From positions 62,001-126,000 of IMG/VR virus record IMGVR_UViG_3300045125_000064: a stretch of DNA of 64,000 nt; one strand, 5' to 3'. Position numbers and translations under genes: made by a program. Shown here one piece after another: positions 1-64,000 of the stretch. Source of the DNA: a virus. Every line of letters starts with the position of its first letter. The first letter of the stretch is position 1. Below the pieces are notes generated by a model, which worked only from the letters and a program-made list of their open reading frames with translations, had not been told where the DNA came from and made no database searches.

Positions 1-1
1 G

Positions 2-2212
2 AACAACCAAGAAGGATTTGTAACAACTCAAGGTCTTGTGAGAGATATAGATTTATCAGATTATGATGAAGGTGATACATTATATCTTTCTCCAATAACT
101 GCTGGAGCTTTCACGAAGATTGAACCATCTGCTCCAAATCATAATGTTTTCATTGGCATTGTTGTTGTTGCAAATCCAAATGGAGTTATGTGGTGTCATC
201 CACAAAATGGTTATGAACTTGATGAACTCCATGATGTTAAAGTAACAAACAAGCAGAATCTTGATATTTTGCAATATGATTCGGGAAGTTTATATTGGAA
301 GAATGTCGCTGCATCTTCATTGAGCGTTGCAACAGCTTCTTATTCTTTAACTTCTTTATCATCAAGTTATGCAACAACATCAAGTTATGCATTTTTATCC
401 AATACAGCCTCTTATGCATTATCTGCTGGAACTGCAACAGATAACACAAGATTGGCATTAACTGGCGGGACATTAAGTGGCAATGTTGGTATGACTGGAG
501 CATCTTCATATTTAGGAATAGGAATAACCACACCTTCTGCGCCTTTAGATATACGCAACTTTGTAACATATCGCAATACTAATGTATCCCAGCTTCAAGT
601 TTGTACTGCTCCAGGACTTGTGCAAGAGAATGGGGCATTAGGTTCAGCAGATGCAACTATTTTGACTACATATTTGGGAAAGTTTAGTATTTACAAGCGC
701 AATGCTACAGGAGATTTTGCAGCATCAGATTTAGTGTGGGATGTGGATTCGTCTGGAAACGTGGTTGTTGAAAAAGGGGACGAAACTGTTGGTCTTATTA
801 AACTTGCTAGGATTGGTAAGGTTGGTATTGGAACAACAAGTCCTCAAACTCCGTTAGATGTACGAGGCGTTACAACATATCGTAATACTGGAGTAACTCA
901 ACTTCAAGTTGGTATTGCGCCAGCATTGATGCAAGAAAATGGTGCTCTCGGCGCAAACGACTTTTTTGTTATTAGTACATATAATGGAAAAGCTCTTTTT
1001 TATAAAGGAAATAGATCAGGAAGCTTGGCAACTTCAGATCTTAAAATGACTATTGACAGTTCTGGCAAGTTACAACTTGGAGGATCCGCAGGATTAGATT
1101 ATGCCATTGCAACAACAGCCATTTTACATCTTCCATCTGGTTCCACAGCAGCTTCAACTGCACCATTAAAGTTTACTTCTGGTTCATTGATGACAGCAGC
1201 AGAAGCTGGTGCAGTTGAATATGATGGAGATAAAGCATATTTAACCATTGCAACAGCAACAGCAAGAAAAGAAATAGCTTTATGCGATTCAACTTTAACT
1301 TCTGGCTCTCTTGTTATTGGTACAACCAATGGAAGATTAACATCATTAGTTGGTGGTCTGCCATTATCATTAGGTGGCACAGGAACAACAGGTTCATTTA
1401 CTGCTGGTTCTGTTATATTTCATGATGGAGTAAAATATACTCAGGATAACAGCTATTTTTATTATGATAGATCAAACAAAAGACTTGGGGTTAATCTTTC
1501 TGGTTCAGCACCATCAGCAACAATCCATTCATCTGGTTCAACAATATTAAAGGATGGACATTTGATATTTTCAAAAGCTTCTGGATATGGTATTAAAGTT
1601 GACGCAGAAACTCCAGCGTCAGCATCTTTTGGATGGAAAGATCTTCTTGGAGATATACAAGTCAGATCTGGGCAGCTTGATCCACCAACATGGACAGTAT
1701 TCAGAACAAATGTTAATGCCTTTCAGCTTGTCAATGCGCAAACTCAAGTTTTTAATATTTTCCATATACCACACGATTATGTGCCAGGAACAGATATGTT
1801 TGTCCATGTTCATTGGGCACAAAATGTCGTTGATACTGGCGGACCTGCTGGCACACCTGGAACTGCTGAATGGAACTTTGATATATCTTATGCTAAAGGA
1901 TATGGAACTGCTGGCGGATCATCTGATCCATTTCCTGCAACAAAAACAATAACAATCACACAGCAAGCGTCAACAACACAATATGGACATATGATTGCAG
2001 AAGTTCAGTTTACAAATGCTGGTGGGGATGCAACACATATTGATAGATCTCTGATAGAGGTTGATGGTTTACTTATTATAAGAACATGGAGAAACTCAGC
2101 CAATGCAGCAGATACTCTAAATCAAGCTCCATTTGTTTTCTATGTCGATTGTCACTATCAAACAAATGGAGTGATGGGAACAAAGAATAAGAATCGTGAT
2201 TTCTATGTATAA
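2..2212 (+). CDS. Tail-fibre / virion surface protein, 5' end outside window
   Basis: The reading frame is already open at base 2, before the first possible start (GTG at 38), so the N-terminus lies upstream of the window. The middle holds serine/threonine/alanine-rich low-complexity sequence (SSSYATTSSYAFLSNTASY) and a TGGTLSGNVGMTG segment of the kind found in fibre shafts. Two similar blocks of about 100 residues follow, opening with GIGITTPSAPLDIRN and GIGTTSPQTPLDVRG and each containing YRNT.V.QLQV and QENGALG. The C-terminal 190 residues contain HIPHDYVPGTDMFVHVHW and look like a beta-rich head domain. It precedes the capsid genes. It is probably a host-contact fibre or a capsid-surface fibre; exact role unknown. 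Confidence 0.7.
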   Translation, partial: NNQEGFVTTQGLVRDIDLSDYDEGDTLYLSPITAGAFTKIEPSAPNHNVFIGIVVVANPNGVMWCHPQNGYELDELHDVKVTNKQNLDILQYDSGSLYWKNVAASSLSVATASYSLTSLSSSYATTSSYAFLSNTASYALSAGTATDNTRLALTGGTLSGNVGMTGASSYLGIGITTPSAPLDIRNFVTYRNTNVSQLQVCTAPGLVQENGALGSADATILTTYLGKFSIYKRNATGDFAASDLVWDVDSSGNVVVEKGDETVGLIKLARIGKVGIGTTSPQTPLDVRGVTTYRNTGVTQLQVGIAPALMQENGALGANDFFVISTYNGKALFYKGNRSGSLATSDLKMTIDSSGKLQLGGSAGLDYAIATTAILHLPSGSTAASTAPLKFTSGSLMTAAEAGAVEYDGDKAYLTIATATARKEIALCDSTLTSGSLVIGTTNGRLTSLVGGLPLSLGGTGTTGSFTAGSVIFHDGVKYTQDNSYFYYDRSNKRLGVNLSGSAPSATIHSSGSTILKDGHLIFSKASGYGIKVDAETPASASFGWKDLLGDIQVRSGQLDPPTWTVFRTNVNAFQLVNAQTQVFNIFHIPHDYVPGTDMFVHVHWAQNVVDTGGPAGTPGTAEWNFDISYAKGYGTAGGSSDPFPATKTITITQQASTTQYGHMIAEVQFTNAGGDATHIDRSLIEVDGLLIIRTWRNSANAADTLNQAPFVFYVDCHYQTNGVMGTKNKNRDFYV

Positions 2213-2240
2213 AAATAAAAATCCTTTGAGCAAAGAAAGA

Positions 2241-2248
2241 CTATTTAG
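2241..2248 (+). promoter_or_regulatory. Putative late promoter motif CTATTTAG (copy 1)
   Basis: CTATTTAG lies in the gap after the fibre gene, 43 nt before the scaffold start codon. It is one of eight CTATTTA copies found on this strand, all directly upstream of genes. No inverted repeat surrounds this copy. It would drive the scaffold and capsid genes. Confidence 0.5.
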
Positions 2249-2290
2249 TGATATATCGGTTTATATGATAAAAATGGAGAAAAACATACA

Positions 2291-3740
2291 ATGCCAAATA
2301 TTATAGAAGATGCAATCCTAGAAGCAAAACAATTAAGAGAAGCTGCTGAATTGACAGCACAAAACCTGCTACATCAAAAATATGCAAATGATTTAAAGAA
2401 TACAATCGAAAGTCTTCTAGAACAAGATTTAAATTTGGAGAAAAATCTCGAAAACGATCCAACAACTTCTCCATTGAATAACAGCACCCCAATGCCAGAT
2501 GCTTCAGCATTAGATTCAACTGTTGGTGCTCCCCCAATGGCTGGTGGAACTGGACCTGTCGCAAGTCCAACAAATCCAATTGATTTGCCAGTGAGCCCAG
2601 ATACTGCGAATAAAGACAAAGATTCCTTGTCAAAGGTTCCTTATGCTCATGCAAGTGGAGAAACAATTGATGAGAAATATTATCCAGAGGGAGAAATTGA
2701 AATTGATCTTGACTCTCTATTGGAAGAAATAACAGAATCTGATCCAGAATTAGAAACTCTTGCAGAATCTCTATATGATGAGGGATTTACTTTTGAAGAT
2801 TCTCAAATTGATGAATTTGATGATATGCCAGGAACACCAGGTCTTGAGGAAAATGATTTTGATCCATCAATTTTAGATGATGGAAATGATTTTGACAGCT
2901 CTGATTCATCAGGAGATCCCATTGAAGATGAAATAAGAAAATTGTTGGCATCAATTGATAAAGATGAGCTAAATGACAATGGCAGTATGAGAGAAGATCA
3001 GCTATTAGATCCAAAAACTAAAGAGGAACAAGAAAAAGAAAGACAGCCTGGTTATACTCCAGATAATGGTGGAATTTCTTCAGATTATGAAAGAAAAGTC
3101 ATGGAAGAACTTGATAATTTAACAGATGAAGATTTTGAAATGTCAGAAGACCATTTAAATGAAGATATTGACATTGATATGGAAGAAGAAGAAGCAGAAA
3201 AAGACAATATGTGGCAAGGCAATTCAAAAAACTCACAAGAATATTTTAGAAACATTGGGAAGATGAAAAAAGAATTAAATGATGCCAAAAAGGACACAGA
3301 AGAACAAAAAACCAAGAATGTTAAGATGACAATGAAATTGAAGGAAGCATCTGAAATGATTGCATATCTTCAGGAACAAGTGAAACAACTTACAAATAAT
3401 AACGAAATTTTGGATGAAAAACTGAATGAATCACAGAATTTCAATTTTAAACTACTATATATGAATAAGACGCTAATGGACAACTCCTTTAATGAGCGAC
3501 AGAAGGTTAAGATTGTCGAAACCATTGCGGAAGCAAAGACAAAGAGGAAACAAAGTTAATATTTGAAACATCAAAAAGACTGCCAACATTTCTTCATCAT
3601 CTAATAGAAATGGTCAGACAATAAGCGAGTCAGTTTTGAATGGAAAATCAATGCAAACTTTGAAACCAAAACAAGACTTATTGAGCGAAGAAAATGATAC
3701 CTTTGTAAGATATCAAAGACTTGCAGGAATAAGAAAGTAA
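2291..3740 (+). CDS. Prohead core / scaffold-like protein (frameshifted near 3' end)
   Basis: An acidic protein directly upstream of the major capsid protein, the place of the T4 gp22 scaffold. The N-terminus is helical (IIEDAILEAKQLREAAEL). A long Asp/Glu/Ser/Pro-rich middle follows, then a predicted coiled coil (KMTMKLKEASEMIAYLQEQ) of about 70 residues. The first frame stops at 3559. Restoring one base near 3545 and one near 3583 continues it as KEETKLIFETSKRLP, NISSSSNRNGQTISESVLNG and FVRYQRLAGIRK, ending at TAA 3738-3740, so the breaks look like sequence errors. Scaffold identity rests on position, acidity and coiled coil, not on a recognised domain. Confidence 0.62.
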
Positions 3741-3784
3741 TAATATAAACTCAGACAATTTTAATTTAAGGAGATAAAGAAATT

Positions 3785-5659
3785 ATGAGTATTCTAAATA
3801 AATTGACAGCAGATGTTGTCTCAAAAAATCGTAAAATTGAAATGGCCAAATATGTTCAAAAGTGGTCAAAGATCGGTCTATTGGAAGGTATTAAGAACGA
3901 TCATCTAAAGTCAGAAATGGCTCAATTGTTACAAAACGAAGCAAAACTATTGAAAGAAATGACCTCAATGGGTCATGGTGATGTTGAAGGTTTTGCTGCT
4001 GTTGCATTCCCACTAGTGAGAAGAATCTTTGGTACTCTAATTGCAAATGAGCTAGTTTCAGTGCAGTCAATGGGTCTTCCATCAGGTCTAATCTTCTTCC
4101 TAGACTTTGTTTATACCAACGATAGATTCAATCGTCAAGCTGGTGCTTCAATCTTCGGTGGTCTACAAAGAGGTACAAATACTCCAGCAGTTGGTGCTGA
4201 CTTGCTAAATGGTATTTCATTGTCAGGCACTGATGGTAGAGATCCAGGTGGTCTTTAATCTAGGTGGTACTTATGCTGCTGTGACTGGCACAATTACATC
4301 TTTTGCAAGTGCTACTAGCACTTTAGCTGTTGAATCAAGCAGACAAGTCGGCTCAACATATGGTAACAACTCAACAGCCGCAGCTATTAAACTGAACACC
4401 TCGTTGACTGAAGCTCAAAAGAAATTGCTATATTGGGATCAAGATCTAATTGATATTGCAAACGCTTCAGCAACTGAAGTTTATGATGCAGTTGTAATTT
4501 CTGTCGAAGAAGCTATATTGACTTCATACCAAGATGCAACCCATTCACCTGTTATGTTTGATGGCAATTATGTAGCCGTTAGCTGCTCATTGCAAAATAC
4601 TACAGGTGCTGGTTCAATTTGGACTGGTTCATCAGCAATGCCAAGACTTATAAATCGTTTGACCAGAAAAGACGAACTAAACAGTGGTAGAATGTTACTA
4701 ACTTTTGTTGGTGCAACAGGCTTTACAAAAGCAACTGTTTATGGTGGTGTCGATGTTAAAGCAAGCTTCTTGAAGATGGTATTCCCAATCAAAGACAATT
4801 TGGTTGCTGGTACTGGCCTAGGTGCTCTAAAAGGTGCATATCCTTGGGGTCTTGAAGTTGTTTCAACTTCATCAACCGATGGTTCATCAAATGATGCATT
4901 CCCAGAAATTGATATCAGAGTGAATAGCTCAGATATCAAGGCTGAAACCAAGAAACTAAAAGCAAAATGGACTTTGGAACTTTCACAAGATTTGAATGCT
5001 TACCAAAATGTTGATGCTGAAGTTGAATTGACTGAAGTTCTATCAGAGCAAGTGGCTCTTGAAATTGACCAAGAACTATTGACTGACCTTATCAAAGGTG
5101 CAACAGCAGGCGTTCTATTCTGGTCAGCAAGACCAGGTAACTTTGTGAATCCAGAAACTGGAGTCTCAATTGCTTCACCTGTTGCTCCACCAGACTTCTA
5201 TGGCACTCCAAATCAATGGTATCAATTGCTGGTCAAGACCATCAATGACGTATCAGCAAGAATTCATAGAAAGACTCTAAGAGGTGCTGCTAACTTCGTG
5301 GTTCTAGGACCAGAATTGGCAAACATTCTAGAATCAACCAATCAATACAGTGCTGACGTTGTTCATGATGAATTGAAGGGTGGTGATATGGGCACAGTGA
5401 AAACTGGTTCATTGAACAAGAGATGGGATGTGTATGTCGATCCATACTTCCTAAGAGATGTGATTCTGGTTGGTAGAAAAGGTAAGGGCTTCCTAGAAAG
5501 TGGCTATGTGTTTGCACCATATGTTCCATTGCAGGTTACTCCAACAATCTTTGGCACCGAGGTTATATTCCAAGAAAGGCTGTGATGACCAGATATGGTA
5601 AGAAGATGGTGCGCCCAGATTTCTATGGCTTGGTAATCGTTAGAGATATGCTAGGTTAA
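3785..5659 (+). CDS. Major capsid protein, T4 gp23-like (two frameshifts)
   Basis: The main shell protein of the head. The N-terminal third carries the gp23-type signature AAVAFPLVRRIFGTLIANEL followed by VQSMGLPSGLIFFLDFVY. The frame breaks near 4250 (after GTDGRDPGG) and resumes as VFNLGGTYAAVTGT. It breaks again near 5583 (after FGTEVIFQER) and resumes as VMTRYGKKMVRPDFYGLVIV, ending RDMLG at TAA 5657-5659. Combined length is about 624 residues, somewhat above T4 gp23. The start at 3785 has a good ribosome site (AAGGAGATAAAG). It follows the scaffold, and a perfect hairpin follows it. The breaks fit single-base errors, since an intact capsid gene is essential. Confidence 0.92.
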
Positions 5660-5666
5660 TTCTAAA

Positions 5667-5695
5667 TTGACATAGCACCAGAAAACTGGTAAAAT
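5667..5695 (+). promoter_or_regulatory. Sigma-70-type promoter TTGACA-17-TAAAAT
   Basis: TTGACA at 5667-5672, a 17 bp spacer and TAAAAT at 5690-5695, preceded by CTGG. It lies 8 bp after the capsid stop codon and before the homing endonuclease. The expected start point (about 5702) falls inside the 5' arm of the hairpin at 5696-5730. Confidence 0.65.
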
Positions 5696-5730
5696 GAAAG
5701 GGCAGGGTCTGAAAGGACTTCTGCCCTTTC
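5696..5730 (+). terminator. Perfect 10-bp hairpin after the capsid gene
   Basis: GAAAGGGCAG (5696-5705) pairs perfectly with CTGCCCTTTC (5721-5730) around a 15 nt loop. The T-rich 3' arm is typical of an intrinsic terminator, although the U-run after the stem is short. It overlaps the start region of the promoter at 5667-5695. Confidence 0.55.
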
Positions 5731-5748
5731 TGCCATTAAGGGACAAAA

Positions 5749-7170
5749 ATGATCTGCCAAATATGCCAATATGAAAATGAAGATAAAAAAGCTTTTGCAA
5801 CCCATTTGCAACGCTCACACAACCTAACATCAAAACAATATACAATTGATTATCTCCAGAATGGAGTTGAGCCAGTTTGTCTTGAATGTGGAGAAAAGGT
5901 CAGATATGTGTCGTTTGAATTTAAGAGATATTGTAAGAACCATTCAAATTTTGCATTGTCAGAAAGTGGAAAGAAGGGTGGAAAGAATAAACAAACTTGG
6001 AACAAAGGTCAAACCAAGGAAACAAATGAAATCATTGCAAGAATGGCAGAAGAGTGCCAAGCACAAGGAAACCATTTTTATGGAAAGAAACATTCACAAC
6101 AATCAATCTTTAAGATGTGTCAATCTCACAGGATTTCAGAAGAAGAATTTCTGCAAAGAGCAAATAACGCTGATGATTTGGATATATTAATTGATTATTC
6201 CCAGTATGAGGCAAGACAAAAATTATATATTCCAGTTAAGTGCAAAATTTGTGGCGAAGAAGATAAAAAAACATTAATGGCAATTGAAAGAGGATCGAAG
6301 TGTAGGAAATGTTTTCCACTTAACACAAATTCCAAACCACAAAATGAAGTTCAAGAATTTATTCATTCTCTTGGATTCTCAGAAGAGCAAGTCTTAAAAA
6401 ATAACAGAACAGTTCTTGCTCCAAAAGAACTGGATATTTATATTCCAGACAAGAACTTTGCTATTGAATTTAATGGATTACATTGGCATTCAGAATTATA
6501 TAAAGAAAATAATGATCATCAGAACAAAACCTTTGACTGTATGGAAAAAGGAATTCAACTGTTTCATATCTTCTCTGATGAGTGGCAATATAAGCAAGAT
6601 ATTGTTAAATCAATGATTCAGAATAGGCTTGGGAAGAATGAAAATAAGGTTTATGCAAGACAATGTTCTGTTTATATTGTCCCTCAACCAGATAGAACCG
6701 AATTCTTTAATAATAATCATATATCTGAAGATACAAAATCCAAGATTGCATTTGGACTGTATTATAATGATAAACTTATGTCTTGTATCTCGTTGAGAAA
6801 ACCATATAGCAAAAAGTATGATGAATCTTGTATTGAAATTGCAAGATTTGCAACAGAAAAAGGGTATAATATTGTTGCAGGATTTTCAAAACTTATGAAA
6901 TATGTTATTGATTGGTGCAAAGACAATAACTATTCTAATATCTTAACGTATGCAGATTTAAGGTTTGGTCAAGGAAAAGTTTATGAACAATATGGTTTTC
7001 AATATCAACACACAACAAGTCCAGACTATTGGTATACAGATGGAGAAATAAGAGAAAATAGACTAAAATATAAGGCAACAGATCTGCTATCTGAAAACCA
7101 AGTCGCAGAAAATGCTGGTGTTATCAAAATATATGGTTGTGGTTCTCATATGTTCCTTCTTAATATTTGA
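5749..7170 (+). CDS. Homing endonuclease, Vsr-like (EDxHD) with N-terminal zinc fingers
   Basis: An intact 473-residue DNA endonuclease. The N-terminus has a C2H2 finger (CQICQYENEDKKAFATHLQ then RSH), a second cysteine pair (CLECG) and later CKICGEEDKK...CRKC. The nuclease core around residues 205-260 contains NEVQEFIHSLGF, KELDIYIPDKNFAIEFNGLHWHSE, the Asp and His signature of the Vsr-like EDxHD homing endonucleases exemplified by I-Bth0305I. The C-terminal part (YADLRFGQGKVYEQYGF, PDYWYTDG) is typical of the same phage family. It sits between capsid and neck genes as a free-standing mobile gene and has its own sigma-70-like promoter. Its frame is uninterrupted, unlike most neighbours. Confidence 0.82.
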   Translation: MICQICQYENEDKKAFATHLQRSHNLTSKQYTIDYLQNGVEPVCLECGEKVRYVSFEFKRYCKNHSNFALSESGKKGGKNKQTWNKGQTKETNEIIARMAEECQAQGNHFYGKKHSQQSIFKMCQSHRISEEEFLQRANNADDLDILIDYSQYEARQKLYIPVKCKICGEEDKKTLMAIERGSKCRKCFPLNTNSKPQNEVQEFIHSLGFSEEQVLKNNRTVLAPKELDIYIPDKNFAIEFNGLHWHSELYKENNDHQNKTFDCMEKGIQLFHIFSDEWQYKQDIVKSMIQNRLGKNENKVYARQCSVYIVPQPDRTEFFNNNHISEDTKSKIAFGLYYNDKLMSCISLRKPYSKKYDESCIEIARFATEKGYNIVAGFSKLMKYVIDWCKDNNYSNILTYADLRFGQGKVYEQYGFQYQHTTSPDYWYTDGEIRENRLKYKATDLLSENQVAENAGVIKIYGCGSHMFLLNI

Positions 7171-7188
7171 CACTTCTCCATTTCAAAG

Positions 7189-7196
7189 CTATTTAT
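7189..7196 (+). promoter_or_regulatory. Putative late promoter motif CTATTTAT (copy 2)
   Basis: CTATTTAT in the short gap after the endonuclease, 33 nt before the neck-gene start. There is no strong flanking inverted repeat; only a 5-bp TCCTA/TAGGA pair lies downstream. Confidence 0.5.
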
Positions 7197-7229
7197 TCCT
7201 AGCAACACCTAATAGGATAAATAAAACAA

Positions 7230-8499
7230 ATGGCAGAACCACTAATATCCCCTACACAAAATATCAATTTAACAGTCCTTCCAGCAACAGCATCATTTTC
7301 CGATGTTAATTCTTTCAAAGCTGCTGGTGGGTTTTCCAATTCTGTTTATACTGACAGCAATCTATTTCTATCTGGTGCTGCTGAACAGGTTGGATTTGTT
7401 TATAATCAACTTGGTGGGCAAGTTCTTGATATTGAAATAACTCCAGCAAATGTTTATTCTGCTTATCAGAATGCTTGTCTTGAATATTCATATATAATGA
7501 ATCTTCATCAAGCAAAATCTGCTCTTCATTCTCTTCTTGGTTCTTCAACAGCTTCATTTGATCATGAAGGAAAAATATCTGGCTCATTGTCTGGTTCTCA
7601 TGTTGAAACAAAACTTCCAAACTTTTCATTCACATATGGCAGGAAGGTGGGGCAGGGGATAGGGGCTGCTTCAACAATGGCTGGAGGAAATATAACATAT
7701 CATTCAGCATCAATATCTTTGATTCCTGAAGTTCAAGATTATGATCTTCAAGCTATTGTTTCTTCATCATTCTCAGGGTCAAATCCTGACAACAAGAGAA
7801 TTGTTGTTTCCAGAGTGTTTTATGTTACTCCAAGAACAATGTGGAGATTTTTTGGCATGTTTGGTGGAGCAAATGTTGTTGGCAATTTATCATCATATGG
7901 TATGTATGCAGACGATTCAACATTTGAATTGGTTCCAACTTGGCAGCATAAACTTCAAGCAATGAGATTTGAAGATTCAATGTATACAAGAACTTCTCAT
8001 TATACTTATGAGCTTAGAAATAATAAATTAAGAATATTTCCAATTCCAACAAACGATACCTTATACTATATTCCAAAATTGTGGTTTCAATATTACACAA
8101 TGCCAGATGCTTGGGAGTCTGACGATGGATCTAGCAAGTCTGACAAGGACGGAGTTAATAATATGAACAATTTGCCATTTGAAAACTTGCCATATGAAAG
8201 CATATGGTCTGTTGGCAAGCATTGGATTCGCAAATATGCCCTTGCCTTGTGCAAGGAAACTCTTGCTCATGTGAGAGGAAAATTGGCAAGCGGAATCCCA
8301 ATCCCAGGCAATTCTGTGTCATTAAATGCTGCTGATCTATTGGCCCAGGCAAAAGAAGAAATGCAAATGTTGAAGCAAGAATTGAAAGAAAATCTTGATG
8401 AGTTAACATATGAGAAGATAACAGAAAACTCAGAACAAGATTGTTCAAAATGTTGCTGATACAAAGAAGAATATTCCTCATTTGGCATTTGTGAGATAA
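7230..8499 (+). CDS. Neck / head-tail adaptor-like structural protein (frameshift near 3' end)
   Basis: About 420 residues, first of the run of neck and tail genes. The N-terminal region contains LDIEITPANVYSAYQNACLE, a segment I associate with head-tail connector proteins of marine T4-like phages. The middle has TPRTMWRFFGMFGGANVVG. The C-terminal helix is charged (AKEEMQMLKQELKENLDELTY). The first frame ends at 8459; a one-base shift near 8430 restores NKIVQNVADTKKNIPHLAFV ending at TAA 8497-8499. It probably belongs to the portal-neck interface (T4 gp13/gp14 region). That role is inferred from position and weak resemblance. Confidence 0.55.
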
Positions 8500-8519
8500 T
8501 TAAAGGGATGGTAGAATAA

Positions 8520-9005
8520 ATGTCAAATGAATATTCCAGACCAGCAGCAGCCCCTCCACCAATGTTTATTGGAAAGAAGGAAAGAGACTTAATCTCTCAA
8601 ATCACAACAGAAGTTCAAGAGAGGGTGGTTGGTCAAGCTGTTTTCTACTACCCAATTGACATTGAGAGAAGCAATTTTCATAAACTCTATGGTGAGTCTA
8701 TCTGCAAGACTTTCTTGCCTCCTATAAGGATTTATTGCGCTGTAGAGTGGCAAGGAATGTCCACAGAAGCAACCAATGTCGGCATTGACAAAATGACCTC
8801 AATCAAGGTATTCTTTCACAAGAGAAGAATCACAGAAGATCAAGATTTATATGTTAGAGAAGGAGATTTCGTTAAATATGGAAACTTCTTCTTTGAAATT
8901 GTTAAATTGGAAGAAGTAAATCAGATTGCAGGACAAATTGAACATATATACGAAATATCAGCAACATGCAAGAGAGCAAGAAAAGGAACATTTGATGCAA
9001 AATAA
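8520..9005 (+). CDS. Head-closure / neck-like protein
   Basis: An intact 161-residue protein, 20 nt after the previous gene. It has a beta-rich pattern: VGQAVFYYPIDIERSNFHKL, then IRIYCAVEW, then LYVREGDFVKYGNFFFEIVK, which resembles the small beta-barrel head-closure (stopper) proteins that sit under the portal. There are no catalytic residues or membrane segments. The neighbours (connector-like protein before, tail genes after) support a neck role. I cannot tie it to one named T4 gene. Confidence 0.5.
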   Translation: MSNEYSRPAAAPPPMFIGKKERDLISQITTEVQERVVGQAVFYYPIDIERSNFHKLYGESICKTFLPPIRIYCAVEWQGMSTEATNVGIDKMTSIKVFFHKRRITEDQDLYVREGDFVKYGNFFFEIVKLEEVNQIAGQIEHIYEISATCKRARKGTFDAK

Positions 9006-9015
9006 TTTAGCTTTG

Positions 9016-10259
9016 ATGAATGAAATAACAGATCAAAGAATTGGAAAGAATTTCTTACAAAGAGGTTTATGAAAAATATCATGATCCCACCAAATATCCA
9101 TTCAATAATATTTTTGGAGATAAGTGGAGAATTATCATTGAGGAATTGTCAGAGGAACAGAAACTTGTTTTGCAACAATATAAAGAGTTGAGAAATAAGA
9201 TCTTTGGAGAAGGACAGAATATTTATTCAGATAATCCAGAACTAGAAGCTATTAAAGCCAGAAATAATAAACTTTTTGACCGCATTGATTATGACAAGAT
9301 GGAAGTTGTTTATGCTCAGAAAGGAAAAAATAATGTAACTGGAGAAGAAATCTGGCAAGAGAAATCTGAATCTTTTGTTCAAATTCTTTAGAAAAAATGG
9401 TGCTCCACCAGAACTTCTAAATTATATCAGCAAATATGGCAACTATATCAAGAAATCAAAATTCTTTGAAAAAGCCGATCAACCAGAGCCAAATGTTGTG
9501 ATGTTATCAAGGCATCCTTTGGATATTGTTAGAATGTCTGATTATTCTGGAGAGTGGGAATCTTGTCATACTCCAGGACATTCATATTTTCAGTGTGCTG
9601 TCAATGAAATGTTTGGGGCTGGATTTATTGCTTATGTTTTGACTCCTAAAGTATATAATAAGATTAAAGATAATCTCCAGGAAGAAGATATTTTCCATGA
9701 TCCAGATAGAGGTTCAAGGGAAGAAAAACATCTTGGTTCCACACAACAAAAATGGGCTTATCCAATTGGAAGATTGAGAATTAGAAGATTGTCTTTTAAA
9801 AAATCTGATTCAAACGAGATTGTTAATCTTGCAACACCAGAAAAAAGAGCATATGGGAATGCTGATGCAAACGCTCTGCATGATCAAATAACACAGTTTC
9901 TTTACCCATTGCAGAAAGAGCAAACGGATGAATTCTTAAAGTTATTAAAATATATGAAGCAGAGAGGAAAAATAGAAAATATTCCAGTTATTGATGCTTC
10001 AAGAATAAACTTGGTTGGGGGCACATATCAAGATACAGATGTTAGATATCTTTTATTTAATTATTTAAAACAGTTAAAACTTTTGAGTAAAGATGATCTT
10101 AAACAAAAAGAATTTTCTTCTAGTTCTTTCTCATCCAGTTCAGGAGGTATTTTAAGTATTAACCCAAAAGACTTGGCAGATATTGAAGTAATTGAGCAGC
10201 AACTTCAACAAACTTTACGTTCTCATTCATTATCAGATTTGAAAAAGCAAGAAAAATGA
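9016..10259 (+). CDS. Conserved phage protein with SRHPxDIxRMSD...SCH signature, function unknown (frameshifted)
   Basis: Likely one protein of about 410 residues in three frames: MNEITDQ from 9016, ISYKEVYEKYHDPTKYPF from about 9047, and FKFFRKNGAPPELLNYISKY from about 9378 to the stop at 10259. The strongest feature is VVMLSRHPLDIVRMSDYSG followed by WESCHTPGHSYFQCAV, a Ser-Arg-His-Pro / Ser-Cys-His pattern I recall from uncharacterised proteins of other large phages. The C-terminus has a serine-rich stretch and a coiled coil. Its stop overlaps the next start (ATGA), so the two are probably co-translated. Its place among virion genes suggests a virion protein, but no function can be given. 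Confidence 0.5.
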
Positions 10260-12322
10260 TAAATTTATTTACAAATCACTTGAAACTTGTTCACCAGAAT
10301 TCAGGTTTGGCTCAGATTTTGGATTTTGTTGATTTATCATTAAGCTCTGATAGACATGAAGATTTTTATATAAGTTTTTCTCCAAAGAATAAAAATAAAG
10401 TTGAAAAATATGTCAAACAATTATTTGGAAGCAGATTTGAGTTTGATATATCAGATATTATTTCTAAACTCAATCCAGAGCGAGTTATATTGTTTAAAAA
10501 ATGTCTTGGATTTATTGTCAAAAACGGAATTTATAATTCGACAGAATTATTCAGCGTATATAAAGATTATATATTTAGTGGTCTAGATATTTATACTCTT
10601 GTGAAAGAGCTGTTTGAATTATCAATGTTGGGGAAGTCTCAACAAACAGAGTTTAATAGGTATTTGGCTGCACATAGTACTGGAACAAATAACTACATCA
10701 AGTCTGATATTCTTAATGGAAAAGCAATTTTTGATATTAATTTTTCTTGGAATAAATCTGTTGCAAATAGGCTAGATTTAATTTTTGAGCAGAATATTTC
10801 CTATGTATCATTGAATGGAATCATTTCAAAATCTATTAAAGATGGCAAAAATAGAAAAAAAGATTTATATGATCTTTTGAGAGAAATGAACGAAACATAT
10901 AGAAGATTAACAATAAGTGTTTTGGAAAGAATTGCAGAGCAAGAAAAAACAATTCATTTTAAGCTAATTTGTACCATATATGCTGCTGCACTGTTGGCAA
11001 CAAATGTGAAAATAAGCAATCAGCCATTCAAAAAACTTGTTTCTGAACACTTTCAACAACTTCTAACAAAACCATTGTATTCTAAGATTTTGTCGATTCA
11101 AACAAAGAATAAAATATATCAAGATGATAAATATTCTCAATACCAACAACTAAAGAGAGACATACTTTCAACAAAACAATTCTACATTCCAAATGTTTCG
11201 CACAAATTATTGGGAATGCCAACAAAACCTCAGATATTGAAAAAACTTGGTATGATTGAAAGTTCTAAAGGATGGCAGGATACAGAAATTGTTGATAAAT
11301 CAAGTTTTACAGTTGGAGATATGATTATTCACAAATTTAATCTTCTAAATGAAAAAAATAATACGTCAAACAAGATTTTTTTAAAAGAAAAACAATTTTT
11401 TCAAACTTCATTATATCTTGAAATTGGTGGTACAAGCTTAAATCATTTAAATAGACTTGCAGTTCTGCATGATGAATTAAAATATTTTGCTGCATCCTCA
11501 TCAAAACCAGAATGGAATTTGGAAGATACTTTGGAAAGTATACAAGAATCATTAATACATATTTCTGCTTTCTACCGAGATCTCTTAAAAAGCACAATGG
11601 ATAGAAATACAAAATATACTATTCTCTATCTTTATGTATCAAATGCTTTGGAATATGTTAGAAAGCTTGGAGAAGATGATGCTTTGGAAAAATTTTCAAA
11701 CGAAGAATTGAATTTTATTGGCTCAGTACAAATAGAACTGTTGCGAATTTGCAAAGAAATATTAAATTTTATCACAACCAATAACTTCGATGTTATGGAA
11801 AAGAATTTATATAATAATATAGCAAATAATATTGAGCAATTAGAAATAGAACATACTAACTCAGAAAATGTAGTTAGAGTTGAACATATAAGTGAAAAAC
11901 ATTCCTATATACAATTTAGATGCAAAATTTTTGATCATATTGTTATTGGTTCTGACCAATATAGGCAAGATCCAAATTATTTCTCAATGAGAAAATTTTT
12001 GCAAGAATTAGAGCCAAGAAAAATTTATGATGATAATACAACAATTATACGCAATATTGAGTTTGCTAATAAATTTATTGAACAAATGTTTATTATTCAA
12101 TCAAAATTTAATGAAGATTTACAAAAGATCGATGATCCTATGATAAATTCTCAATTTTCTATTATGGTAGAAAATGCAATGATAAAAGCTATGAAACTTA
12201 TAGAACAATTAAAACCAATTCTTGCTTCCAAAAATGTTCTTAATATTCCTTATGAGCAAGAAAGTAAAGAAAATATACCTCAACAGCCAAAAATTAAAAA
12301 AGATAAAATATTCAACAAATGA
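10256..12322 (+). CDS. Large unknown protein in the structural module
   Basis: An intact 688-residue protein rich in Lys, Ile, Asn and Glu and predicted largely helical. It starts at an ATGA overlap with the previous gene. There is no signal peptide, membrane segment or recognised motif. Segments such as LLREMNETYRRLTISVLERI and ESIQESLIHISAFYRDLLKS look like amphipathic helices, and the tail (KIKKDKIFNK) is basic. It lies between neck and tail-terminator genes but has no counterpart that I know in the T4 gene order. It may be a virion-carried or assembly protein made with its partner upstream. Confidence 0.55.
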   Translation: MINLFTNHLKLVHQNSGLAQILDFVDLSLSSDRHEDFYISFSPKNKNKVEKYVKQLFGSRFEFDISDIISKLNPERVILFKKCLGFIVKNGIYNSTELFSVYKDYIFSGLDIYTLVKELFELSMLGKSQQTEFNRYLAAHSTGTNNYIKSDILNGKAIFDINFSWNKSVANRLDLIFEQNISYVSLNGIISKSIKDGKNRKKDLYDLLREMNETYRRLTISVLERIAEQEKTIHFKLICTIYAAALLATNVKISNQPFKKLVSEHFQQLLTKPLYSKILSIQTKNKIYQDDKYSQYQQLKRDILSTKQFYIPNVSHKLLGMPTKPQILKKLGMIESSKGWQDTEIVDKSSFTVGDMIIHKFNLLNEKNNTSNKIFLKEKQFFQTSLYLEIGGTSLNHLNRLAVLHDELKYFAASSSKPEWNLEDTLESIQESLIHISAFYRDLLKSTMDRNTKYTILYLYVSNALEYVRKLGEDDALEKFSNEELNFIGSVQIELLRICKEILNFITTNNFDVMEKNLYNNIANNIEQLEIEHTNSENVVRVEHISEKHSYIQFRCKIFDHIVIGSDQYRQDPNYFSMRKFLQELEPRKIYDDNTTIIRNIEFANKFIEQMFIIQSKFNEDLQKIDDPMINSQFSIMVENAMIKAMKLIEQLKPILASKNVLNIPYEQESKENIPQQPKIKKDKIFNK

Positions 12323-13128
12323 TGATGGAGAAGTATAATAAAATGACACAGCAACAGGTACAAATAACTCCATCAACATTTGAGACAATTGATATGTCTG
12401 TGTTTGAATGGATTGATGAAAAGATAAATATCTCTGTGAGAACAAACGAAGGATTCAAAAAAATTCCTGTTATCTGGTTGTCTCAAGACAGAGTTTTTCA
12501 GGTAAAAAATGGTCTTGAGTTCAGAGATGCGGATAATCAATCATTAATATATCCATTTATTGTTGTGTCAAGAACTGAGGTAAATACAACACCATCAAAT
12601 GAAAGACCAATTCCAGGCAATCTTTTTCCTGGCAAGGATTATAAACAGGGAAGCTGGGTTATTGCAAGAAAGATTATTCAGCAAGATAAGACAAATAAGT
12701 TTGCTTCTTCAGAAACAGAAAAAAGAGTTGGACAGATTAATTTTAAAAACAAAAATAAGACTCCAATCGTTTATGAAACTTGGTATACAGAGTTGCCAAT
12801 ATATCACACAATGATATATAAGATCACAGTAAAAACCAACTTCATAGAGCAAATAAACCAAGTGATTTATGCATTCCAAAGAAGCACTGGCAATATCAAC
12901 TCTTTCAAGGTGTCATATGACCAATATTGGTATGAGGCATTCAGACAAGATGGCACATTAACCAACAACTCAGAAAATCTCGGAGAAGAAGAAAAATATT
13001 ATCAGTATGAATTCACAATTAAAGTGCTTGGTTATACAACTTCTCTGGACGAAAATGGTATGACTCCAGTATATGTGAAGAGAAAGTCCAGCAGTTTTCA
13101 GGTTTCAAAGAGAAAAGAAACATCTTAA
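12319..13128 (+). CDS. Tail terminator / sheath-stabiliser-like protein (T4 gp15-like)
   Basis: About 269 residues, close to T4 gp15 (272), and directly upstream of the tail sheath gene as a tail-completion protein would be. The N-terminal part (FEWIDEKINISVRT...IPVIWLSQDRVFQ...PFIVVSRTEV) and the C-terminal part (QYEFTIKVLGYTTSLDENGM) suggest an alpha/beta ring-forming tail protein. The frame opens at 12319 over the previous stop (ATGATG). A second in-frame ATG at 12343 (MTQQQVQITP) is an alternative start. Function is inferred from size, order and composition. Confidence 0.55.
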   Translation: MMMEKYNKMTQQQVQITPSTFETIDMSVFEWIDEKINISVRTNEGFKKIPVIWLSQDRVFQVKNGLEFRDADNQSLIYPFIVVSRTEVNTTPSNERPIPGNLFPGKDYKQGSWVIARKIIQQDKTNKFASSETEKRVGQINFKNKNKTPIVYETWYTELPIYHTMIYKITVKTNFIEQINQVIYAFQRSTGNINSFKVSYDQYWYEAFRQDGTLTNNSENLGEEEKYYQYEFTIKVLGYTTSLDENGMTPVYVKRKSSSFQVSKRKETS

Positions 13129-13167
13129 CAAATTCATAAAAAGAAACTGACTTTGAGCTTTTAAAGA

Positions 13168-13175
13168 CTATTTAT
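13168..13175 (+). promoter_or_regulatory. Putative late promoter motif CTATTTAT (copy 3)
   Basis: CTATTTAT, extended to CTATTTATAA, lies 43 nt upstream of the tail sheath start in a 90-nt gap. No flanking inverted repeat reaches the ribosome site (AGGAGTTAGG). It probably drives the sheath-tube-baseplate genes. Confidence 0.5.
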
Positions 13176-13218
13176 AACTAGATTTTAGAATATCTACGAA
13201 ATAAATAGGAGTTAGGTA

Positions 13219-16043
13219 ATGCCAGCATCACAATTCAATTTTTCTTCTCCAGGTGTGGAAATACATGAGCTAGATCAATCAATTGTTCCAGGAAAAGTGG
13301 AGCAAAAGGGTCCAATTATCATTGGTCTTTCAGAGAGAGGCCCAGCTTTTCAACCAATCAAGGTTTCATCATTTGATGAATTCTCACAAATATTTGGTAA
13401 TACAGTTCCAGGTGGTCAATCAGGTGATGTTTGGCGAGATGGAAACTATACAGCGCCATTATATGCTCCATATGCAATGGAAAGCTGGTTGAAAAATGGC
13501 GAAACTGCAACCTTTATCAAACTTCTAGGTTCTGAACATTCAGAAGCAACAATTGGTGGTGTATCTGGTTGGAAAGCTGGAACACTAACTGCTGATTCAA
13601 ATGGTGGTGCTTATGGTCTATTCTTATTCCCAAGTGGCGCAGTTGAAACTTCAACTGGTTCGTTGACAGCAGTATTTTATTGCTCTGATTCATATGCTCA
13701 ATTGAGTTCATCAAGAGGACAATCATCTGCAAAATTCTTTGAATCAGATGCAAATGGTAATTTTACTCTTGTTATTAAGAGTGGTTCTGCGGAAGAAAGA
13801 AAACTTTTTCAATGAATCCTTCTGATCCATATTTTATCAGAAGGTTTTTAACACCAATCCACAATCAACAAATTTAAATATTGTTTCTTCAGAATTGCAG
13901 AAAAAATACTGGCTTGGTGAAACATTTGAAAATGATTTCAGAGATAATATGAAAGCAGATGCAGCTTCATATACAGGTTCAAAATTTTATGGCATTATTC
14001 TTGGTCTAAAGAGCAACACCGTTTCATTTGAGGATCACACTGGAAAACAATATACAGATTATGCAAAAACTGGATGGATAATTGCTCAAGACACCGTTTC
14101 TGGATCAAATCCAACATATTCTCCAGAAACAGCAAAAAGATTGTTTAGATTTGTAGATAGAGGCTCAGGAGATTGGCTACAATCTCATGTCAAGGTTTCA
14201 ATTGCAAATATCAGACTTCCACAAAATGAAGTTGAGGATCCTTGGGCAACATTTGACGTTGTATTAAGAAAAATTGATGATACTGATGCTGCTGTTAAAA
14301 TTGTTGAAAGATTTAACGCATGCAATCTAAATCCATCTTCAGAGAACTATATTGTTGCAAGAATTGGCAACAAAAATATGGAATATTCTGAATCAAAAAT
14401 AGATGGGATGAAGTCGGTGAATTCACTAATAAATCAAAGTTTATAACTGTTGAAGTAAATCCAGAATTGGAATCATCACCAGATTCAGCATTATATCCAT
14501 TTGGTTGTTTAGGTCCAATTAAAGTAAAAAATACAGTGGTAACAGATTATACTGCTGCTCCTGGAATGTCTGGCTGGATTAGAGCTTCTGGAAGTATTGG
14601 AGGTGTTTCTTTTACCGGTTCTTACATTTCCACTGCAAGCGTATCAGTTCCAGCTTCAACTTGTTTTGCTTGGCCAAGTATGAAAACTAGAACAACATCA
14701 CAAATTGATGGTTTGTCAACACCAAAACAAGCATTTTTGGTGTTTGGAATGGTTCTTCATATTCCTCAACATCATTTAACAAAAATATTATTGAATTTGT
14801 TAGAGAAACAGCAGGAGGAATGGATTGCCATTCCGCTGCTTCTGGAACTATAGGGAATACTCTTGATTATTCATGGATGTTCTCTTTAGATAATCTTGTT
14901 GAGGATACATCATCTGTTTCAAAGGTCTATACATATTCTTCAACTGGTAAAACAGCAGGTTCATCAGTAACAGCCAATAGTGGCTCAAATGAATTGCTAA
15001 AAAGAGGCATTTGCAATTTCACCACAGTTTTCTATGGTGGTTCAAATGGTTGGAATATTACAGAATCTCTTCCTGTTGCGAATAGAACAATTGCAGAAGG
15101 TTCAACTGAGAAAACAAATTATGTGTTTAATACATACAAGAAAGCTTTAGATATGATTTCAGATAAGGAAGAAGTTCAAGGTAACTTGATTTCAATTCCA
15201 GGTCTAACAAACAAAGCTTTGACCGGAAGAGTTCTTGATATTGCTCAAAATAGAGAAGATTGTTTAGCAGTTATTGATTTGGAAAAATCATTCTACCCAA
15301 TCCATGAAGCAAGAGCAGAATCTTTGAATCCAAATTCTGGCGAATATGAAAGAGGCAATGCAGAATCTGTTTCAGATTCAGTTCTTTCAAGAGCAATAGA
15401 TAATACTTATGGTTGTGCATACTTCCCATGGGTTCAAATAAGAGATAAACAGACAAGCAAACTTTGCTGGGTTCCAGCATCAATCGTTGCTCTTGGCGCA
15501 ATGGCTTATACTGATAAGGTTCAATATCCTTGGTTCGTTCCAGCAGGAATGAATAGAGGCAATCTATCTGAGTCATCAGTTGGTCTAAATGTTGTTGATA
15601 TTGCAAGAAAGTTAAACAAGGCAGACAGAGATTTGTTACAGAAGTCAAATATTAATCCAATTGCTAAGTTCCCCAAAGAGGGCTTGGTTATCTGGGGACA
15701 AAAGACTCTAACACCAAAATCTTCAGCACTTAACAGAGTTAATGTGAGAAGGCTTGCTCTATTTGTCAAAGAACAAGCAGAAACAATTTTGACTGGATTC
15801 TTATTTGAGCCAAATGTTGAAGAAACTTGGGATAAAGTAAGAAGAAAACTAAATCCAATGCTTGATGATATTAAGGCAAAAATGGGATTTGAAGATGTCA
15901 AACTAATTCTTGACTCAACAACTACAACTCCAGATCTGGTTGATCAAAATGTAATGTATGCAAAGATCTTCATTAAGCCAGCAAAGGCAATTGAAGGAAT
16001 CGGTGTTGATTTAGTCATAGTAAATTCTGGTGCGTCATTCTAA
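13219..16043 (+). CDS. Contractile tail sheath protein, T4 gp18-like (several frameshifts)
   Basis: About 940 residues, longer than T4 gp18 (659). The N-terminus (FSSPGVEIHELDQS...GPIIIGLSERGPAFQPI) is the classic sheath start. The frame breaks around 13806, 13850, 14420 and 14760-14850 and resumes each time with sensible sequence (NPSDPYFIRR; NTNPQSTNLNIVSSELQKKY; DFRDNMKADAASYTGS). The C-terminal domain is unmistakable: RRLALFVKEQAETILTGFLF, FEPNVEETWDKVRRKLNP, then the terminal FIKPAKAIEGIGVDLVIVNS GASF. The C-terminal half (14820-16043) is uninterrupted. It forms the outer tube that contracts and drives the inner tube into the host. Confidence 0.9.
13818..13849 (+). terminator. Terminator-like hairpin inside the sheath gene
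   Basis: CCTTCTGAT (13818-13826) pairs perfectly with ATCAGAAGG (13836-13844) around a 9 nt loop and is followed by TTTTT. The sequence appears coding (SMNPSDPYFIRR) and lies where the sheath frame breaks twice. It may be a real attenuator or a chance hairpin that provoked sequence errors. Confidence 0.3.
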
Positions 16044-16071
16044 TTAAGAGAGAATAGGAGTTATAAAGTAA

Positions 16072-16608
16072 ATGAATAAAGTTCCACAAATATTACCACC
16101 TTGGAGTTCACCAAACGGAGAACCAAAGCGTCAGTATAAATTCTTGCTTAATATAGATGGCATTCCAGCATGGATTGTTAAGAGTGTTAACAAGCCAGAA
16201 ATAACAATTGGCGAAGCATCATATAAATTTATGCTGCACACATTTAAATTTCCAGGACAAGTTACTTGGAATAATGTGTCCGCAACGATAATTGATAGAG
16301 TTGATATTAATGCCTCACAAATTCTTATTGATGCAATTACAGCAGCAGGCTACACCGTTCCAGGAAAATTTACACTATCAGGACCAAACAATTTCAAAAG
16401 AACAATTTCAAAATCAGCTCAACTCTTTAAAACTATTGAGATTGATACAACTGATCTAGAAGGTGTTGTTGTTGAAAGATGGACACTTCATAATGCTTGG
16501 ATTAAGTCTGCTGGTTTTGGAGAAGCATCATATGATTCAGAAGATATTGTTAACTATAAGATAGAATTTGCATACGATTGGGCAGAACTTCAAACAACCT
16601 TCTCGTAA
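16072..16608 (+). CDS. Tail tube protein, T4 gp19-like
   Basis: An intact 178-residue protein immediately after the sheath, as in T4 (gp18-gp19). Segments typical of tube proteins are present: RQYKFLLNIDGIPAWIVKSV, the conserved GQVTWNNVSATIIDRVD, VVVERWTLHNAWIKSAGFG and a C-terminal IEFAYDWAELQTTFS. It forms the rigid inner tube through which DNA passes. The ribosome site AATAGGAG precedes the start by about 13 nt. It is followed 12 bp later by a paralogue. Confidence 0.85.
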   Translation: MNKVPQILPPWSSPNGEPKRQYKFLLNIDGIPAWIVKSVNKPEITIGEASYKFMLHTFKFPGQVTWNNVSATIIDRVDINASQILIDAITAAGYTVPGKFTLSGPNNFKRTISKSAQLFKTIEIDTTDLEGVVVERWTLHNAWIKSAGFGEASYDSEDIVNYKIEFAYDWAELQTTFS

Positions 16609-16620
16609 TTTTAGGTATAT

Positions 16621-17241
16621 ATGGCAAATATATTTGGAACATTTGAACCAGGTGATTATATCCCACCTATTGGTGGGGCAGCACCTTTGTTTAATCCATT
16701 GGCTGCCCCACAGTTAGATCTTCATCTTCAATTTAAATTTATTGTTGAAATGATGGGAATACCTGTTTTTTTGATACAAGATACAACTTTGCCATCTTAT
16801 ACTATTGAAACAGAAAAGAAAAGATTAATAAATTATGATATTGTATTTCCAAAGAGCGTTCAGTGGAATTCGTTATCATTTACTATTGCAGAAATATATG
16901 AACCATATGCATTTTCAACTTTATCTTCAGGAAAAACAATAATTAATGAATATTTTTATCAATATTTATTAAACTCTGGTCATATAACTCCAAATCAGTT
17001 TGGAAATGCAGCAAATAATCTTTCAAAAACAAAAATGTCTGATTTGGCTGATTCTCCTGCTGGTAGAATAACAATAAAAAATCTAAAACCAGATGGTTCA
17101 ACAGCTTTTGCTTGGCAATTAATAAATCCATTAATAAAATCAGTAAATTTTGGTTCAAACGATCGAACAGAATCAATAATGAGCATTAAGATTGAAATGG
17201 ATTATGATTGGGCATATTTCTCATTAGATGGAAAATTTTAA
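16621..17241 (+). CDS. Second tail-tube-fold protein (gp19 paralogue)
   Basis: An intact 206-residue protein sharing the tube layout of its upstream neighbour: LQFKFIVEMMGIPVFLIQDT matches FKFLLNIDGIPAWIVKS-type sequence, KSVQWNSLSFTIAEIYEP matches the GQVTWNNVSATI block, and the end MSIKIEMDYDWAYFSLDG matches IEFAYDWAELQ. It has a Gly/Pro-rich N-terminal extension (GDYIPPIGGAAPLFNPLAAP) and an inserted loop near residues 105-150. Two tube paralogues side by side suggest one builds the main tube and the other an end piece, such as the tube initiator on the baseplate. Which is which cannot be told from sequence alone. Confidence 0.7.
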   Translation: MANIFGTFEPGDYIPPIGGAAPLFNPLAAPQLDLHLQFKFIVEMMGIPVFLIQDTTLPSYTIETEKKRLINYDIVFPKSVQWNSLSFTIAEIYEPYAFSTLSSGKTIINEYFYQYLLNSGHITPNQFGNAANNLSKTKMSDLADSPAGRITIKNLKPDGSTAFAWQLINPLIKSVNFGSNDRTESIMSIKIEMDYDWAYFSLDGKF

Positions 17242-17254
17242 AAATAGGTGAAAA

Positions 17255-18294
17255 GTGAATAATAATAAAAAAACAGCAGTAAAAAAAGTAGAACAAATTG
17301 GTGCACCAATGATGCAACAGATTCCTTCAAGTGGATATACAACACCGACAGAATTTGTTGATATACCATCTGAAGGAATGTTGTATTCTCAAGAGCATCC
17401 TTGGCATAATATAAAAAGTGTCGAAGTAAAGTTGATGACAGCAAAAGACGAAGACATTCTAATTTCTCAGAACTACAAAGAGAAGGGAGAAACTGTTAAT
17501 AAATTGCTGGAAAGCTTGATTATTTCTCCAAGATGTGATGTTAAAACAATTCTTGAAGGAGATAGAGATGCAATCCTCATTCATGCAAGAATAACTTCAT
17601 TTGGAAATTTGATTGAGCAACATAGAACATTCTGTTCTGTGTGTTCTTCAGTCAATACAATGAATGTTGAGCTTGAACAACAATTTACAAACACATGGAA
17701 GATACTGCTTGAACAAAAAATTGTTGAGCATATTGGTGAATCATCTTTTTCTCTTGTTCTCCCAAAATCAAAAAAGAAAATAATAATTCGTTTATTAGAT
17801 TTTAATGATTATGCATTGTTAAGGGAAGATGCAAAGAAAAGAAAAGAGTATAATCTTCCAGAAAATACAGTTTCAGCAAAAATAGCTCAATCAATTCAAG
17901 AAATAGAAGGAAATACAGATCCGCTTTATATTCGCTCATTTGTTGAAAATGGTTTAAGTGCCTATGAAACAAATTATATTCTAAAAATGTTGGAAGAATT
18001 AAATCCTTCTGTGGACACATCGTTTACTTATGTATGCCCATTTTGTAATTCAACAGAAACATCAAGAATTCCTCTTGGTCTGTCCTTTTTTTCCAACAGT
18101 CTCAATTTTATAGTCAAGATTTAACTCAAATTTCAACATTTTTATTCAACGAATATGCTGTTGCAAAAAATGTTGAAATGAATCATACCAATATTCCTTC
18201 TATGGTAAGATATGGATGGAGAATGGATGAAATCTATTCAATTCCAATCAGATTAAGAGAGTTTTATATCAAAAATATCCTTCAACAAAAATAA
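17255..18294 (+). CDS. Baseplate hub assembly protein, T4 gp26-like (frameshift near 3' end)
   Basis: It starts with GTG at 17255 after the ribosome site AGGTGAAAA. The segment TPTEFVDIPSEGMLYSQEHP followed by VEVKLMTAKDEDILISQNY matches the T4 baseplate protein family that includes gp26. Two cysteine pairs, CSVC (about residue 127) and CPFC (about 266), probably bind a zinc ion together. After IPLGLSFF the frame shifts near 18090, and continuing in the next frame (QQSQFYSQDLTQISTFLFNE, YGWRMDEIYSIPIRLREFYI) gives an end at TAA 18292-18294. In T4, gp26 helps assemble the central hub without staying in the virion. It sits between tube and tape-measure genes, as expected. Confidence 0.72.
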
Positions 18295-18331
18295 AGCAGA
18301 ACTCTACTTAATATAAGAAGGAAAAAGAAAT

Positions 18332-20415
18332 ATGGCAACAAGTGTTCATGAAGTAGAAATTCTTAGAAAATTACATAGTGCTCTTAAGAGTGCTCATGGT
18401 AGTGGTTCAGGAAGAACTCTAAAAGATGTTGCAAAAATTGTCCAAAATAATCCAGATATTGCAAATGCTTTAGGAATAAAGCAGCCTCAATTGGTACGAT
18501 TTAAATCAGTTGATGAAATTGAAAAAGCATTACAAATAAAAGTTGGTTCTTTTAAGGTACAAAACGCAGATGAATTATTTGCTGCAAGAAATTTTGATTC
18601 AAAAACAGGAAAACCTTTTGATATACCAGATATTGTAAGAGGTGAAAAACAATCTGATTATGCAGCCTCAGCACAACAAAATGTTAAATCAGTTGGAAAT
18701 ACTGTAAGCAATGTGACAACTTCAGCATTAGATTTTGCTGGATATAATGACACTACAATTGCAAAACTTGGTGGTGGTCAATTTTTGACAGATACAATGT
18801 CAAGTCTTGGGAAACTTCTTCCTGATATTGATACCAAAAAATTTGGTAAGATTGCAGAATTTATGGAAAAATTTGGTGGCAATAAATTTGCAGATTTCTT
18901 GACAAGTCAATTTGGATCATTTGGTAATGTTGCCTCCACAATGATAAAAGCTTCAACTGTTGCTGTTAAAGGATATGAAGATTTAAGAAAGCAGATATTA
19001 AAAACAACAAATGCAAATAATGATTTTTTCTTCTCATTGTTTAACATGCAATCAGAATATGCAAAGTCTGTTGGTATTTCAAGAAAAGAATTATTTGTTG
19101 AATATGATGAATTATCTAATCAACTTGCTATGAGAGTTGACAAGGATGCAGATAAGAGATTAAGAAATCTTGCTCTTGAATCACAAAAGTTGAAAAAACT
19201 TGGTGTTACAAATACAAACGATTTATATCAGACTTTGAACACACAATTCAATATAATGGATGATAAAATGCATGTTGTTTCAAGAAGATTGATTCAATAT
19301 GCAACAGAAACATCCCAATCGAATGATAAAGTATTTAAAGATTTCAAAGAATCAATGGATAAATTTGTTTCAATCTTTGATGTTGATGAACTTCAAAAGA
19401 ATTTTTCAACTTTTCAAAATCTTTCAAGAAAAACAGGAATTTCGATTGGAAGTCTTGCTGATCAAGTTATGAAGTTTGATGATCTTTCTCAAGGATTTGA
19501 GGCGGGATCAAATCTTAATGTTGTTCTTTCTCAGCTTGGAAGCAATTTTGATACAATGTATATGACTCAGATTGAAGATCCAGCACAGAGAATGGAATAT
19601 CTTTATGATAGATTGTCTGCTGCAAGAGATGGTTTTGAGAAGTTGAATGGTGTTGCAAAGCGTTCAATGTTTAATCAACTTGTTCAATCCACAGGCATGA
19701 GTCAACAAGATATTAAGGCTCTATTGACCTCAGATAAAGGAAAAGTATCTGATATATTTGCAAGATCAAGAGCAGGTCTTGGAATGGAAGAAATATCTTC
19801 TGCAAATCTTGATCAAAAATTGTCAAACATAAAAACTGTTGACACAGCAGATAATATTCCCGCAGCGATTATTCAATCTGGTATGGGAATCCAGAAAGCA
19901 ATGATGGAAGCAGATGATAAATTGATGACCAAATTGATAAATCAAATGGATCAAAACTTTTCTTCTTCCACAAGACAGCTTTCAATTGATATGATGAAAC
20001 ATGCAAATGAAATGTCTTTGACAAGAGAGCCAGGATATGACAAATTCATCAAGAAATTTGAGGATATTATTGAACGAGTTGAGAAAACGAGCCTGAGATC
20101 TGCACCAGACAGAAAAGACCTATACAAAGATATCCAAGATGGCTCTGGAGGGGTCAAATCTCCTTCAGGAAGTGAGAAAATGGTTGGGGCGATTGATGCT
20201 GTGGGTCAGAAATTCGACAAAGTTGTGGAGGCTGTAAAGTCTCCCCTGCAAGTTTATTCTCCAACTCTTGAGGGTTCAATGAAGGAACTTGCAACAGCTT
20301 TTAACGCTCTTGCTGTTGCAATGAATCAGGAAAGAGTTTGCAAATTTCTTCAACTCCATCTATAGCAAAAACTTTGGCAGATCCAACAGGGTATTCAAGG
20401 CATCAAGCAGTTTAA
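18332..20415 (+). CDS. Tape-measure / tail-length-like protein (frameshift near 3' end)
   Basis: About 694 residues, almost wholly helical and rich in Lys, Asp, Ser and Gln. It has a central hydrophobic Gly/Ala stretch (GSFGNVASTMIKASTVAVKG) and long amphipathic helices (DADKRLRNLALESQKLKKL), the usual make-up of a tape measure. The first frame ends at 20365; a one-base shift near 20325 gives GKSLQISSTPSIAKTLADP and an end at TAA 20413-20415. It lies after the tube and gp26-like genes and before baseplate genes, where a gp29-type protein belongs. It is short for a tape measure of a large tail, so another hub protein is possible. Confidence 0.55.
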
Positions 20416-20431
20416 TAAAGGGAATAAATAA

Positions 20432-21150
20432 ATGGTTGATAAGAACTTAAATTTATTGGAAGAACAATTCAGAGCAAATTATCCTTTCTCTGATATTGTT
20501 ATATCCTTTCCGATGCAGAAGAAATCTCCATCTTTAAAATTTGCAGCATATTTAACATCTTTGAAGGATTCTTATCAACAAACATGGCAAGAAGATGGCG
20601 ATGCATATGGAAGAATGGATCCAATGATTTCATATAAGAACACAAGCAGAAATATAAATGTTTCGTTTTCAATTCCAACATCAAACTTGGATGATGCAAA
20701 GAATAAGATGGAACAAATGAGAACATTGGTGAAGAATCTATATCCAGGCTATATTAAGAGTGATACACAATATATTATTAACTCTCCACCTTTGTTGAGA
20801 GTTAAATTTATAATCTTATTTGCAACACAAATAATCCAGAAGAAGGACTTCTTATTAAGTTAACATCTCAGATTGATATTGATTATAAGGTTGAAACATA
20901 TGGAGCCTATGTTGTTCCATCCAATTCTCTGATTCTTCCAAAGATGTTAGATTTAACAATATCTGGAACCATTCTTCATGAACATATAATTGGCTTTGAT
21001 GAATCTGGAAAGTTCATTCCAGAAGCAAAAAATAAGAGCTTTCCTTTCTTTGTTCCTCAAACCCCAGAGAAGGATAAGGCAAAAGTTGCAGACGTAACAA
21101 ATCCCACATATAAAAAAGCACAAGATGAACTTCTTGGTGGAGTTGTATAA
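20432..21150 (+). CDS. Baseplate / tail-tip structural protein (one frameshift)
   Basis: About 239 residues. The first part (FPMQKKSPSLKFAAYLTSLK, YGRMDPMISYKNTSRNINVS) is followed by MEQMRTLVKNLYPGY and INSPPLLRVKF. The frame then shifts near 20810 and continues NPEEGLLIKLTSQIDIDYKV, LILPKMLDLTISGTILHEH, ending at 21150. The SPPLLRVKF...LLIKLTSQIDIDY pattern is common in beta-rich baseplate proteins of large contractile phages, but I cannot assign a T4 gene number. It overlaps the gp53-like gene by one base (TAATG), so the two are probably co-translated. Confidence 0.55.
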
Positions 21151-21494
21151 TGAGCGTATCAAGATATAAAAATGTTGACAATTATTTAAATGATGATATT
21201 GATTATCAAGAAACATTTAAGACAAAATTTGGAACAAAAGGAATTCTTCAGAAAGAGACTTCATCATTGATTTATCCAACAGAGAAACAATTAAGCTCAT
21301 TCAATTATGATACTGAAGTTTGGACTTCATCAACAAGATTAACAAGTCTTGCATTTAAGTATTACGGAGATGCAGAATATTGGTGGGTTATTGGATTTAT
21401 TAATAAAAAGCCACTTGATTTTCATTACTTACATGGAGATATTGTTAATATTCCTTATCCACTAGAGTCTGTGTTGACAGCAATAGGACTTTAA
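21150..21494 (+). CDS. Baseplate wedge protein, gp53-like
   Basis: An intact 114-residue protein. The core LTSLAFKYYGDAEYWWVIGF is the hallmark of the gp53 / tail-protein-X-like LysM-type fold (a YYGD.EYWWVI pattern), followed by a Pro-rich end (GDIVNIPYPLESV). In T4, gp53 joins wedges into the baseplate. The start overlaps the previous stop. It is followed 1 bp later by the large baseplate gene. Confidence 0.65.
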   Translation: MSVSRYKNVDNYLNDDIDYQETFKTKFGTKGILQKETSSLIYPTEKQLSSFNYDTEVWTSSTRLTSLAFKYYGDAEYWWVIGFINKKPLDFHYLHGDIVNIPYPLESVLTAIGL

Positions 21495-21495
21495 T

Positions 21496-24124
21496 ATGTT
21501 GCAAATAAATGATAGTACATTTTTCTTTCCAGAAGGTGCAAGTGCTCAATCTTGGATAACCAATTTTTAAGTTGTCAAATCAATGCTCCGGCATTCCAAG
21601 ATTTGAGAGCATTATTGTTGTATGAAGATTTGTTAAGTTATGGAAATAAGTTTGGTTTAGAAGAAGATTTCATAAAAGATATAACAGCTTCAAGACTAAA
21701 AGAGAATGAAAATCTTTTTCTTATCAATTCATCATTTGCAGATTCGTTTGAAAAAGACGCTTTATTAAAGCAACTTTCAAAAGTAAAAGATACCAAAGAT
21801 AGAGTTGCATATTTTAAATTATTGTCTGCAATGACACCAGCACAGAAAGCTTGTCTTGTTCCAAAAATTATATTTAAGTATAGATATAAGAAGCAAGGCA
21901 AATTTATTGAAGAAACATTACCATTTACTCAGCACATTAATGTTGAAGATATTCTCTCAATGGAATATTCAAGAGGTGATGGAAATGGTATAAAGTCAAT
22001 ACAAGTTGAAAAGAAGTTCGTTGATCCATCATATAACATCCCAAACATTGTTGTCAACGCTTCTTTTTATTTTCAATCAGCAGCAATATTGAATCAAAAT
22101 GCAAAACCTGGCAAAAGAAGCAACATTTTCTAAGTTGATAACGCCATTGTCGCAGATTGCAGGACAATTTCTCGTTCTGGAATATGGTTGGGAGATAAAT
22201 AACACTGTTGATAATTCTCTGTTCCCAAAGAAATTAAAAGAATACTTTCAAACATACGAAACAAAGAAGATGATTCTTCAATATACTGGAAAGCATGAAC
22301 TAGACTTTCAGGAAGATGGCAAGATTAATCTAACTGTTGTATACAATGCTCTTAATGACAGTGCAATGTATTCAGATATATCTTTATCTGTTCCAGACAG
22401 AAAAGAAGTTATTGGTCTTATCTACAATAAAGATGACACAGTTCTAGAAATACACAAAAAATATCTTGCAGTGAAAAAAGAAAGAGAAGATATCTTGAAC
22501 AAAATTCAAGATTTACAGCAGGTTAATTCATCAGATGTTATCAAAAATAAATCAGAAAGAGAAAAAGAATAAAAGAGTTATATTCAAAGAAAGATGAACT
22601 AACAAAACAATTTAATCTTTTGAGGAAGAATCTTGCTCCATTCACAAGAAACATTCTTCTGGAAAATATAATGCTATCGAAGAGTCTATTCTATATTAAT
22701 TTTACTTCCAAGAAGGCTGGAGAGAATATAGAATTGACTTCAAAAATAAGTCTTGTGGAGAAAGAAAAATCAACAGATATTGCCAAAATTATAACAAACA
22801 AAAGCTTCAAAGATATTAAGCTTGAATAATTTATTATCACTGAACAAAGAAGAAGCTCCAGATAAATCTCTGGAGAAGATATTCTTAATGCTTCACAACA
22901 ATAAAGAAGAAAATGAGAACAAATATTTTGGCAATATGATTTTCTTTCCTCTTAAAGCTCTCTTTCAATCAGCATATATGTGTTTGTCTGATGAGGATAA
23001 GAAGAATCTTGGATTCACTGGATTGTCCACAATAAAATTAAGAAGTCTTGGAAAAGAAGCCTTTGTTAATATTGGCGAATTGTTTGTTGAACTATCAGTC
23101 TTTCAGAAATGGTATTTTGAGAATTTCACAAAGTATGATGTCATTGATTTCTCATATGGAGACTTTATAAAGAAGATATGTGATTCATTGATTCCAGTTT
23201 TGACAGATACATCAACCACCATTTTTCCACTTTTCAAATCTTGGAAGAACAACTGTTGCTTCCTATTTTATTGACAAGAAAATTGATAAGAAATTGAAAG
23301 ATGGAGTAAGATATAATAATCCTGGAGATCTTAATACATTTGCATCAAAAATTCATGAATCCAATTTATCAAAGAAATTTGATGATGTTTTACCATTTTA
23401 TCTTTTAACAACAATTCCAACAAACCTTTCATCAACATCCCCAACATTTGCCAAAGCTCCATTTGGAAAGTGGAAGAACTTTGATGAAACAAGAGATGCT
23501 GGATATGGGATCTATCATATTAAACTTGGTTCTGCAACTGGAATCTTTAAGAAAGCAAGTTTTTCAAAAGAAGATTTCTCTACCCTAAGAACATCAATCT
23601 ATATGCAAGCCCAAAAGGATTATACAATTGAACAGACAAGATATAAGTATTCCATAAATGCTGATTTTATTGGAAGTTCTTTATTCTATTTTGGTGCTGT
23701 TGTTTGCCCTCCCTTCCAATCCACTTGGAATCTCAATAAATGAGAAAAATTAAACTATGATCTTGGACTTTGTGGATATTACCAAGTCAGTTCTGTCTCA
23801 GACATATTGCAAGGTATGCAATATTCTACTACAATATCTGCCATTAACTTCTGGAACCTAGAAATCTATAAACACCCAGAGTCTCAAGCTGACAATTCAG
23901 CCCCTTATGAACCAGCTAAGGATTATGTTGCTCACGATTTAGCAGTATATCTCAGAAACGATCTTTTGTTAAACACTGGATTAAAAAGATATGGTCTGGT
24001 GCTTGTAAATCTGTCAGATGAAGAAAAAGCGTTAACAGAGGTTGACAATGATGCTACGATAGCACAGAATACAGAATCTGACTTGTTGCTCACAACACTA
24101 GAAAGAGAGTATAAAATAGTATAA
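21496..24124 (+). CDS. Large baseplate / tail-hub protein broken by at least five frameshifts
   Basis: Six open segments read as one protein of about 875 residues: MLQINDSTFFFPEGASAQSW (21496), LDNQFLSCQINAPAFQDLRA (21552), AKEATFSKLITPLSQIAGQF (22110), LRKNLAPFTRNILLENIMLS (22620), the 22822 segment, DKKLKDGVRYNNPGDLNTFA (23294), and LGLCGYYQVSSVSDILQGMQ to the end at 24124. The C-terminus (GSSLFYFGAVVCPPSNPLGI, then GYYQVSSV...TISAINFWNLEIYKH) matches the closing region of large baseplate hub proteins in giant phages. Each break can be bridged by one base. It closes the structural module. Confidence 0.55.
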
Positions 24125-24135
24125 TATAATAATAT

Positions 24136-24171
24136 GATCTTATATTATGAACGAAGTGAATAATTAAGATC
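24136..24171 (+). repeat. Bulged hairpin between structural and replication modules
   Basis: GATCTTATATTAT (24136-24148) pairs with ATAATTAAGATC (24160-24171) with one bulged T, around an 11 nt loop GAACGAAGTGA. It follows the last baseplate stop by 11 nt. No U-run follows, so an RNA-processing or transcription-barrier role is only a guess. Confidence 0.4.
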
Positions 24172-24195
24172 ATTCTTAAAGATGGTAAAGTAGAA

Positions 24196-25050
24196 ATGAT
24201 CAAGACAAAATATAACATAGAACTAGAAAATAGAAAATATCTAGAAGAAGAACAATTGAAAAATATTGACATAATTTACAATATTCCTCATTATGGTCTA
24301 GTTGACATATCTGGTAATTTGGTCATGTTGAGAGAAGAAAGATTAAAAGTTTGTTCATTGTTGTTTGAAGATACAGAAAATTTCCTTGCTCTGGACTTTG
24401 TTGCAGATTCATTTCTGGAACTGAAACAAAAATATGAACTTAGTTTTACCAACAATAAATTATCTCTATATTTCCAGCAAAACTTGAAATTGAAGAAGCC
24501 TATATCTCTCCAGTAAACGACTATTTGAACAAGTATGTCAATGGGCAATTTTTACAATTAAATCCTCCTAATTTTCCCTTCTACTTTCTCAGTTTTTCTT
24601 GGAGAACAATAATTCTCATAAATATTCAGGTTTTTCTTGAAAGTAAAGAATCTTCCATCATTTGACCAAATAAAAGATGATAAAAGAAATCTGGACTACA
24701 TAATGCAGCTTTTTGCAATGTTTGGATTCTCATACTTCTCCAGAACAACAAATGTCATATATTTTAATCTTAGAACATCAAGATTTAGAGACCATGTGAA
24801 AAATAATGAGTTTTATTTTTCTTCTAAAAAGCAAGAGTTTCCAGATTATTGTGCAGACTTCTTCTCTCAGTATTTCAGCAACGCTGAGGATGTATCCCTC
24901 TCATTTTTCTCACAAATATTTCCTCAGCTTGACAAGCAAGAACAACTGAGCTATTATCTCAAACAAAGACAGCAAGAACTTGGCTCAACCAAGATTTTCA
25001 CTTCGTTGGAAGATTTGAAGCAGTATTCAACATTTGCAGCAGAGAAATAA
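24196..25050 (+). CDS. Unknown protein upstream of the family A polymerase (frameshifted)
   Basis: Likely one protein of about 285 residues: MIKTKYNIELENRKYLEEEQ from 24196, then LEIEEAYISPVNDYLNKYVN in another frame from about 24485, SLENNNSHKYSGF around 24595, and VKNLPSFDQIKDDKRNLDYI from about 24640 to the stop at 25050. It is rich in Phe and Tyr near the middle (NPPNFPFYFLSF; FGFSYFSRTTNVIYFNLRTS). No known domain is recognised; in particular I see no DEDD exonuclease motifs that would make it the proofreading partner of the polymerase downstream. It sits 30 bp before that polymerase. Confidence 0.4.
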
Positions 25051-25082
25051 GTCTTTCTTTAAATTCTAAAAATAGGAGAAAA

Positions 25083-26317
25083 ATGTTATATTTTCCGCTA
25101 GATACAGCAGGAGAGTGTGATATTGTCTATACTGAGGATGACACATTTGAGAAATACGACCTTAACAAACACACAGAAACACTTGATTATTATCATTGGT
25201 TAGATAAAGATAAAACAACATATTTGAGAATATATTTTGAAAATGAAGAAACATTCACTTCATTGTGTCCATCAGATTTGGTAAATGTCTGGAAGAAAAT
25301 TAAACAGACAATGTCGTTTCATCTTGAATCTTTACTGTCTACAAAAGTAGACATAAATAATGGATGCATATATGATTATCTTCCCCTACATTTCTTAAGA
25401 GATTATTATTCAGTTAAGATAGCAATATTACAATCAATTAAACAACAATTAAAAGAAAGAATAGAATCATATTCTGATAACTATTGTAAAGAGTTAAAGA
25501 ATCTTCTTTTCTTGTGTAAGAAAATTGAGGATAATGAGCTGAAGCTTGATTATTCGTTATGTGAAGATGAACAAAGAACAAGACTTCTATCCAGAAATCT
25601 TAATAAGTATATTAGATATGATATACGTTCAAAAACAGGTAGATTATCGTTGAAAAATCATAGTTTCCCAATATCAAACTTGAACACAGAAGATAGAGTT
25701 ATCATCATTCCAAAAATGATGTTCTTGTTGAATTAGATTTCAATGCTATTGATATCAGAACCCTCATATATCTCTCAGGGCAAGAACAGCCAAAAGAAGA
25801 TATACATGAATATCATTTGAATTTACTTGATAATAAATATGAAAGAAAAGATGTAAAAATCATGTTTTTTGGTTGGCTTTATAACGATAAAAAACATGAT
25901 ATATTTGATAAAATATACAACAAGCAACAAATTCTTGACAAATATTTCAATAAGAGATTTGTTACAAATCCATATGGTAGAAAATTAGAATGCGATAAGT
26001 TTCATGCTTTGAATTATTTAATTCAATCAACATCTGCTGACACATTTTATAATTCAATATTAAAAATTGATCAATATTTGCAAGATAATAAACTGAAAAG
26101 TAATATAGTTTGTATGATGCATGATTCTGTTTTGATGGACATGAAGGATGAAGAAATGTCGCATCTTAAGAAGATTAAAAAGATTTATTCTGATACATTA
26201 TATGGAAAAATAAGAGTCAATACAAAAAGATTGGATTTAACTATAGGGACATGGAAACACTATGATAAAATTAATTATTCTCGGAGGAAAGAAAATAAAT
26301 ATTCCTCAAACATATGA
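25083..26317 (+). CDS. Minimal family A DNA polymerase domain (one frameshift)
   Basis: About 410 residues with family A palm and finger motifs in order: RSKTGRLS (TGRLS motif), then after a frameshift near 25720 LVELDFNAIDIRTLIYLSG (motif A, catalytic Asp in ELDFNAIDIR), EDIHEYHLNLL and RKDVKIMFFGWLYND (O-helix, R...K...F..Y pattern), NPYGRKLE, NYLIQSTSADTFYNSIL, and MMHDSVLMD (motif C, HDS). No 5' or 3' exonuclease domain is present and the thumb is short, so it is much smaller than Pol I (928 residues) or T7 polymerase. The genome also encodes a DnaE-type polymerase (43850), so this may serve repair or primer processing. Confidence 0.75.
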
Positions 26318-27037
26318 AGGTTTGATTGAAATCCAACAGATAAGTCTTCCAGCTTCATCAATGGAAGAGGTTGAAAGAAAATATGAACCACAATTGGATC
26401 AAAACTTTGTTGGGGAAACAAACAATATCGTTGTTTTTGGAGGAACAAACTCCAGTGGAATTATTCTGAAGATTTGTGAACAATTAAAAAACACCAAAAT
26501 TAATGTATTCTATGTTGTTCCGAGATCAAGAATGCCTTCCTGCACAAGCATCCAAGTTGCTCCAAGACAAAATTGCGTTCAATGTCTTGCAAGAGTTTGC
26601 AAGATCAGGTAAACTGAACAAGCTTTATCTACTGAGCAACAAAGAGTTGGAGAAAGAGCTTGACACAGACTCTGTGATCGGTTATTATGATGCTATCAAC
26701 GAGAAGGTTTTTGAGTCTGGTGTACTATTTACTAGACTCAACAACCAGTGAAATGTTGGTTGGAGAGTTTGAAGAACCTATTGACAACATCTACAGGATT
26801 GGTACAATAGGGGTACTGAGTGTGGACAAGAACAAGACAGAGAAAAGATACTTTGATCTGCAAGAAGTGGAACAAAATCATTTTTTTGTAAGAAGTTCAA
26901 GTCTTTTATTTAAAAACAAGAACTTGGTGAAGAATCTCCAAGAAAAGTACAAAAATGTATCTTATTCCGTGTTGGATAAGAAAAATGAAGATTTTATTTT
27001 GTTTATACAATTAACAAAAATTATACAAGAAAAGTAA
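26262..27037 (+). CDS. Possible tubulin/FtsZ-like protein (two frameshifts)
   Basis: About 258 residues in three frames: from 26262 to about 26540, LPAQASKLLQDKIAFNVLQE from about 26540, and VYYLLDSTTSEMLVGEFEEP from about 26725 to 27037. The segment NNIVVFGGTNSSGIILKICE followed by NVFYVVP recalls the glycine-rich nucleotide loop and next strand of FtsZ/tubulin. The helical stretch with a later LYLLSNKELEK and SVIGYYDAINEKV matches the order of the rest of that fold. The loop lacks the full GGGTGTG signature, so this is a weak call. A Shine-Dalgarno-like GGAGG lies just downstream of the first ATG, so the true start is uncertain. It overlaps the polymerase end. Confidence 0.35.
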
Positions 27038-27058
27038 TAAAAACAAAGAGGTAAAACA

Positions 27059-27885
27059 ATGGCTTTAGATATGAAAAAAATGAAAAATAAGAAGGCTGCG
27101 GCTGAAGGAAGTGCAAATAAAGGAAATGGACCAAAATTACTGGAGTCCAAAAGGACAGAATGCTGTCGTAAGAGTCCCTACCACCAAATGATGGTGATGA
27201 TGGTGATCCATTTAAAAAGAATATCATCAACACTTTGGTGTTGCAGGAGAAAAAGTTGGTTTCTTGTGCCCAAAGAAACAATTTAATGAAGGATTGTGCA
27301 GTTTGCAAGTGGGTTTCAAAGCTTTACAAAGAAGGAAGCGAAGATAGCAAGAAGGGCATTGCAAAAGAAATTAAGAGCAAGCCAAGATATTTCTCAAAAA
27401 GTGATCGTAAGAGGTCAAGAAGATGAAGGTGTCCAACTTTGGGGCTATTCACAAACAACTTATAATAAGTTCCTAGATTGGGTAAATGATCCAAGATGTT
27501 GGTGATTTCACATCACGAGATTCTGACACTCGGTGCTGATATAAAATTGGTAATTGTCCAAGCTCCAGGTCAATCATTTGGAACGGCCAACCCAGAATTG
27601 GCGTGAGAGACTTCTGTTCTTTCAGCCAATAAGGCAATGGTTCAAGAATGGGTTGATACAGTGATTGATTGGACAACTCATGTTTGAAAGAAAGACTTCA
27701 AGAAGAAGTTGAAAAAGATTCTTGAAGATTGACCCGAACCCAACCGTTGGAGGATCAGGACAAAGCTCGATGACAAAGATGAGCAGGGTGATGAACCAGA
27801 GCCAACAGTTGCTTCATCAGAGAAAAAGGTCAAGTCGAAATCATTAGAAGAAATGAAAAGACAACTTGAAGATGATGAAGATTAA
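27059..27885 (+). CDS. Single-stranded DNA-binding protein, T4 gp32-like (several frameshifts)
   Basis: It starts MALDMKKMKNKKAAAEG after the ribosome site AGAGG. Read across frames it gives QNAVVRVLPPNDGDDGDPF and then HFGVAGEKVGFLCPKKQ...DCAVCKWV. The spacing His-11-Cys-9-Cys-2-Cys is close to the zinc site of T4 gp32 (His64, Cys77, Cys87, Cys90). The C-terminus is acidic (KSLEEMKRQLEDDED, stop 27883-27885), like the protein-interaction tail of gp32. It would coat single-stranded DNA during replication and recombination. It sits directly before UvsX. Indels are dense here: at least four are needed to read it through. Confidence 0.72.
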
Positions 27886-27997
27886 TACCAAATGATTTGG
27901 TCGACAGAGATTGTGCCCATGCTTAGGTTACAATATGACACACAATGTCAAGATGACCTAAACAGGGCCATTACCTTTATTAAATGGAAGTATAAAA

Positions 27998-29204
27998 ATG
28001 GGCAGGAAAAAAAGTTAAAACTGTTGCTGGAAGAGTTGAGATCCCAACATCAGCAAAAAGTGAAAAAAAGTACAAATATTAGAGATTTAATCAACAAGAA
28101 AAATGGCAATAATCTTGCATTTTAACCTTATGAGAGATAACCCAACAGAAGTGATTGAATGGATTCCAACCGGATCAAGATGGTTGGATTCAATTGTTTG
28201 CAAGGGAAAATGGCAGGCATTCCTGTTGGTAAAAATAAGTGAAATCGCTGAATACATTGTACACAGGAAAAAGTTATCTTGCTTGCCATATTGGAGCAAA
28301 TGCTCAAAGGTGACATAGTCGCTGTATATTAGATTCAGAATCTTAATCGATCCTCCATTCATGAAAGCTCTTGGAATGGATCTGAATCATTGATATGTCA
28401 GGCAACAACAGTGGAGTTTGTTCTTTCAACAATCAAAGAAATTCTCGCCCAAAATCTCGGAAAAGGTATTCATTATTTGGGATTCGTTGGCATTTTCACC
28501 ATCAGAATCGGAAAGAGAGTCCGATGAGTTCAATCCTCAGTCCATCTATTGGCCAAGATTCCAAGACTTTCGGATCCTTGGATTCAAGAGAATTGATTCA
28601 ACCTTTTGGCGAATACTCAGTCAACCTTATTGGCCTCTGAATCAGCTTAAGACAAAACATTCCAAAGACTCCAGCAGAAGCATTAACAACACCATATTTT
28701 ACCCCAGGTGTGTCTAGCTCCAGCATATGCATATTCATTGAGAATTTGGTTGACTGGTGAGAAAGGCTAAAAAGATTCATTTGTTTTTATACAGATAATG
28801 GATTTGCAATTGGTTCTGAGGTGAAAGCAAAGATTGAGAAATCAAGATTTGGTACACTGAGAAGAGTCTGCACATTCAAGATTCTTTGGGGTTCAAATGA
28901 TGTGGCAATTCAGATGAGGAAAGCTGGTTTGCAGCAATAAAGAGTTCAGATAGAGTAAAGACTAGCTGGTTCTGGTATACAGTCATTGCAGAAGATGGGA
29001 CCAGAACATAAATTCCAGCAAAAACAATGGCTTGCGAAGTTAAAAGATGATTCGTTTAGAAAAGCTGTAATATCAATCATGGATGATGAGTTGATCTATA
29101 AATTGTGATAGAATGGAAGGAAATTCCTAAGTCTCATTATCTTCTTGATGGTGAGGAAGAAGAAAGCCACATCCACAACAACAGAAGAAGAAACAGAAGA
29201 TTAA
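27998..29204 (+). CDS. uvsX: RecA-family recombinase, UvsX-like (many frameshifts)
   Basis: Read across frames it gives a RecA core: TGSRWLDSIVCKGKMAGIPV, GKISEIA, Walker A region TLYTGKSYLACHIGANAQKG, then AVYLDSES, Walker B region EKVFIIWDSLAFSPSESE, NPQSSM, NQLKT, LTTPYFTPGG, YSLRIWLTG, NGFAIGSEVKAKIEKSRFG. The C-terminus is acidic (EEETED, stop 29202-29204). Such a protein forms filaments on single-stranded DNA and drives strand exchange and recombination-dependent replication. It lies between the gp32-like protein and the flap exonuclease. The stretch is one of the worst in the window, with more than ten apparent indels, so exact start and length are uncertain. Confidence 0.75.
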
Positions 29205-29279
29205 GTTCTGTTAACAAAATCAAGACCATATTTAGAGCCTCTTCTTGAGGACTCATCTTATTCAATGAGGGTAAGATAA

Positions 29280-30260
29280 ATGAAAGTAATGCTTGTAGAC
29301 GGAACAAATCATTATATTAAAAATTATATAGTAGATCCAACTATTTCCAGAAATTCTGGACAACCAATTGGTGGAATAATTGGAATGCTAAAAACCATTC
29401 AGGGACTAGTTAACAAATATAAACCTGACAGACTCTATGTGTCTGGGATGGAGAAGGTTCATCGAAGAAAAGAAAGAGATGAATTCAGTTACAAAGAAGG
29501 CAGAGCATCCAATTCGCTTGAATAGAGAAACAGGCTTAACAGAAGAAGAAGAACAACAGAATCGTATGTATCAACAAGTGAGAACAATAGATTATATTAA
29601 TAATCTTCCAATCGCTCAGTTTATGATGGAGCAAGTTGAGGCAGATGATATCATTGCGGAATTGTGCAAAGTCTCATAAAGATGATGAAAAGAATCATTG
29701 TCTCCCGCAGATAAAGACTTCTTTCAACTCTTGGATGATAAAACAATTCAAGAAAGACCTGTCCAAAAGGATACATATGACTGGGATAAAGTGATTGAAG
29801 AGTTTGGAATTCATCCAGTCAATTTTGCATTGGCAAGAGCAATGGTTGGTGATGCATCAGATAACCTTCCAGGGATAAACAGAGTTGGACCTCCAACTGT
29901 GGCAAAACGACTTCCCTTTTCTTATCGAGAACAACGAGCACCCCCAATTATCATGATGCGTAATCGAACACTGTCAATCCTGACAGCAGCACTCAGAAAG
30001 TGTATTCCAATGTCATGGAAGGGGAAGAGTTGATTCAACAAAACCACAAGATGATGCAACTCTATGTTCCTTTGACATTGATGAAGGCGCGAGAGAAGTA
30101 ATAGAAGATACAGTGGAAAATTATCCAGTTGGTTTCAAGAAAACAACAGTTTTGTCGATGATGGCAGATGATGGCTTCCCAAACTGGAATCTTTGATGCT
30201 TTATATGGTGCAATGAATAGCATCGTTTATAACGAGAGCAAGCTTAAGAAGGGAAAATAA
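29280..30260 (+). CDS. 5'-3' flap exonuclease (FEN / T4 RNase H-like), frameshifted
   Basis: It starts MKVMLVDGTNHYIKNYIVDP after GAGGGTAAGATAA. The opening Asp (LVDG) is the first metal ligand of FEN nucleases. Later frames give MMEQVEADDIIAELCK (Glu-Ala-Asp-Asp), SPADKDFFQLLDD (Asp pair) and AMVGDASDNLPGINRVGPPT, the helix-hairpin-helix DNA-binding motif typical of this family. The C-terminus ends LKKGK at 30260. In T4-type replication it removes RNA primers from lagging-strand fragments. It sits 1 bp from the helicase start. At least four indels break it. Confidence 0.75.
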
Positions 30261-31644
30261 ATGACAATCAAAAAGACAGCAATTGAGAATGATTTTTCAA
30301 AATTTGGAAAGACTTTCCAAGAAAAACTTGGGAGAGTGTATGTTTGCAGATAAAACATTTTGCAGACAAATTTCAGAAGTTATAGATATTGAATATTTTG
30401 AGTTAAAATATTTGAAAGTGTTTGTTGATAGAATGTTTGTGATTATATGTCAAAATATGGCATGTATCCAAATTCATCAACAATGACAACCATCATAAAA
30501 GCTGAATTAAATGGTGAAGAAGAAACAATAAAGAAACAAGTTAAAGAATTTTTCTTATCAATTATTCAAGCAGAAGAACCGCTTGAAGATGAAGAATATG
30601 TTAAGGAAGCATCTCTTGAGTTCTGCAAGAAAAGAAAACTGCAAGATGCCTTGATGAAAGCTGCACAACTTTTGAATAAGAGCCAATTTGATGAAATCAA
30701 AAGCTAATTGAAACTGCTCTCAAACTTGGAGCAGACAATAACTTTGGGCATGATTTTAAATTAGACTTTGAGGAAAGATATAAACTTCTAACAAGAAATC
30801 CGATTACAACAGGATTTGAAGAGGTTGATAGATTAACTAATGGTGGTCTGGGAAAGGGGGAACTTGGTGTTATTGTTGCAGGAACAGGTCTAGGCAAAAG
30901 TTTTATGCTTGTCCACATGGGAGCAGCAGCCTTGCTAAAAAGAAAAATGTTGTATACTATACCCTAGAGTTGCTAGACTCAACCATCGCAAAAAGATTTG
31001 ATGCTTGCATAACAAAGATTCCTCTTCAGGACTTAGCAGAGAACAAAGATGAAGTTTATGAGGGAATTAAAGATGTTCAAGGAAAGTTAATTGTTAAGCA
31101 GTATCCAGCCAAACAAGCTTCTGTTGAGACATTGAGGGCTCATTTATCTAGGCTAAGAACATCTGGATTTGAGCCAGATTTAATTATTGTTGATTATGGA
31201 GATCTCTGAGGCCAACTGTTGCAAGAGGTGAAAAATGGACAGAGAGAGAAGATATTTACGAAGATCTAAGAGCGCTTGCTCAAGAATCAGAATGTCCAAT
31301 GATTACAGCCAGTCAGAGCAATCGTTCAGGTTATAACTCAGAAATGTTAACTCTTGATTCAATCGCAGATGCCTTTGCAAAGTGCTTCGTTTCAGATCTG
31401 ATCATAACTCTATCAAGAAATCAAGAACAGAAAGAAACAGGAAGAGGAAATCTTTGTCGCAAAGAATAGAAATGGTCCAGATGGAATTGTCTATAAATTA
31501 GAGAGTTGATTTGTCAACTGCAACATTTGAAATTCTTGAAAATTCTCAAGAAGAAGCAAAATCATCTGAAAGTATAAAGAAAAATTAAATAAGTTATATG
31601 ATAAATTTAAAGAAGAACAAAAAAGAGAAAAAGAAGAAAAATAA
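30261..31644 (+). CDS. Replicative DnaB-family helicase (frameshifted)
   Basis: About 460 residues. The N-terminal half is helical (KKQVKEFFLSIIQAEEPLED). The C-terminal RecA-like motor has Walker A VIVAGTGLGKSFMLVHMG, NVVYYTLELLDSTIAKR, Walker B PDLIIVDYGDLLRP, REDIYEDLRALAQE and the DNA-binding loop MITASQSNRSGYNSEMLT, as in DnaB and T4 gp41. The C-terminus is a lysine/glutamate-rich coiled coil. It unwinds the fork and organises priming. Frames change near 30330, 30700, 30935, 31205 and 31440. No primase gene was seen in this window. The end is TAA 31642-31644. Confidence 0.78.
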
Positions 31645-31667
31645 TAATAATAGGAGAAATCAGTAAA

Positions 31668-33519
31668 ATGGATATAAGTCAAAGGGTGTTGTCAGATTTA
31701 ATTATTTATTTAAAATATTCTAAGTATTTGCCTGATAAACAGAGAAGAGAAACTTGGGAAGAATTGGTAGATAGAAATAAAGCAATGCATATCAAAAAAT
31801 TTCCTCAATTGAAGGAAGAAATTGAATGGGCATATGGTTTTGTTTATGATAAGAAAGTTCTGCCATCAATGAGATCAATGCAGTTTGCTGGAAAACCAAT
31901 TGAAGTAAATCCAGCAAGATTATATAACTGTGCATTTATGAATATTGATGATGTGAGAGGCGTTTTCTGAGACAATGTTCTTGCTTCTTTCTGGTTGTGG
32001 AGTTGGATATTCTGTTCAAAAACATCATGTTGAACAACTTCCAGAAATTAGAAAACCAAATTCAAGGAATAGAAGATATCTCATTGGGGATAGCATCGAA
32101 GGTTGGGCAGATGCAGTCAAGGCATTATTTTTGTCTTATTTTGAAGGAACATCAAAATTAACTTTTGACTTCTCAGATATTAGGCCAAAGGGACACAGTT
32201 GATAACTTCTGGTGGCAAAGCTCCAGGACCACAACCACTCAAAGAGTGTCTATTCCACATTGAATCAATATTAGAACAAAAAGAAAATGGTGATAAACTA
32301 AAACCAATTGAAGTTTATGACATTCTCTGTCATATTGCTGATGCTGTTTTGGCTGGTGGAATAAGAAGATCTGCAACCATTGCACTATTCAGAGTGATGA
32401 TGAAGAAATGTTGACTTGTAAGACTGGTGATTGGTGGGAAGAAAATCCACAAGAGGAGAGATCAAATAATTCTGCTGTTCTTCTAAGACATAAATTAACA
32501 AAAGATGTATTTAAAAACTTGTGGAATTGGTTAAGAATGGTGGTTCTGGTGAGCCAGGATTATTCTTGACAAATAATAAAGAAATTGGCGCAAATCCTTG
32601 TGTGGAAATCTCACTAAAATCATTAGGTTTTTGTAATCTAGTGGAAACCAATGTAAGCGATTTGACAACTCAAGAAGAATACGAAGAAAGATGCAGAGCA
32701 GCAGCATTTATTGCAACTTTGCAAGCAAGCTATACAGATTTCCATTATCTAAGAGATGGATGGAAGAGAACAGCGGAGAAAGAAGCTTTAATTGGTGTTT
32801 CTATGACTGGCATCGCTTCTGGAAATGTTCTTAAACTAGATATGACAAAAGCAGCGAAGATCGTTGCTGAAACGAATAAGAGAGTTGCACAATTAATTGG
32901 AATAAACCCAGCAGCAAGAACTACAACATGCAAACCAAGTGGAACAAGTTCAATTGTTCTTGGAACATCATCTGGAATTCATGCTTGGCATAATGATTAT
33001 TATATCAGAAGAGTTAGAATTGGCAAAAATGAGGCGATATATCATCATCTATTTCTGAACCATTCAGAATTGGTAAAAGATGAATATTTTAAACCACATT
33101 TACAAGCTGTTATTGAAGTTCCACAAAAGGCTCCAGAAGGAGCAACTTTGAGAACAGAATCTGCAATCAGTCTTCTGGAAAGAGTTAAGAAGGTTTACAA
33201 TGAATGGGTTCTTCCTGGTCATAATAGAGGCGACAACACCAACAACATTTCTTGCACAGTGACGATCAAGGATGGTGAATGGGTTGACGTGGGACAGTGG
33301 ATGTGGGATAATAGATCATCATATACAGGATTGTCAGTTTTGCCATATGATTCAGGAACATATGTTCAAGCACCTTTTGAAGATTGTACAAAAGAACAAT
33401 TTGAAGAGGCATTTAAGAATCTGTCAAATATTGATTTAACACAAGTTGTTGAATTTGAGGATTTGACAGATTTGCAAGGAGAGGCAGCTTGTAGTGCAGG
33501 AGGATGCACTGTAGTATAA
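31668..33519 (+). CDS. nrdJ: Class II (adenosylcobalamin-dependent) ribonucleotide reductase (frameshifted in 5' half)
   Basis: About 617 residues resembling the monomeric B12-dependent triphosphate reductase type. Landmarks: MRSMQFAGKPIEVNPARLYN followed by CAFMNIDD (first redox Cys), FLLLSGCGVGYSVQK, AVLAGGIRRSATIALF, NPCVEISLKSLGFCNLVETN (radical-site Cys), TTTCKPSGTSSIVLGTSSGI, and a C-terminal CSAGGC Cys pair. It makes deoxynucleotides from ribonucleotides. No R2-type radical subunit is needed, and none follows. Breaks near 31965, 32200, 32395 and 32515 are single-base shifts; 32521-33519 is intact. Start chosen at 31668 after ATAGGAG. An endonuclease with a hairpin-controlled start follows. 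Confidence 0.82.
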
Positions 33520-33524
33520 AATGT

Positions 33525-33568
33525 CTATTTCGCAAACGAACACTATTTATAGTAATGCGAAATAGGAG
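33525..33568 (+). promoter_or_regulatory. Shine-Dalgarno-hiding hairpin with CTATTTAT in its loop (HNH endonuclease)
   Basis: CTATTTCGCA (33525-33534) pairs perfectly with TGCGAAATAG (33556-33565). The loop carries CTATTTAT at 33543-33550. The 3' arm runs into AGGAG (33564-33568), 8 nt before the ATG at 33577. The 5' arm starts 5 nt after the reductase stop codon. Read-through RNA would fold and hide the ribosome site; RNA starting at the motif would lack the 5' arm. Confidence 0.65.
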
Positions 33569-33576
33569 AAAATAAA

Positions 33577-34135
33577 ATGGCAGAATTGATAGATTTAACA
33601 GGAAAAGTATTTCATAATTTGACAGTTTTGGGTAGAGCGTCTTCAAATAGGCAGGGCAGTTCAACTTGGTTGTGTAAATGTGTCTGCGGAGCAGAAAAGG
33701 TTGTATCCTCAGATCATTTAACAAGGAAAAAATCACCTGTTGAGTCCTGCGGATGCCTTTCAATAAGACAAGGGCCAAGACATTCTCAATGGACTGGATG
33801 TGGCGATATTTCGGGAAACTGGTGGTATAATCATGTTCTTAGAGAGAGAAAACAGACTACTAGAGCTAGAATTCCTGTAGAAATAACAATTCAAGATGCT
33901 TGGGATTTGTTTCTAAGGCAAGAAAAAATGTGCTTTAAGCGGCTTAGACATTGTGATAAGCAATACATCAAAATATTCAACAGCGTCAATTGATAGAATT
34001 GATAGTTCTAAGGGATATATTCTTGGAAATATTCAGTGGGTTCACAAAGATGTTAATTTTATGAAAAGAACGTACTCTCAAGAATATTTTGTTAAAATGT
34101 GTAAATTGATTACAGAAAATTGTGAAATTAAGTAA
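33577..34135 (+). CDS. HNH homing endonuclease (one frameshift)
   Basis: About 185 residues. The N-terminal part has a cysteine cluster (WLCKCVCGAEK...CGC) and the phrase GKVFHNLTVLGR, common in the DNA-binding N-termini of phage HNH homing enzymes. The frame shifts near 33940 and continues LDIVISNTSKYSTASIDRID then SSKGYILGNIQWVHKDVNFM, the typical HNH core (ASIDRIDSSKGY..GNIQWVH). It is a free-standing mobile endonuclease following the ribonucleotide reductase, a common insertion site for such genes. Expression appears to be late-only because of the hairpin upstream. Confidence 0.8.
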
Positions 34136-34153
34136 TAAAAACAAGGTGTTAAG

Positions 34154-34549
34154 ATGGGAAACAGATTATTAAATTGTAATGAAGAGACAAGAGAATATGT
34201 GCGGAAGTATTATCCAGCTTTATATCCACAATTGGAAGATTATTTCAATGGAACTACAAACAATTTAATCTATTTTTCTGTTATTCCAGAGGTGGCAAAG
34301 AAAGGAATGGTTGTTCCTTATTATGATGAAGAAGCTCGGACATTGAGAATTGTTGAAATTAAGTTTTCAAAATTAAAAATATCAATTCCAGGCATTCCAT
34401 TGGATGATTATAAGGTGGTTTATTCCTTTCTTCCACCAAATACTTTGCAAGATGATTCTCTAGACAGGCATTTTATCTCAATAGAAAGAGGTGAAGATTA
34501 TCTGGAGGTTTATTTGGCACAAACACCAAAAATTATGGGAGAATCTTAA
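34154..34549 (+). CDS. Hypothetical protein
   Basis: An intact 131-residue protein, start ATG 34154 after AAGGTG. It is a mixed alpha/beta, acidic protein (ISIERGEDYLEVYLAQTPKI) without membrane segments or known motifs. It is first of five short, tightly packed genes (34154-35428) between the HNH endonuclease and the next larger gene. These are probably one operon of early host-interaction proteins, but nothing in the sequence fixes a function. Confidence 0.6.
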   Translation: MGNRLLNCNEETREYVRKYYPALYPQLEDYFNGTTNNLIYFSVIPEVAKKGMVVPYYDEEARTLRIVEIKFSKLKISIPGIPLDDYKVVYSFLPPNTLQDDSLDRHFISIERGEDYLEVYLAQTPKIMGES

Positions 34550-34550
34550 T

Positions 34551-34760
34551 ATGAGTTACAAGCCAATAAAAATTGTTAAGATACCAGTTGGAGAAGTGGA
34601 AGAAGGAAAAGAAGTGAACAGAATATATGATGGTTCACTATTAAGACCAGAGAAAATTATTCACTATTATGAATCATCTGAATTGGATAAATCCAAGCTA
34701 ATTGATCTTTCTCCAAGGGTGGTTGATTATTACCAGCTAGGCAAATTAGGAGAAAGATGA
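34551..34760 (+). CDS. Hypothetical small protein
   Basis: A 69-residue protein starting MSYKPIKIVKIPVGEVEEGK at ATG 34551, one base after the previous stop. A longer upstream frame exists but overlaps the neighbour, so the internal ATG is preferred. It is charged, without motif. Its stop overlaps the next start (ATGATAG). Confidence 0.5.
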   Translation: MSYKPIKIVKIPVGEVEEGKEVNRIYDGSLLRPEKIIHYYESSELDKSKLIDLSPRVVDYYQLGKLGER

Positions 34761-34945
34761 TAGTTTCTGTAAAATTAATTAAAAGTGAGCAAAAAAACAA
34801 AAAATTTGATATAGTTATAAATGATAGATATATTATTGATTTTGATTATTTCAATAATTATATTTTATCTACAATGGAAGAGAACCTTGAAGTGCAATTT
34901 GAGGTAAAAGAAATAGGAGATACACAATGGATGCAGATAAATTAG
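34757..34945 (+). CDS. Hypothetical small protein
   Basis: A 62-residue protein starting MIVSVKLIKSEQKNKKFDIV, overlapping the previous gene by 4 bases. It has alternating hydrophobic and charged residues suggesting a small beta-rich fold. No known family. The next gene starts inside its last codons. Confidence 0.45.
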   Translation: MIVSVKLIKSEQKNKKFDIVINDRYIIDFDYFNNYILSTMEENLEVQFEVKEIGDTQWMQIN

Positions 34946-35130
34946 ATACATTGATTTTCCAGCTTGAGCAGAGAAGAAAGACGGTGCTTGACAAGATGGA
35001 TACTTCAGAGTATCATATAGACACAAGAGCAAAAGAAGATGCAGCTTTGCTGAGTGGCGAGTTGCAAGACATAGATATTAGGTTACGCTCTCTACAAGAG
35101 CAAAAGAAAAAAACATTACTTTTAGGATAA
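34927..35130 (+). CDS. Hypothetical small coiled-coil protein
   Basis: A 67-residue protein starting MDADKLDTLIFQLEQRRKTV after ATAGGAGATACACA. It is almost wholly helical with heptad-like repeats (DIDIRLRSLQEQKKKTLLL), so probably an antiparallel or dimeric coiled coil. No known family. Confidence 0.5.
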   Translation: MDADKLDTLIFQLEQRRKTVLDKMDTSEYHIDTRAKEDAALLSGELQDIDIRLRSLQEQKKKTLLLG

Positions 35131-35143
35131 TATAGGAGAAAAA

Positions 35144-35428
35144 ATGGCAAGTCAATTAACAAAACAAGAACATCTATCAAATTACATTCGTTCAATGGCT
35201 CAAATTGAGGCTTGTATCAAACCATATCAAGAACAACGGAGAGATACTAAGAAAAATTATAAAGATAACAACTGGCTAACCAAAGAAGAAATTAAACTTG
35301 CAGATAAAGCATATTCTCTTCTTAAGCAAGAGATTGATTTTGATAACCTAGCAACAATTAAAACTGAAGTTTTTAAGGCTCTGGGTCTAGAGGAAAACGA
35401 TTCAGAAGGTGAAGATGAAGACGATTAA
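35144..35428 (+). CDS. Hypothetical small helical protein with acidic tail
   Basis: A 94-residue protein with a strong ribosome site (ATAGGAG). The body is helical and basic (KPYQEQRRDTKKNYKDNNWL) and the C-terminus is a pure acidic run (ENDSEGEDEDD). No family recognised. The last 20 bases overlap the next start. Confidence 0.5.
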   Translation: MASQLTKQEHLSNYIRSMAQIEACIKPYQEQRRDTKKNYKDNNWLTKEEIKLADKAYSLLKQEIDFDNLATIKTEVFKALGLEENDSEGEDEDD

Positions 35429-35765
35429 TTTTGAAAAAATTGGTTCAGTTTCCAGCATCTTAGAACAAAATTATCTTGCATTTTATGTAGATAACAGCTA
35501 TACTGATCCAGTGGACCAGGAAGATGATTCTTTTATGGGACAGATTATGTCAAAGTCTCCTAAAAAATCATTTGATTTTAACGTCAAAATGTTTGAAAGA
35601 TTAAATGAACCAAAGCATTCACTTGTGATGCAAAATGGTTTTGAAGTTTTAGTTGAAATCGCCCTAGAAGGCGAACAAATAAAAGTATTATTTGTTCCTC
35701 CCACAAATATTATAGCAGATCTTACTGTGGAGAAACATGAATATTTTTGCAATCGGCGGAAATGA
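35409..35765 (+). CDS. Hypothetical protein
   Basis: About 118 residues starting MKMKTINFEKIGSVSSILEQ. It contains LVEIALEGEQIKVLFVPPTN, a beta-strand-like stretch. The frame runs on to 35765, but its last residues overlap the next gene's start at 35737, so the true end may be earlier if an indel is present. No family recognised. Confidence 0.4.
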   Translation: MKMKTINFEKIGSVSSILEQNYLAFYVDNSYTDPVDQEDDSFMGQIMSKSPKKSFDFNVKMFERLNEPKHSLVMQNGFEVLVEIALEGEQIKVLFVPPTNIIADLTVEKHEYFCNRRK

Positions 35766-36253
35766 AGAAACTGGTGAAATTGATTGGGCGGCTTCAGCAA
35801 GAGAATTAGATAATTATCGAGTTGTTAAGATGATTCTTGAATCTTGCCAGATTGGATCAACAGTTATGAATGGATTTGGATTAAAAGGCACCATATAAAT
35901 CCTTTAATCCAAACCATCCAAGCTGTTTGTGGGCAGCAGAGAGTTTTACAAATTATATGAATCTTATGCTTCATCTTGAAGCAATGCTGGAAGAATATAC
36001 AGAAAGATTCGAAAAAACTCATAAATGCCAAGCAGTTTATAGTCAATTGTTAGAAATGACAGATTCAAATTTATTCCCACAATTTGAATCAACGCCATTA
36101 AAAATGGCAATGCCAGATGAGTTTAAAATAGAAGGTAATCCAGTTAAATCATATCGAGATTACTATTCAACAAAAGAAAGAATTCGTTATCCAAAAAATA
36201 AAATACCTGAATGGTTTCTTGCGAGAAGAAATTTGCCATTCCAAACTATTTAA
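35737..36253 (+). CDS. Conserved phage protein of the KMILESCQ...AMPDE family (one frameshift)
   Basis: About 170 residues. The first frame gives ASARELDNYRVVKMILESCQ, then shifts near 35890 to SFNPNHPSCLWAAESFTNYM, EEYTERFEKTHKCQA, LKMAMPDEFK and KIPEWFL. This combination (KMI.E..Q, NHP..LW..ES, EYT.R..K.HK, AMPDE, YRDYY, PEWF) recurs in uncharacterised proteins of many large phages. The conserved Lys, Glu, His and Asp residues suggest an enzyme. I recall no proven function. Confidence 0.55.
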
Positions 36254-36276
36254 GGTATGAATGGAGATAAGAACAA

Positions 36277-36750
36277 ATGAATCAACTTTTAAACTCAAAA
36301 TATTCAAAGAACTGGAAGAAATATCTAACTGAACAAAATGCAATGGGTGCTGGCGCAGTCGAAGGTTCGCCAATTGGCGCTCATGATAATGATGATTTTC
36401 AGCTTGATGAAGTTGACAACTTTAATGCATTGGAAGGCGCAGATGATTTTGAGGAAAATGAGCATGAACCAGAATGGTGGGAAGACCCAGAAGATGATGA
36501 TCTAACTATGACTCATGAAGATTTTGATGATGAAGAAGATTTTGAAGATCCTGATTCGTTGGAAGAACCTTGGGATAAACAACATGATTTTGGATGGTCA
36601 GATGAAGATGATGAGGAAGATGAATTTGACGATGAATTTGGATTGGATGATGTAACAAACGGAATTGAAGATGAACCTTCATTGGAAGATCCATATCATG
36701 CTGACAATCCAGATGATAATATGCATTGGCCAGGTAAAAGATATTGGTAA
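36277..36750 (+). CDS. Hyperacidic protein
   Basis: An intact 157-residue protein; roughly half of residues 35-150 are Asp or Glu (HEDFDDEEDFEDPDSLEEPW). The N-terminus is different: MNQLLNSKYSKNWKKYLTEQ is basic and resembles the start of the next gene (YNWKNHLLNEQ). The extreme charge could mimic DNA or bind basic partners, and the N-terminal tag could be a sorting signal. Both ideas are speculative. It ends 3 bp before the kinase-like gene. Confidence 0.55.
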   Translation: MNQLLNSKYSKNWKKYLTEQNAMGAGAVEGSPIGAHDNDDFQLDEVDNFNALEGADDFEENEHEPEWWEDPEDDDLTMTHEDFDDEEDFEDPDSLEEPWDKQHDFGWSDEDDEEDEFDDEFGLDDVTNGIEDEPSLEDPYHADNPDDNMHWPGKRYW

Positions 36751-36753
36751 ATA

Positions 36754-37794
36754 ATGGGTTATCTCTATAATTGGAAAAATCATCTTTTGAATGAACAATT
36801 TTCATTGGATGATTTTGCTCCAAATCCAATTCCAAATGATACTTTAATCAAAAAACATAATCGAGTCGTCATAGGTTCAAAACTTGACGGTTTGATTCTC
36901 AATTTTATTGATAAATATTATAAACCAATATTGGATGCAATAACAGATATAAAAGACAGAAAAGTATATGAGCTAGAATTATTCCATGGCATTGTTTATT
37001 GGCTTGTGGAAAGAACAGAAATTTTAACTCAATATAAAATAACAAATTATCTTGGAGAAGGTTCTTTTGGTGTTGTATTAGAGCTTGAAAATGAGCATAC
37101 AATTAAATTCTTTTATGAATCATATGAATCAGTTTATAAGGCAGACGAATCTTTAATTGATGTTGATTTGCTTGGTGCTCAAGATAATGAAAGAAATCTT
37201 TATTCTAAAAAACATAGTAAGAATAAAATGACAATTTTTGATTCAGGAAGAACCAAATTTACGTTTGACGGAGTGGAAGCAGAAATATTTTGGTACGAAA
37301 TGCCAAAGTTTATTCCTTTAATGAAAAAGGTAGACTCTGCAAAAGTAAAAGAAATGGTTGGAACAGCAATACTTCAGCTTAGAGATCTTGCAATTACACA
37401 ACTTTCTTACTACAAGGCAAGAAAAAATGTCCCAGAAGCAAGAAGAATAATAACAAACGAATATCTTGCAGACTCAAGAATTAACTGGGATCAAAATAGA
37501 ACTTTACTTACAAATAAAGATATGAATAGAATTCTTGATATTGTTATAGATTCCAAACAAAAGCAATATCTTGCAGAAATATCAAAATTGTTTATTCTCA
37601 AGTTTCATTTGATGACTTCTGAAAACTACAATGAATATCCTGGAGAATTAGAGAAAGACTGCTTTGAATTTACAGTTAATTTATTTAATTCAATTTATAA
37701 TCTTGCCAAACAGGATAAAATTTGGGATATCTATGCTAGAAATATTGGTATATCTCCACAATCCCCAACAAATCCCATCATTTTTGATTATTAA
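36754..37794 (+). CDS. Protein-kinase-like protein truncated at the DFG position
   Basis: An intact 346-residue protein. Kinase-fold landmarks appear in order: glycine-rich loop YLGEGSFGVVLELE (residues 99-112), the ATP-binding lysine in HTIKFF (Lys118), a hinge-like segment IFWYEMPKFIPLM (178-190), a catalytic-loop-like DIYARNIGI (Asp325, Asn330) and IIFDY at the very end (Asp345, in place of DFG). The protein stops right after that Asp, so it lacks the activation segment and C-lobe helices of full kinases, similar to compact aminoglycoside- or lipid-kinase-like phage proteins. The N-terminus shares a short tag (NWKNHLLNEQ) with the acidic protein upstream. Substrate unknown. Confidence 0.6.
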   Translation: MGYLYNWKNHLLNEQFSLDDFAPNPIPNDTLIKKHNRVVIGSKLDGLILNFIDKYYKPILDAITDIKDRKVYELELFHGIVYWLVERTEILTQYKITNYLGEGSFGVVLELENEHTIKFFYESYESVYKADESLIDVDLLGAQDNERNLYSKKHSKNKMTIFDSGRTKFTFDGVEAEIFWYEMPKFIPLMKKVDSAKVKEMVGTAILQLRDLAITQLSYYKARKNVPEARRIITNEYLADSRINWDQNRTLLTNKDMNRILDIVIDSKQKQYLAEISKLFILKFHLMTSENYNEYPGELEKDCFEFTVNLFNSIYNLAKQDKIWDIYARNIGISPQSPTNPIIFDY

Positions 37795-37795
37795 T

Positions 37796-37824
37796 TTGCA
37801 CCTTATGCAAAAATGTGTTATAAT
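37796..37824 (+). promoter_or_regulatory. Sigma-70-type promoter TTGCAC-17-TATAAT
   Basis: TTGCAC (37796-37801), a 17 bp spacer and a perfect TATAAT (37819-37824) preceded by TGTG, directly after the kinase-like stop codon. The expected start near 37831 gives a leader of about 23 nt with AAGGAG before the ATG at 37854. It would drive the small membrane protein, ThyX and following genes. Confidence 0.75.
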
Positions 37825-37853
37825 ATAAACACAGGTCAAGATAAGGAGAGAAA

Positions 37854-38045
37854 ATGTTTAAAGGATTATCCACACCTAATTTAATTGATACTGCATTAAT
37901 GGCTGGGATTGCCATTTGTGTTGCACCAGTTGTTGCTGTTGGTGCAGCAATGGTTGTTGGGTTTGGTTTAACAATTCTTGGAGCAAATTTGGCAGTAGAA
38001 GCAACAAAAATTGCGGTACAGAAGATAACAGAAAAAGAACAATAA
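37854..38045 (+). CDS. Small membrane protein
   Basis: A 63-residue protein, first gene after a strong promoter. Residues about 10-50 are almost entirely hydrophobic (LMAGIAICVAPVVAVGAAMV, VGFGLTILGANLAV), enough for one long or two short membrane helices. The C-terminus is amphipathic and charged (KIAVQKITEKEQ). It probably inserts in the host inner membrane; an early host-takeover or exclusion role is possible but unproven. Confidence 0.6.
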   Translation: MFKGLSTPNLIDTALMAGIAICVAPVVAVGAAMVVGFGLTILGANLAVEATKIAVQKITEKEQ

Positions 38046-38054
38046 AGAGGAAGA

Positions 38055-38761
38055 ATGGAACAAGAAAATATTAATGATGACATAAAGTTTGTAAAACTTG
38101 TGTCATATACGCAGCCTTCGAAGAATTTAGAAAAAGAAGGGCTAAAAATAACGCCCAAGACTTGATTGCCTATTGTGCAAGAGTGTCAAATTCAGCAAAT
38201 CAGATGAATACAGAATCATCTGAGAAACTAGTAAAATACCTAATAAAACACGCCCACTGGAGCCCCCTTGAGCAAGTAGACGTTTGCTTTGAGATTGAAA
38301 CAACAAGAAGATATATCAAGACAGATGATTCGACACAAATCGCTGTCAATACAAGAATTTTCACAAAGATATTCAGACGTTGCAGCTTTAGGAGAAATGT
38401 TTGTTCTTTCTGGAGGCAAGGCTTCAGGACATGAAGAATCGCCAAAATTCTATTGAGACAGATGACAAACTTCTCCAGCTTGAGTGGAAGGAACACCAAA
38501 AGGGGTGGTTGACAAGGCTTTTGAAGCCTATCAGTGGGCCATAGATAAAGGTATTGCAAAGAAGTCGCAAAGAAAAGTTCTTCCAGAAGGACTGACTAAG
38601 ACAAGATTATATTTAAAGGTCCAGTCCGCTCTTGGATTCATTATCTTCAACTCAGAACAGATGTTGCAACTCAAAAAGAACATAGAGTTGTTGCTTTGGA
38701 AATTGCCAAGGTTATTTCAACTTTATTCCCAATGATTGATGATTTGTTAAAAAATGATTGA
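38055..38761 (+). CDS. thyX: Flavin-dependent thymidylate synthase ThyX (frameshifted)
   Basis: It converts dUMP to dTMP using FAD and methylene-tetrahydrofolate. Read across frames: DLIAYCARVSNSANQMNTES, HAHWSPLEQVDVCFEIETTR, then a ThyX motif region whose bases encode RHKSLSIQEFSQRYSDV (the RHR..S....S.RY motif) near 38330-38380, LPEGLTKTRLYLKG, LRTDVATQKEH and VISTLFPMIDDLL. About 235 residues, usual for ThyX. Frames shift near 38310, 38410, 38480, 38565 and 38620. It complements the dUTPase (49169) and class II reductase in this phage. Confidence 0.85.
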
Positions 38762-39457
38762 TTTTAAATTTGATACAGTTGTACTTGGTGGTTGTTTTGA
38801 ATCATATTTATATGCGTTTTATAACAACCTTCCTCTGATTGTATTGAAAGAAGAATCATATTTTGAATTTGATTTTATCAAGTATTCATCAATTTTCTCA
38901 GATCTTGAGAAATTCTTTAAGAAAAGAAACAATCTCGATATCAACAAAAACATACTTGCTCATAAACAAGAACTTATTCAATTTATTTACATTTATATGT
39001 CATATTTTGAAAGATTCTTTATGCAGAAGGTGCAGAGGTAAGTAAATATAATGAAAAAGTTTACAAACTGAGAATGAATGATGGAAGTTGTCTCTATTTT
39101 TCAGCAAACAAAATGCTAAGTGTAAACATAAAGACGAAATCATCATCTCAAAAAGATATCTTATATTTATAAGATTCCAAAGGTTTATAACTCTTATTCA
39201 GTCATAAAGAAGAAAGAAGAAACGCTTTATACCCTTAAACAAGGAAGTTATTTTGTTTCAACAAAGCATTATGAGAAGATTTAAGTTCTGCTCTTTCGGA
39301 ATTCTTGTCAAAAAGAGTAAATGTTGAACATGATTGGGTAAAAAGAGTAACTCATATTTCAAAAAATAAAGAAAAATATTTAAGCAGGAAAGATGTATGG
39401 AAACAGTTGAAGAATACCCAATTTCAAAGGCCAGAATCGCTGGGCTGGTTTTTGTAG
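38754..39457 (+). CDS. Unknown protein with possible N-terminal nucleotide-binding strand (frameshifted)
   Basis: It starts at ATG 38754, overlapping the ThyX stop. The N-terminus FDTVVLGGCFESYLYAFYNN then LPLIVLK resembles a first Rossmann strand and loop, but the glycine pattern is incomplete. Later frames give EGAEVSKYNEKVYKLRMNDG, SVIKKKEETLYTLKQGSYFV and SRKDVWKQLKNTQFQRPESL, with an end near 39457. About 230 residues. Function unknown. Confidence 0.4.
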
Positions 39458-40331
39458 ATGAGACAATTCTACAGAAGCCAGCTATACCTGTTTGGTGGCT
39501 TCCAATCAATAATAAGGAGAGCATACTCCATGCGAAAGTATTTGAAGCTGCTGTGGCAGGATGTGATACCATCTTTATTGTGATTCCTTGGCATTTGATT
39601 GAATTTTATAATCAATACATGAAAACATTTGAATATGTAGAAGACCCATTGACAGAACCAAATGACGATAAGCTTGGTGTTTTCCCAGATGATGCAAGAA
39701 GATGTGTTCCAGTTTATACAATTCCGTTGCATACCGAACAATATTGGCAAGCTTTTTCTGATGTTTATTCATCTCTTTATATTCCATCGTTTGTCAATAA
39801 TATAACAAAGAATTCTGAATCTCCATTATTTAAATTTGAGAAGTTCTATTTTACATTTACTGATTGTTTATTTAACAATAGAGCTGCTTTATTAGGGAAA
39901 GAAAATTATTTGTAAAAAACGATAATAAATCATACTATTATGAGAAAGATGAAAAGTCAATTTTGACAAACAATAAATATCCTTTTATTATATCATGGAA
40001 AGATCTTGCTATCATTAAGGAAACTTACAACTTTAAAGAAATGAAAAAACTTTTCGATGAAAAGAATAAGGATACGCAGATTGGTGAATATAATGATTCA
40101 AATATTCCTGCACCATACAAAAAGACCTGGAGAGGAGTTAAAAATTTTGAATATTCTGAGATATATTCTGCTTTAAAGGATGTTGCATCAAAAGTCGATA
40201 TTGTTGGAGATATTGTTACAATTGATTCCAATAGCATTGGCACAAGTATGAAACAATTGTTTACATCAAATGCTTTGGATTTCTATTACTTTTATCCAAG
40301 GCTTAAATTTATAAACAATGGAGAAAAATAG
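39397..40331 (+). CDS. Possible nucleotidyl/glycosyl-transferase-fold protein (one frameshift)
   Basis: About 310 residues. The N-terminal 60 residues (ARIAGLVFVDETILQKPAIP, VWWLPINNKESILHAKVFEA, AVAGCDTIFIVIP) follow the order of GT-A type nucleotidyltransferases: strand, loop, helix, then a hydrophobic strand after AGCDTI. The frame shifts near 39900 and continues KNDNKSYYYEKDEKSILTNN to the stop at 40331. No metal-binding DxD is clear. The ribosome site AGGAAAG precedes the ATG. It may make or transfer a modified nucleotide or sugar; confidence is low. Confidence 0.4.
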
Positions 40332-40614
40332 TGGAAATTTTTTTGGAATTGGAGTTTTGATTCTTTGTCTTGCAATTGCAACGGCAATTGTCTCTTTTGC
40401 TCTGGCATCAGGTTCAATGGTTGAATCATCTGATGAATTTAAGAACAAGAGGATTGAAGAACTGGAAGAAGAAAACTTGCTACTGAAAAGAGCACTTCTA
40501 AGACAAAGTGCTGGGAACATAAGTCAAGACCTTGACAAGACCATCGTTCTATGTTATGATCCTTCTATAATGTCAGAAGGAGACGTAGAACATGAAACAG
40601 GTGATACTAAATGA
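40318..40614 (+). CDS. Small membrane-anchored coiled-coil protein
   Basis: An intact 98-residue protein. The N-terminus has one membrane helix (FGIGVLILCLAIATAIVSFA, residues about 9-28), followed by a charged coiled coil (RIEELEEENLLLKRALLRQS) and a flexible acidic tail. The layout resembles small inner-membrane phage proteins, including spanin-like ones, but there is no lipobox partner nearby. It overlaps both neighbours by a few bases. Confidence 0.55.
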   Translation: MEKNSGNFFGIGVLILCLAIATAIVSFALASGSMVESSDEFKNKRIEELEEENLLLKRALLRQSAGNISQDLDKTIVLCYDPSIMSEGDVEHETGDTK

Positions 40615-40811
40615 AGATAGAATCCTCATCAATTGCAGGATTTGAATATGATGATGTAAAGAAAGAACTGGTTGTTCAGTTCAAAAATGGTTCAAAATAC
40701 AAATATTTTGAAGTTCCAGCAAAACTTGCAGATGATTTGGAAAATGCCGAATCGTGTGGTAAATTTTTCATTGCGAACATCAAAAACGCTTTTAAATATC
40801 AGAAGGTTTAA
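40611..40811 (+). CDS. KTSC-domain protein
   Basis: An intact 66-residue protein. The whole protein fits the KTSC family: SSSIAGFEYDDVKKELVVQF, NGSKYKYFEVPAKLADDL and SCGKFFIANIKNAFKYQKV. This small beta-rich domain is widespread in phages and bacteria and is thought to bind RNA or nucleotides in some contexts, but its job in phages is not known. It overlaps the previous stop (ATGA). Confidence 0.75.
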   Translation: MKIESSSIAGFEYDDVKKELVVQFKNGSKYKYFEVPAKLADDLENAESCGKFFIANIKNAFKYQKV

Positions 40812-40812
40812 T

Positions 40813-41236
40813 ATGAATAAGAATTTGATAATTATGATTGGTTTGCCAGGCAGCGGCAAGAGCACATATATTAAAGATAGATTTGCTATCAACAATAGAG
40901 TTGTCTGCTCTGCGGATAATTTCTTCATTGATCATAAGGGAAATTATAACTTTGATTATGCTCTGTTGGGAAAGGCACATGATAAGTGCAGATTTGATGC
41001 GGAAATTGCCATGAGAATGAATGAGACAAACATCATTATTGATAACACAAATATTCTTGAATCTCACAGAAAGCCTTATCTTGAATTGGCAGAAATGTAT
41101 GGGTATGATGTCCAATATGTTTATTTTGATTGTTCAGATGCGAAACTGCTCTTTGAAAGAAATGTCCACAAGGTTCCTTTGGATATTATTAGAAAAATAT
41201 GAAGAAGATGAAGAAACCTCAATCCCAAAATGTTGA
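40813..41236 (+). CDS. P-loop kinase, polynucleotide-kinase-like (frameshift near 3' end)
   Basis: About 140 residues. It has Walker A LIIMIGLPGSGKSTYIKD, a SADNFFID segment after the second strand, HDKCRFDAEIAMR, and ETNIIIDNTNILESHRKPYL, the pattern of small AAA-type kinases related to the T4 polynucleotide kinase N-domain. The frame shifts near 41190 and ends EKYEEDEETSIPKC at 41236. It probably phosphorylates nucleic acid 5' ends or another small substrate. Its place just before the DNA ligase fits an end-healing and sealing pair. Confidence 0.72.
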
Positions 41237-41267
41237 GGTGATAGAAGTGAAAAGATGAAGGGGAACA

Positions 41268-42449
41268 ATGTATATAAAATTAGAAAAACGAGAAAATGGT
41301 AGACATAATATATGGCAATGTGAAATTGATTCAAATATCATAACTTATACCTGGGGAACATCTGGCGGAAAGCAACAAGTTTTGGAACAGATTGTTAAAG
41401 AGGGAAAGAACAAAGGCAGAACAAATGAAACAACTCCAGAACAACAAGCTGTGGTTGAAGCTAGAGGAAAGGTAAACAAAAAACTTGATGGTGGCTATGT
41501 CATTGTTGAAAAAACAGACTGGGAAGATATTGAGTTGAATGAAACTAGACAAGTTCCAAAACCAATGCTGGCATATGAATTTCATGACTCTCAAGGTCAT
41601 TTGAGAGAAGCAATGGAAATCGCCAATCCAGCCAAAATTGGATGGAATAAGATGCCTTGGAAATCTTAACACAGGAGAATTATATTCAAGACAAGGAAAG
41701 AAGATTGTTGGTTGTCCTCATATTGAAGAACAATTAAAAGAGTTAAGAGGAATTCGTTCCTCCAGTTATTGAATGGGTTGACGGAGAACTTTATAACCAT
41801 GAGATATCGTTCCAAGAGATTGTTTCTCTTGTTAGAAAGTCTGTTAATCTCCAAGTTGAAGCAACTGCTGACAAGATTCAATATCATATTTATGATTGCA
41901 TACATCCAGATAAATTTCAAACAAGATTTAACCAAATTGCAAGAGCATTAAGAGTTAGAATAAATCTTGACACAGATCCTTTGAAAATCCAGATGTTCCA
42001 CTGTTTGCAAACAGATTCAAATCATTATTCCCTGTTGCAACATATTATGAAGAATATAATAAAGATACAATTGCTAAAATCTTTCAAGAAGTTGTTCAAG
42101 TCAAAGCTATGAAGGATTAATCTTCAGAAAACTTGATGTTGGATATGAGAAAATAAAAGAACGCATGCTCTTATCAAATACAAAGAATTTCTTCAAGAAG
42201 AATATGAAATTGTTGGATATGAGAAGAAGAATTCAAGAATTCTCTTGGTGCATTCGTTCTTCAACTAACGATGGAAGAGAATTTAAGGCAAGACCAGCAG
42301 TTTCCGAAGAGGTCAAAGATTATCTTTGGGAAGTTAAAGACACATTAATTGGAGAAATTTGCACTGTCAAATTCCAGGAGTTTTCAAATGATGGAATCAA
42401 GATTTCCTGTCTTTCTTGGAATAAGAAATTGGATGATATGGGAGAATAA
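41268..42449 (+). CDS. ATP-dependent DNA ligase with N-terminal WGR-type domain (frameshifted)
   Basis: About 390 residues. The N-terminal 75 residues (NIWQCEIDSNIITYTWGTSG, GGKQQVLEQIVKEGKNKGRT, NETTPEQQAVVEA) form a WGR-type DNA-end-sensing domain found on many phage ligases. In the next frame the adenylation motif KLDGIR lies at 41635-41652, then WVDGELYNHEISF (motif III), IQYHIYDCIHPD (IIIa), EGLIFRKLDVGYE (IV), a GREFKARPA stretch, and the OB-fold end TVKFQEFSNDGIPRFPVFLG. It ends at TAA 42447-42449. Frames shift near 41640, 41755, 41975, 42110 and 42230. It seals nicks, probably Okazaki fragments. Confidence 0.82.
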
Positions 42450-42450
42450 A

Positions 42451-42741
42451 ATGAAAAGCTCTCCCATAAAGTTTAGAAGAAAGATAATTCTTATATTGCA
42501 AAAATTTGATATTCAAGTCCTTGTTTATAAGAAGAATCAACCAGTTGACCCTGGTCCGACAATATTGGCAGTTCAGAAACAATATCAGATATTGATCTGA
42601 TTCATGAAGTTTGCAATCTTATTTTGCAAAGAAGAAATGATAAAACTCAAGAGGAAGTTGAAGAAGAATCTTACAAGTTGTCATGTGCTGTGATGAATCA
42701 TCTGGGGATTCAGAAGAAGATATTGTTAAGGATATAGATTC
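42451..42741 (+). CDS. Hypothetical protein, frame broken
   Basis: It starts MKSSPIKFRRKIILILQKFD just after the ligase stop. The second half in another frame reads DLIHEVCNLILQRRNDKTQE and ends near 42741, with an acidic alternative (CDESSGDSEEDIVKDIDSCN) overlapping. No motif is recognised. The region 42450-42850 is too indel-rich to fix gene limits. Confidence 0.3.
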
Positions 42742-42850
42742 TTGCAATATGTGTTCCTCAGAGGATGAGAAGAACGATAATTTTTATCGAGGATATATGG
42801 TAATGTATAATTTGGGAATTCACCAAATTCAGGGGTTGTTGTGGAAATTA

Positions 42851-43286
42851 ATGATTAGTGGGTCAAGATTTAAATATAAAGATCAAAAAACAAAGAAAGA
42901 TCCTCTGTTTAAATATGATGATATTGAAGTGTTTCTAAAGTGCATGCACTTCCAAAATATATAGCAAAAATATCCAGATTTGGTTGTTGATTCATGGTGC
43001 TTGCAAAAACTCCCGAGATATGGTCGCAGACAAGGTGCTACAACGAGCTTAAAATTCCTGCATGAAAGATATCTAGCGCAATGGAAAAAATTGATGGAAA
43101 GATTGATAAAAGTGCTGGCTTCAAAAGAAACCAAGAAATGGTTGATATTGCTGATGAAATGTGGGCATTTTGGGATGAAGTTTCTGGTGGAACAAAACAC
43201 TCAATGGAAAGAGCAGAGAAGAAAGAATAAAGATTCACAAGTTTTTGCTTGTGCCAGTTGATGAGAACGAGGAAAATGATGAGTAA
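42851..43286 (+). CDS. SLOG / YspA-related (DUF2493-like) nucleotide-binding protein (frameshifted)
   Basis: It starts MISGSRFKYKDQ, the GSR-type first strand and loop of the family. Other frames give PDLVV, then HGACKNSRDMVADK (place of the usual HGGAKGAD helix), NELKIPA, GFKRNQEMVDIADEMWAFWD and EVSGGTKHSMERAEKK, the RN..M...AD...AFWDG.S.GTKH signature of this family. It ends near VDENEENDE at 43286. SLOG proteins bind nucleotides or nucleotide-derived ligands. The phage role is unknown. At least five indels break it, so the start is uncertain. Confidence 0.6.
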
Positions 43287-43290
43287 TAAT

Positions 43291-43421
43291 ATGCATTTTA
43301 CAAATGAACCAAATTCTGAAAGAAACTGAATCCATTGCAAAATGGAATAAAGATGGTTATGATTTAAAGTCTTTATTTTTATACAAAAGAAGTTGAAAAT
43401 TGTGCAAAGTTTGGAAATAAT
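43291..43421 (+). CDS. Short hypothetical frame
   Basis: MHFTNEPNSE from ATG 43291, then in another frame KETESIAKWNKDGYDLKSL and FYTKEVENCAKFGNN, which runs without a stop into the next gene's ATG at 43422. It may be a small separate gene or the true N-terminus of the next one. Confidence 0.3.
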
Positions 43422-43837
43422 ATGAAAATAACTCCAAAAGAAAAACTAGATTTAATTCGGACATTTGGACTAGCACTTGTTGAGGAAGAAAATCCAGAAT
43501 TTGTCAGTGTTGTTATGAACTCCTTGAGTTCTGGGGCTTTGAATATAATGATGAGGATGAAGATGGCTGATAAAATAATTATTTGTTCAGACTGTCTTAA
43601 AGAAGGCGGGAAAAACTTCTATCATAGAATTTGGGATCCTTTCTTCTTGGAATTTTGCAGACAAAATTATTCAAGAATGGAACCAATTAATAACAGGTAT
43701 CTAATGCTTTGTTCTGCTTGTAAGGCACAAGATTTGTTGATCAAGATCATATGGCGCTTCTTCTTGAGATGATGCATGAAATAACAGATAAAATGTCTAG
43801 AGAAGAACTGGAAGAATGGGTAATCAAAATAATTTAG
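43422..43837 (+). CDS. Hypothetical protein with a cysteine pair (frameshifted)
   Basis: About 138 residues: MKITPKEKLDLIRTFGLALV, a segment with CSDCLKEGGKNFYHRIWDPF and LMLCSACKAQDL, then after a shift near 43740 MALLLEMMHEITDKMSREEL ending at TAG 43835-43837. The two Cys-x2-Cys pairs, about 45 residues apart, could bind one zinc ion. It lies 12 bp before the DnaE-type polymerase. Function unknown. Confidence 0.4.
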
Positions 43838-43849
43838 GAGCAAAAACCA

Positions 43850-46800
43850 ATGACCAATAAATTTGTAAACCTCCATGCCCATTCTGTTTTGTCAGTTGGA
43901 GATGGGTTTGATTTCCAGAAGAACACATGAATTATGCTTTGTCCAACGGCCTTGATGCCCATGCATTTACAGATCATGGAACGATGGCAGGATTCTCATA
44001 TGCATATCTTCACAATAAGAAGATGAATTCAGAAGGAAAGAACTTCAAGCTAATTCATGGTGTTGAAGCATTACTCATCCAGATCTCAAAAGAATGGAAT
44101 GAATTCTATGTTCAAAACAAAGATGTAAGGAAGAAATCAGATGACAGCGATGAAGCTGGTCTTGTTGTTGAGAATGAGGAAGATAAAAAACAAGAACCTC
44201 AAGAGATATTCTCAATGAGAGATCTCATCTTGTTCTTCTGCTCAAAATGAAGTTGGCTTTTAAAGAACCTATTCAAGCTTGTATCAACATCATATCAGCC
44301 AGGAAACTTCTTACCGCTTCCCAAGAATGGATTTTGATCTTCTCAAGAAACATTCTGAAGGATTGAGTGCGCTAAGTGCATGTTTAGGTTCAGCTTTATT
44401 AAAACACAGGATTCTGGCATAATGATAATCTGGAAGATGTTTATAAGAAGCAAATTGAAATGGCTTCCAAGTTTAAGCAGATCTTTGGGGACAAATATTT
44501 TCTGGAAATGCAATGGAATGGCATTGAGGAACAACACATTTATAATCAGATGTTGATCAAGTTGTCAAAGCAGCTTTCAATTCCAATGGTGTCAACCAAT
44601 GACTGCCATTATCCAAGTCCTGACAAGTGGAAGGACAGAGAACTGTATAAATCTCTTTCAAGACTTTCAAAGGGCGGAAACTCTGATAGCTTCTTGGCTC
44701 TTCCAGATTCGCTGGATGATATGTCATATCAGATCTATCCCAAGAACTATGAGCAGATGGTGGAAGCTTTTGAGAAATATTCCAAAATGTATGATGTTGA
44801 ATATGATAGGGATCTTATCCTTCAATCATCGACAACACATATAAAATTGCTCATGAAATGATTGATACTATCAAGATTGACACAACTCCAAAGTTGCCAT
44901 CCTTGTTGTTCCAGATAATAAAAATAAGATGATTTTCTTGCTGAGTTAGCTTTTGATGGGTTAAAAACAAGAGGATTGGGTCATGATATTAAAGGAATAC
45001 ATTGATCGTCTGGAAGAGGAATTGTCTGTTATCAAGGATGAGAAAGTTCAGCAAGTATTTTTTGATCGATGAAGTTGGTTTCTGATGAAACACAAGATTA
45101 TCAATTGGTTGGTGCTGGTAGAGGCTCTTGCGGCTGGTTCTTTATTATCTTATGCTCTTAAGATCACACATCTTGATCCAATTCGCTGGGGGCTACAATT
45201 CTCACGATTCTTGAGAAAAGAAATGCCAAGGATTATCCAGATATTGATTATGATGTTTCTGATCCAATGCAGATTAAGGAATATTTCATTGATAAATGGG
45301 GCACAAATTCAGCTGATTCCAATAACCAATTGGAACACTTTTCAGCTTAAATCACTTGTAAAGGATATTTCTAAGTTCTATGATGTTCCATATCAAGAAG
45401 TAAACAACGTAACAATGAAAATGGATGAAGAGGCAATTCCAGAAGCCAAGAGAGCAAACGATATAACTGCTGGTGTTTATACTCCAACATATGAGGAATA
45501 TATCCAATATTCTCCATCATTTGCATCATTTATTCGGAAATATCCTCAAGTTGGAAAATTTATTCCATCTTTGTTAGGGCAGATTAAATCTCAATCTAGA
45601 CATGCTGGTGGCGTGATTCTATCTGAAAATCTTGATGAGAATATGCCTTTGGTTGCTTCTGGTGGTGTGATTCAGTCTCCTTGGGCAGAAGGGCAACACT
45701 TGAGACACCTTGAACCTCTTGGGTTTATTAAATTTGATATTCTTGGTATTGCATCATTAAGAATGATTGAAGGGTGCATTCGCAGAATCTTGATAAATCA
45801 AGGCATTGAAGAACCAACTTTTGATCAAATTAAGGAATGGTATGAAGATAATCTGACTGAGCAGAAATTAGATTTATCTGATGAAGAAACATATAAAAAT
45901 GTTTTTCAAGGTGGCAAATTTATTGGAACATTCCAATTTGCTGAGAAGAATGCTCAACAATTCTGCATGAATGCTAAACCAGAATCTCTTGTAGAGATTT
46001 CTAACATTACTAGTATTTATCGCCCAGGCCCATTATCTGTAAATGTTGATAAAGATTATGTTTATGCTAAAGATAATCCAAAAACAATTATTTTCAAGCA
46101 TCCTTTAATTAAAGAAGCTCTTGGAGACACTTATGGATTCTTGATCTATCAAGAACAGATTGCTTTGTTGGCACGCATAAACTTGGAAAAGATATTTCGC
46201 TTGATGAAGGTAATTCACTTAGAAAGCTCTTAACAAAGAAAGGTGTTGTTGGAAAGGGTTCAGAATTGGACATAATCCAGACAAAATTCTTTGATGGCGC
46301 AATGGAGAAAGGTCTTTCCCAGAAAGATACACAAGATTTATGGGACTCAATTGTTTTCTTCAACGCATACGGATTTAACAAAAAGTCACGCAATTTCATA
46401 TAGTTATCTATCATTTCAATGTGCCTGGCTATTAACACACTATGAAGAAGAATGGCTTGCTGCATATCTTGACAAAGAATCTGAAAAGGATGACTCAAAA
46501 GTTGCAGCAATTAAGCCTGATCAAAGGATATGGATATGAAATTTCTCCACCAGATGTTAATAAATCTCAAGGCTATAATTGGTATGTTAAGGACAAAGTT
46601 GCATACACTCCACTTGTTGCAATTAAAGGTCTTGGAGAGGCAGCAATTCAGCAAATTCTAGAATTCAGACCATTTGAGGCAATTGAAGAAATTCTCTTCA
46701 ATCCAAATATGTCAAAAACAAAGGTCAACAAGAAATGTATTGATGCAATGGCAAGATGTGGAGCGTTAAAATCTCTTCAAGATGAAAGATTCACAGGAGA

Positions 46801-47279
46801 TAAACACTTCTGGGCATCTTTTGGTGTTGATAGGCCACAATCGTTGAAGAAATTCAAAGAGGTTCATTCTTGCATATTCAGAAGAAAAAGACTTCTCAAA
46901 ACAAGAAAAATTGATAATATGGTATCTTTGCTTGGTGTTTATCCAATCGAATTGGTTATGAATCCAAGAATGATCAAAAAGTTGTTAAATTCAGATATTC
47001 CAAGTGTTGGTTCAATCGCGAAAGAGCCAGAGGAATATGAAGGCCCAGCATGGTTTATTCCAATTTCAATTGAGGATAAATATACATCCAAAACATCAAA
47101 AGATGTATTATTTGCTTGAATGTATGGATTCTTCTGGAAATATGACAGCAATGAAAGTGTGGAATGTTAACTCTGATACAGAGATTTATCTTCATAGAGC
47201 TTATTTGGCAAATGTGAAGAAAGACTCTTGGGGAGTTTCTTCTAAAAACCCTGATTCTGAGTGGAAATTATTATCTTAA
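43850..47279 (+). CDS. dnaE: DNA polymerase III alpha-like (family C, DnaE-type), frameshifted
   Basis: About 1,140 residues, the size of bacterial DnaE. The N-terminal PHP domain has VNLHAHSVLSVGDGF and HAFTDHGTMAGFSYAY, later SALSACLGSALL and VSTNDCHYPSP. The polymerase core has GAGRGSC, the phrase DPIRWGLQFSRFLRK, then in another frame the catalytic PDIDYDVSD aspartates. After that come QSRHAGGVILSENLDENMPL, FIKFDILGIASLRMI, ITSIYRPGPLS, YGFLIYQEQ and the helix-hairpin-helix VAIKGLGEAAIQQILEF. The end is NPDSEWKLLS at 47279. It is probably the replicative polymerase. Breaks near 43920, 44245, 44400, 44820-45100, 45140-45340, 46185-46400, 46520 and 47110 are single-base shifts. Confidence 0.88.
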
Positions 47280-47284
47280 AAAGT

Positions 47285-47330
47285 TCTCCCATTGCAAATC
47301 TAAAAACTATTTAGTTCTAGCAATGGGAGA
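47285..47330 (+). promoter_or_regulatory. Shine-Dalgarno-hiding hairpin with CTATTTAG in its loop
   Basis: TCTCCCATTGC (47285-47295) pairs perfectly with GCAATGGGAGA (47320-47330), 11 bp. The 24 nt loop holds CTATTTAG at 47307-47314. The ribosome site GGGAG (47326-47329 region) lies inside the 3' arm, 8 nt before the ATG at 47339. The 5' arm starts 6 nt after the polymerase stop codon, so polymerase read-through RNA would keep the next gene silent. Confidence 0.68.
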
Positions 47331-47338
47331 CTCTAAAG

Positions 47339-48060
47339 ATGAATAGATTTAAAGTAAAAAAAGTAATGGCTGGAGTTATTGATAATGTTGGCTTAACTCA
47401 AGCAGATCCAAATGAAACTTCGTTTTCAAATTTATATGATTATGGACTATATCAAAGTGGTTCTGTAAATGCAGATTTTACAAATGGTGATTTGTTAACA
47501 AACACAGAAAAATCTGCATTGGCAACTTCATGGTATACTGCATTGGAAACAGCAGCTTCAGCAGCTTGGCAGCAACTCCAAGTGCTTCAGCAATCAATCC
47601 AACAAGCAGCTATTTTTATTATCTTCCATCAGAAGCTGGGACTCATACAACAGCAGAAGTTGCTCTTTCATCTTCAACTGGAAGAAAAAATTTGGTTGTT
47701 CTATCAGAAAACGGTTTCTCAGCTAAAAAGCCAGGTTGGTATGAAGTTTCAGCATCAGATACCTCAATTACTTTTAATTCACATTTAACTGGCTCATATA
47801 CTGGTTCACGGATTCAGATCTCATACGCTTTTATGGGAGTTTCTGGTTCAACAGATGCAGATAAATTGGAATTCTATGTCAATGCTAATGCAGTTCCTTC
47901 AAGTTATGAAGCATTTGCTTTGAATGATACAATTGTGTCTGGTGCAATGGTTATTTCAACTGCATCAGTGACAGGTGGTGTTGAAATTAGATTTACAACA
48001 GCAACTGCACCAGATTCATCTTGGAATTCAGGTGTTTATGTTAAGGTTTCTCTTGTGTAA
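47339..48060 (+). CDS. Virion-type protein under hairpin/late control (one frameshift)
   Basis: About 240 residues: MNRFKVKKVMAGVIDNVGLT and LYDYGLYQSGSVNADFTNGD in the first frame, then after a shift near 47570 SASAINPTSSYFYYLPSEAG, KNLVVLSENGFSAKKPGWYE, SDTSITFNSHLTGSYTGSRI and GGVEIRFTTATAPDSSWNSG, ending YVKVSLV. It is rich in Ser, Thr, Gly and aromatic residues with beta-strand spacing, like capsid-decoration or tail-tip proteins, and unlike the replication genes around it. The late-type element fits a virion role. A promoter and terminator pair follows. Confidence 0.55.
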
Positions 48061-48072
48061 ATTTAAGTTTAT

Positions 48073-48101
48073 TTGCACATAAAATAAAAATCTGGTACAA
48101 T
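48073..48101 (+). promoter_or_regulatory. Sigma-70-type promoter TTGCAC-17-TACAAT
   Basis: TTGCAC (48073-48078), a 17 bp spacer and TACAAT (48096-48101) preceded by CTGG, 12 bp after the virion-type gene. The expected start (about 48108) lies in the 5' arm of the terminator hairpin at 48105-48130, the same layout as at 5667-5730. It would drive the zinc-finger protein and dUTPase. Confidence 0.65.
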
Positions 48102-48104
48102 GTT

Positions 48105-48131
48105 GAGAGGGTCTGAGAAGGCCCTCTTTTC
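48105..48131 (+). terminator. Intrinsic terminator overlapping a promoter start
   Basis: AGAGGG (48106-48111) pairs with CCCTCT (48122-48127), extended inward by a U-G and a C-G pair, and is followed by TTT. It would stop late RNA of the upstream virion-type gene. RNA from the overlapping promoter would lack most of the 5' arm. Confidence 0.6.
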
Positions 48132-48151
48132 GTTTATTATTTGAGGATATT

Positions 48152-49168
48152 ATGCCATTAGAAAAAATTGAAGAAAAAAGAGAAGTCATAACAAGAGAAG
48201 TAATAATCCCAGGTTGTTATGAATATAAATGTGATTGCGGTCATGAGGATAGCTGGCCAGAAGATTATAAAAAAGAATGGATAGAAAAATATATTAAAGA
48301 ACATGAAGATATGTGCAAAAAAAGGAAGAGAATCCTTGAATTAAAGCATAGAGTCATGAAATCCTCTAGCGACAATTTCTTTTATTGTGAAAACGCAGAA
48401 GATGTTGATTTTTTATATGAATTTGGAACATTTCGCAGAAATGATAAAACTGAAGAAATTTTGACTCCAATGTCATATCCAACATATAAGTTCCAAGGAC
48501 CAGGATGGTATCTTGTTCGTTATATTCCGCCACCAATAGGTTATGAGGATTATGATTTTAAAAGAGATATTATTTCTCTTAAACAAATAAAACATAATAT
48601 CGAAAGAACAATTGAAGAAAGGCAAGAAGGCTCAAGGATATTGAAGAATTTTGAAAGAGGGAGAATAAATATGGATGAATGTTTTACTTGCGAATTCTGT
48701 GGCTCATATGAATATGAAGAAGATAGAGAATATCATCTTATCTATTGTAAGGATAGAGAGTTTACAAAAGTAAGAATTACACAATTAAAAACAAGCATTC
48801 TTCCAATGTCAGGAAAGAAATATTTCTGGTGCGAAAATGTTGATGACGTAAGATATCTTCATAGATTTGGAGACTTCTCCAAAGAAGATCTTAAGTTTCA
48901 AGAAGATGTAGGACCTGATGAAATATGTTCAGGAAATACCTTTGTTGAAGAATACGAGATGAATTTTATTTAAAATTTAAAACACCAGGTTGGTTTAGTT
49001 TTGGTTATGAAGATAGATTTGATGGAAATTATAGTTGGTATTGGAGAACATTGGAATCTTTAGAACTTATTTTAGAAAAAGAATTAAAAAATTGCTGAAA
49101 GCAGAAGAAAATATATTGAATGTATTCAAAAATTTATTAGTGATGAGTTTGAAATTGAAGGAGAATAA
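48152..49168 (+). CDS. Duplicated zinc-finger protein, unknown function (frameshifted near 3' end)
   Basis: About 335 residues built from two similar halves. Half 1: a metal-binding-like YEYKCDCGHEDSW...EHEDMC, then SDNFFYCENAEDVDFLYEFG, then FQGPGWYLVRY, then a coiled coil. Half 2: FTCEFCGSYEYEEDREYHLI...C, then KKYFWCENVDDVRYLHRFGD, then (next frame) LKFKTPGWFSFGYEDRF and a coiled coil ending FISDEFEIEGE at 49168. Each half thus has a C2HC-type finger, a CEN..DV..L..FG block and a PGW block. Frames shift near 48965 and 49095. It is first in its operon and lies 0 bp before dUTPase. Function unknown. Confidence 0.55.
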
Positions 49169-49626
49169 ATGAAAATAGATATACAGTTAATTAGAGAAAA
49201 TGCGAAAATGCCAGAAAGAGCACATTCTGGGTGATGCTGGAAATGATGTGTTTTTCTGCCCAGAAATAGAATCATCAGTTGTTATGAAACCAGGCGATTC
49301 AAAACTATTCCAAACAGGGTTAAAAGTTGCAACTCCACATGGTTGGGTTTGCGAAGTCAAGAACCGTTCAGGAATGGCAGCAAAAAAGTCATTGGTTGTG
49401 GGAGCTTGTATTGTAGACAGTGGATATGATCTGGAAGTCTTTGTAAATCTTCACAATATTGGGAATATGACACAAATTGTTTCACCTGGAGATAAAATTG
49501 CACAGCTTGTTTTTTATAAGGTTGAATTACCAACATTTAATGAGCTAAATTTAGAAAAAGATTTATATTCAGAAACAGAAGTACCGGGAAAAAAGACAGG
49601 GCGGTTTATCGTCCAGTGGGTGGTAA
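49169..49626 (+). CDS. dut: dUTPase (two frameshifts)
   Basis: It hydrolyses dUTP to dUMP, keeping uracil out of DNA and feeding ThyX. About 151 residues, usual for trimeric dUTPases. Motif 1 DAGNDVFF, motif 2 VKNRSGMAAKKSLVVGACIV, motif 3 DSGYDLEVFVNLHN, motif 4 PGDKIAQLVFYKVE. Motif 5 is visible only after restoring one base in the A-run near 49590: RQGGLSSSGW with stop TAA 49624-49626, matching the RG.GGFGSTG type. A first indel (an extra G near 49231) lies between AHSG and DAGNDV. The stop is followed 7 nt later by the hairpin that controls the endonuclease. Confidence 0.87.
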
Positions 49627-49633
49627 AATATCT

Positions 49634-49661
49634 TCTCCTACACTATTTATTATGTAGGAGA
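49634..49661 (+). promoter_or_regulatory. Shine-Dalgarno-hiding hairpin with CTATTTAT as its loop (LAGLIDADG endonuclease)
   Basis: TCTCCTACA (49634-49642) pairs perfectly with TGTAGGAGA (49653-49661). The 10 nt loop is CTATTTATTA, so the motif is almost the whole loop. AGGAG (49656-49660) is inside the 3' arm, 7 nt before ATG 49668. This is the tightest of the four hairpins and would block translation from dUTPase read-through RNA. Confidence 0.7.
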
Positions 49662-49667
49662 CAAAAA

Positions 49668-50752
49668 ATGCGCAAAGAATGGACACAAGAAGAATGTCAA
49701 TATTTAATTGATAATTATAAAACTAAAGAATACACAGAAATTGCCAAAGTTTTAGGAAGGACAGAAAGCTCGGTTGGCAAAAAAGCCATTAAGCTAAAAC
49801 TAATGAAAAAGAACGAGGAAATATGCTGGCAAGATTGGCAATTAGATTTTTTGAAAGAAAACTATGGAAAAATTTCAGCAAAAGAAATATCTGAGAAGAT
49901 CAATAAAACAAAAGGAACAGTAATTGCTAGAGCCGCTATCCTTGGCTTAGGGATCCAAGTGGAAGAAAATATAAATTAAATGAATCCTATTTTGATGTTT
50001 GGAGTGCCGATATGGCATATTTTTTTGGGTTTTGGATAGCTGATGGATATTTGATTAAACACAAGTCTAGTTCCAGTATTGGTATCGGAGTCCACAAAAA
50101 GGACAGATATATTTTGGAAAAATTTAACAGTCTGGTTGAGTCAGAAAATACGGTTAAAGATCGAAAGAATAGAGAATTTTCTGAAGTGCTTTAGCATTCA
50201 AAAAAAATGGTAGAATCTATAGAGCGTATTGGTGGGATCCATAGAAAATCACTTGTTATAGAATTCCCACAAATTCCAGAACCTTTTTTGTTCGACTTTA
50301 TAAGGGGATTCTACGACGGGGATGGAACAATAGGGATTAAACTATATGAGGGAGCAAGAGGCAACACATACAATTTACGATGTGGTTTCTGCGGTGGGTT
50401 GCCATTCATTAGTAAATTGAAGGAAATTCTGGAGTTCCAGATTCCGTGGATCAATCAGGCAAAACTTAGTATAAGTAAGCAAAAAAATAAGAAAAATATA
50501 GATTTTTGTTCTTTTGTAGTATGGTCATTTCAGCGCCAACAGTTATGGATAAAATTTATGAACGAGTAAATAATGGAGAAACAGATCTTTACCTAAAAAA
50601 GAAAATATGAAATATACCAAAAATATAAAGAATATTTAAAAACTGGCCTTCCAACATTTAATGTTTTAAGCAATGATGAGTCACTATATACAGAAGGAAC
50701 AGAATCAAAAGAGGCCAAGGTGGATTTGGTAACAGATGTAATAAAATCATAA
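49668..50752 (+). CDS. LAGLIDADG homing endonuclease with N-terminal helix-turn-helix domains (frameshifted)
   Basis: About 360 residues. The N-terminus has two similar DNA-binding repeats: WTQEECQYLIDNYKTKEYTE...ESSVGKKAIKLKL and WQDWQLDFLKENYGKISAKE...KGTVIARAAILGL. After a shift near 49975, SADMAYFFGFWIADGYLIKH is the first LAGLIDADG helix, and FDFIRGFYDGDGTIGIKLYE the second. The C-terminus, after another shift, reads ERVNNGETDLYLKRKYEIYQ and ends at TAA 50750-50752. Breaks near 49975, 50190 and 50525-50610 fit single-base errors. It follows dUTPase as a free-standing mobile gene. Confidence 0.78.
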
Positions 50753-50897
50753 AGGGGGAGAATAAAGCCAATGCTGCCATTAGCAAGAACAGAAACATTT
50801 CTTATCGAAGCTATTTTCCAGACTTTAAGGTCGTGAAAAAGTCTGAATCCTCGCATAATTGAAACATTGGGTAAAATCTATTCTTAATAAGTTATTC
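50753..50897 (+). other. Short stretch without a clear gene
   Basis: After AAGGGGGAG a possible start at 50771 gives MLPLARTETFLIEAIFQTLR and stops at once; another frame continues KSLNPRIIETLGKILF. Either a small broken gene or the leader of the next gene. No repeat, RNA gene or promoter is evident. Confidence 0.3.
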
Positions 50898-51460
50898 ATG
50901 ACAAATTATACAACAACAACTGGACAAACAGTATGAGTTACCAGATAATTGGGAAAACTATACTGATATCCTAAAAAGTTGCAATATTATTTCGTGAAGC
51001 TGTTAAAACATATGTTTGACCGTGAACAATCTGGATTATGCGTTTTCTTCATCCTATTTGATGCCTCAGATTCTATCTCCTGCTAATCTATTTTTTGCAT
51101 TTTTAAATTTTGTGGTTTTTGGATTTTTTGATTTTTCTATTTCCAGTTCCGTCTGTCTGGAGACTGAATTGGGAAACTGAGAGGCTATACAATGTTATCA
51201 ATGATATGCCATCATATTCTTACATTTTGGGCGGACTTCCAGACACCAAGACAATGGCAAGGAACTTCACAACTGGAAGTTATTATTGGATGTGGCCATT
51301 CAAAGATTCGGCGTATCTTCGACTTGGTGACATATTAAGAAGAGTCGTTAATAATGAAATTCTTTATGATACCCACAAAATGCAAAAATTTGTTCTGGAA
51401 TGCAAAAAATTCTATGAGGAAATCATTAAGAGATGGAACATATTAAAGAAGAAGAAATAA
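50898..51460 (+). CDS. Hypothetical protein (frameshifted)
   Basis: It reads MTNYTTTTGQT then YELPDNWENYTDIL in shifted frames, VDREQSGLCVFF, a hydrophobic Phe-rich segment (FAFLNFVVFGFFDF) and then RLYNVINDMPSYSYILGGLP, TMARNFTTGSYYWMWPFKDS and RLGDILRRVVNNEILY, ending KKKK at 51460. The last 110 residues are intact. No family recognised. The hydrophobic segment may be a frame artefact. The end overlaps the next start. Confidence 0.4.
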
Positions 51461-51651
51461 AAGAAATAATTGAGGAAGTTTTATCTGAAATCATTGTAAA
51501 AGTTGGTGATAAATATTGTCTAAAATCTGTCAAAAAGAATAAGAAAGGCAAGAGGAAAATCTTGGCTGTTATCCTTCAAGAAGTGGCGCAGAACATAGAG
51601 AGAAACAGGTCAATTGATTTCAAAAACGTGGAAAAAGAAGGTGTAGAATGA
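51433..51651 (+). CDS. Small charged helical protein
   Basis: An intact 72-residue protein starting MEHIKEEEIKEIIEEVLSEI, with a basic middle (KSVKKNKKGKRK) and acidic ends. No known family. It overlaps both neighbours slightly and is probably co-translated with them. Confidence 0.45.
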   Translation: MEHIKEEEIKEIIEEVLSEIIVKVGDKYCLKSVKKNKKGKRKILAVILQEVAQNIERNRSIDFKNVEKEGVE

Positions 51652-52036
51652 ATGAAATAATAATCAGACTGGTTCAGTTTGAAACAACAATTGAGAATAT
51701 TCCACTGGCAGACAAGGATCATATGCAAGACATAAAGCATTTGGTGAAAAGTATGATAGCATTGGTTCATTGATTGATCAATTTGTCGAAACGTCAATGG
51801 GAAAGACAGTTAATTCAGCACAAACTGCTGGAGAAAAATTCCAGTTTGGCGGAAATTCAATAAAGCTTCAAAATATAAATCAAATGAATGTTTTGGATTA
51901 TATTGACGAATTCATTTCAGGGTTGAACCAGTTGAGTTCCATATTTGATGAAAAGACGGATACAGATATATTGAATATCAGAGATGAGATGTTGCAAGAA
52001 GCAAATCATTTGAAATATCTACTGTCTCTACAATAA
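51648..52036 (+). CDS. Hypothetical helical protein (one frameshift)
   Basis: About 130 residues: MNEIIIRLVQFETTIENIPL then, after a shift near 51755, KYDSIGSLIDQFVETSMGKT, QMNVLDYIDEFISGLNQLSS and EMLQEANHLKYLLSLQ. Predicted helical, without motif. It sits between the small charged protein and the Dam-type methylase. Confidence 0.45.
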
Positions 52037-52043
52037 GAGGAAA

Positions 52044-52603
52044 ATGAAAAATAAGGCACTGTTTACCTCCAATTCAGATGAATGGGGAACACCACAGATT
52101 TTTTTGATGGATTGGAAAAGAATCTACTAAATTATGGTTATTCTGAAGAAGAATTTATGAAGGGTGCTCCGCATAGAAAATATGAGAGATTCACGCTAGA
52201 CCCATGTTCGTCGCATTCAAATCATAAATGTGATAATTATTTTACACTTGAAGATGATGGTCTAAGCAGAAGCTGGCAAGGAGAAACTGTCTTTGTCAAC
52301 CCTCCATATTCAGATATTTCATCTTGGGTTGATAAATGTATTGAAGAGAGTAAGAAAGGTGGAGTATGGATCTTTTTACTTGTTCCATCAAGAACAGATA
52401 CTAAACACTTTGAAAAATGTTTTGATAATGCTGTTTCTGTCAATTTTGTTCATGGAAGATTAAAGTTTGGAAATAGCAAAAATTCAGCACCTTTTCCAAG
52501 TGTTTTATTTGAGTTTTGTCAATCTTCAATGCCTTCTCGCAGAATTCACTTAATATCAAAAACTGGTAATTACATATATGACGAAGAAGAAACAACAGAA
52601 TAA
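52044..52603 (+). CDS. Phage Dam-type DNA N6-adenine methyltransferase (one frameshift)
   Basis: About 186 residues of the phage DNA N-6-adenine-methyltransferase family. MKNKALFTSNSDEWGTPQIF is followed, after an indel in the seven-T run at 52099-52105, by DGLEKNL. Next come RFTLDPCSSHSNHKCDNYFT, DDGLSRSWQGETVFVNPPYS (catalytic NPPY) and WIFLLVPSRTDTKHFEKCF. Such enzymes methylate adenine in phage DNA, often to evade restriction. No cognate nuclease is nearby. It starts after AAGAGGAAA and overlaps the next gene. Confidence 0.85.
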
Positions 52604-53036
52604 AGTAAGAACATCTTTTAGAATCACGGAAAGACAAAAAGAAAATGTTCTTATCAGAGCAAAATCAGAAAAGTTAAACTTTTATAGATTCTTGGCATTT
52701 ATAATGGAAGAATATTATAAAGGTGACAATAAACATATTGACCAACTTATTAAGCTTTACAAAACATCATATTGTTGATTCCTACCAAGTTAGACCATTT
52801 TTGGAGAAATATCAATATATTTCAAAGATTAAAGACAAAAAGTAAGAGAAGAAACAAACAAGATAGAAAAATTTGACATCAAACAAAAAGAAGCATACAC
52901 TTATGAGGATATCTACGAAAAAGAAGTCTCATATGATTTCAGTGAAACTCTAAGTAAAAAAGAAATCGAAGCTTTGTATAAGTTTTTTGAAGATGAAGAA
53001 GATGTGTCATTTAATGAGGAAGAAGATGAAGTGTGA
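52578..53036 (+). CDS. Possible ribbon-helix-helix-type DNA-binding protein (frameshifted)
   Basis: About 150 residues. The N-terminus MTKKKQQNKVRTSFRITERQ followed by ENVLIRAKSEKLNFYRFLAF resembles a ribbon-helix-helix module: a basic strand, then two helices. After shifts near 52765 and 52845 it continues VDSYQVRPFLEKYQYISKIK, NKIEKFDIKQKEAYTYEDIY and ETLSKKEIEALYKFFEDEED, ending at TGA 53034-53036. The acidic C-terminus may contact polymerase or mask the DNA-binding end. A regulator is plausible because the sigma-like gene follows. Confidence 0.4.
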
Positions 53037-53253
53037 TGAATATTGTGAATTAGAAGAACATATATGCATATCTAAATCTTGTAGATATTATATAACTTCT
53101 GAACAAGATTTTAATTGTTGTCTAATCTCAGCAAGGAAGGGACCGCAATCTTTAAGAGAGATTTCTAATAAAATTGGAATAAGTTATGTCTCAGTTCATC
53201 AGCTTGAAGAAAAGATATTATCAAAACTTAAGAAAAGAAAGCTTTTGGATTAG
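53026..53253 (+). CDS. Sigma region-4-like helix-turn-helix protein with cysteine cluster
   Basis: An intact 75-residue protein. Cysteines at 3, 7, 14, 19, 31 and 32 (CDEYCELEEHICISKSCRYY; FNCCL) suggest a metal site. They are followed by GPQSLREISNKIGISYVSVH QLEEKILSKLKK, whose L.EI...IGIS...V.Q.E.K...KL layout is that of sigma-factor region 4, the -35-binding helix-turn-helix. Similar short Cys-containing sigma-4-like proteins occur in other large phages. It could be the phage late transcription factor or its co-activator. It lies directly upstream of a CTATTTAT site and overlaps the previous gene by 11 bases. Confidence 0.6.
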   Translation: MKCDEYCELEEHICISKSCRYYITSEQDFNCCLISARKGPQSLREISNKIGISYVSVHQLEEKILSKLKKRKLLD

Positions 53254-53279
53254 CACCAACTATTTATATTAGACTAATC
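53248..53279 (+). promoter_or_regulatory. Late promoter motif CTATTTAT in a weak 6-bp hairpin
   Basis: CTATTTAT at 53260-53267 lies between GATTAG (53248-53253) and CTAATC (53274-53279). The 3' arm stops 5 nt before the ribosome site AAAGGAG (53284-53290), so the stem is weak and does not cover it. ATG at 53302. This is the loosest of the paired sites. Confidence 0.42.
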
Positions 53280-53301
53280 ACTTAAAGGAGTGCAAATTAA
53301 C

Positions 53302-54198
53302 ATGAAACAACAAGTTATGCTAGAAGATAAAGAAATTAAACGACTAATGAAACTTTCTGGAACAGGCAAATATTCAAAGAAAGTTCTTTCAGAGAAAAAA
53401 GAAAGAGAAATGAAAGAGCAGCAGATTGATGAAGGTGATTCCTGCGAAGTTCAGGAAGAAGAAACTGTTGATGAAACCATTGATCCAGGTAACGGCAAAG
53501 TAGAAACTGGTAATCATGATGGTAGCGGTCCAGATCAAAAGACTCCAGGAAATATTGCTGGAAAAGCCAAAAAAGTTCCAATTAAGACCAACAACAATAC
53601 TGGTGATCTAAAACCAGCAAAACAACCTGATTCAGATGCTCCAGTTAAATTACCAGCAAAAGGTAAGGCAAAGATTAATGAATCAGCCAAACTTGATAAA
53701 GAAATCGAAAGACTCTTGAGAGAAATTGATGAGTTGGAAGATGACGAAACTGATGTTGGTCCAGAAGGTGGTGATCTGGGTTCAGACCCTTCAATGGATG
53801 AACCAGATGTTGATGGAACTGATGCCCCACAAACTGACGGTTCAGAAAAGAGTGCATTGAAAGACTTCTGCAAAAAGTTGCACAAGCTGCTCAGGAATCA
53901 TTTGGAATTGAAGTCCAAGTTGAAGATTCAGAAGGTATGGGTGATATGGAAGGTGATGAAATGGCTCCACCAGAAGGTGATATGGGTCTTGATTCATTAG
54001 AAGGTGGTGAAGAAGGTGGTTTAGGTGGTGGCGATATGGGTGGTGAAATGCCTCCAGAAGAAGATGAAGAAATGCCTCCAATGAGCCAAAAAACAATTGA
54101 AAGAAGCACATGAAAGATTGGTTCGCAAATTGACCAAAGAAGTCTATGGTCGTTTGACTGCTGCTCAAAAGAAAGTGCAAGCAAAGAAAGGCAAATAA
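53302..54198 (+). CDS. Acidic, low-complexity virion or scaffold-type protein (frameshifted near 3' end)
   Basis: About 298 residues. The start MKQQVMLEDKEIKRLMKLSG at ATG 53302 is preferred over the upstream GTG at 53290, which lies within the ribosome site AAAGGAG. The middle is rich in Asp, Glu, Gly and Pro (GNGKVETGNHDGSGPDQKTP). A coiled-coil-like LDKEIERLLREIDELEDDET follows. After a shift near 53865 comes AQAAQESFGIEVQVEDSEGM and Gly-Glu-Met repeats, and after another near 54095 a basic end RLVRKLTKEVYGRLTAAQKK. The late-type motif and composition suggest a virion-internal or scaffold protein. A terminator follows. Confidence 0.5.
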
Positions 54199-54235
54199 TC
54201 TTTCATAACAATTTAAAATGATTGGTCTATAGGAG

Positions 54236-54260
54236 AGGGGTGGGGCATACCACCCCTTTT
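54236..54260 (+). terminator. Intrinsic terminator
   Basis: AGGGGTGG (54236-54243) pairs perfectly with CCACCCCT (54250-54257) around a 6 nt loop, followed by TTT. It ends the acidic-protein transcript before the DUF192 gene, which has no clear promoter of its own in the short gap. Confidence 0.75.
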
Positions 54261-54267
54261 CATTTAT

Positions 54268-54633
54268 ATGCACATAAAAATCAATAACAATCCATATATA
54301 GTATTTTCTGTTGCAGTATCTGATGAAGAAAAGGCTGAAGGACTTTTACCTTATAACTTTTTGCCGAATGGTTATTGTATGTTGTTTGATTATTTAAAAG
54401 ATACAAGCAAAGACAAAAATTTCACAATGAAAGGAATGAAATTTCCAATTGATATGATTGGTCTTGATGAAAATTTTATTGTTCAGCAAATTTATGCACA
54501 ATGTCAGCCAAATGAACAAAAATTATTTTTATTTGGACAAGAATGCAAATATGTGCTAGAATGTAAGAGCGGGACGGTAAGTAGGAATAGAGTTTCTCTT
54601 GGCGATAAATTAGAATTTATAGGTGATGAATGA
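54268..54633 (+). CDS. DUF192-family protein
   Basis: An intact 121-residue protein. The conserved core is GYCMLFDYLKDTSKDKNFTM then KGMKFPIDMIGLDENFIVQQ, followed by CKYVLECKSGTVSRNRVSLG, the pattern of DUF192 (M.F.F......F.MK.M.FPIDMIF.D). Bacterial members are small, often exported proteins of unknown function; no signal peptide is present here. Its stop overlaps the GroEL-like start (ATGA), so the pair is co-translated. Confidence 0.8.
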   Translation: MHIKINNNPYIVFSVAVSDEEKAEGLLPYNFLPNGYCMLFDYLKDTSKDKNFTMKGMKFPIDMIGLDENFIVQQIYAQCQPNEQKLFLFGQECKYVLECKSGTVSRNRVSLGDKLEFIGDE

Positions 54634-56266
54634 TTTTAGAGAAGGAACAACTTTTAGAAACAATTAGAAATGTGTGCTTAACATATAAGAATATAGTTGG
54701 TGCAACCCTTGGGCCAAAAGGTCAGCATGTGATCATGGGGGAAGAAAATCCCTATATTACCAAGGACGGAATCACGGTGGCAAAAGCACTGATTGATTCT
54801 CTGTCAACTCCCCAGGAAAAGGCAATTGCAAAATTGTATGACACAAGCATCCCAAAAGACAATGGATGAAGCTGGGGATGGGACAACTTCAACAATTATC
54901 TTTTTAACAGAGATTTTGGAGCAGTTATATCAAGAAACAAGATATGCTGGAACCATTTCAACAACAAAATTGAAATCTGGAATTGATGATGCAATTGAAC
55001 AGATTGTTCAATATTTTGAGCACAATAAAGAACAAATTGAAACAGAAGAAGATCTAAAGAACATTTCTTTAATTTCAACAAATGGTGATGAAAAATTATC
55101 CAATTTGATTGTTGAAGCATTCTCCGCAGTTGGTAGAGATGGTTCAATTGTTATTGAAGAATCAAAGTCAGCAAATATCACAACTTTGGAAGTGAAAGAA
55201 GGTTATACTTTTGAATCTGGATATGTTGCTCAAGCCTTCTCAAATGTTGAAGGACAAGCAATTGCAAGACACAATGGAGCTTTCGTTCTTGTTTGTGATG
55301 AAGTGATAAGTGATATTATCAAAGTTGCTCATGTGATATCTTTGCTAATTAAGCAGAATAAACCACTTGTCATTATTGCAGATGATATAACTGGTGCAGC
55401 ACTTGCTGCATTGATTTTGACAAATGAAAAGGCAAAGAAAGGAATTGCAGACAACCTCAGAGTTTTTGTGTGTTAAAGCACCATCATTTGGTGTGGAAAG
55501 ATATGAATATCTAAAGGATATTGCTGTTGCAACAGGAGCAAAATATTTCTCAGCAACAAATGGGAATAAACTTGAAAAGTTTGCACCAGCAGACTTGGGT
55601 TTTGTTGAATTTGTTGAATGTGGCAAATATTACACAACATTGGTTGGCGGAAAAGCAAAACAAGATGAATTGAAATCAAGAATTGATGAATTACAATCTT
55701 TGATTGAACAAGAACCATCAGAAGGTGCCTGTAAATTGCTTATGAAGAGAATGAACAAACTAAATTCGGCAGTAGCTGTTATTAAGGTTGGAGGGAATAC
55801 TCATTCAGAACTCATTGAGGTTAAACACAGAGTTGAAGATGCTTTATGCGCTTTGAGAACATCAATCAAATCTGGTTTTCATGCTGGTGGTGGTCTAACT
55901 GCTGCAAGGGCTGGATATAATGCATCTATGTTCAGAACTTCTGAAGGTGAATCTTATGATGCTGGATATAATGCAATTTGTAATGCAATGTCGGCACAAT
56001 TTTGGCATCTTGTTAACAACTCTTGGTCTTGATACAAATCTATTGCTAGATGGTGTTGAGATTGAAGGAAAGAGATTGTTATTTGGTTTAGTAGAATTCT
56101 TTGAAGAAGAGTGGGGAATTGACTTTGCAACAGAAAAGGAATTGATAATATGAGAGCTGTTGGAATTGTTGAACCTTTACAGGTTTCTGTTTCCAGCATA
56201 AAAAATGCAGCTTCAGCAGCTTTTCCATTGTTTTACTCCGCAGCACTCTTAATTAAACAAGATTAA
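54630..56266 (+). CDS. GroEL-like group I chaperonin (frameshifted)
   Basis: About 545 residues, the usual GroEL length. Landmarks: VGATLGPKGQHVIMGEENPY, ITKDGITVAKALI, DEAGDGTTSTIIFLTEI (ATP-site GDGTTT type), SLISTNGDEKLSNLIVEAFS, VGRDGSIVIEESKSANITTL, the apical GYTFESGYVAQAF, KAPSFGVERYEYLKDIAVAT, AVIKVGGNTHSELIEVKHRV, EDALCALRTSIKSGF, HAGGG, and the C-terminus VGIVEPLQVSVSSIKNAASA. It ends at TAA 56264-56266. Breaks near 54845, 55470, 56005 and 56145 fit single-base errors. No GroES gene is seen nearby. It probably helps fold phage capsid or tail proteins. Confidence 0.88.
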
Positions 56267-56298
56267 ACTATTTATATAGAAATCTTGTTTAATAGGAG
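56252..56298 (+). promoter_or_regulatory. 13-bp Shine-Dalgarno-flanking hairpin with CTATTTAT in its loop
   Basis: ATTAAACAAGATT (56252-56264) pairs perfectly with AATCTTGTTTAAT (56281-56293), the longest of the four stems. The 16 nt loop holds CTATTTAT at 56268-56275. AGGAG (56294-56298) abuts the stem, and ATG follows at 56307. The 5' arm is made of the last codons of the chaperonin gene, so terminating ribosomes could melt it. Confidence 0.68.
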
Positions 56299-56306
56299 AC
56301 TGAACA

Positions 56307-56631
56307 ATGGCGAATATCAATGAACAATTAATGTTGGAAGAACTTCAATCTATTAATAGAAAATTGGATTTAGTTCATACACTTGATACAAAGATGAAGG
56401 CATTAAAGTAAGTCAAGCAAGTACAGAAGAAGAAATAAAGAAATTAGAATCCAAATTGAATATTATTAATGATCCAGATAAAGGTCTTTATTCAAGAATT
56501 AATGCATTGGAAATTTGGAAAAAGAAATTGAAGATAAATTGGCAAGATACAGAAGCTGGATTAAATGGCTTGTCACAACAACTGTTGTTGGAGCAGCCAC
56601 AGCAATTTATGAATTTATAACAAGAAAGTAA
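56307..56631 (+). CDS. Small coiled-coil protein with C-terminal membrane helix (frameshifted)
   Basis: About 107 residues: MANINEQLMLEELQSINRKL, then after a shift near 56395 IKVSQASTEEEIKKLESKLN, and after another near 56520 RSWIKWLVTTTVVGAATAIY, one membrane helix, ending EFITRK at TAA 56629-56631. A long coiled coil plus a C-terminal anchor is the layout of pinholin- or anti-holin-like and some virion proteins. Hairpin and late motif upstream suggest strictly late expression, as a lysis or virion protein would need. Confidence 0.5.
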
Positions 56632-56639
56632 GAGGAAAA

Positions 56640-56982
56640 ATGTCAGATATTTTAAGTTTTGAGAAGCAGTCATTTGAGAAGAAAGCACAAATATTTTTGA
56701 AAATATTAAAGAGTGAAGCGCAGCTTCCAGCGAAAAGTAGAAAAGGTTCAATATCTTGACAATGTAGCTGTTGTCCCAATTGGTCTTGAAGGAGAAAATC
56801 AAGCTCCTGAACTTCAGGAAATTTTATTAGTAGCTCTTTCAAGAATTGTATCAACCAGGAAGATTTGGTGCAATTTGATAGATTCCTTGGATGATTGTCA
56901 GAATGCAATCAATGGCGTGATTTTTCCACAACCTGAACCAACAGTTGTAACAGAAGAACAAAAAGATGAACAACAAGCCTAA
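56640..56982 (+). CDS. Hypothetical protein (one frameshift)
   Basis: About 113 residues: MSDILSFEKQSFEKKAQIFL then, after a shift near 56725, VEKVQYLDNVAVVPIGLEGE and ELQEILLVALSRIVSTRKIW, ending with an acidic tail (VTEEQKDEQQA). No known family. It starts after AGAGGAAAA, 8 bp behind the membrane protein. Confidence 0.45.
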
Positions 56983-57374
56983 CAGAAAAGATCAATTTTC
57001 AAAAAAGCTTCAACCTTTTATAAGATTAAAGCTGAAAAAATTAAACTTTTATCGCAACAAGTTGATAAAATTCAAAGTGTTGCATTCTCTCTTCAAGAGT
57101 TTCTTTGAAAGATGATTATAAAAGGAATATGCTTGAGGAAATTGAAATCTTTCTTGGCGATGTAAAGGAAAGGCTTCAGACATATATTGACTTTGCTAAT
57201 GATTCAAGTTTAAAAGATGAAATTATTCTGACAATTGATCAGATGAATTCTCTTAATGCAATGAATAAACTTTTGAAAAGAAAAGATCGAAGAACTTCAA
57301 TCATATGGCATTTCATTGGAATACCATTAATTTATGAATTTTATATATGTGTTTCTGTTTGGTACGATTTCTAA
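56966..57374 (+). CDS. Hypothetical helical protein (frameshifted)
   Basis: MNNKPNRKDQFSKK from ATG 56966, then in another frame ASTFYKIKAEKIKLLSQQVD, then KDDYKRNMLEEIEIFLGDVK and MNSLNAMNKLLKRKDRRTSI. Predicted helical and basic. No family recognised. The 3' end overlaps the membrane protein start at 57334. Confidence 0.4.
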
Positions 57375-57642
57375 TTGTATCACATGGTTTGGTTTTAATT
57401 GTCAATTCTTGAAAAACTGGCCATTTTCTACATATTGGACAATTGTCGTCTCAATGTTTTTAGCTGCAAATATCACACACTATTCCTATAGCAAATATGT
57501 AGACAATGATGCTTCCTCATGGAGTTTGAGATGGATAATGTTTGTTGCAAATATCCTTCCAATGATCATATTAACAAGTGTAATTCGCGGAGAAGAGTTT
57601 ATGACATTAAAAACTCTATATCTGTTTTCTTATCCTTGTTAA
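57334..57642 (+). CDS. Integral membrane protein, three predicted helices
   Basis: A 102-residue protein with hydrophobic segments NFIYVFLFGTISNCITWFGF, FSTYWTIVVSMFLAANITHY and LRWIMFVANILPMIILTSVI. The frame continues into the next gene's ATG at 57601, which is in the same frame. If the A-run near 57609 is one base short, the two could be a single four-helix protein with an outside domain. Function unknown; a holin or exclusion protein is possible. Confidence 0.5.
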   Translation: MNFIYVFLFGTISNCITWFGFNCQFLKNWPFSTYWTIVVSMFLAANITHYSYSKYVDNDASSWSLRWIMFVANILPMIILTSVIRGEEFMTLKTLYLFSYPC

Positions 57643-58329
57643 TTTTATTTGTGCAAACAATGCTTTAGCATCATCTTGCTCCAAAGAATCAATTGTTAAA
57701 TCATTCCCAAATGTTTCTTTTGATGTGAATAAAGCTGCTCAAGAATTTGAACCTTATCCACAGATTGAAATAAAAGATGATAATCGCCTCTTCCAGAACC
57801 AATCTGCAATGCAATTATAATTTCTCTGCCAATGTTTGGAGAATCAGTTAAGCAATTAAGAATCTATTTTGCATGAATGTAATCAAGAATGGTGGATATG
57901 AAATCAGTGGTTTGTATCACAAAAAAGGTGTTGTTATTATTGCATGGTATGCTCATGATGTGAATAATATCATTGGTTTTCTGCAGGGTTATATTCCATG
58001 AACTCTCATCTTATGTTATCCGAAAATTTGATTTTTATTTTAATCTTTGAGACAAGCGAACATTATAAATTTATGACAGAAGGTAATTGTGAAGAAAAGA
58101 AGAAGGATATTTCTTTGCAAATGCAAAAGAATGTCGTTCTTCAGAGCCAAAATATTTGAAATGTGGAGTCGTTCAGGGATATGGTACTTCAACTGCGGAA
58201 AATGATTTCAATACTTATGCTGAATTTTATTATTTGGAGAGATATAAGCTTGACGCTTTTGCAGAGCAATATCCCCAGATTAAAATCAAATATGAGCTAT
58301 TCAAAAGAATTATGAATTTTGTGAGGTAA
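57601..58329 (+). CDS. Exported protein with signal peptide (frameshifted)
   Basis: With one base restored in the A-run near 57609 it starts MTLKKLYICFLILVNFICAN NALA, a good signal peptide (basic start, hydrophobic core, small residues before a cut at ALA-SS). The mature part has SSCSKESIVKSFPNVSFDVN, NGGYEISGLYHKKGVVIIAW, LKCGVVQGYGTSTAENDFNT and ends IKYELFKRIMNFVR at TAA 58327-58329. About 235 residues with several breaks between 57800 and 58100. Phage proteins sent to the envelope often act in lysis or superinfection exclusion; no specific family is recognised. Confidence 0.45.
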
Positions 58330-58336
58330 TAATAAA

Positions 58337-58626
58337 ATGATTTTTGGCAAATTTACTGTTTGTGTCATTGACAAAAATGATGGCAAACTGTATAAATACA
58401 ATAAAGATAATCTTATGGCTGCAACTGGATTGTCTAATTTATATAATGCAACTGGCCACCAATCTTGGGTTGATAGGAATTTAAGGCAGCCTCTTAATGA
58501 AGAAAAAGTTAAGAATGATTATAAGAAACTCAAGAAGATTCTCAAAGATGAAGAAAAAATGGTTATGCTGAAATTGACTCATTTCTGGATGATGTTAATG
58601 AAGAAATTGAGTGGGATGATGAATGA
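58337..58626 (+). CDS. Hypothetical protein (frameshift near 3' end)
   Basis: About 96 residues: MIFGKFTVCVIDKNDGKLYK, GLSNLYNATGHQSWVDRNLR, then after a shift near 58555 YAEIDSFLDDVNEEIEWDDE, ending at TGA 58624-58626. No known family. The acidic tail overlaps the next start by four bases. Confidence 0.45.
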
Positions 58627-58958
58627 ACGCAATATGTTGGAAACATTGGGAAGATAAATGTTATCTTCTCCAAATTAATGCAGTCAAAACCAAGCAAGAT
58701 TTCTCTTATATCAAAGAGATTCTTGAAGGGTGTGAAATATTTTGTTCAGGATATTCAGCAAACAAAGAAGAATATGTTCAAACATATAAGATATATGCAG
58801 AAACTGAAGCAGATTTATTTGAATGGATAAAACAAGTCAGCTTTCCAATTATATTTGAGAACTCCAGAGGAAGAAAAATAGAGGTCAATTATGCTTCTGA
58901 AACGAAAAAAGATAAACCTGCAACAAAAAGCAGGAAGTCCAACAAGCAATCAAAATAG
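58623..58958 (+). CDS. Hypothetical protein with basic tail
   Basis: An intact 111-residue protein: MNAICWKHWEDKCYLLQINA, then a mixed alpha/beta body (YIKEILEGCEIFCSGYSANK) and a lysine/serine-rich C-terminus (KPATKSRKSNKQSK) that could bind nucleic acid. No known family. A promoter follows its stop codon. Confidence 0.5.
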   Translation: MNAICWKHWEDKCYLLQINAVKTKQDFSYIKEILEGCEIFCSGYSANKEEYVQTYKIYAETEADLFEWIKQVSFPIIFENSRGRKIEVNYASETKKDKPATKSRKSNKQSK

Positions 58959-58960
58959 TC

Positions 58961-58989
58961 TTGCAACCAACTCAAAAAACCTGTATAAT
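58961..58989 (+). promoter_or_regulatory. Sigma-70-type promoter TTGCAA-17-TATAAT
   Basis: TTGCAA (58961-58966), a 17 bp spacer and a perfect TATAAT (58984-58989) preceded by CTG, 2 bp after a stop codon. The spacing matches the promoters at 5667, 37796 and 48073. With a start near 58996, the leader to the TTG at 59008 would be very short and hold AGAGGA. Confidence 0.65.
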
Positions 58990-59007
58990 GTAGAGGATGA
59001 CGATGGA

Positions 59008-59250
59008 TTGTCTTTTCAAGACGTTCTCTGTGTTGGGGATATTATAAAATCAAACAATAAATATGGAATCATCTGTCATGCAGAATTGTTAACTAGATGT
59101 GGCACAGTGTTGTCAAATCCAGTTCAAGTTTTGTGGGCAGATGAAGGCTTATATACACTTTCAAATGAAACAATAGGTTATGAAATGTTGGTTTATGCCA
59201 ATCCAGAAGGAATGGTAAAATTAATAAATTCTGAGGTGTTATATGGATGA
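59008..59250 (+). CDS. Hypothetical small protein
   Basis: About 80 residues. The frame is open from 58891, but that part overlaps the previous gene and the promoter, so I prefer the TTG at 59008 (MSFQDVLCVGDIIKSNNKYG) behind AGAGGA. It continues GIICHAELLTRCGTVLSNPV and QVLWADEGLYTLSNETIGYE. The beta-strand spacing suggests a small barrel. No known family. It overlaps the RNA methylase start. Confidence 0.45.
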   Translation: MSFQDVLCVGDIIKSNNKYGIICHAELLTRCGTVLSNPVQVLWADEGLYTLSNETIGYEMLVYANPEGMVKLINSEVLYG

Positions 59251-59774
59251 GAACCGGAATATTCTTCCCAAATTTGCTCATTGGCCAACAGAAGAAATCA
59301 AGGCCCACTTGAAGAAGGAATCTTTTCCTTTTGCTGTTTTGATGGAACATTTCACTGGAGATTTTAATATTTCCTCTGTCCTTCTGGAGTTGTAATGCCC
59401 TGAATGGCAGGGAAATGTTCTATTATGGTGGAAGTAAGAAATACGATCGCAGAGGAACAGTTGGCACTCATCATTATACAAATTTAAATTTTGTTAATTC
59501 AAAAGATGAACTTGTTAAACTAAAAGACAAGTATACATTTGTTGCGCTTGAGAACACAGTTCCAGGAGCACAATCATTAGATGGCTACGTTTGGCCAAAA
59601 AATCCATTGATTATTGTTGGTGAAGAAGGTTGTGGGATCACACAAGAAATGCTTGATCTCTGCGATGATTATGTCTATATCCAGCAATATGGCTCAGTTC
59701 CTTCATTTAATGCTGCTGTGGCAGCAAGCATTGCAATGAATGATTTCGTTGTGAAGTATAAGAAAAATAACTAG
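59243..59774 (+). CDS. SpoU/TrmH-family RNA 2'-O-methyltransferase (one frameshift)
   Basis: About 177 residues with the knotted SPOUT fold motifs: EHFTGDFNISSV (motif 1 region), then after a shift near 59385 NALNGREMFYYGGSKKYDRR followed by GTVGTHHYTNL, YTFVALENTVPGAQSLDGYV, NPLIIVGEEGCGITQEMLDL (motif 2) and VYIQQYGSVPSFNAAVAASI (motif 3, SLNV..A type). These enzymes methylate a ribose in tRNA or rRNA using S-adenosylmethionine. The short form without an RNA-binding N-domain suggests a tRNA target. Phage copies may restore tRNAs damaged or altered during infection. Confidence 0.8.
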
Positions 59775-59781
59775 GTTAACA

Positions 59782-61992
59782 ATGACACAAAAAATAGATT
59801 ATCAACAACTAGCAGCAGAGTTCTTAGAAAAATCAATTATTAAGTATATTCCAAAATCTGCCAAGAAACAATATCTTGCAACAGATTTTCTGGATCTTCA
59901 ATCCAGATTCAATATTTCAATTGAAGTGGAATTGGAAACTGATAACGGTTTATATGGTTCCAGAGAGGATACTTGGGATTATGATTATTATCGAGAAGCT
60001 GCCATAGAAAATCTTTGTTCAGATCGCTATAGCCTGGAACAACAGTTCCAAGATTTGAAATTAGGAGACATTGACGTTTTTGATGATATCATTGATACTT
60101 TGACGTATCCAACGACTTCTTCTGATGAAGAAAAATCAAATTTTTGATGCAATATGGCCAAGAAAACACTTGGATCGAAGACCTTTCAGAACTTTATGAT
60201 TATCCTTCTTTTTCATCAGAACAAGAATTAAAAGACCTTCTAAAACTGAAGGTGGCATCAATATTTCTATCAAGAAGGATGATATTAGTTCCTGTGATGT
60301 ATCAGATTTTGACCAATATGATGGATTTTTTATTAATGCTCTTGGTTTCAGACTATCAAGAAAATTGGACCAATGCTGCGAAACATATGTTGATGATATT
60401 CTGAATTCTGAGGCAGAGGACTTATCAGAATCTGATATCAGAAACTATATTGAAGAAATTACGATCCAGATGATTGCGAGGATAGTCACGGTGATCTTCA
60501 AACCGTTGCGGAAGATGATCTCCCAAGATTATTTTCTAGGTTTGGAGAACACATTTCTGTGTACGAAGATGGGTCCATTTCCAGAGGTTATGAACTGGCA
60601 ATTGATGGTTCAAAAGTTGCTCTGAGAGGAATTTCAGAAGCTTTGGAATTTATTGATCTTCTTTATAAAGATTTGGAATATTCTGATGCTCATATGGATC
60701 AATCAACTGGACTTCATATTAATATCAGCTATGCAACGGATCTTAAATGACAGATTTAATAACAAAAAATATGGCTGGGATTTCTTCTATCCAGAAAAAG
60801 CATTTGTCTTTTTGAATGAAGATGTTGTTTATGAAAAACTGCCATCAACAAGAGCAGAGTCAAAATGGTGTGATTCCATCCAAGAATGCTTCACAAATTA
60901 TGCAGATTCTCATAAAAATAATGTCCTTGAGCCCAGAATATTTAAGAAGTGTTTTATGTCATGATTTTCCTGGTTGGTATAACACCAAAAATTATGGATT
61001 CAATTATAAATATCTTTCAAACAGAAAGTATATTGAATTTCGATATCCAGGGCATGATATTAAGAAAGAAGAAGTCCTTCAACTTTTAGGCTATTTCTGT
61101 CATATTACCAGATTGGCAATGGATAAAGAATACCTAGTGGAAAGAATATAATTCCAAAGTGTATTCTTACATAACAAAAGTTTTTAAACTTAATAAGAAT
61201 AACGATAGCAAAATTAATGCTATCCAAAGATATAGACTATTTGCATCCTTAAGAAAAGAGAACCTTCTTCTTGTTAGTAAAGATAAACTACATTCTCTTT
61301 TTGGTCATTATGACAATTCAATAAGTACGGATTATTTGATTGTAAAACCAGATTATTATAACTTCCAATTTTGGAAGGATTTGATTAAAGAATCAACTTA
61401 TTCAGAATCTCGTTGTATCGAGAAAATGTCATATGAATATATTTTCCACAATTATGCATTTTTGGTGAAAACTTCATTGCCAAGTCAGAAAACAAGTTTT
61501 AACTTGGTTCTATTCGCTAACAGTGGATCAAGAGTGACAGTCAGCAAATCTTCTCGTATTGTTCTGGATAATTCCACCAATATTGAACTTGCAACAAAAA
61601 ATTTGATTCCATTGTCTAAAATGTCCAAACTGTTTGTCGCATCAGGATATTCTGGGAATATTAATCCAGAGGCTTTTGAACATACATACTCTGCTGTGAG
61701 ACGGAATATTGAAAATATATTTGATTTCAGCATTATTAAAAAGTGTTTTTCTGCTGATGAAAATGAGGACAACAGAAAAGAATATTATCCTTTGGGAGCA
61801 AATTATCCATATATTGTCCGTGCTGCAAATTATGGAAGCTTTTCAGGATATAGATTTGGAAATTATGATGATCCCAGAGATTTTGGAACCAAAGGACAAG
61901 ATGTTGCAAAGACAGAATCTCTGCCATTTTCTAATACAGAACCTTCTTTGTTTTGTTCAAATTTCAACATATCATTAAATGCCGCAGCTTAA
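59782..61992 (+). CDS. Amidoligase-family (ATP-grasp-like) enzyme (frameshifted)
   Basis: About 736 residues. The core, read across frames, has FSRFGEHISVYEDGSISRGY followed by ELAIDG (the amidoligase metal/ATP Glu region), STGLHINISYATDLK (the STGLH.NIS motif), VYEKLPSTRAESKWCDS, and YIEFRYPGHD (the YIEFR motif). A helical N-domain (residues 1-200) and a further C-terminal region to 61992 flank it. Frames shift near 60145, 60240, 60370, 60520, 60745, 60955 and 61150; 61159-61992 is uninterrupted. Family members form isopeptide bonds with amino groups, and cellular ones modify proteins or peptidoglycan-like peptides. The phage substrate is unknown. Confidence 0.7.
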
Positions 61993-62001
61993 CGAGGAAT
62001 A

Positions 62002-63428
62002 ATGCTAAAAACAGATTTTCACACTTTATCAAAAGTGATTTATCCAATTATGCAGCAGAAATATCCAATTATGCTTCGAGGAAAGCATGGTATTGGCAAG
62101 TCTGAAATTGTTGTTCAACTTGCTAAATATATTGGTGTTTCAGCTCTTATTGATAAAAGAGCTTCACAAATGCAAGAAGGTGATTTGCTTGGTCTGCCAA
62201 AATTGTTTGAGACTGATTCAAAGGTTGAAACTGTTTGGTATCCACCAGATTGGTATAATAAGGCTTGCGAAAGTCCTTGCATTCTATTCCTTGATGAATT
62301 GGATAGAGCTTCACCAGAAGTAAGACAAGGATTTTTTGAGCTTGCAGATTCAAGAAAATCAATGGAAAATCACTACATCCAGATACATATGTGATGGCTG
62401 CAATCAATGGTGGTTCAGGAACAGATTATCAAACATATGAACTTGATCCAGCAGAAGCAGATCGGTGGGTTTTCTTTGATGTTGAACCATCAAAAGATGA
62501 TTTTATCAAGTATCTATCTGGGGAACAGACAGTCTTTGATATTAATAATGTCTTTGATGAAGTTTCATGCAAAACAAGAGTTCCACAGGTTATTATTGAC
62601 TTTTTGGAGCAATTTCCTCAATATATCGAACATGGCTCAGAATTTCTTGTGAATCGGATTTATCCTTCAAGACGTTCTTGGTTTCGGTTTGGCAAGGTGT
62701 TGCAACGATCAAAGTATTTCTGCAATCCAGATAAAGATGGAACATTTAACAAAGAGCTTCTTATTCTCTGCAATGCATTTGTTGGAGAAGATGCTGCAAC
62801 AAAATTTGTCAGCTATTATTCCAATTATTTGGATATGATGCATGTTAATTTTCATTTATCAAAAGAAGAGCTAGTTTCATTATTAAAAACAATGTCTTTG
62901 GGGACAAGAATTTTTGTTATGCAAAATCTCTTTCTTTCAAAGAAGGTTGAACAAGCGATCTTGGATAAGAATTATAAAGAAAATGTTCTTGCGATGTTTG
63001 ATGAAGTGATCGGTTCAGAAGAAAAATCTTTCTTTATCAACTGTATGCTTTCATCAAAAAATGATGAACTTATCCAATGTCTTGCAGAACATGATTCTGT
63101 ATCTGCATTCTTGCTAGTTTATGCAAAGGAAGCAAAGGAAAAATATGAAACTATTAAAAGAAATTAAACTAAATTTCAGCATTCTGCTGATATTAGTTTA
63201 TTGCAAATATCAAGAATTGGACTTGCTTTGCTTGTGTTTGACTCCTTCCTTGAAGGAAAAATGAATGTTATATTCAAGGATAAAGAAGCATTTGATAAAT
63301 TTTTTGAAGAATACAAGGTTTTCAATAACCTAAGAGATAAGGTGATCACAAGCAGGATGACTCCAGAACAGAAAGAAATGAAAGAAACTTTTGAAGGAGT
63401 TTCATATGCCCCAGAAGATCTTAACTGA
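62002..63428 (+). CDS. MoxR-type AAA+ ATPase (frameshifted)
   Basis: About 475 residues. Walker A is YPIMLRGKHGIGKSEIVVQL, followed by RASQMQEGDLLGLPKL, Walker B CILFLDELDRASPEVRQGFF, then after a shift near 62370 TYVMAAINGGSGTDYQTYEL (sensor 1) and DPAEADRWVFFDVEPSKDDF (arginine/sensor region). The helical C-part ends with EEYKVFNNLRDKVITSRM after another shift near 63165, stop TGA 63426-63428. MoxR ATPases work with metallo- or VWA-type partners, and the next gene is an HExxH protein. The pair probably acts as a chaperone or remodelling unit, but its target in phage infection is unknown. Confidence 0.75.
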
Positions 63429-64000
63429 TAAATCAGTGTTAACTGAACAAGAGTTTTCTTCTTTATTTGCCAAATTCACAATTCAGAACCCATTTTATTC
63501 ATTGTATTCTTCAATTTGCAATAAAATGGCAACAGACAAAGTTCCAACAATTTGTGTGGCATTATCAAGATATAAAAACCAATATAATATGTTCTATAAT
63601 CTTGAATGGTGTTCACAATTTTCGGAAGAAGAATTATTTGAAATTTTCAAGCATGAACTTCTTCATATTATCTTGTCTCATTTGGATAACAGAAGGTTGA
63701 CTGTTCATGGTAGACTTGCAAATATTGCTCAAGATTTGGCAATCAATTGTTTGTTAAATCAAACATATCTTCCAAAGATGCTTCTATTACCAGGGAGAGA
63801 ACCATTTAGAAATTTTCCATTTGGACTTAGCTCAGAACAGTATTTGAAATTGTTGATGGAAAAACAATTGAGTGAAGAACAGATTGACAAAATTGAGGAA
63901 AATGTTGGACAGCATGAAATTGATGAAGAAGTCCAGAAGAATTTGACTCATTGCCAATTGACCATGAGAGAAAAGAAGAGCTTAAAAATGACATATCTGA
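63406..64000 (+). CDS. HExxH metallopeptidase-like / VWA-type partner protein, 3' end outside window
   Basis: It starts at ATG 63406 inside the end of the ATPase gene and runs off the window. About 198 residues are visible: MPQKILTDKSVLTEQEFSSL, FAKFTIQNPFYSLYSSICNK, then EIFKHELLHIILSHLDNRRL, where HELLH is a zinc-binding HExxH. NIAQDLAINCLLNQTYLPKM follows, the usual next block of putative metallopeptidases that carry a C-terminal VWA domain (DUF2201 type). The overlap with the MoxR gene implies translational coupling. A frame change may occur near 63970. Confidence 0.65.
   Translation, partial: MPQKILTDKSVLTEQEFSSLFAKFTIQNPFYSLYSSICNKMATDKVPTICVALSRYKNQYNMFYNLEWCSQFSEEELFEIFKHELLHIILSHLDNRRLTVHGRLANIAQDLAINCLLNQTYLPKMLLLPGREPFRNFPFGLSSEQYLKLLMEKQLSEEQIDKIEENVGQHEIDEEVQKNLTHCQLTMREKKSLKMTYL

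Follow-up and report, generated by a model that had tools for sequence, protein, structure and literature searches.

The DNA analyzed here comprises positions 62001 to 126000 of a 172,865-bp virus record (G000 in the comparisons below), and this 64-kb stretch is referred to as the window. Within it, a ribonucleotide reductase (RNR) large-chain gene is followed by a hairpin and then by an HNH endonuclease gene (Table 1). An inverted-repeat search found the hairpin arms, CTATTTCGCA and TGCGAAATAG, to be 10 nt each, 100% complementary and spaced 21 nt apart. In the minimum-energy fold, T33524 adds a U-G pair, yielding an 11-bp stem that reaches the third base of the Shine-Dalgarno sequence AGGAG. 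The loop contains CTATTTAT at positions 33543 to 33550. An earlier note on this DNA had described a hairpin that flanks this motif and whose 3' arm enters AGGAG, and both features were confirmed.

Table 1 Features of the window discussed in the text (window coordinates unless marked as genome coordinates)
Feature	Position	Strand	Remarks
RNR large-chain gene, C-terminal part	32521-33519	+	Directly upstream of the hairpin; earlier part split into several frames
5' arm CTATTTCGCA	33525-33534	+	Inverted-repeat search; 5 nt 3' of the RNR stop codon
Probable late-promoter motif ACTATTTAT	33542-33550	+	In the hairpin loop, 35 nt 5' of the ATG
3' arm TGCGAAATAG	33556-33565	+	Covers the first two bases of Shine-Dalgarno AGGAG (33564-33568)
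HNH endonuclease gene, N-terminal part	33577-33993	+	Start codon ATG at 33577; phrog_374; about 115 aa homologous to the intact genes of relatives
HNH endonuclease gene, C-terminal part	33953-34135	+	Different frame; phrog_3322 (HNH core) and further HNH families
Weak version, 6-bp stem CCATTC/GAATGG around motif	36236-36264	+	Precedes ORF 36277-36750; small predicted switch effect
11-bp hairpin TCTCCCATTGC/GCAATGGGAGA	47285-47330	+	ACTATTTA in loop; precedes ORF 47339-47788, no family
9-bp hairpin TCTCCTACA/TGTAGGAGA around motif	49634-49661	+	Precedes ORF 49668-49979, a Myb/HTH protein resembling DNA-binding parts of HNH enzymes
13-bp hairpin ATTAAACAAGATT/AATCTTGTTTAAT around motif	56252-56293	+	AGGAG adjoins the stem; precedes ORF at 56307
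Tail-sheath late motif serving as 5' arm, CTATTTAT/ATAAATAG	13168-13208	+	Weak predicted switch
RNR gene, frame-broken	31668-33519
Tail sheath gene, frame-broken	13219-16043
HNH gene, frame-broken	33577-34135
gp55-like gene, frame-broken	19418-19925 (genome)

The gene behind the hairpin was identified as a putative homing endonuclease through phrog_374, phrog_3322 and its intact orthologues; a Pfam search with these HNH proteins gave no match. Its two halves correspond to the N- and C-terminal parts of one protein of 184 to 187 aa, which is intact in the relatives L286, L288 and L289. The reading frame is lost near position 33940, so that the gene may be nonfunctional or the assembly may contain an error. 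Conserved genes are frequently broken into multiple frames across the record, while their homologues are intact. Since RNR, sheath and HNH are all split here, whereas the RNR genes of relatives are single frames of 618 to 630 codons, the split frames are likely indel errors of assembly rather than true gene loss.

Judging from its sequence, the record belongs to an uncultured clade of far-T4 phages, distant from all cultured phages, and its placement in the T4 superfamily is based on the sheath, portal and baseplate families. In GenBank, its portal and sheath proteins come closest to those of Microcystis phage Mel-JY01 and Flavobacterium phage immuto, at 33 to 39% identity, and a nucleotide search against GenBank phages gave 0 matches. 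Relatives were obtained from IMG/VR, first by the pattern of hairpin plus motif and later by portal alignment. Many of the 37 pattern matches had no ORF behind them and were excluded as chance or terminators. The portal search yielded more than 580 relatives, while IMG/VR scans with a single sheath or portal-C sequence recovered none.

The motif in the loop shows a strong strand bias. ACTATTTA occurs 19 times on the plus strand of the 172,865-bp record and 0 times on the minus strand. Across 816 kb from 80 portal-bearing relatives, it is found 164 times on the virion-gene strand versus 2 times on the opposite strand, and in these relatives it is the commonest 8-mer within 50 nt upstream of Shine-Dalgarno-led ORFs. 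The bias is repeated in 10 of the 10 other contigs longer than 40 kb that were examined (G+C content, 37 to 46%), and the motif stands upstream of sheath, neck and other virion genes. CTATTTAT by itself is not enriched in the window (7 observed versus 4.7 expected). In addition, remote similarity points to a gp55-type late sigma factor (phrog_234) in seven of 10 long clade contigs (E values, 1.6e-8 to 2e-3), and the gp55-like gene of G001 is orthologous to two overlapping ORFs of this record (Table 1). We regard ACTATTTA(T) as the probable late promoter of the clade. Because it does not match the T4 consensus TATAAATA, it is classed on its sequence as a counterpart of the T4 late promoter and not as the T4 late promoter proper. 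Like the gp55-dependent promoter of T4, it is a short TA-rich single element approximately 25 to 50 nt 5' of virion-gene starts, in a clade with a gp55-type sigma factor. However, its sequence differs from that of T4, it is strand-specific, and its start sites are presumed.

As a further candidate, TATAAATA on the opposite strand of the loop (33544-33551) was considered as the functional motif and rejected: it is broken in other loops that keep ACTATTTA, which itself has the 19:0 bias. Within the window, TATAAATA has no coding-strand pattern, with 8 of 10 occurrences on the minus strand. Separately, the virion genes of Mel-JY01 (L095) and immuto (L096) carry [AC]TATTTAT 25 to 45 nt 5' of the start, which suggests a broader far-T4 family of late promoters.

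A 121-nt fold of the region contains the stem, although its total energy is unremarkable (z = -0.57). When only the upstream part was shuffled and the motif, Shine-Dalgarno and downstream sequence were kept fixed, approximately 1% of shuffles matched the hiding of the Shine-Dalgarno and AUG (p = 0.010). On long transcripts the stem would pair the ribosome-binding and start region, with the Shine-Dalgarno covered in part. Opening the stretch from Shine-Dalgarno to AUG is predicted to cost 4.9 kcal/mol on such a transcript but 0.5 kcal/mol on one that begins after the motif. This is the weakest of the strong hairpins described below. Repression may be partial, since the stem has just 11 bp and leaves the last two bases of AGGAG unpaired.

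From these features we favour, with a probability of about 0.85, a switch of the T4 I-TevI/mobE type that restricts translation of the HNH gene to late infection. Late-only control had also been suggested in the earlier note, and it is the best reading, with the loop motif as the probable late promoter. Read-through transcripts from RNR would contain both arms and fold into the hairpin, partly burying the HNH Shine-Dalgarno. Late in infection, RNA polymerase with the gp55-like sigma factor would initiate at ACTATTTAT. Given its position in the loop, this promoter would exclude the 5' arm from its transcript, so the ribosome site would be accessible and the endonuclease would be produced. We infer from the sequence where transcription starts, when the gene is expressed and how far it is repressed.

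The device itself is already known. A hairpin hiding the ribosome-binding site, combined with a late promoter, has been described in reviews for I-TevI, I-TevII, I-TevIII and segB of T4 and for mobE of Aeromonas phage Aeh1, and the same control acts on soc, e and other late genes within early transcripts of T4 (PMC2988022, PMC3014915). The mobE gene is an HNH gene inside the RNR gene nrdA (PMC2988022). It shares with the present locus an HNH endonuclease gene at RNR, a hairpin over the ribosome-binding site of the early transcript and late transcripts that escape it (here predicted). However, the HNH gene lies behind RNR here and not inside it, the late-promoter sequence differs (ACTATTTA here, TATAAATA in T4), the arms are unrelated, and the phage is an uncultured far-T4 phage. 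The locus also resembles T4 I-TevI (in the td intron), I-TevII, I-TevIII and segB, where a late promoter and a hairpin over the ribosome-binding site precede an endonuclease gene inside an early or middle unit, although the I-Tev genes are located in introns. That two unrelated endonuclease families share the switch, as the earlier note stressed, is true of HNH and GIY-YIG genes in this phage but is not new, since both families already have the device in T4.

Hairpins of the same design recur in this phage and its clade. Among 123 distinct clade sites with motif, Shine-Dalgarno and ORF, 12 have a helix of at least 9 bp around the Shine-Dalgarno, against about 1 expected from shuffles. Seven of these 12 belong to this phage, all at 95 to 145 kb of its genome, in the half with RNR, NAMPT (gene at genome positions 133615-135039) and other non-virion genes. 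The three other hairpins mentioned in the earlier note were thus an undercount: in and beyond the window there are six or more further hairpins whose loop contains or adjoins the motif. The genes behind the seven encode the HNH protein at 33577, a Myb/HTH protein, a GIY-YIG protein with NUMOD domains, a second HNH protein and three proteins without a family match (ORFs at 47339 and 56307 and at genome position 140590). For the GIY-YIG gene, the predicted opening energy from Shine-Dalgarno to AUG falls from 19.8 to 0.5 kcal/mol. No GIY-YIG homologues were found in an IMG/VR search or in 20 clade contigs, where an empty result is little proof; the GIY-YIG gene of G031 has the motif, and its hairpin is unconvincing.

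The strength of the predicted switch follows the genome map. Late sites in the virion half (9.6, 57, 64 and 75 kb) carry the motif without a strong hairpin, with early-minus-late opening energies of 1.0 to 3.4 kcal/mol, whereas seven of the nine sites beyond 83 kb reach 4.9 to 23.9 kcal/mol (Fisher p = 0.02). Across the clade, nine endonuclease-like sites exceed 110 other late sites in the predicted early/late difference in ribosome-site opening energy (p = 3e-5). The genes marked by hairpins in this phage are late genes inside early and middle blocks, with or without an endonuclease product; several of the genes under the proposed control would be homing-endonuclease genes. Since hairpins also precede family-less genes and strong ones are lacking in the virion block, we tie the switch to nested late genes and not to endonucleases as such. 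The idea of a convergent taming of mobile genes is only partly right. The switch and the shared pairing with differing arms are supported, but the device is not endonuclease-specific, as it also precedes the three family-less genes and a holin-like gene of a relative. The same logic applies to the non-endonuclease late genes e (lysozyme) and soc of T4, to which the family-less genes and the G001 holin-like gene can be likened, although the genes and the promoter motif differ. The holin-like genes G001:100320 and G002:29425 both have the late motif, and that of G001 also has a strong Shine-Dalgarno hairpin, in parallel to T4 gene e.

The site behind RNR could be compared with and without the endonuclease. 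HNH relatives were collected by protein similarity only, blind to hairpins. In L286, L288 and L289, an HNH orthologue lies directly behind RNR, with syntenic neighbours in common with this record, and the three proteins are approximately 72% identical to each other. In L289, the Shine-Dalgarno and AUG are covered by a 20-bp stem that has a single bulge and ACTATTTA in its loop, and the predicted opening energy falls from 24.6 to 4.7 kcal/mol. In L286, ACTATTTA lies inside an outer stem that is interrupted, TTTTTCTTATTGG/CCAATAAGGAGGG; the perfect-helix scan was blind to this hairpin because of the interruption and the long loop. L288 has a stem over the AUG with the variant motif ACTACTTA, not significant alone (p = 0.13), and the predicted early/late difference is small with a longer leader (1.8 kcal/mol). 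A fifth HNH gene, in L292, where RNR was not found upstream, follows a stem of 10 perfect base pairs, TTTTGATGCT/AGCATCAAAA, whose loop contains ACTATTTA. As the arms of orthologues cannot be aligned, pairing was assessed by shuffle tests, with p-values of 0.010 (G000), 0.040 (L286), 0.13 (L288), 0.003 (L289) and 0.030 (L292). Their Fisher combination gives p = 1.3e-4 for the four RNR-adjacent sites and, calculated by hand, approximately 0.001 for the three whose discovery did not depend on the hairpin. The arms are unrelated among orthologous HNH genes, and each time the motif is enclosed and the ribosome site or start codon is hidden. The earlier statement that the pairing and not the arm sequence is shared thus holds even for orthologues at the same site, and the outcome named as refuting it, arms not conserved as pairs, was not obtained.

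Relatives without HNH behind RNR (G017, L056, L059, L063, L230, G014 and L015) lack the HNH-type hairpin there. The other refuting outcome named in the earlier note, a hairpin that belongs to the RNR 3' end in such relatives, was thus not obtained either. In G017, L056, L059 and L063, RNR is followed by a terminator-like stem, then ACTATTTAT, then another gene, and L232 likewise has a terminator-like stem and late motif between RNR and the next gene. L230 has a spacer of 29 nt after RNR and G014 one of 301 nt, while in L015 a different gene has its start codon covered by a 13-bp stem, with the motif at the margin of this stem. Because relatives without HNH still show the motif after RNR, often with a terminator-like stem, the early/late boundary behind RNR appears on sequence grounds to predate the endonuclease or to be independent of it, and insulation at this place has more than one solution.

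This comparison bears on the question of whether the hairpin travels with the endonuclease. The switch might be real but part of a mobile cassette, imported together with the endonuclease, an account of its origin that is compatible with the late-only mechanism. The orthologous HNH genes do have the hairpin, which is missing after RNR in relatives without HNH. However, the orthologues' arms are unrelated, so that no single cassette hairpin has been inherited unchanged. The late promoter, often after a terminator-like stem, is present behind RNR even without HNH, and non-endonuclease genes have the same hairpins. We consider this origin rather unlikely.

Much less probably, the hairpin ends the RNR transcript as an intrinsic terminator, or as a processing or stability element, without any translation switch. 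Its start 5 nt past the RNR stop codon would suit such a role, as would the terminator-like stems that precede the late motif between RNR and the next gene in L056, L059, L063 and L232. A terminator is nevertheless disfavoured by the missing U-run: the terminator scan, which looked for a GC-rich stem with a U-run, was negative. Moreover, the loop is 21 nt long and contains the promoter motif, and the 3' arm runs into the Shine-Dalgarno, as it does in the unrelated hairpins of the HNH orthologues and the GIY-YIG gene.

The endonuclease could also bind the arms as DNA, either as an operator or as a site related to cleavage, in an autorepression like that of I-TevI, with the pairing as a by-product. 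Operators often take the form of inverted repeats around a promoter, and I-TevI, and probably I-TevII and I-TevIII, bind operators overlapping their own promoters (PMC2988022). However, HNH proteins that are approximately 72% identical (L286, L288 and L289) have unrelated arm sequences, and the GIY-YIG and other genes of one genome are preceded by the same design. Such a role is very unlikely, since the arms vary while the protein stays conserved. A functionless chance inverted repeat in AT-rich DNA is just as improbable, for although the region's z of -0.57 and the single-site p of 0.01 would accommodate it, two results would not: the 123 late sites include 12 strong hairpins where about 1 is expected, and the hairpin recurs at orthologues gathered regardless of hairpins.

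With the late-only switch as the preferred reading, the apparent novelty lies in the clade, in its late-promoter sequence and in the comparison of replaced arms at one RNR site. The analysis extends a mode of regulation from a few T4-like model phages to a large clade without a cultured close member and gives this clade a probable late-promoter sequence. Regulation appears to follow genomic position rather than gene family. More tentatively, and with the odds somewhat against it, we propose that late genes landing in an early operon, endonucleases above all, must become insulated, whether by a terminator ahead of the promoter or by a ribosome-site hairpin around it. At the RNR-adjacent site the hairpin would have been rebuilt in each lineage out of unrelated sequence, so that regulation would be selected by position and re-evolving and would not travel with the mobile gene. 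The junction of RNR and HNH offers a natural comparison, between four lineages with the endonuclease and four unrelated stems and lineages without it that have a terminator or no insulator, and allows a direct question: do phages tame mobile genes, or do mobile genes bring their own control?

Endonuclease-like genes of the HNH or GIY-YIG type also lie directly 3' of RNR in L296, L310, L327-L331, L338, L341, L021 and L041. Since such genes adjoin RNR in many other phages, its 3' end seems to be targeted repeatedly by homing. What separates RNR from the endonuclease gene in L341 is a terminator-like stem rather than a Shine-Dalgarno hairpin. In L338 (758-2608), RNR is broken by approximately 860 nt near query residue 40, possibly by an intron, an intein or a second endonuclease insert.

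Two further observations concern genes beyond the window. An adenylosuccinate-synthetase-like gene at genome positions 155394-156476 matches phrog_1211 (2-aminoadenylosuccinate synthetase family), a hint that the phage may have 2-aminoadenine DNA. The late protein encoded at genome position 140590 has a lysine-rich N terminus, M-K-x-T-K-x-x-L-K-x-x-I-K-E-E, in common with late proteins of L110, G021 (9048) and G002 (35666). This N terminus resembles the propeptides that target T4 internal proteins to the capsid, and it may include a protease site.
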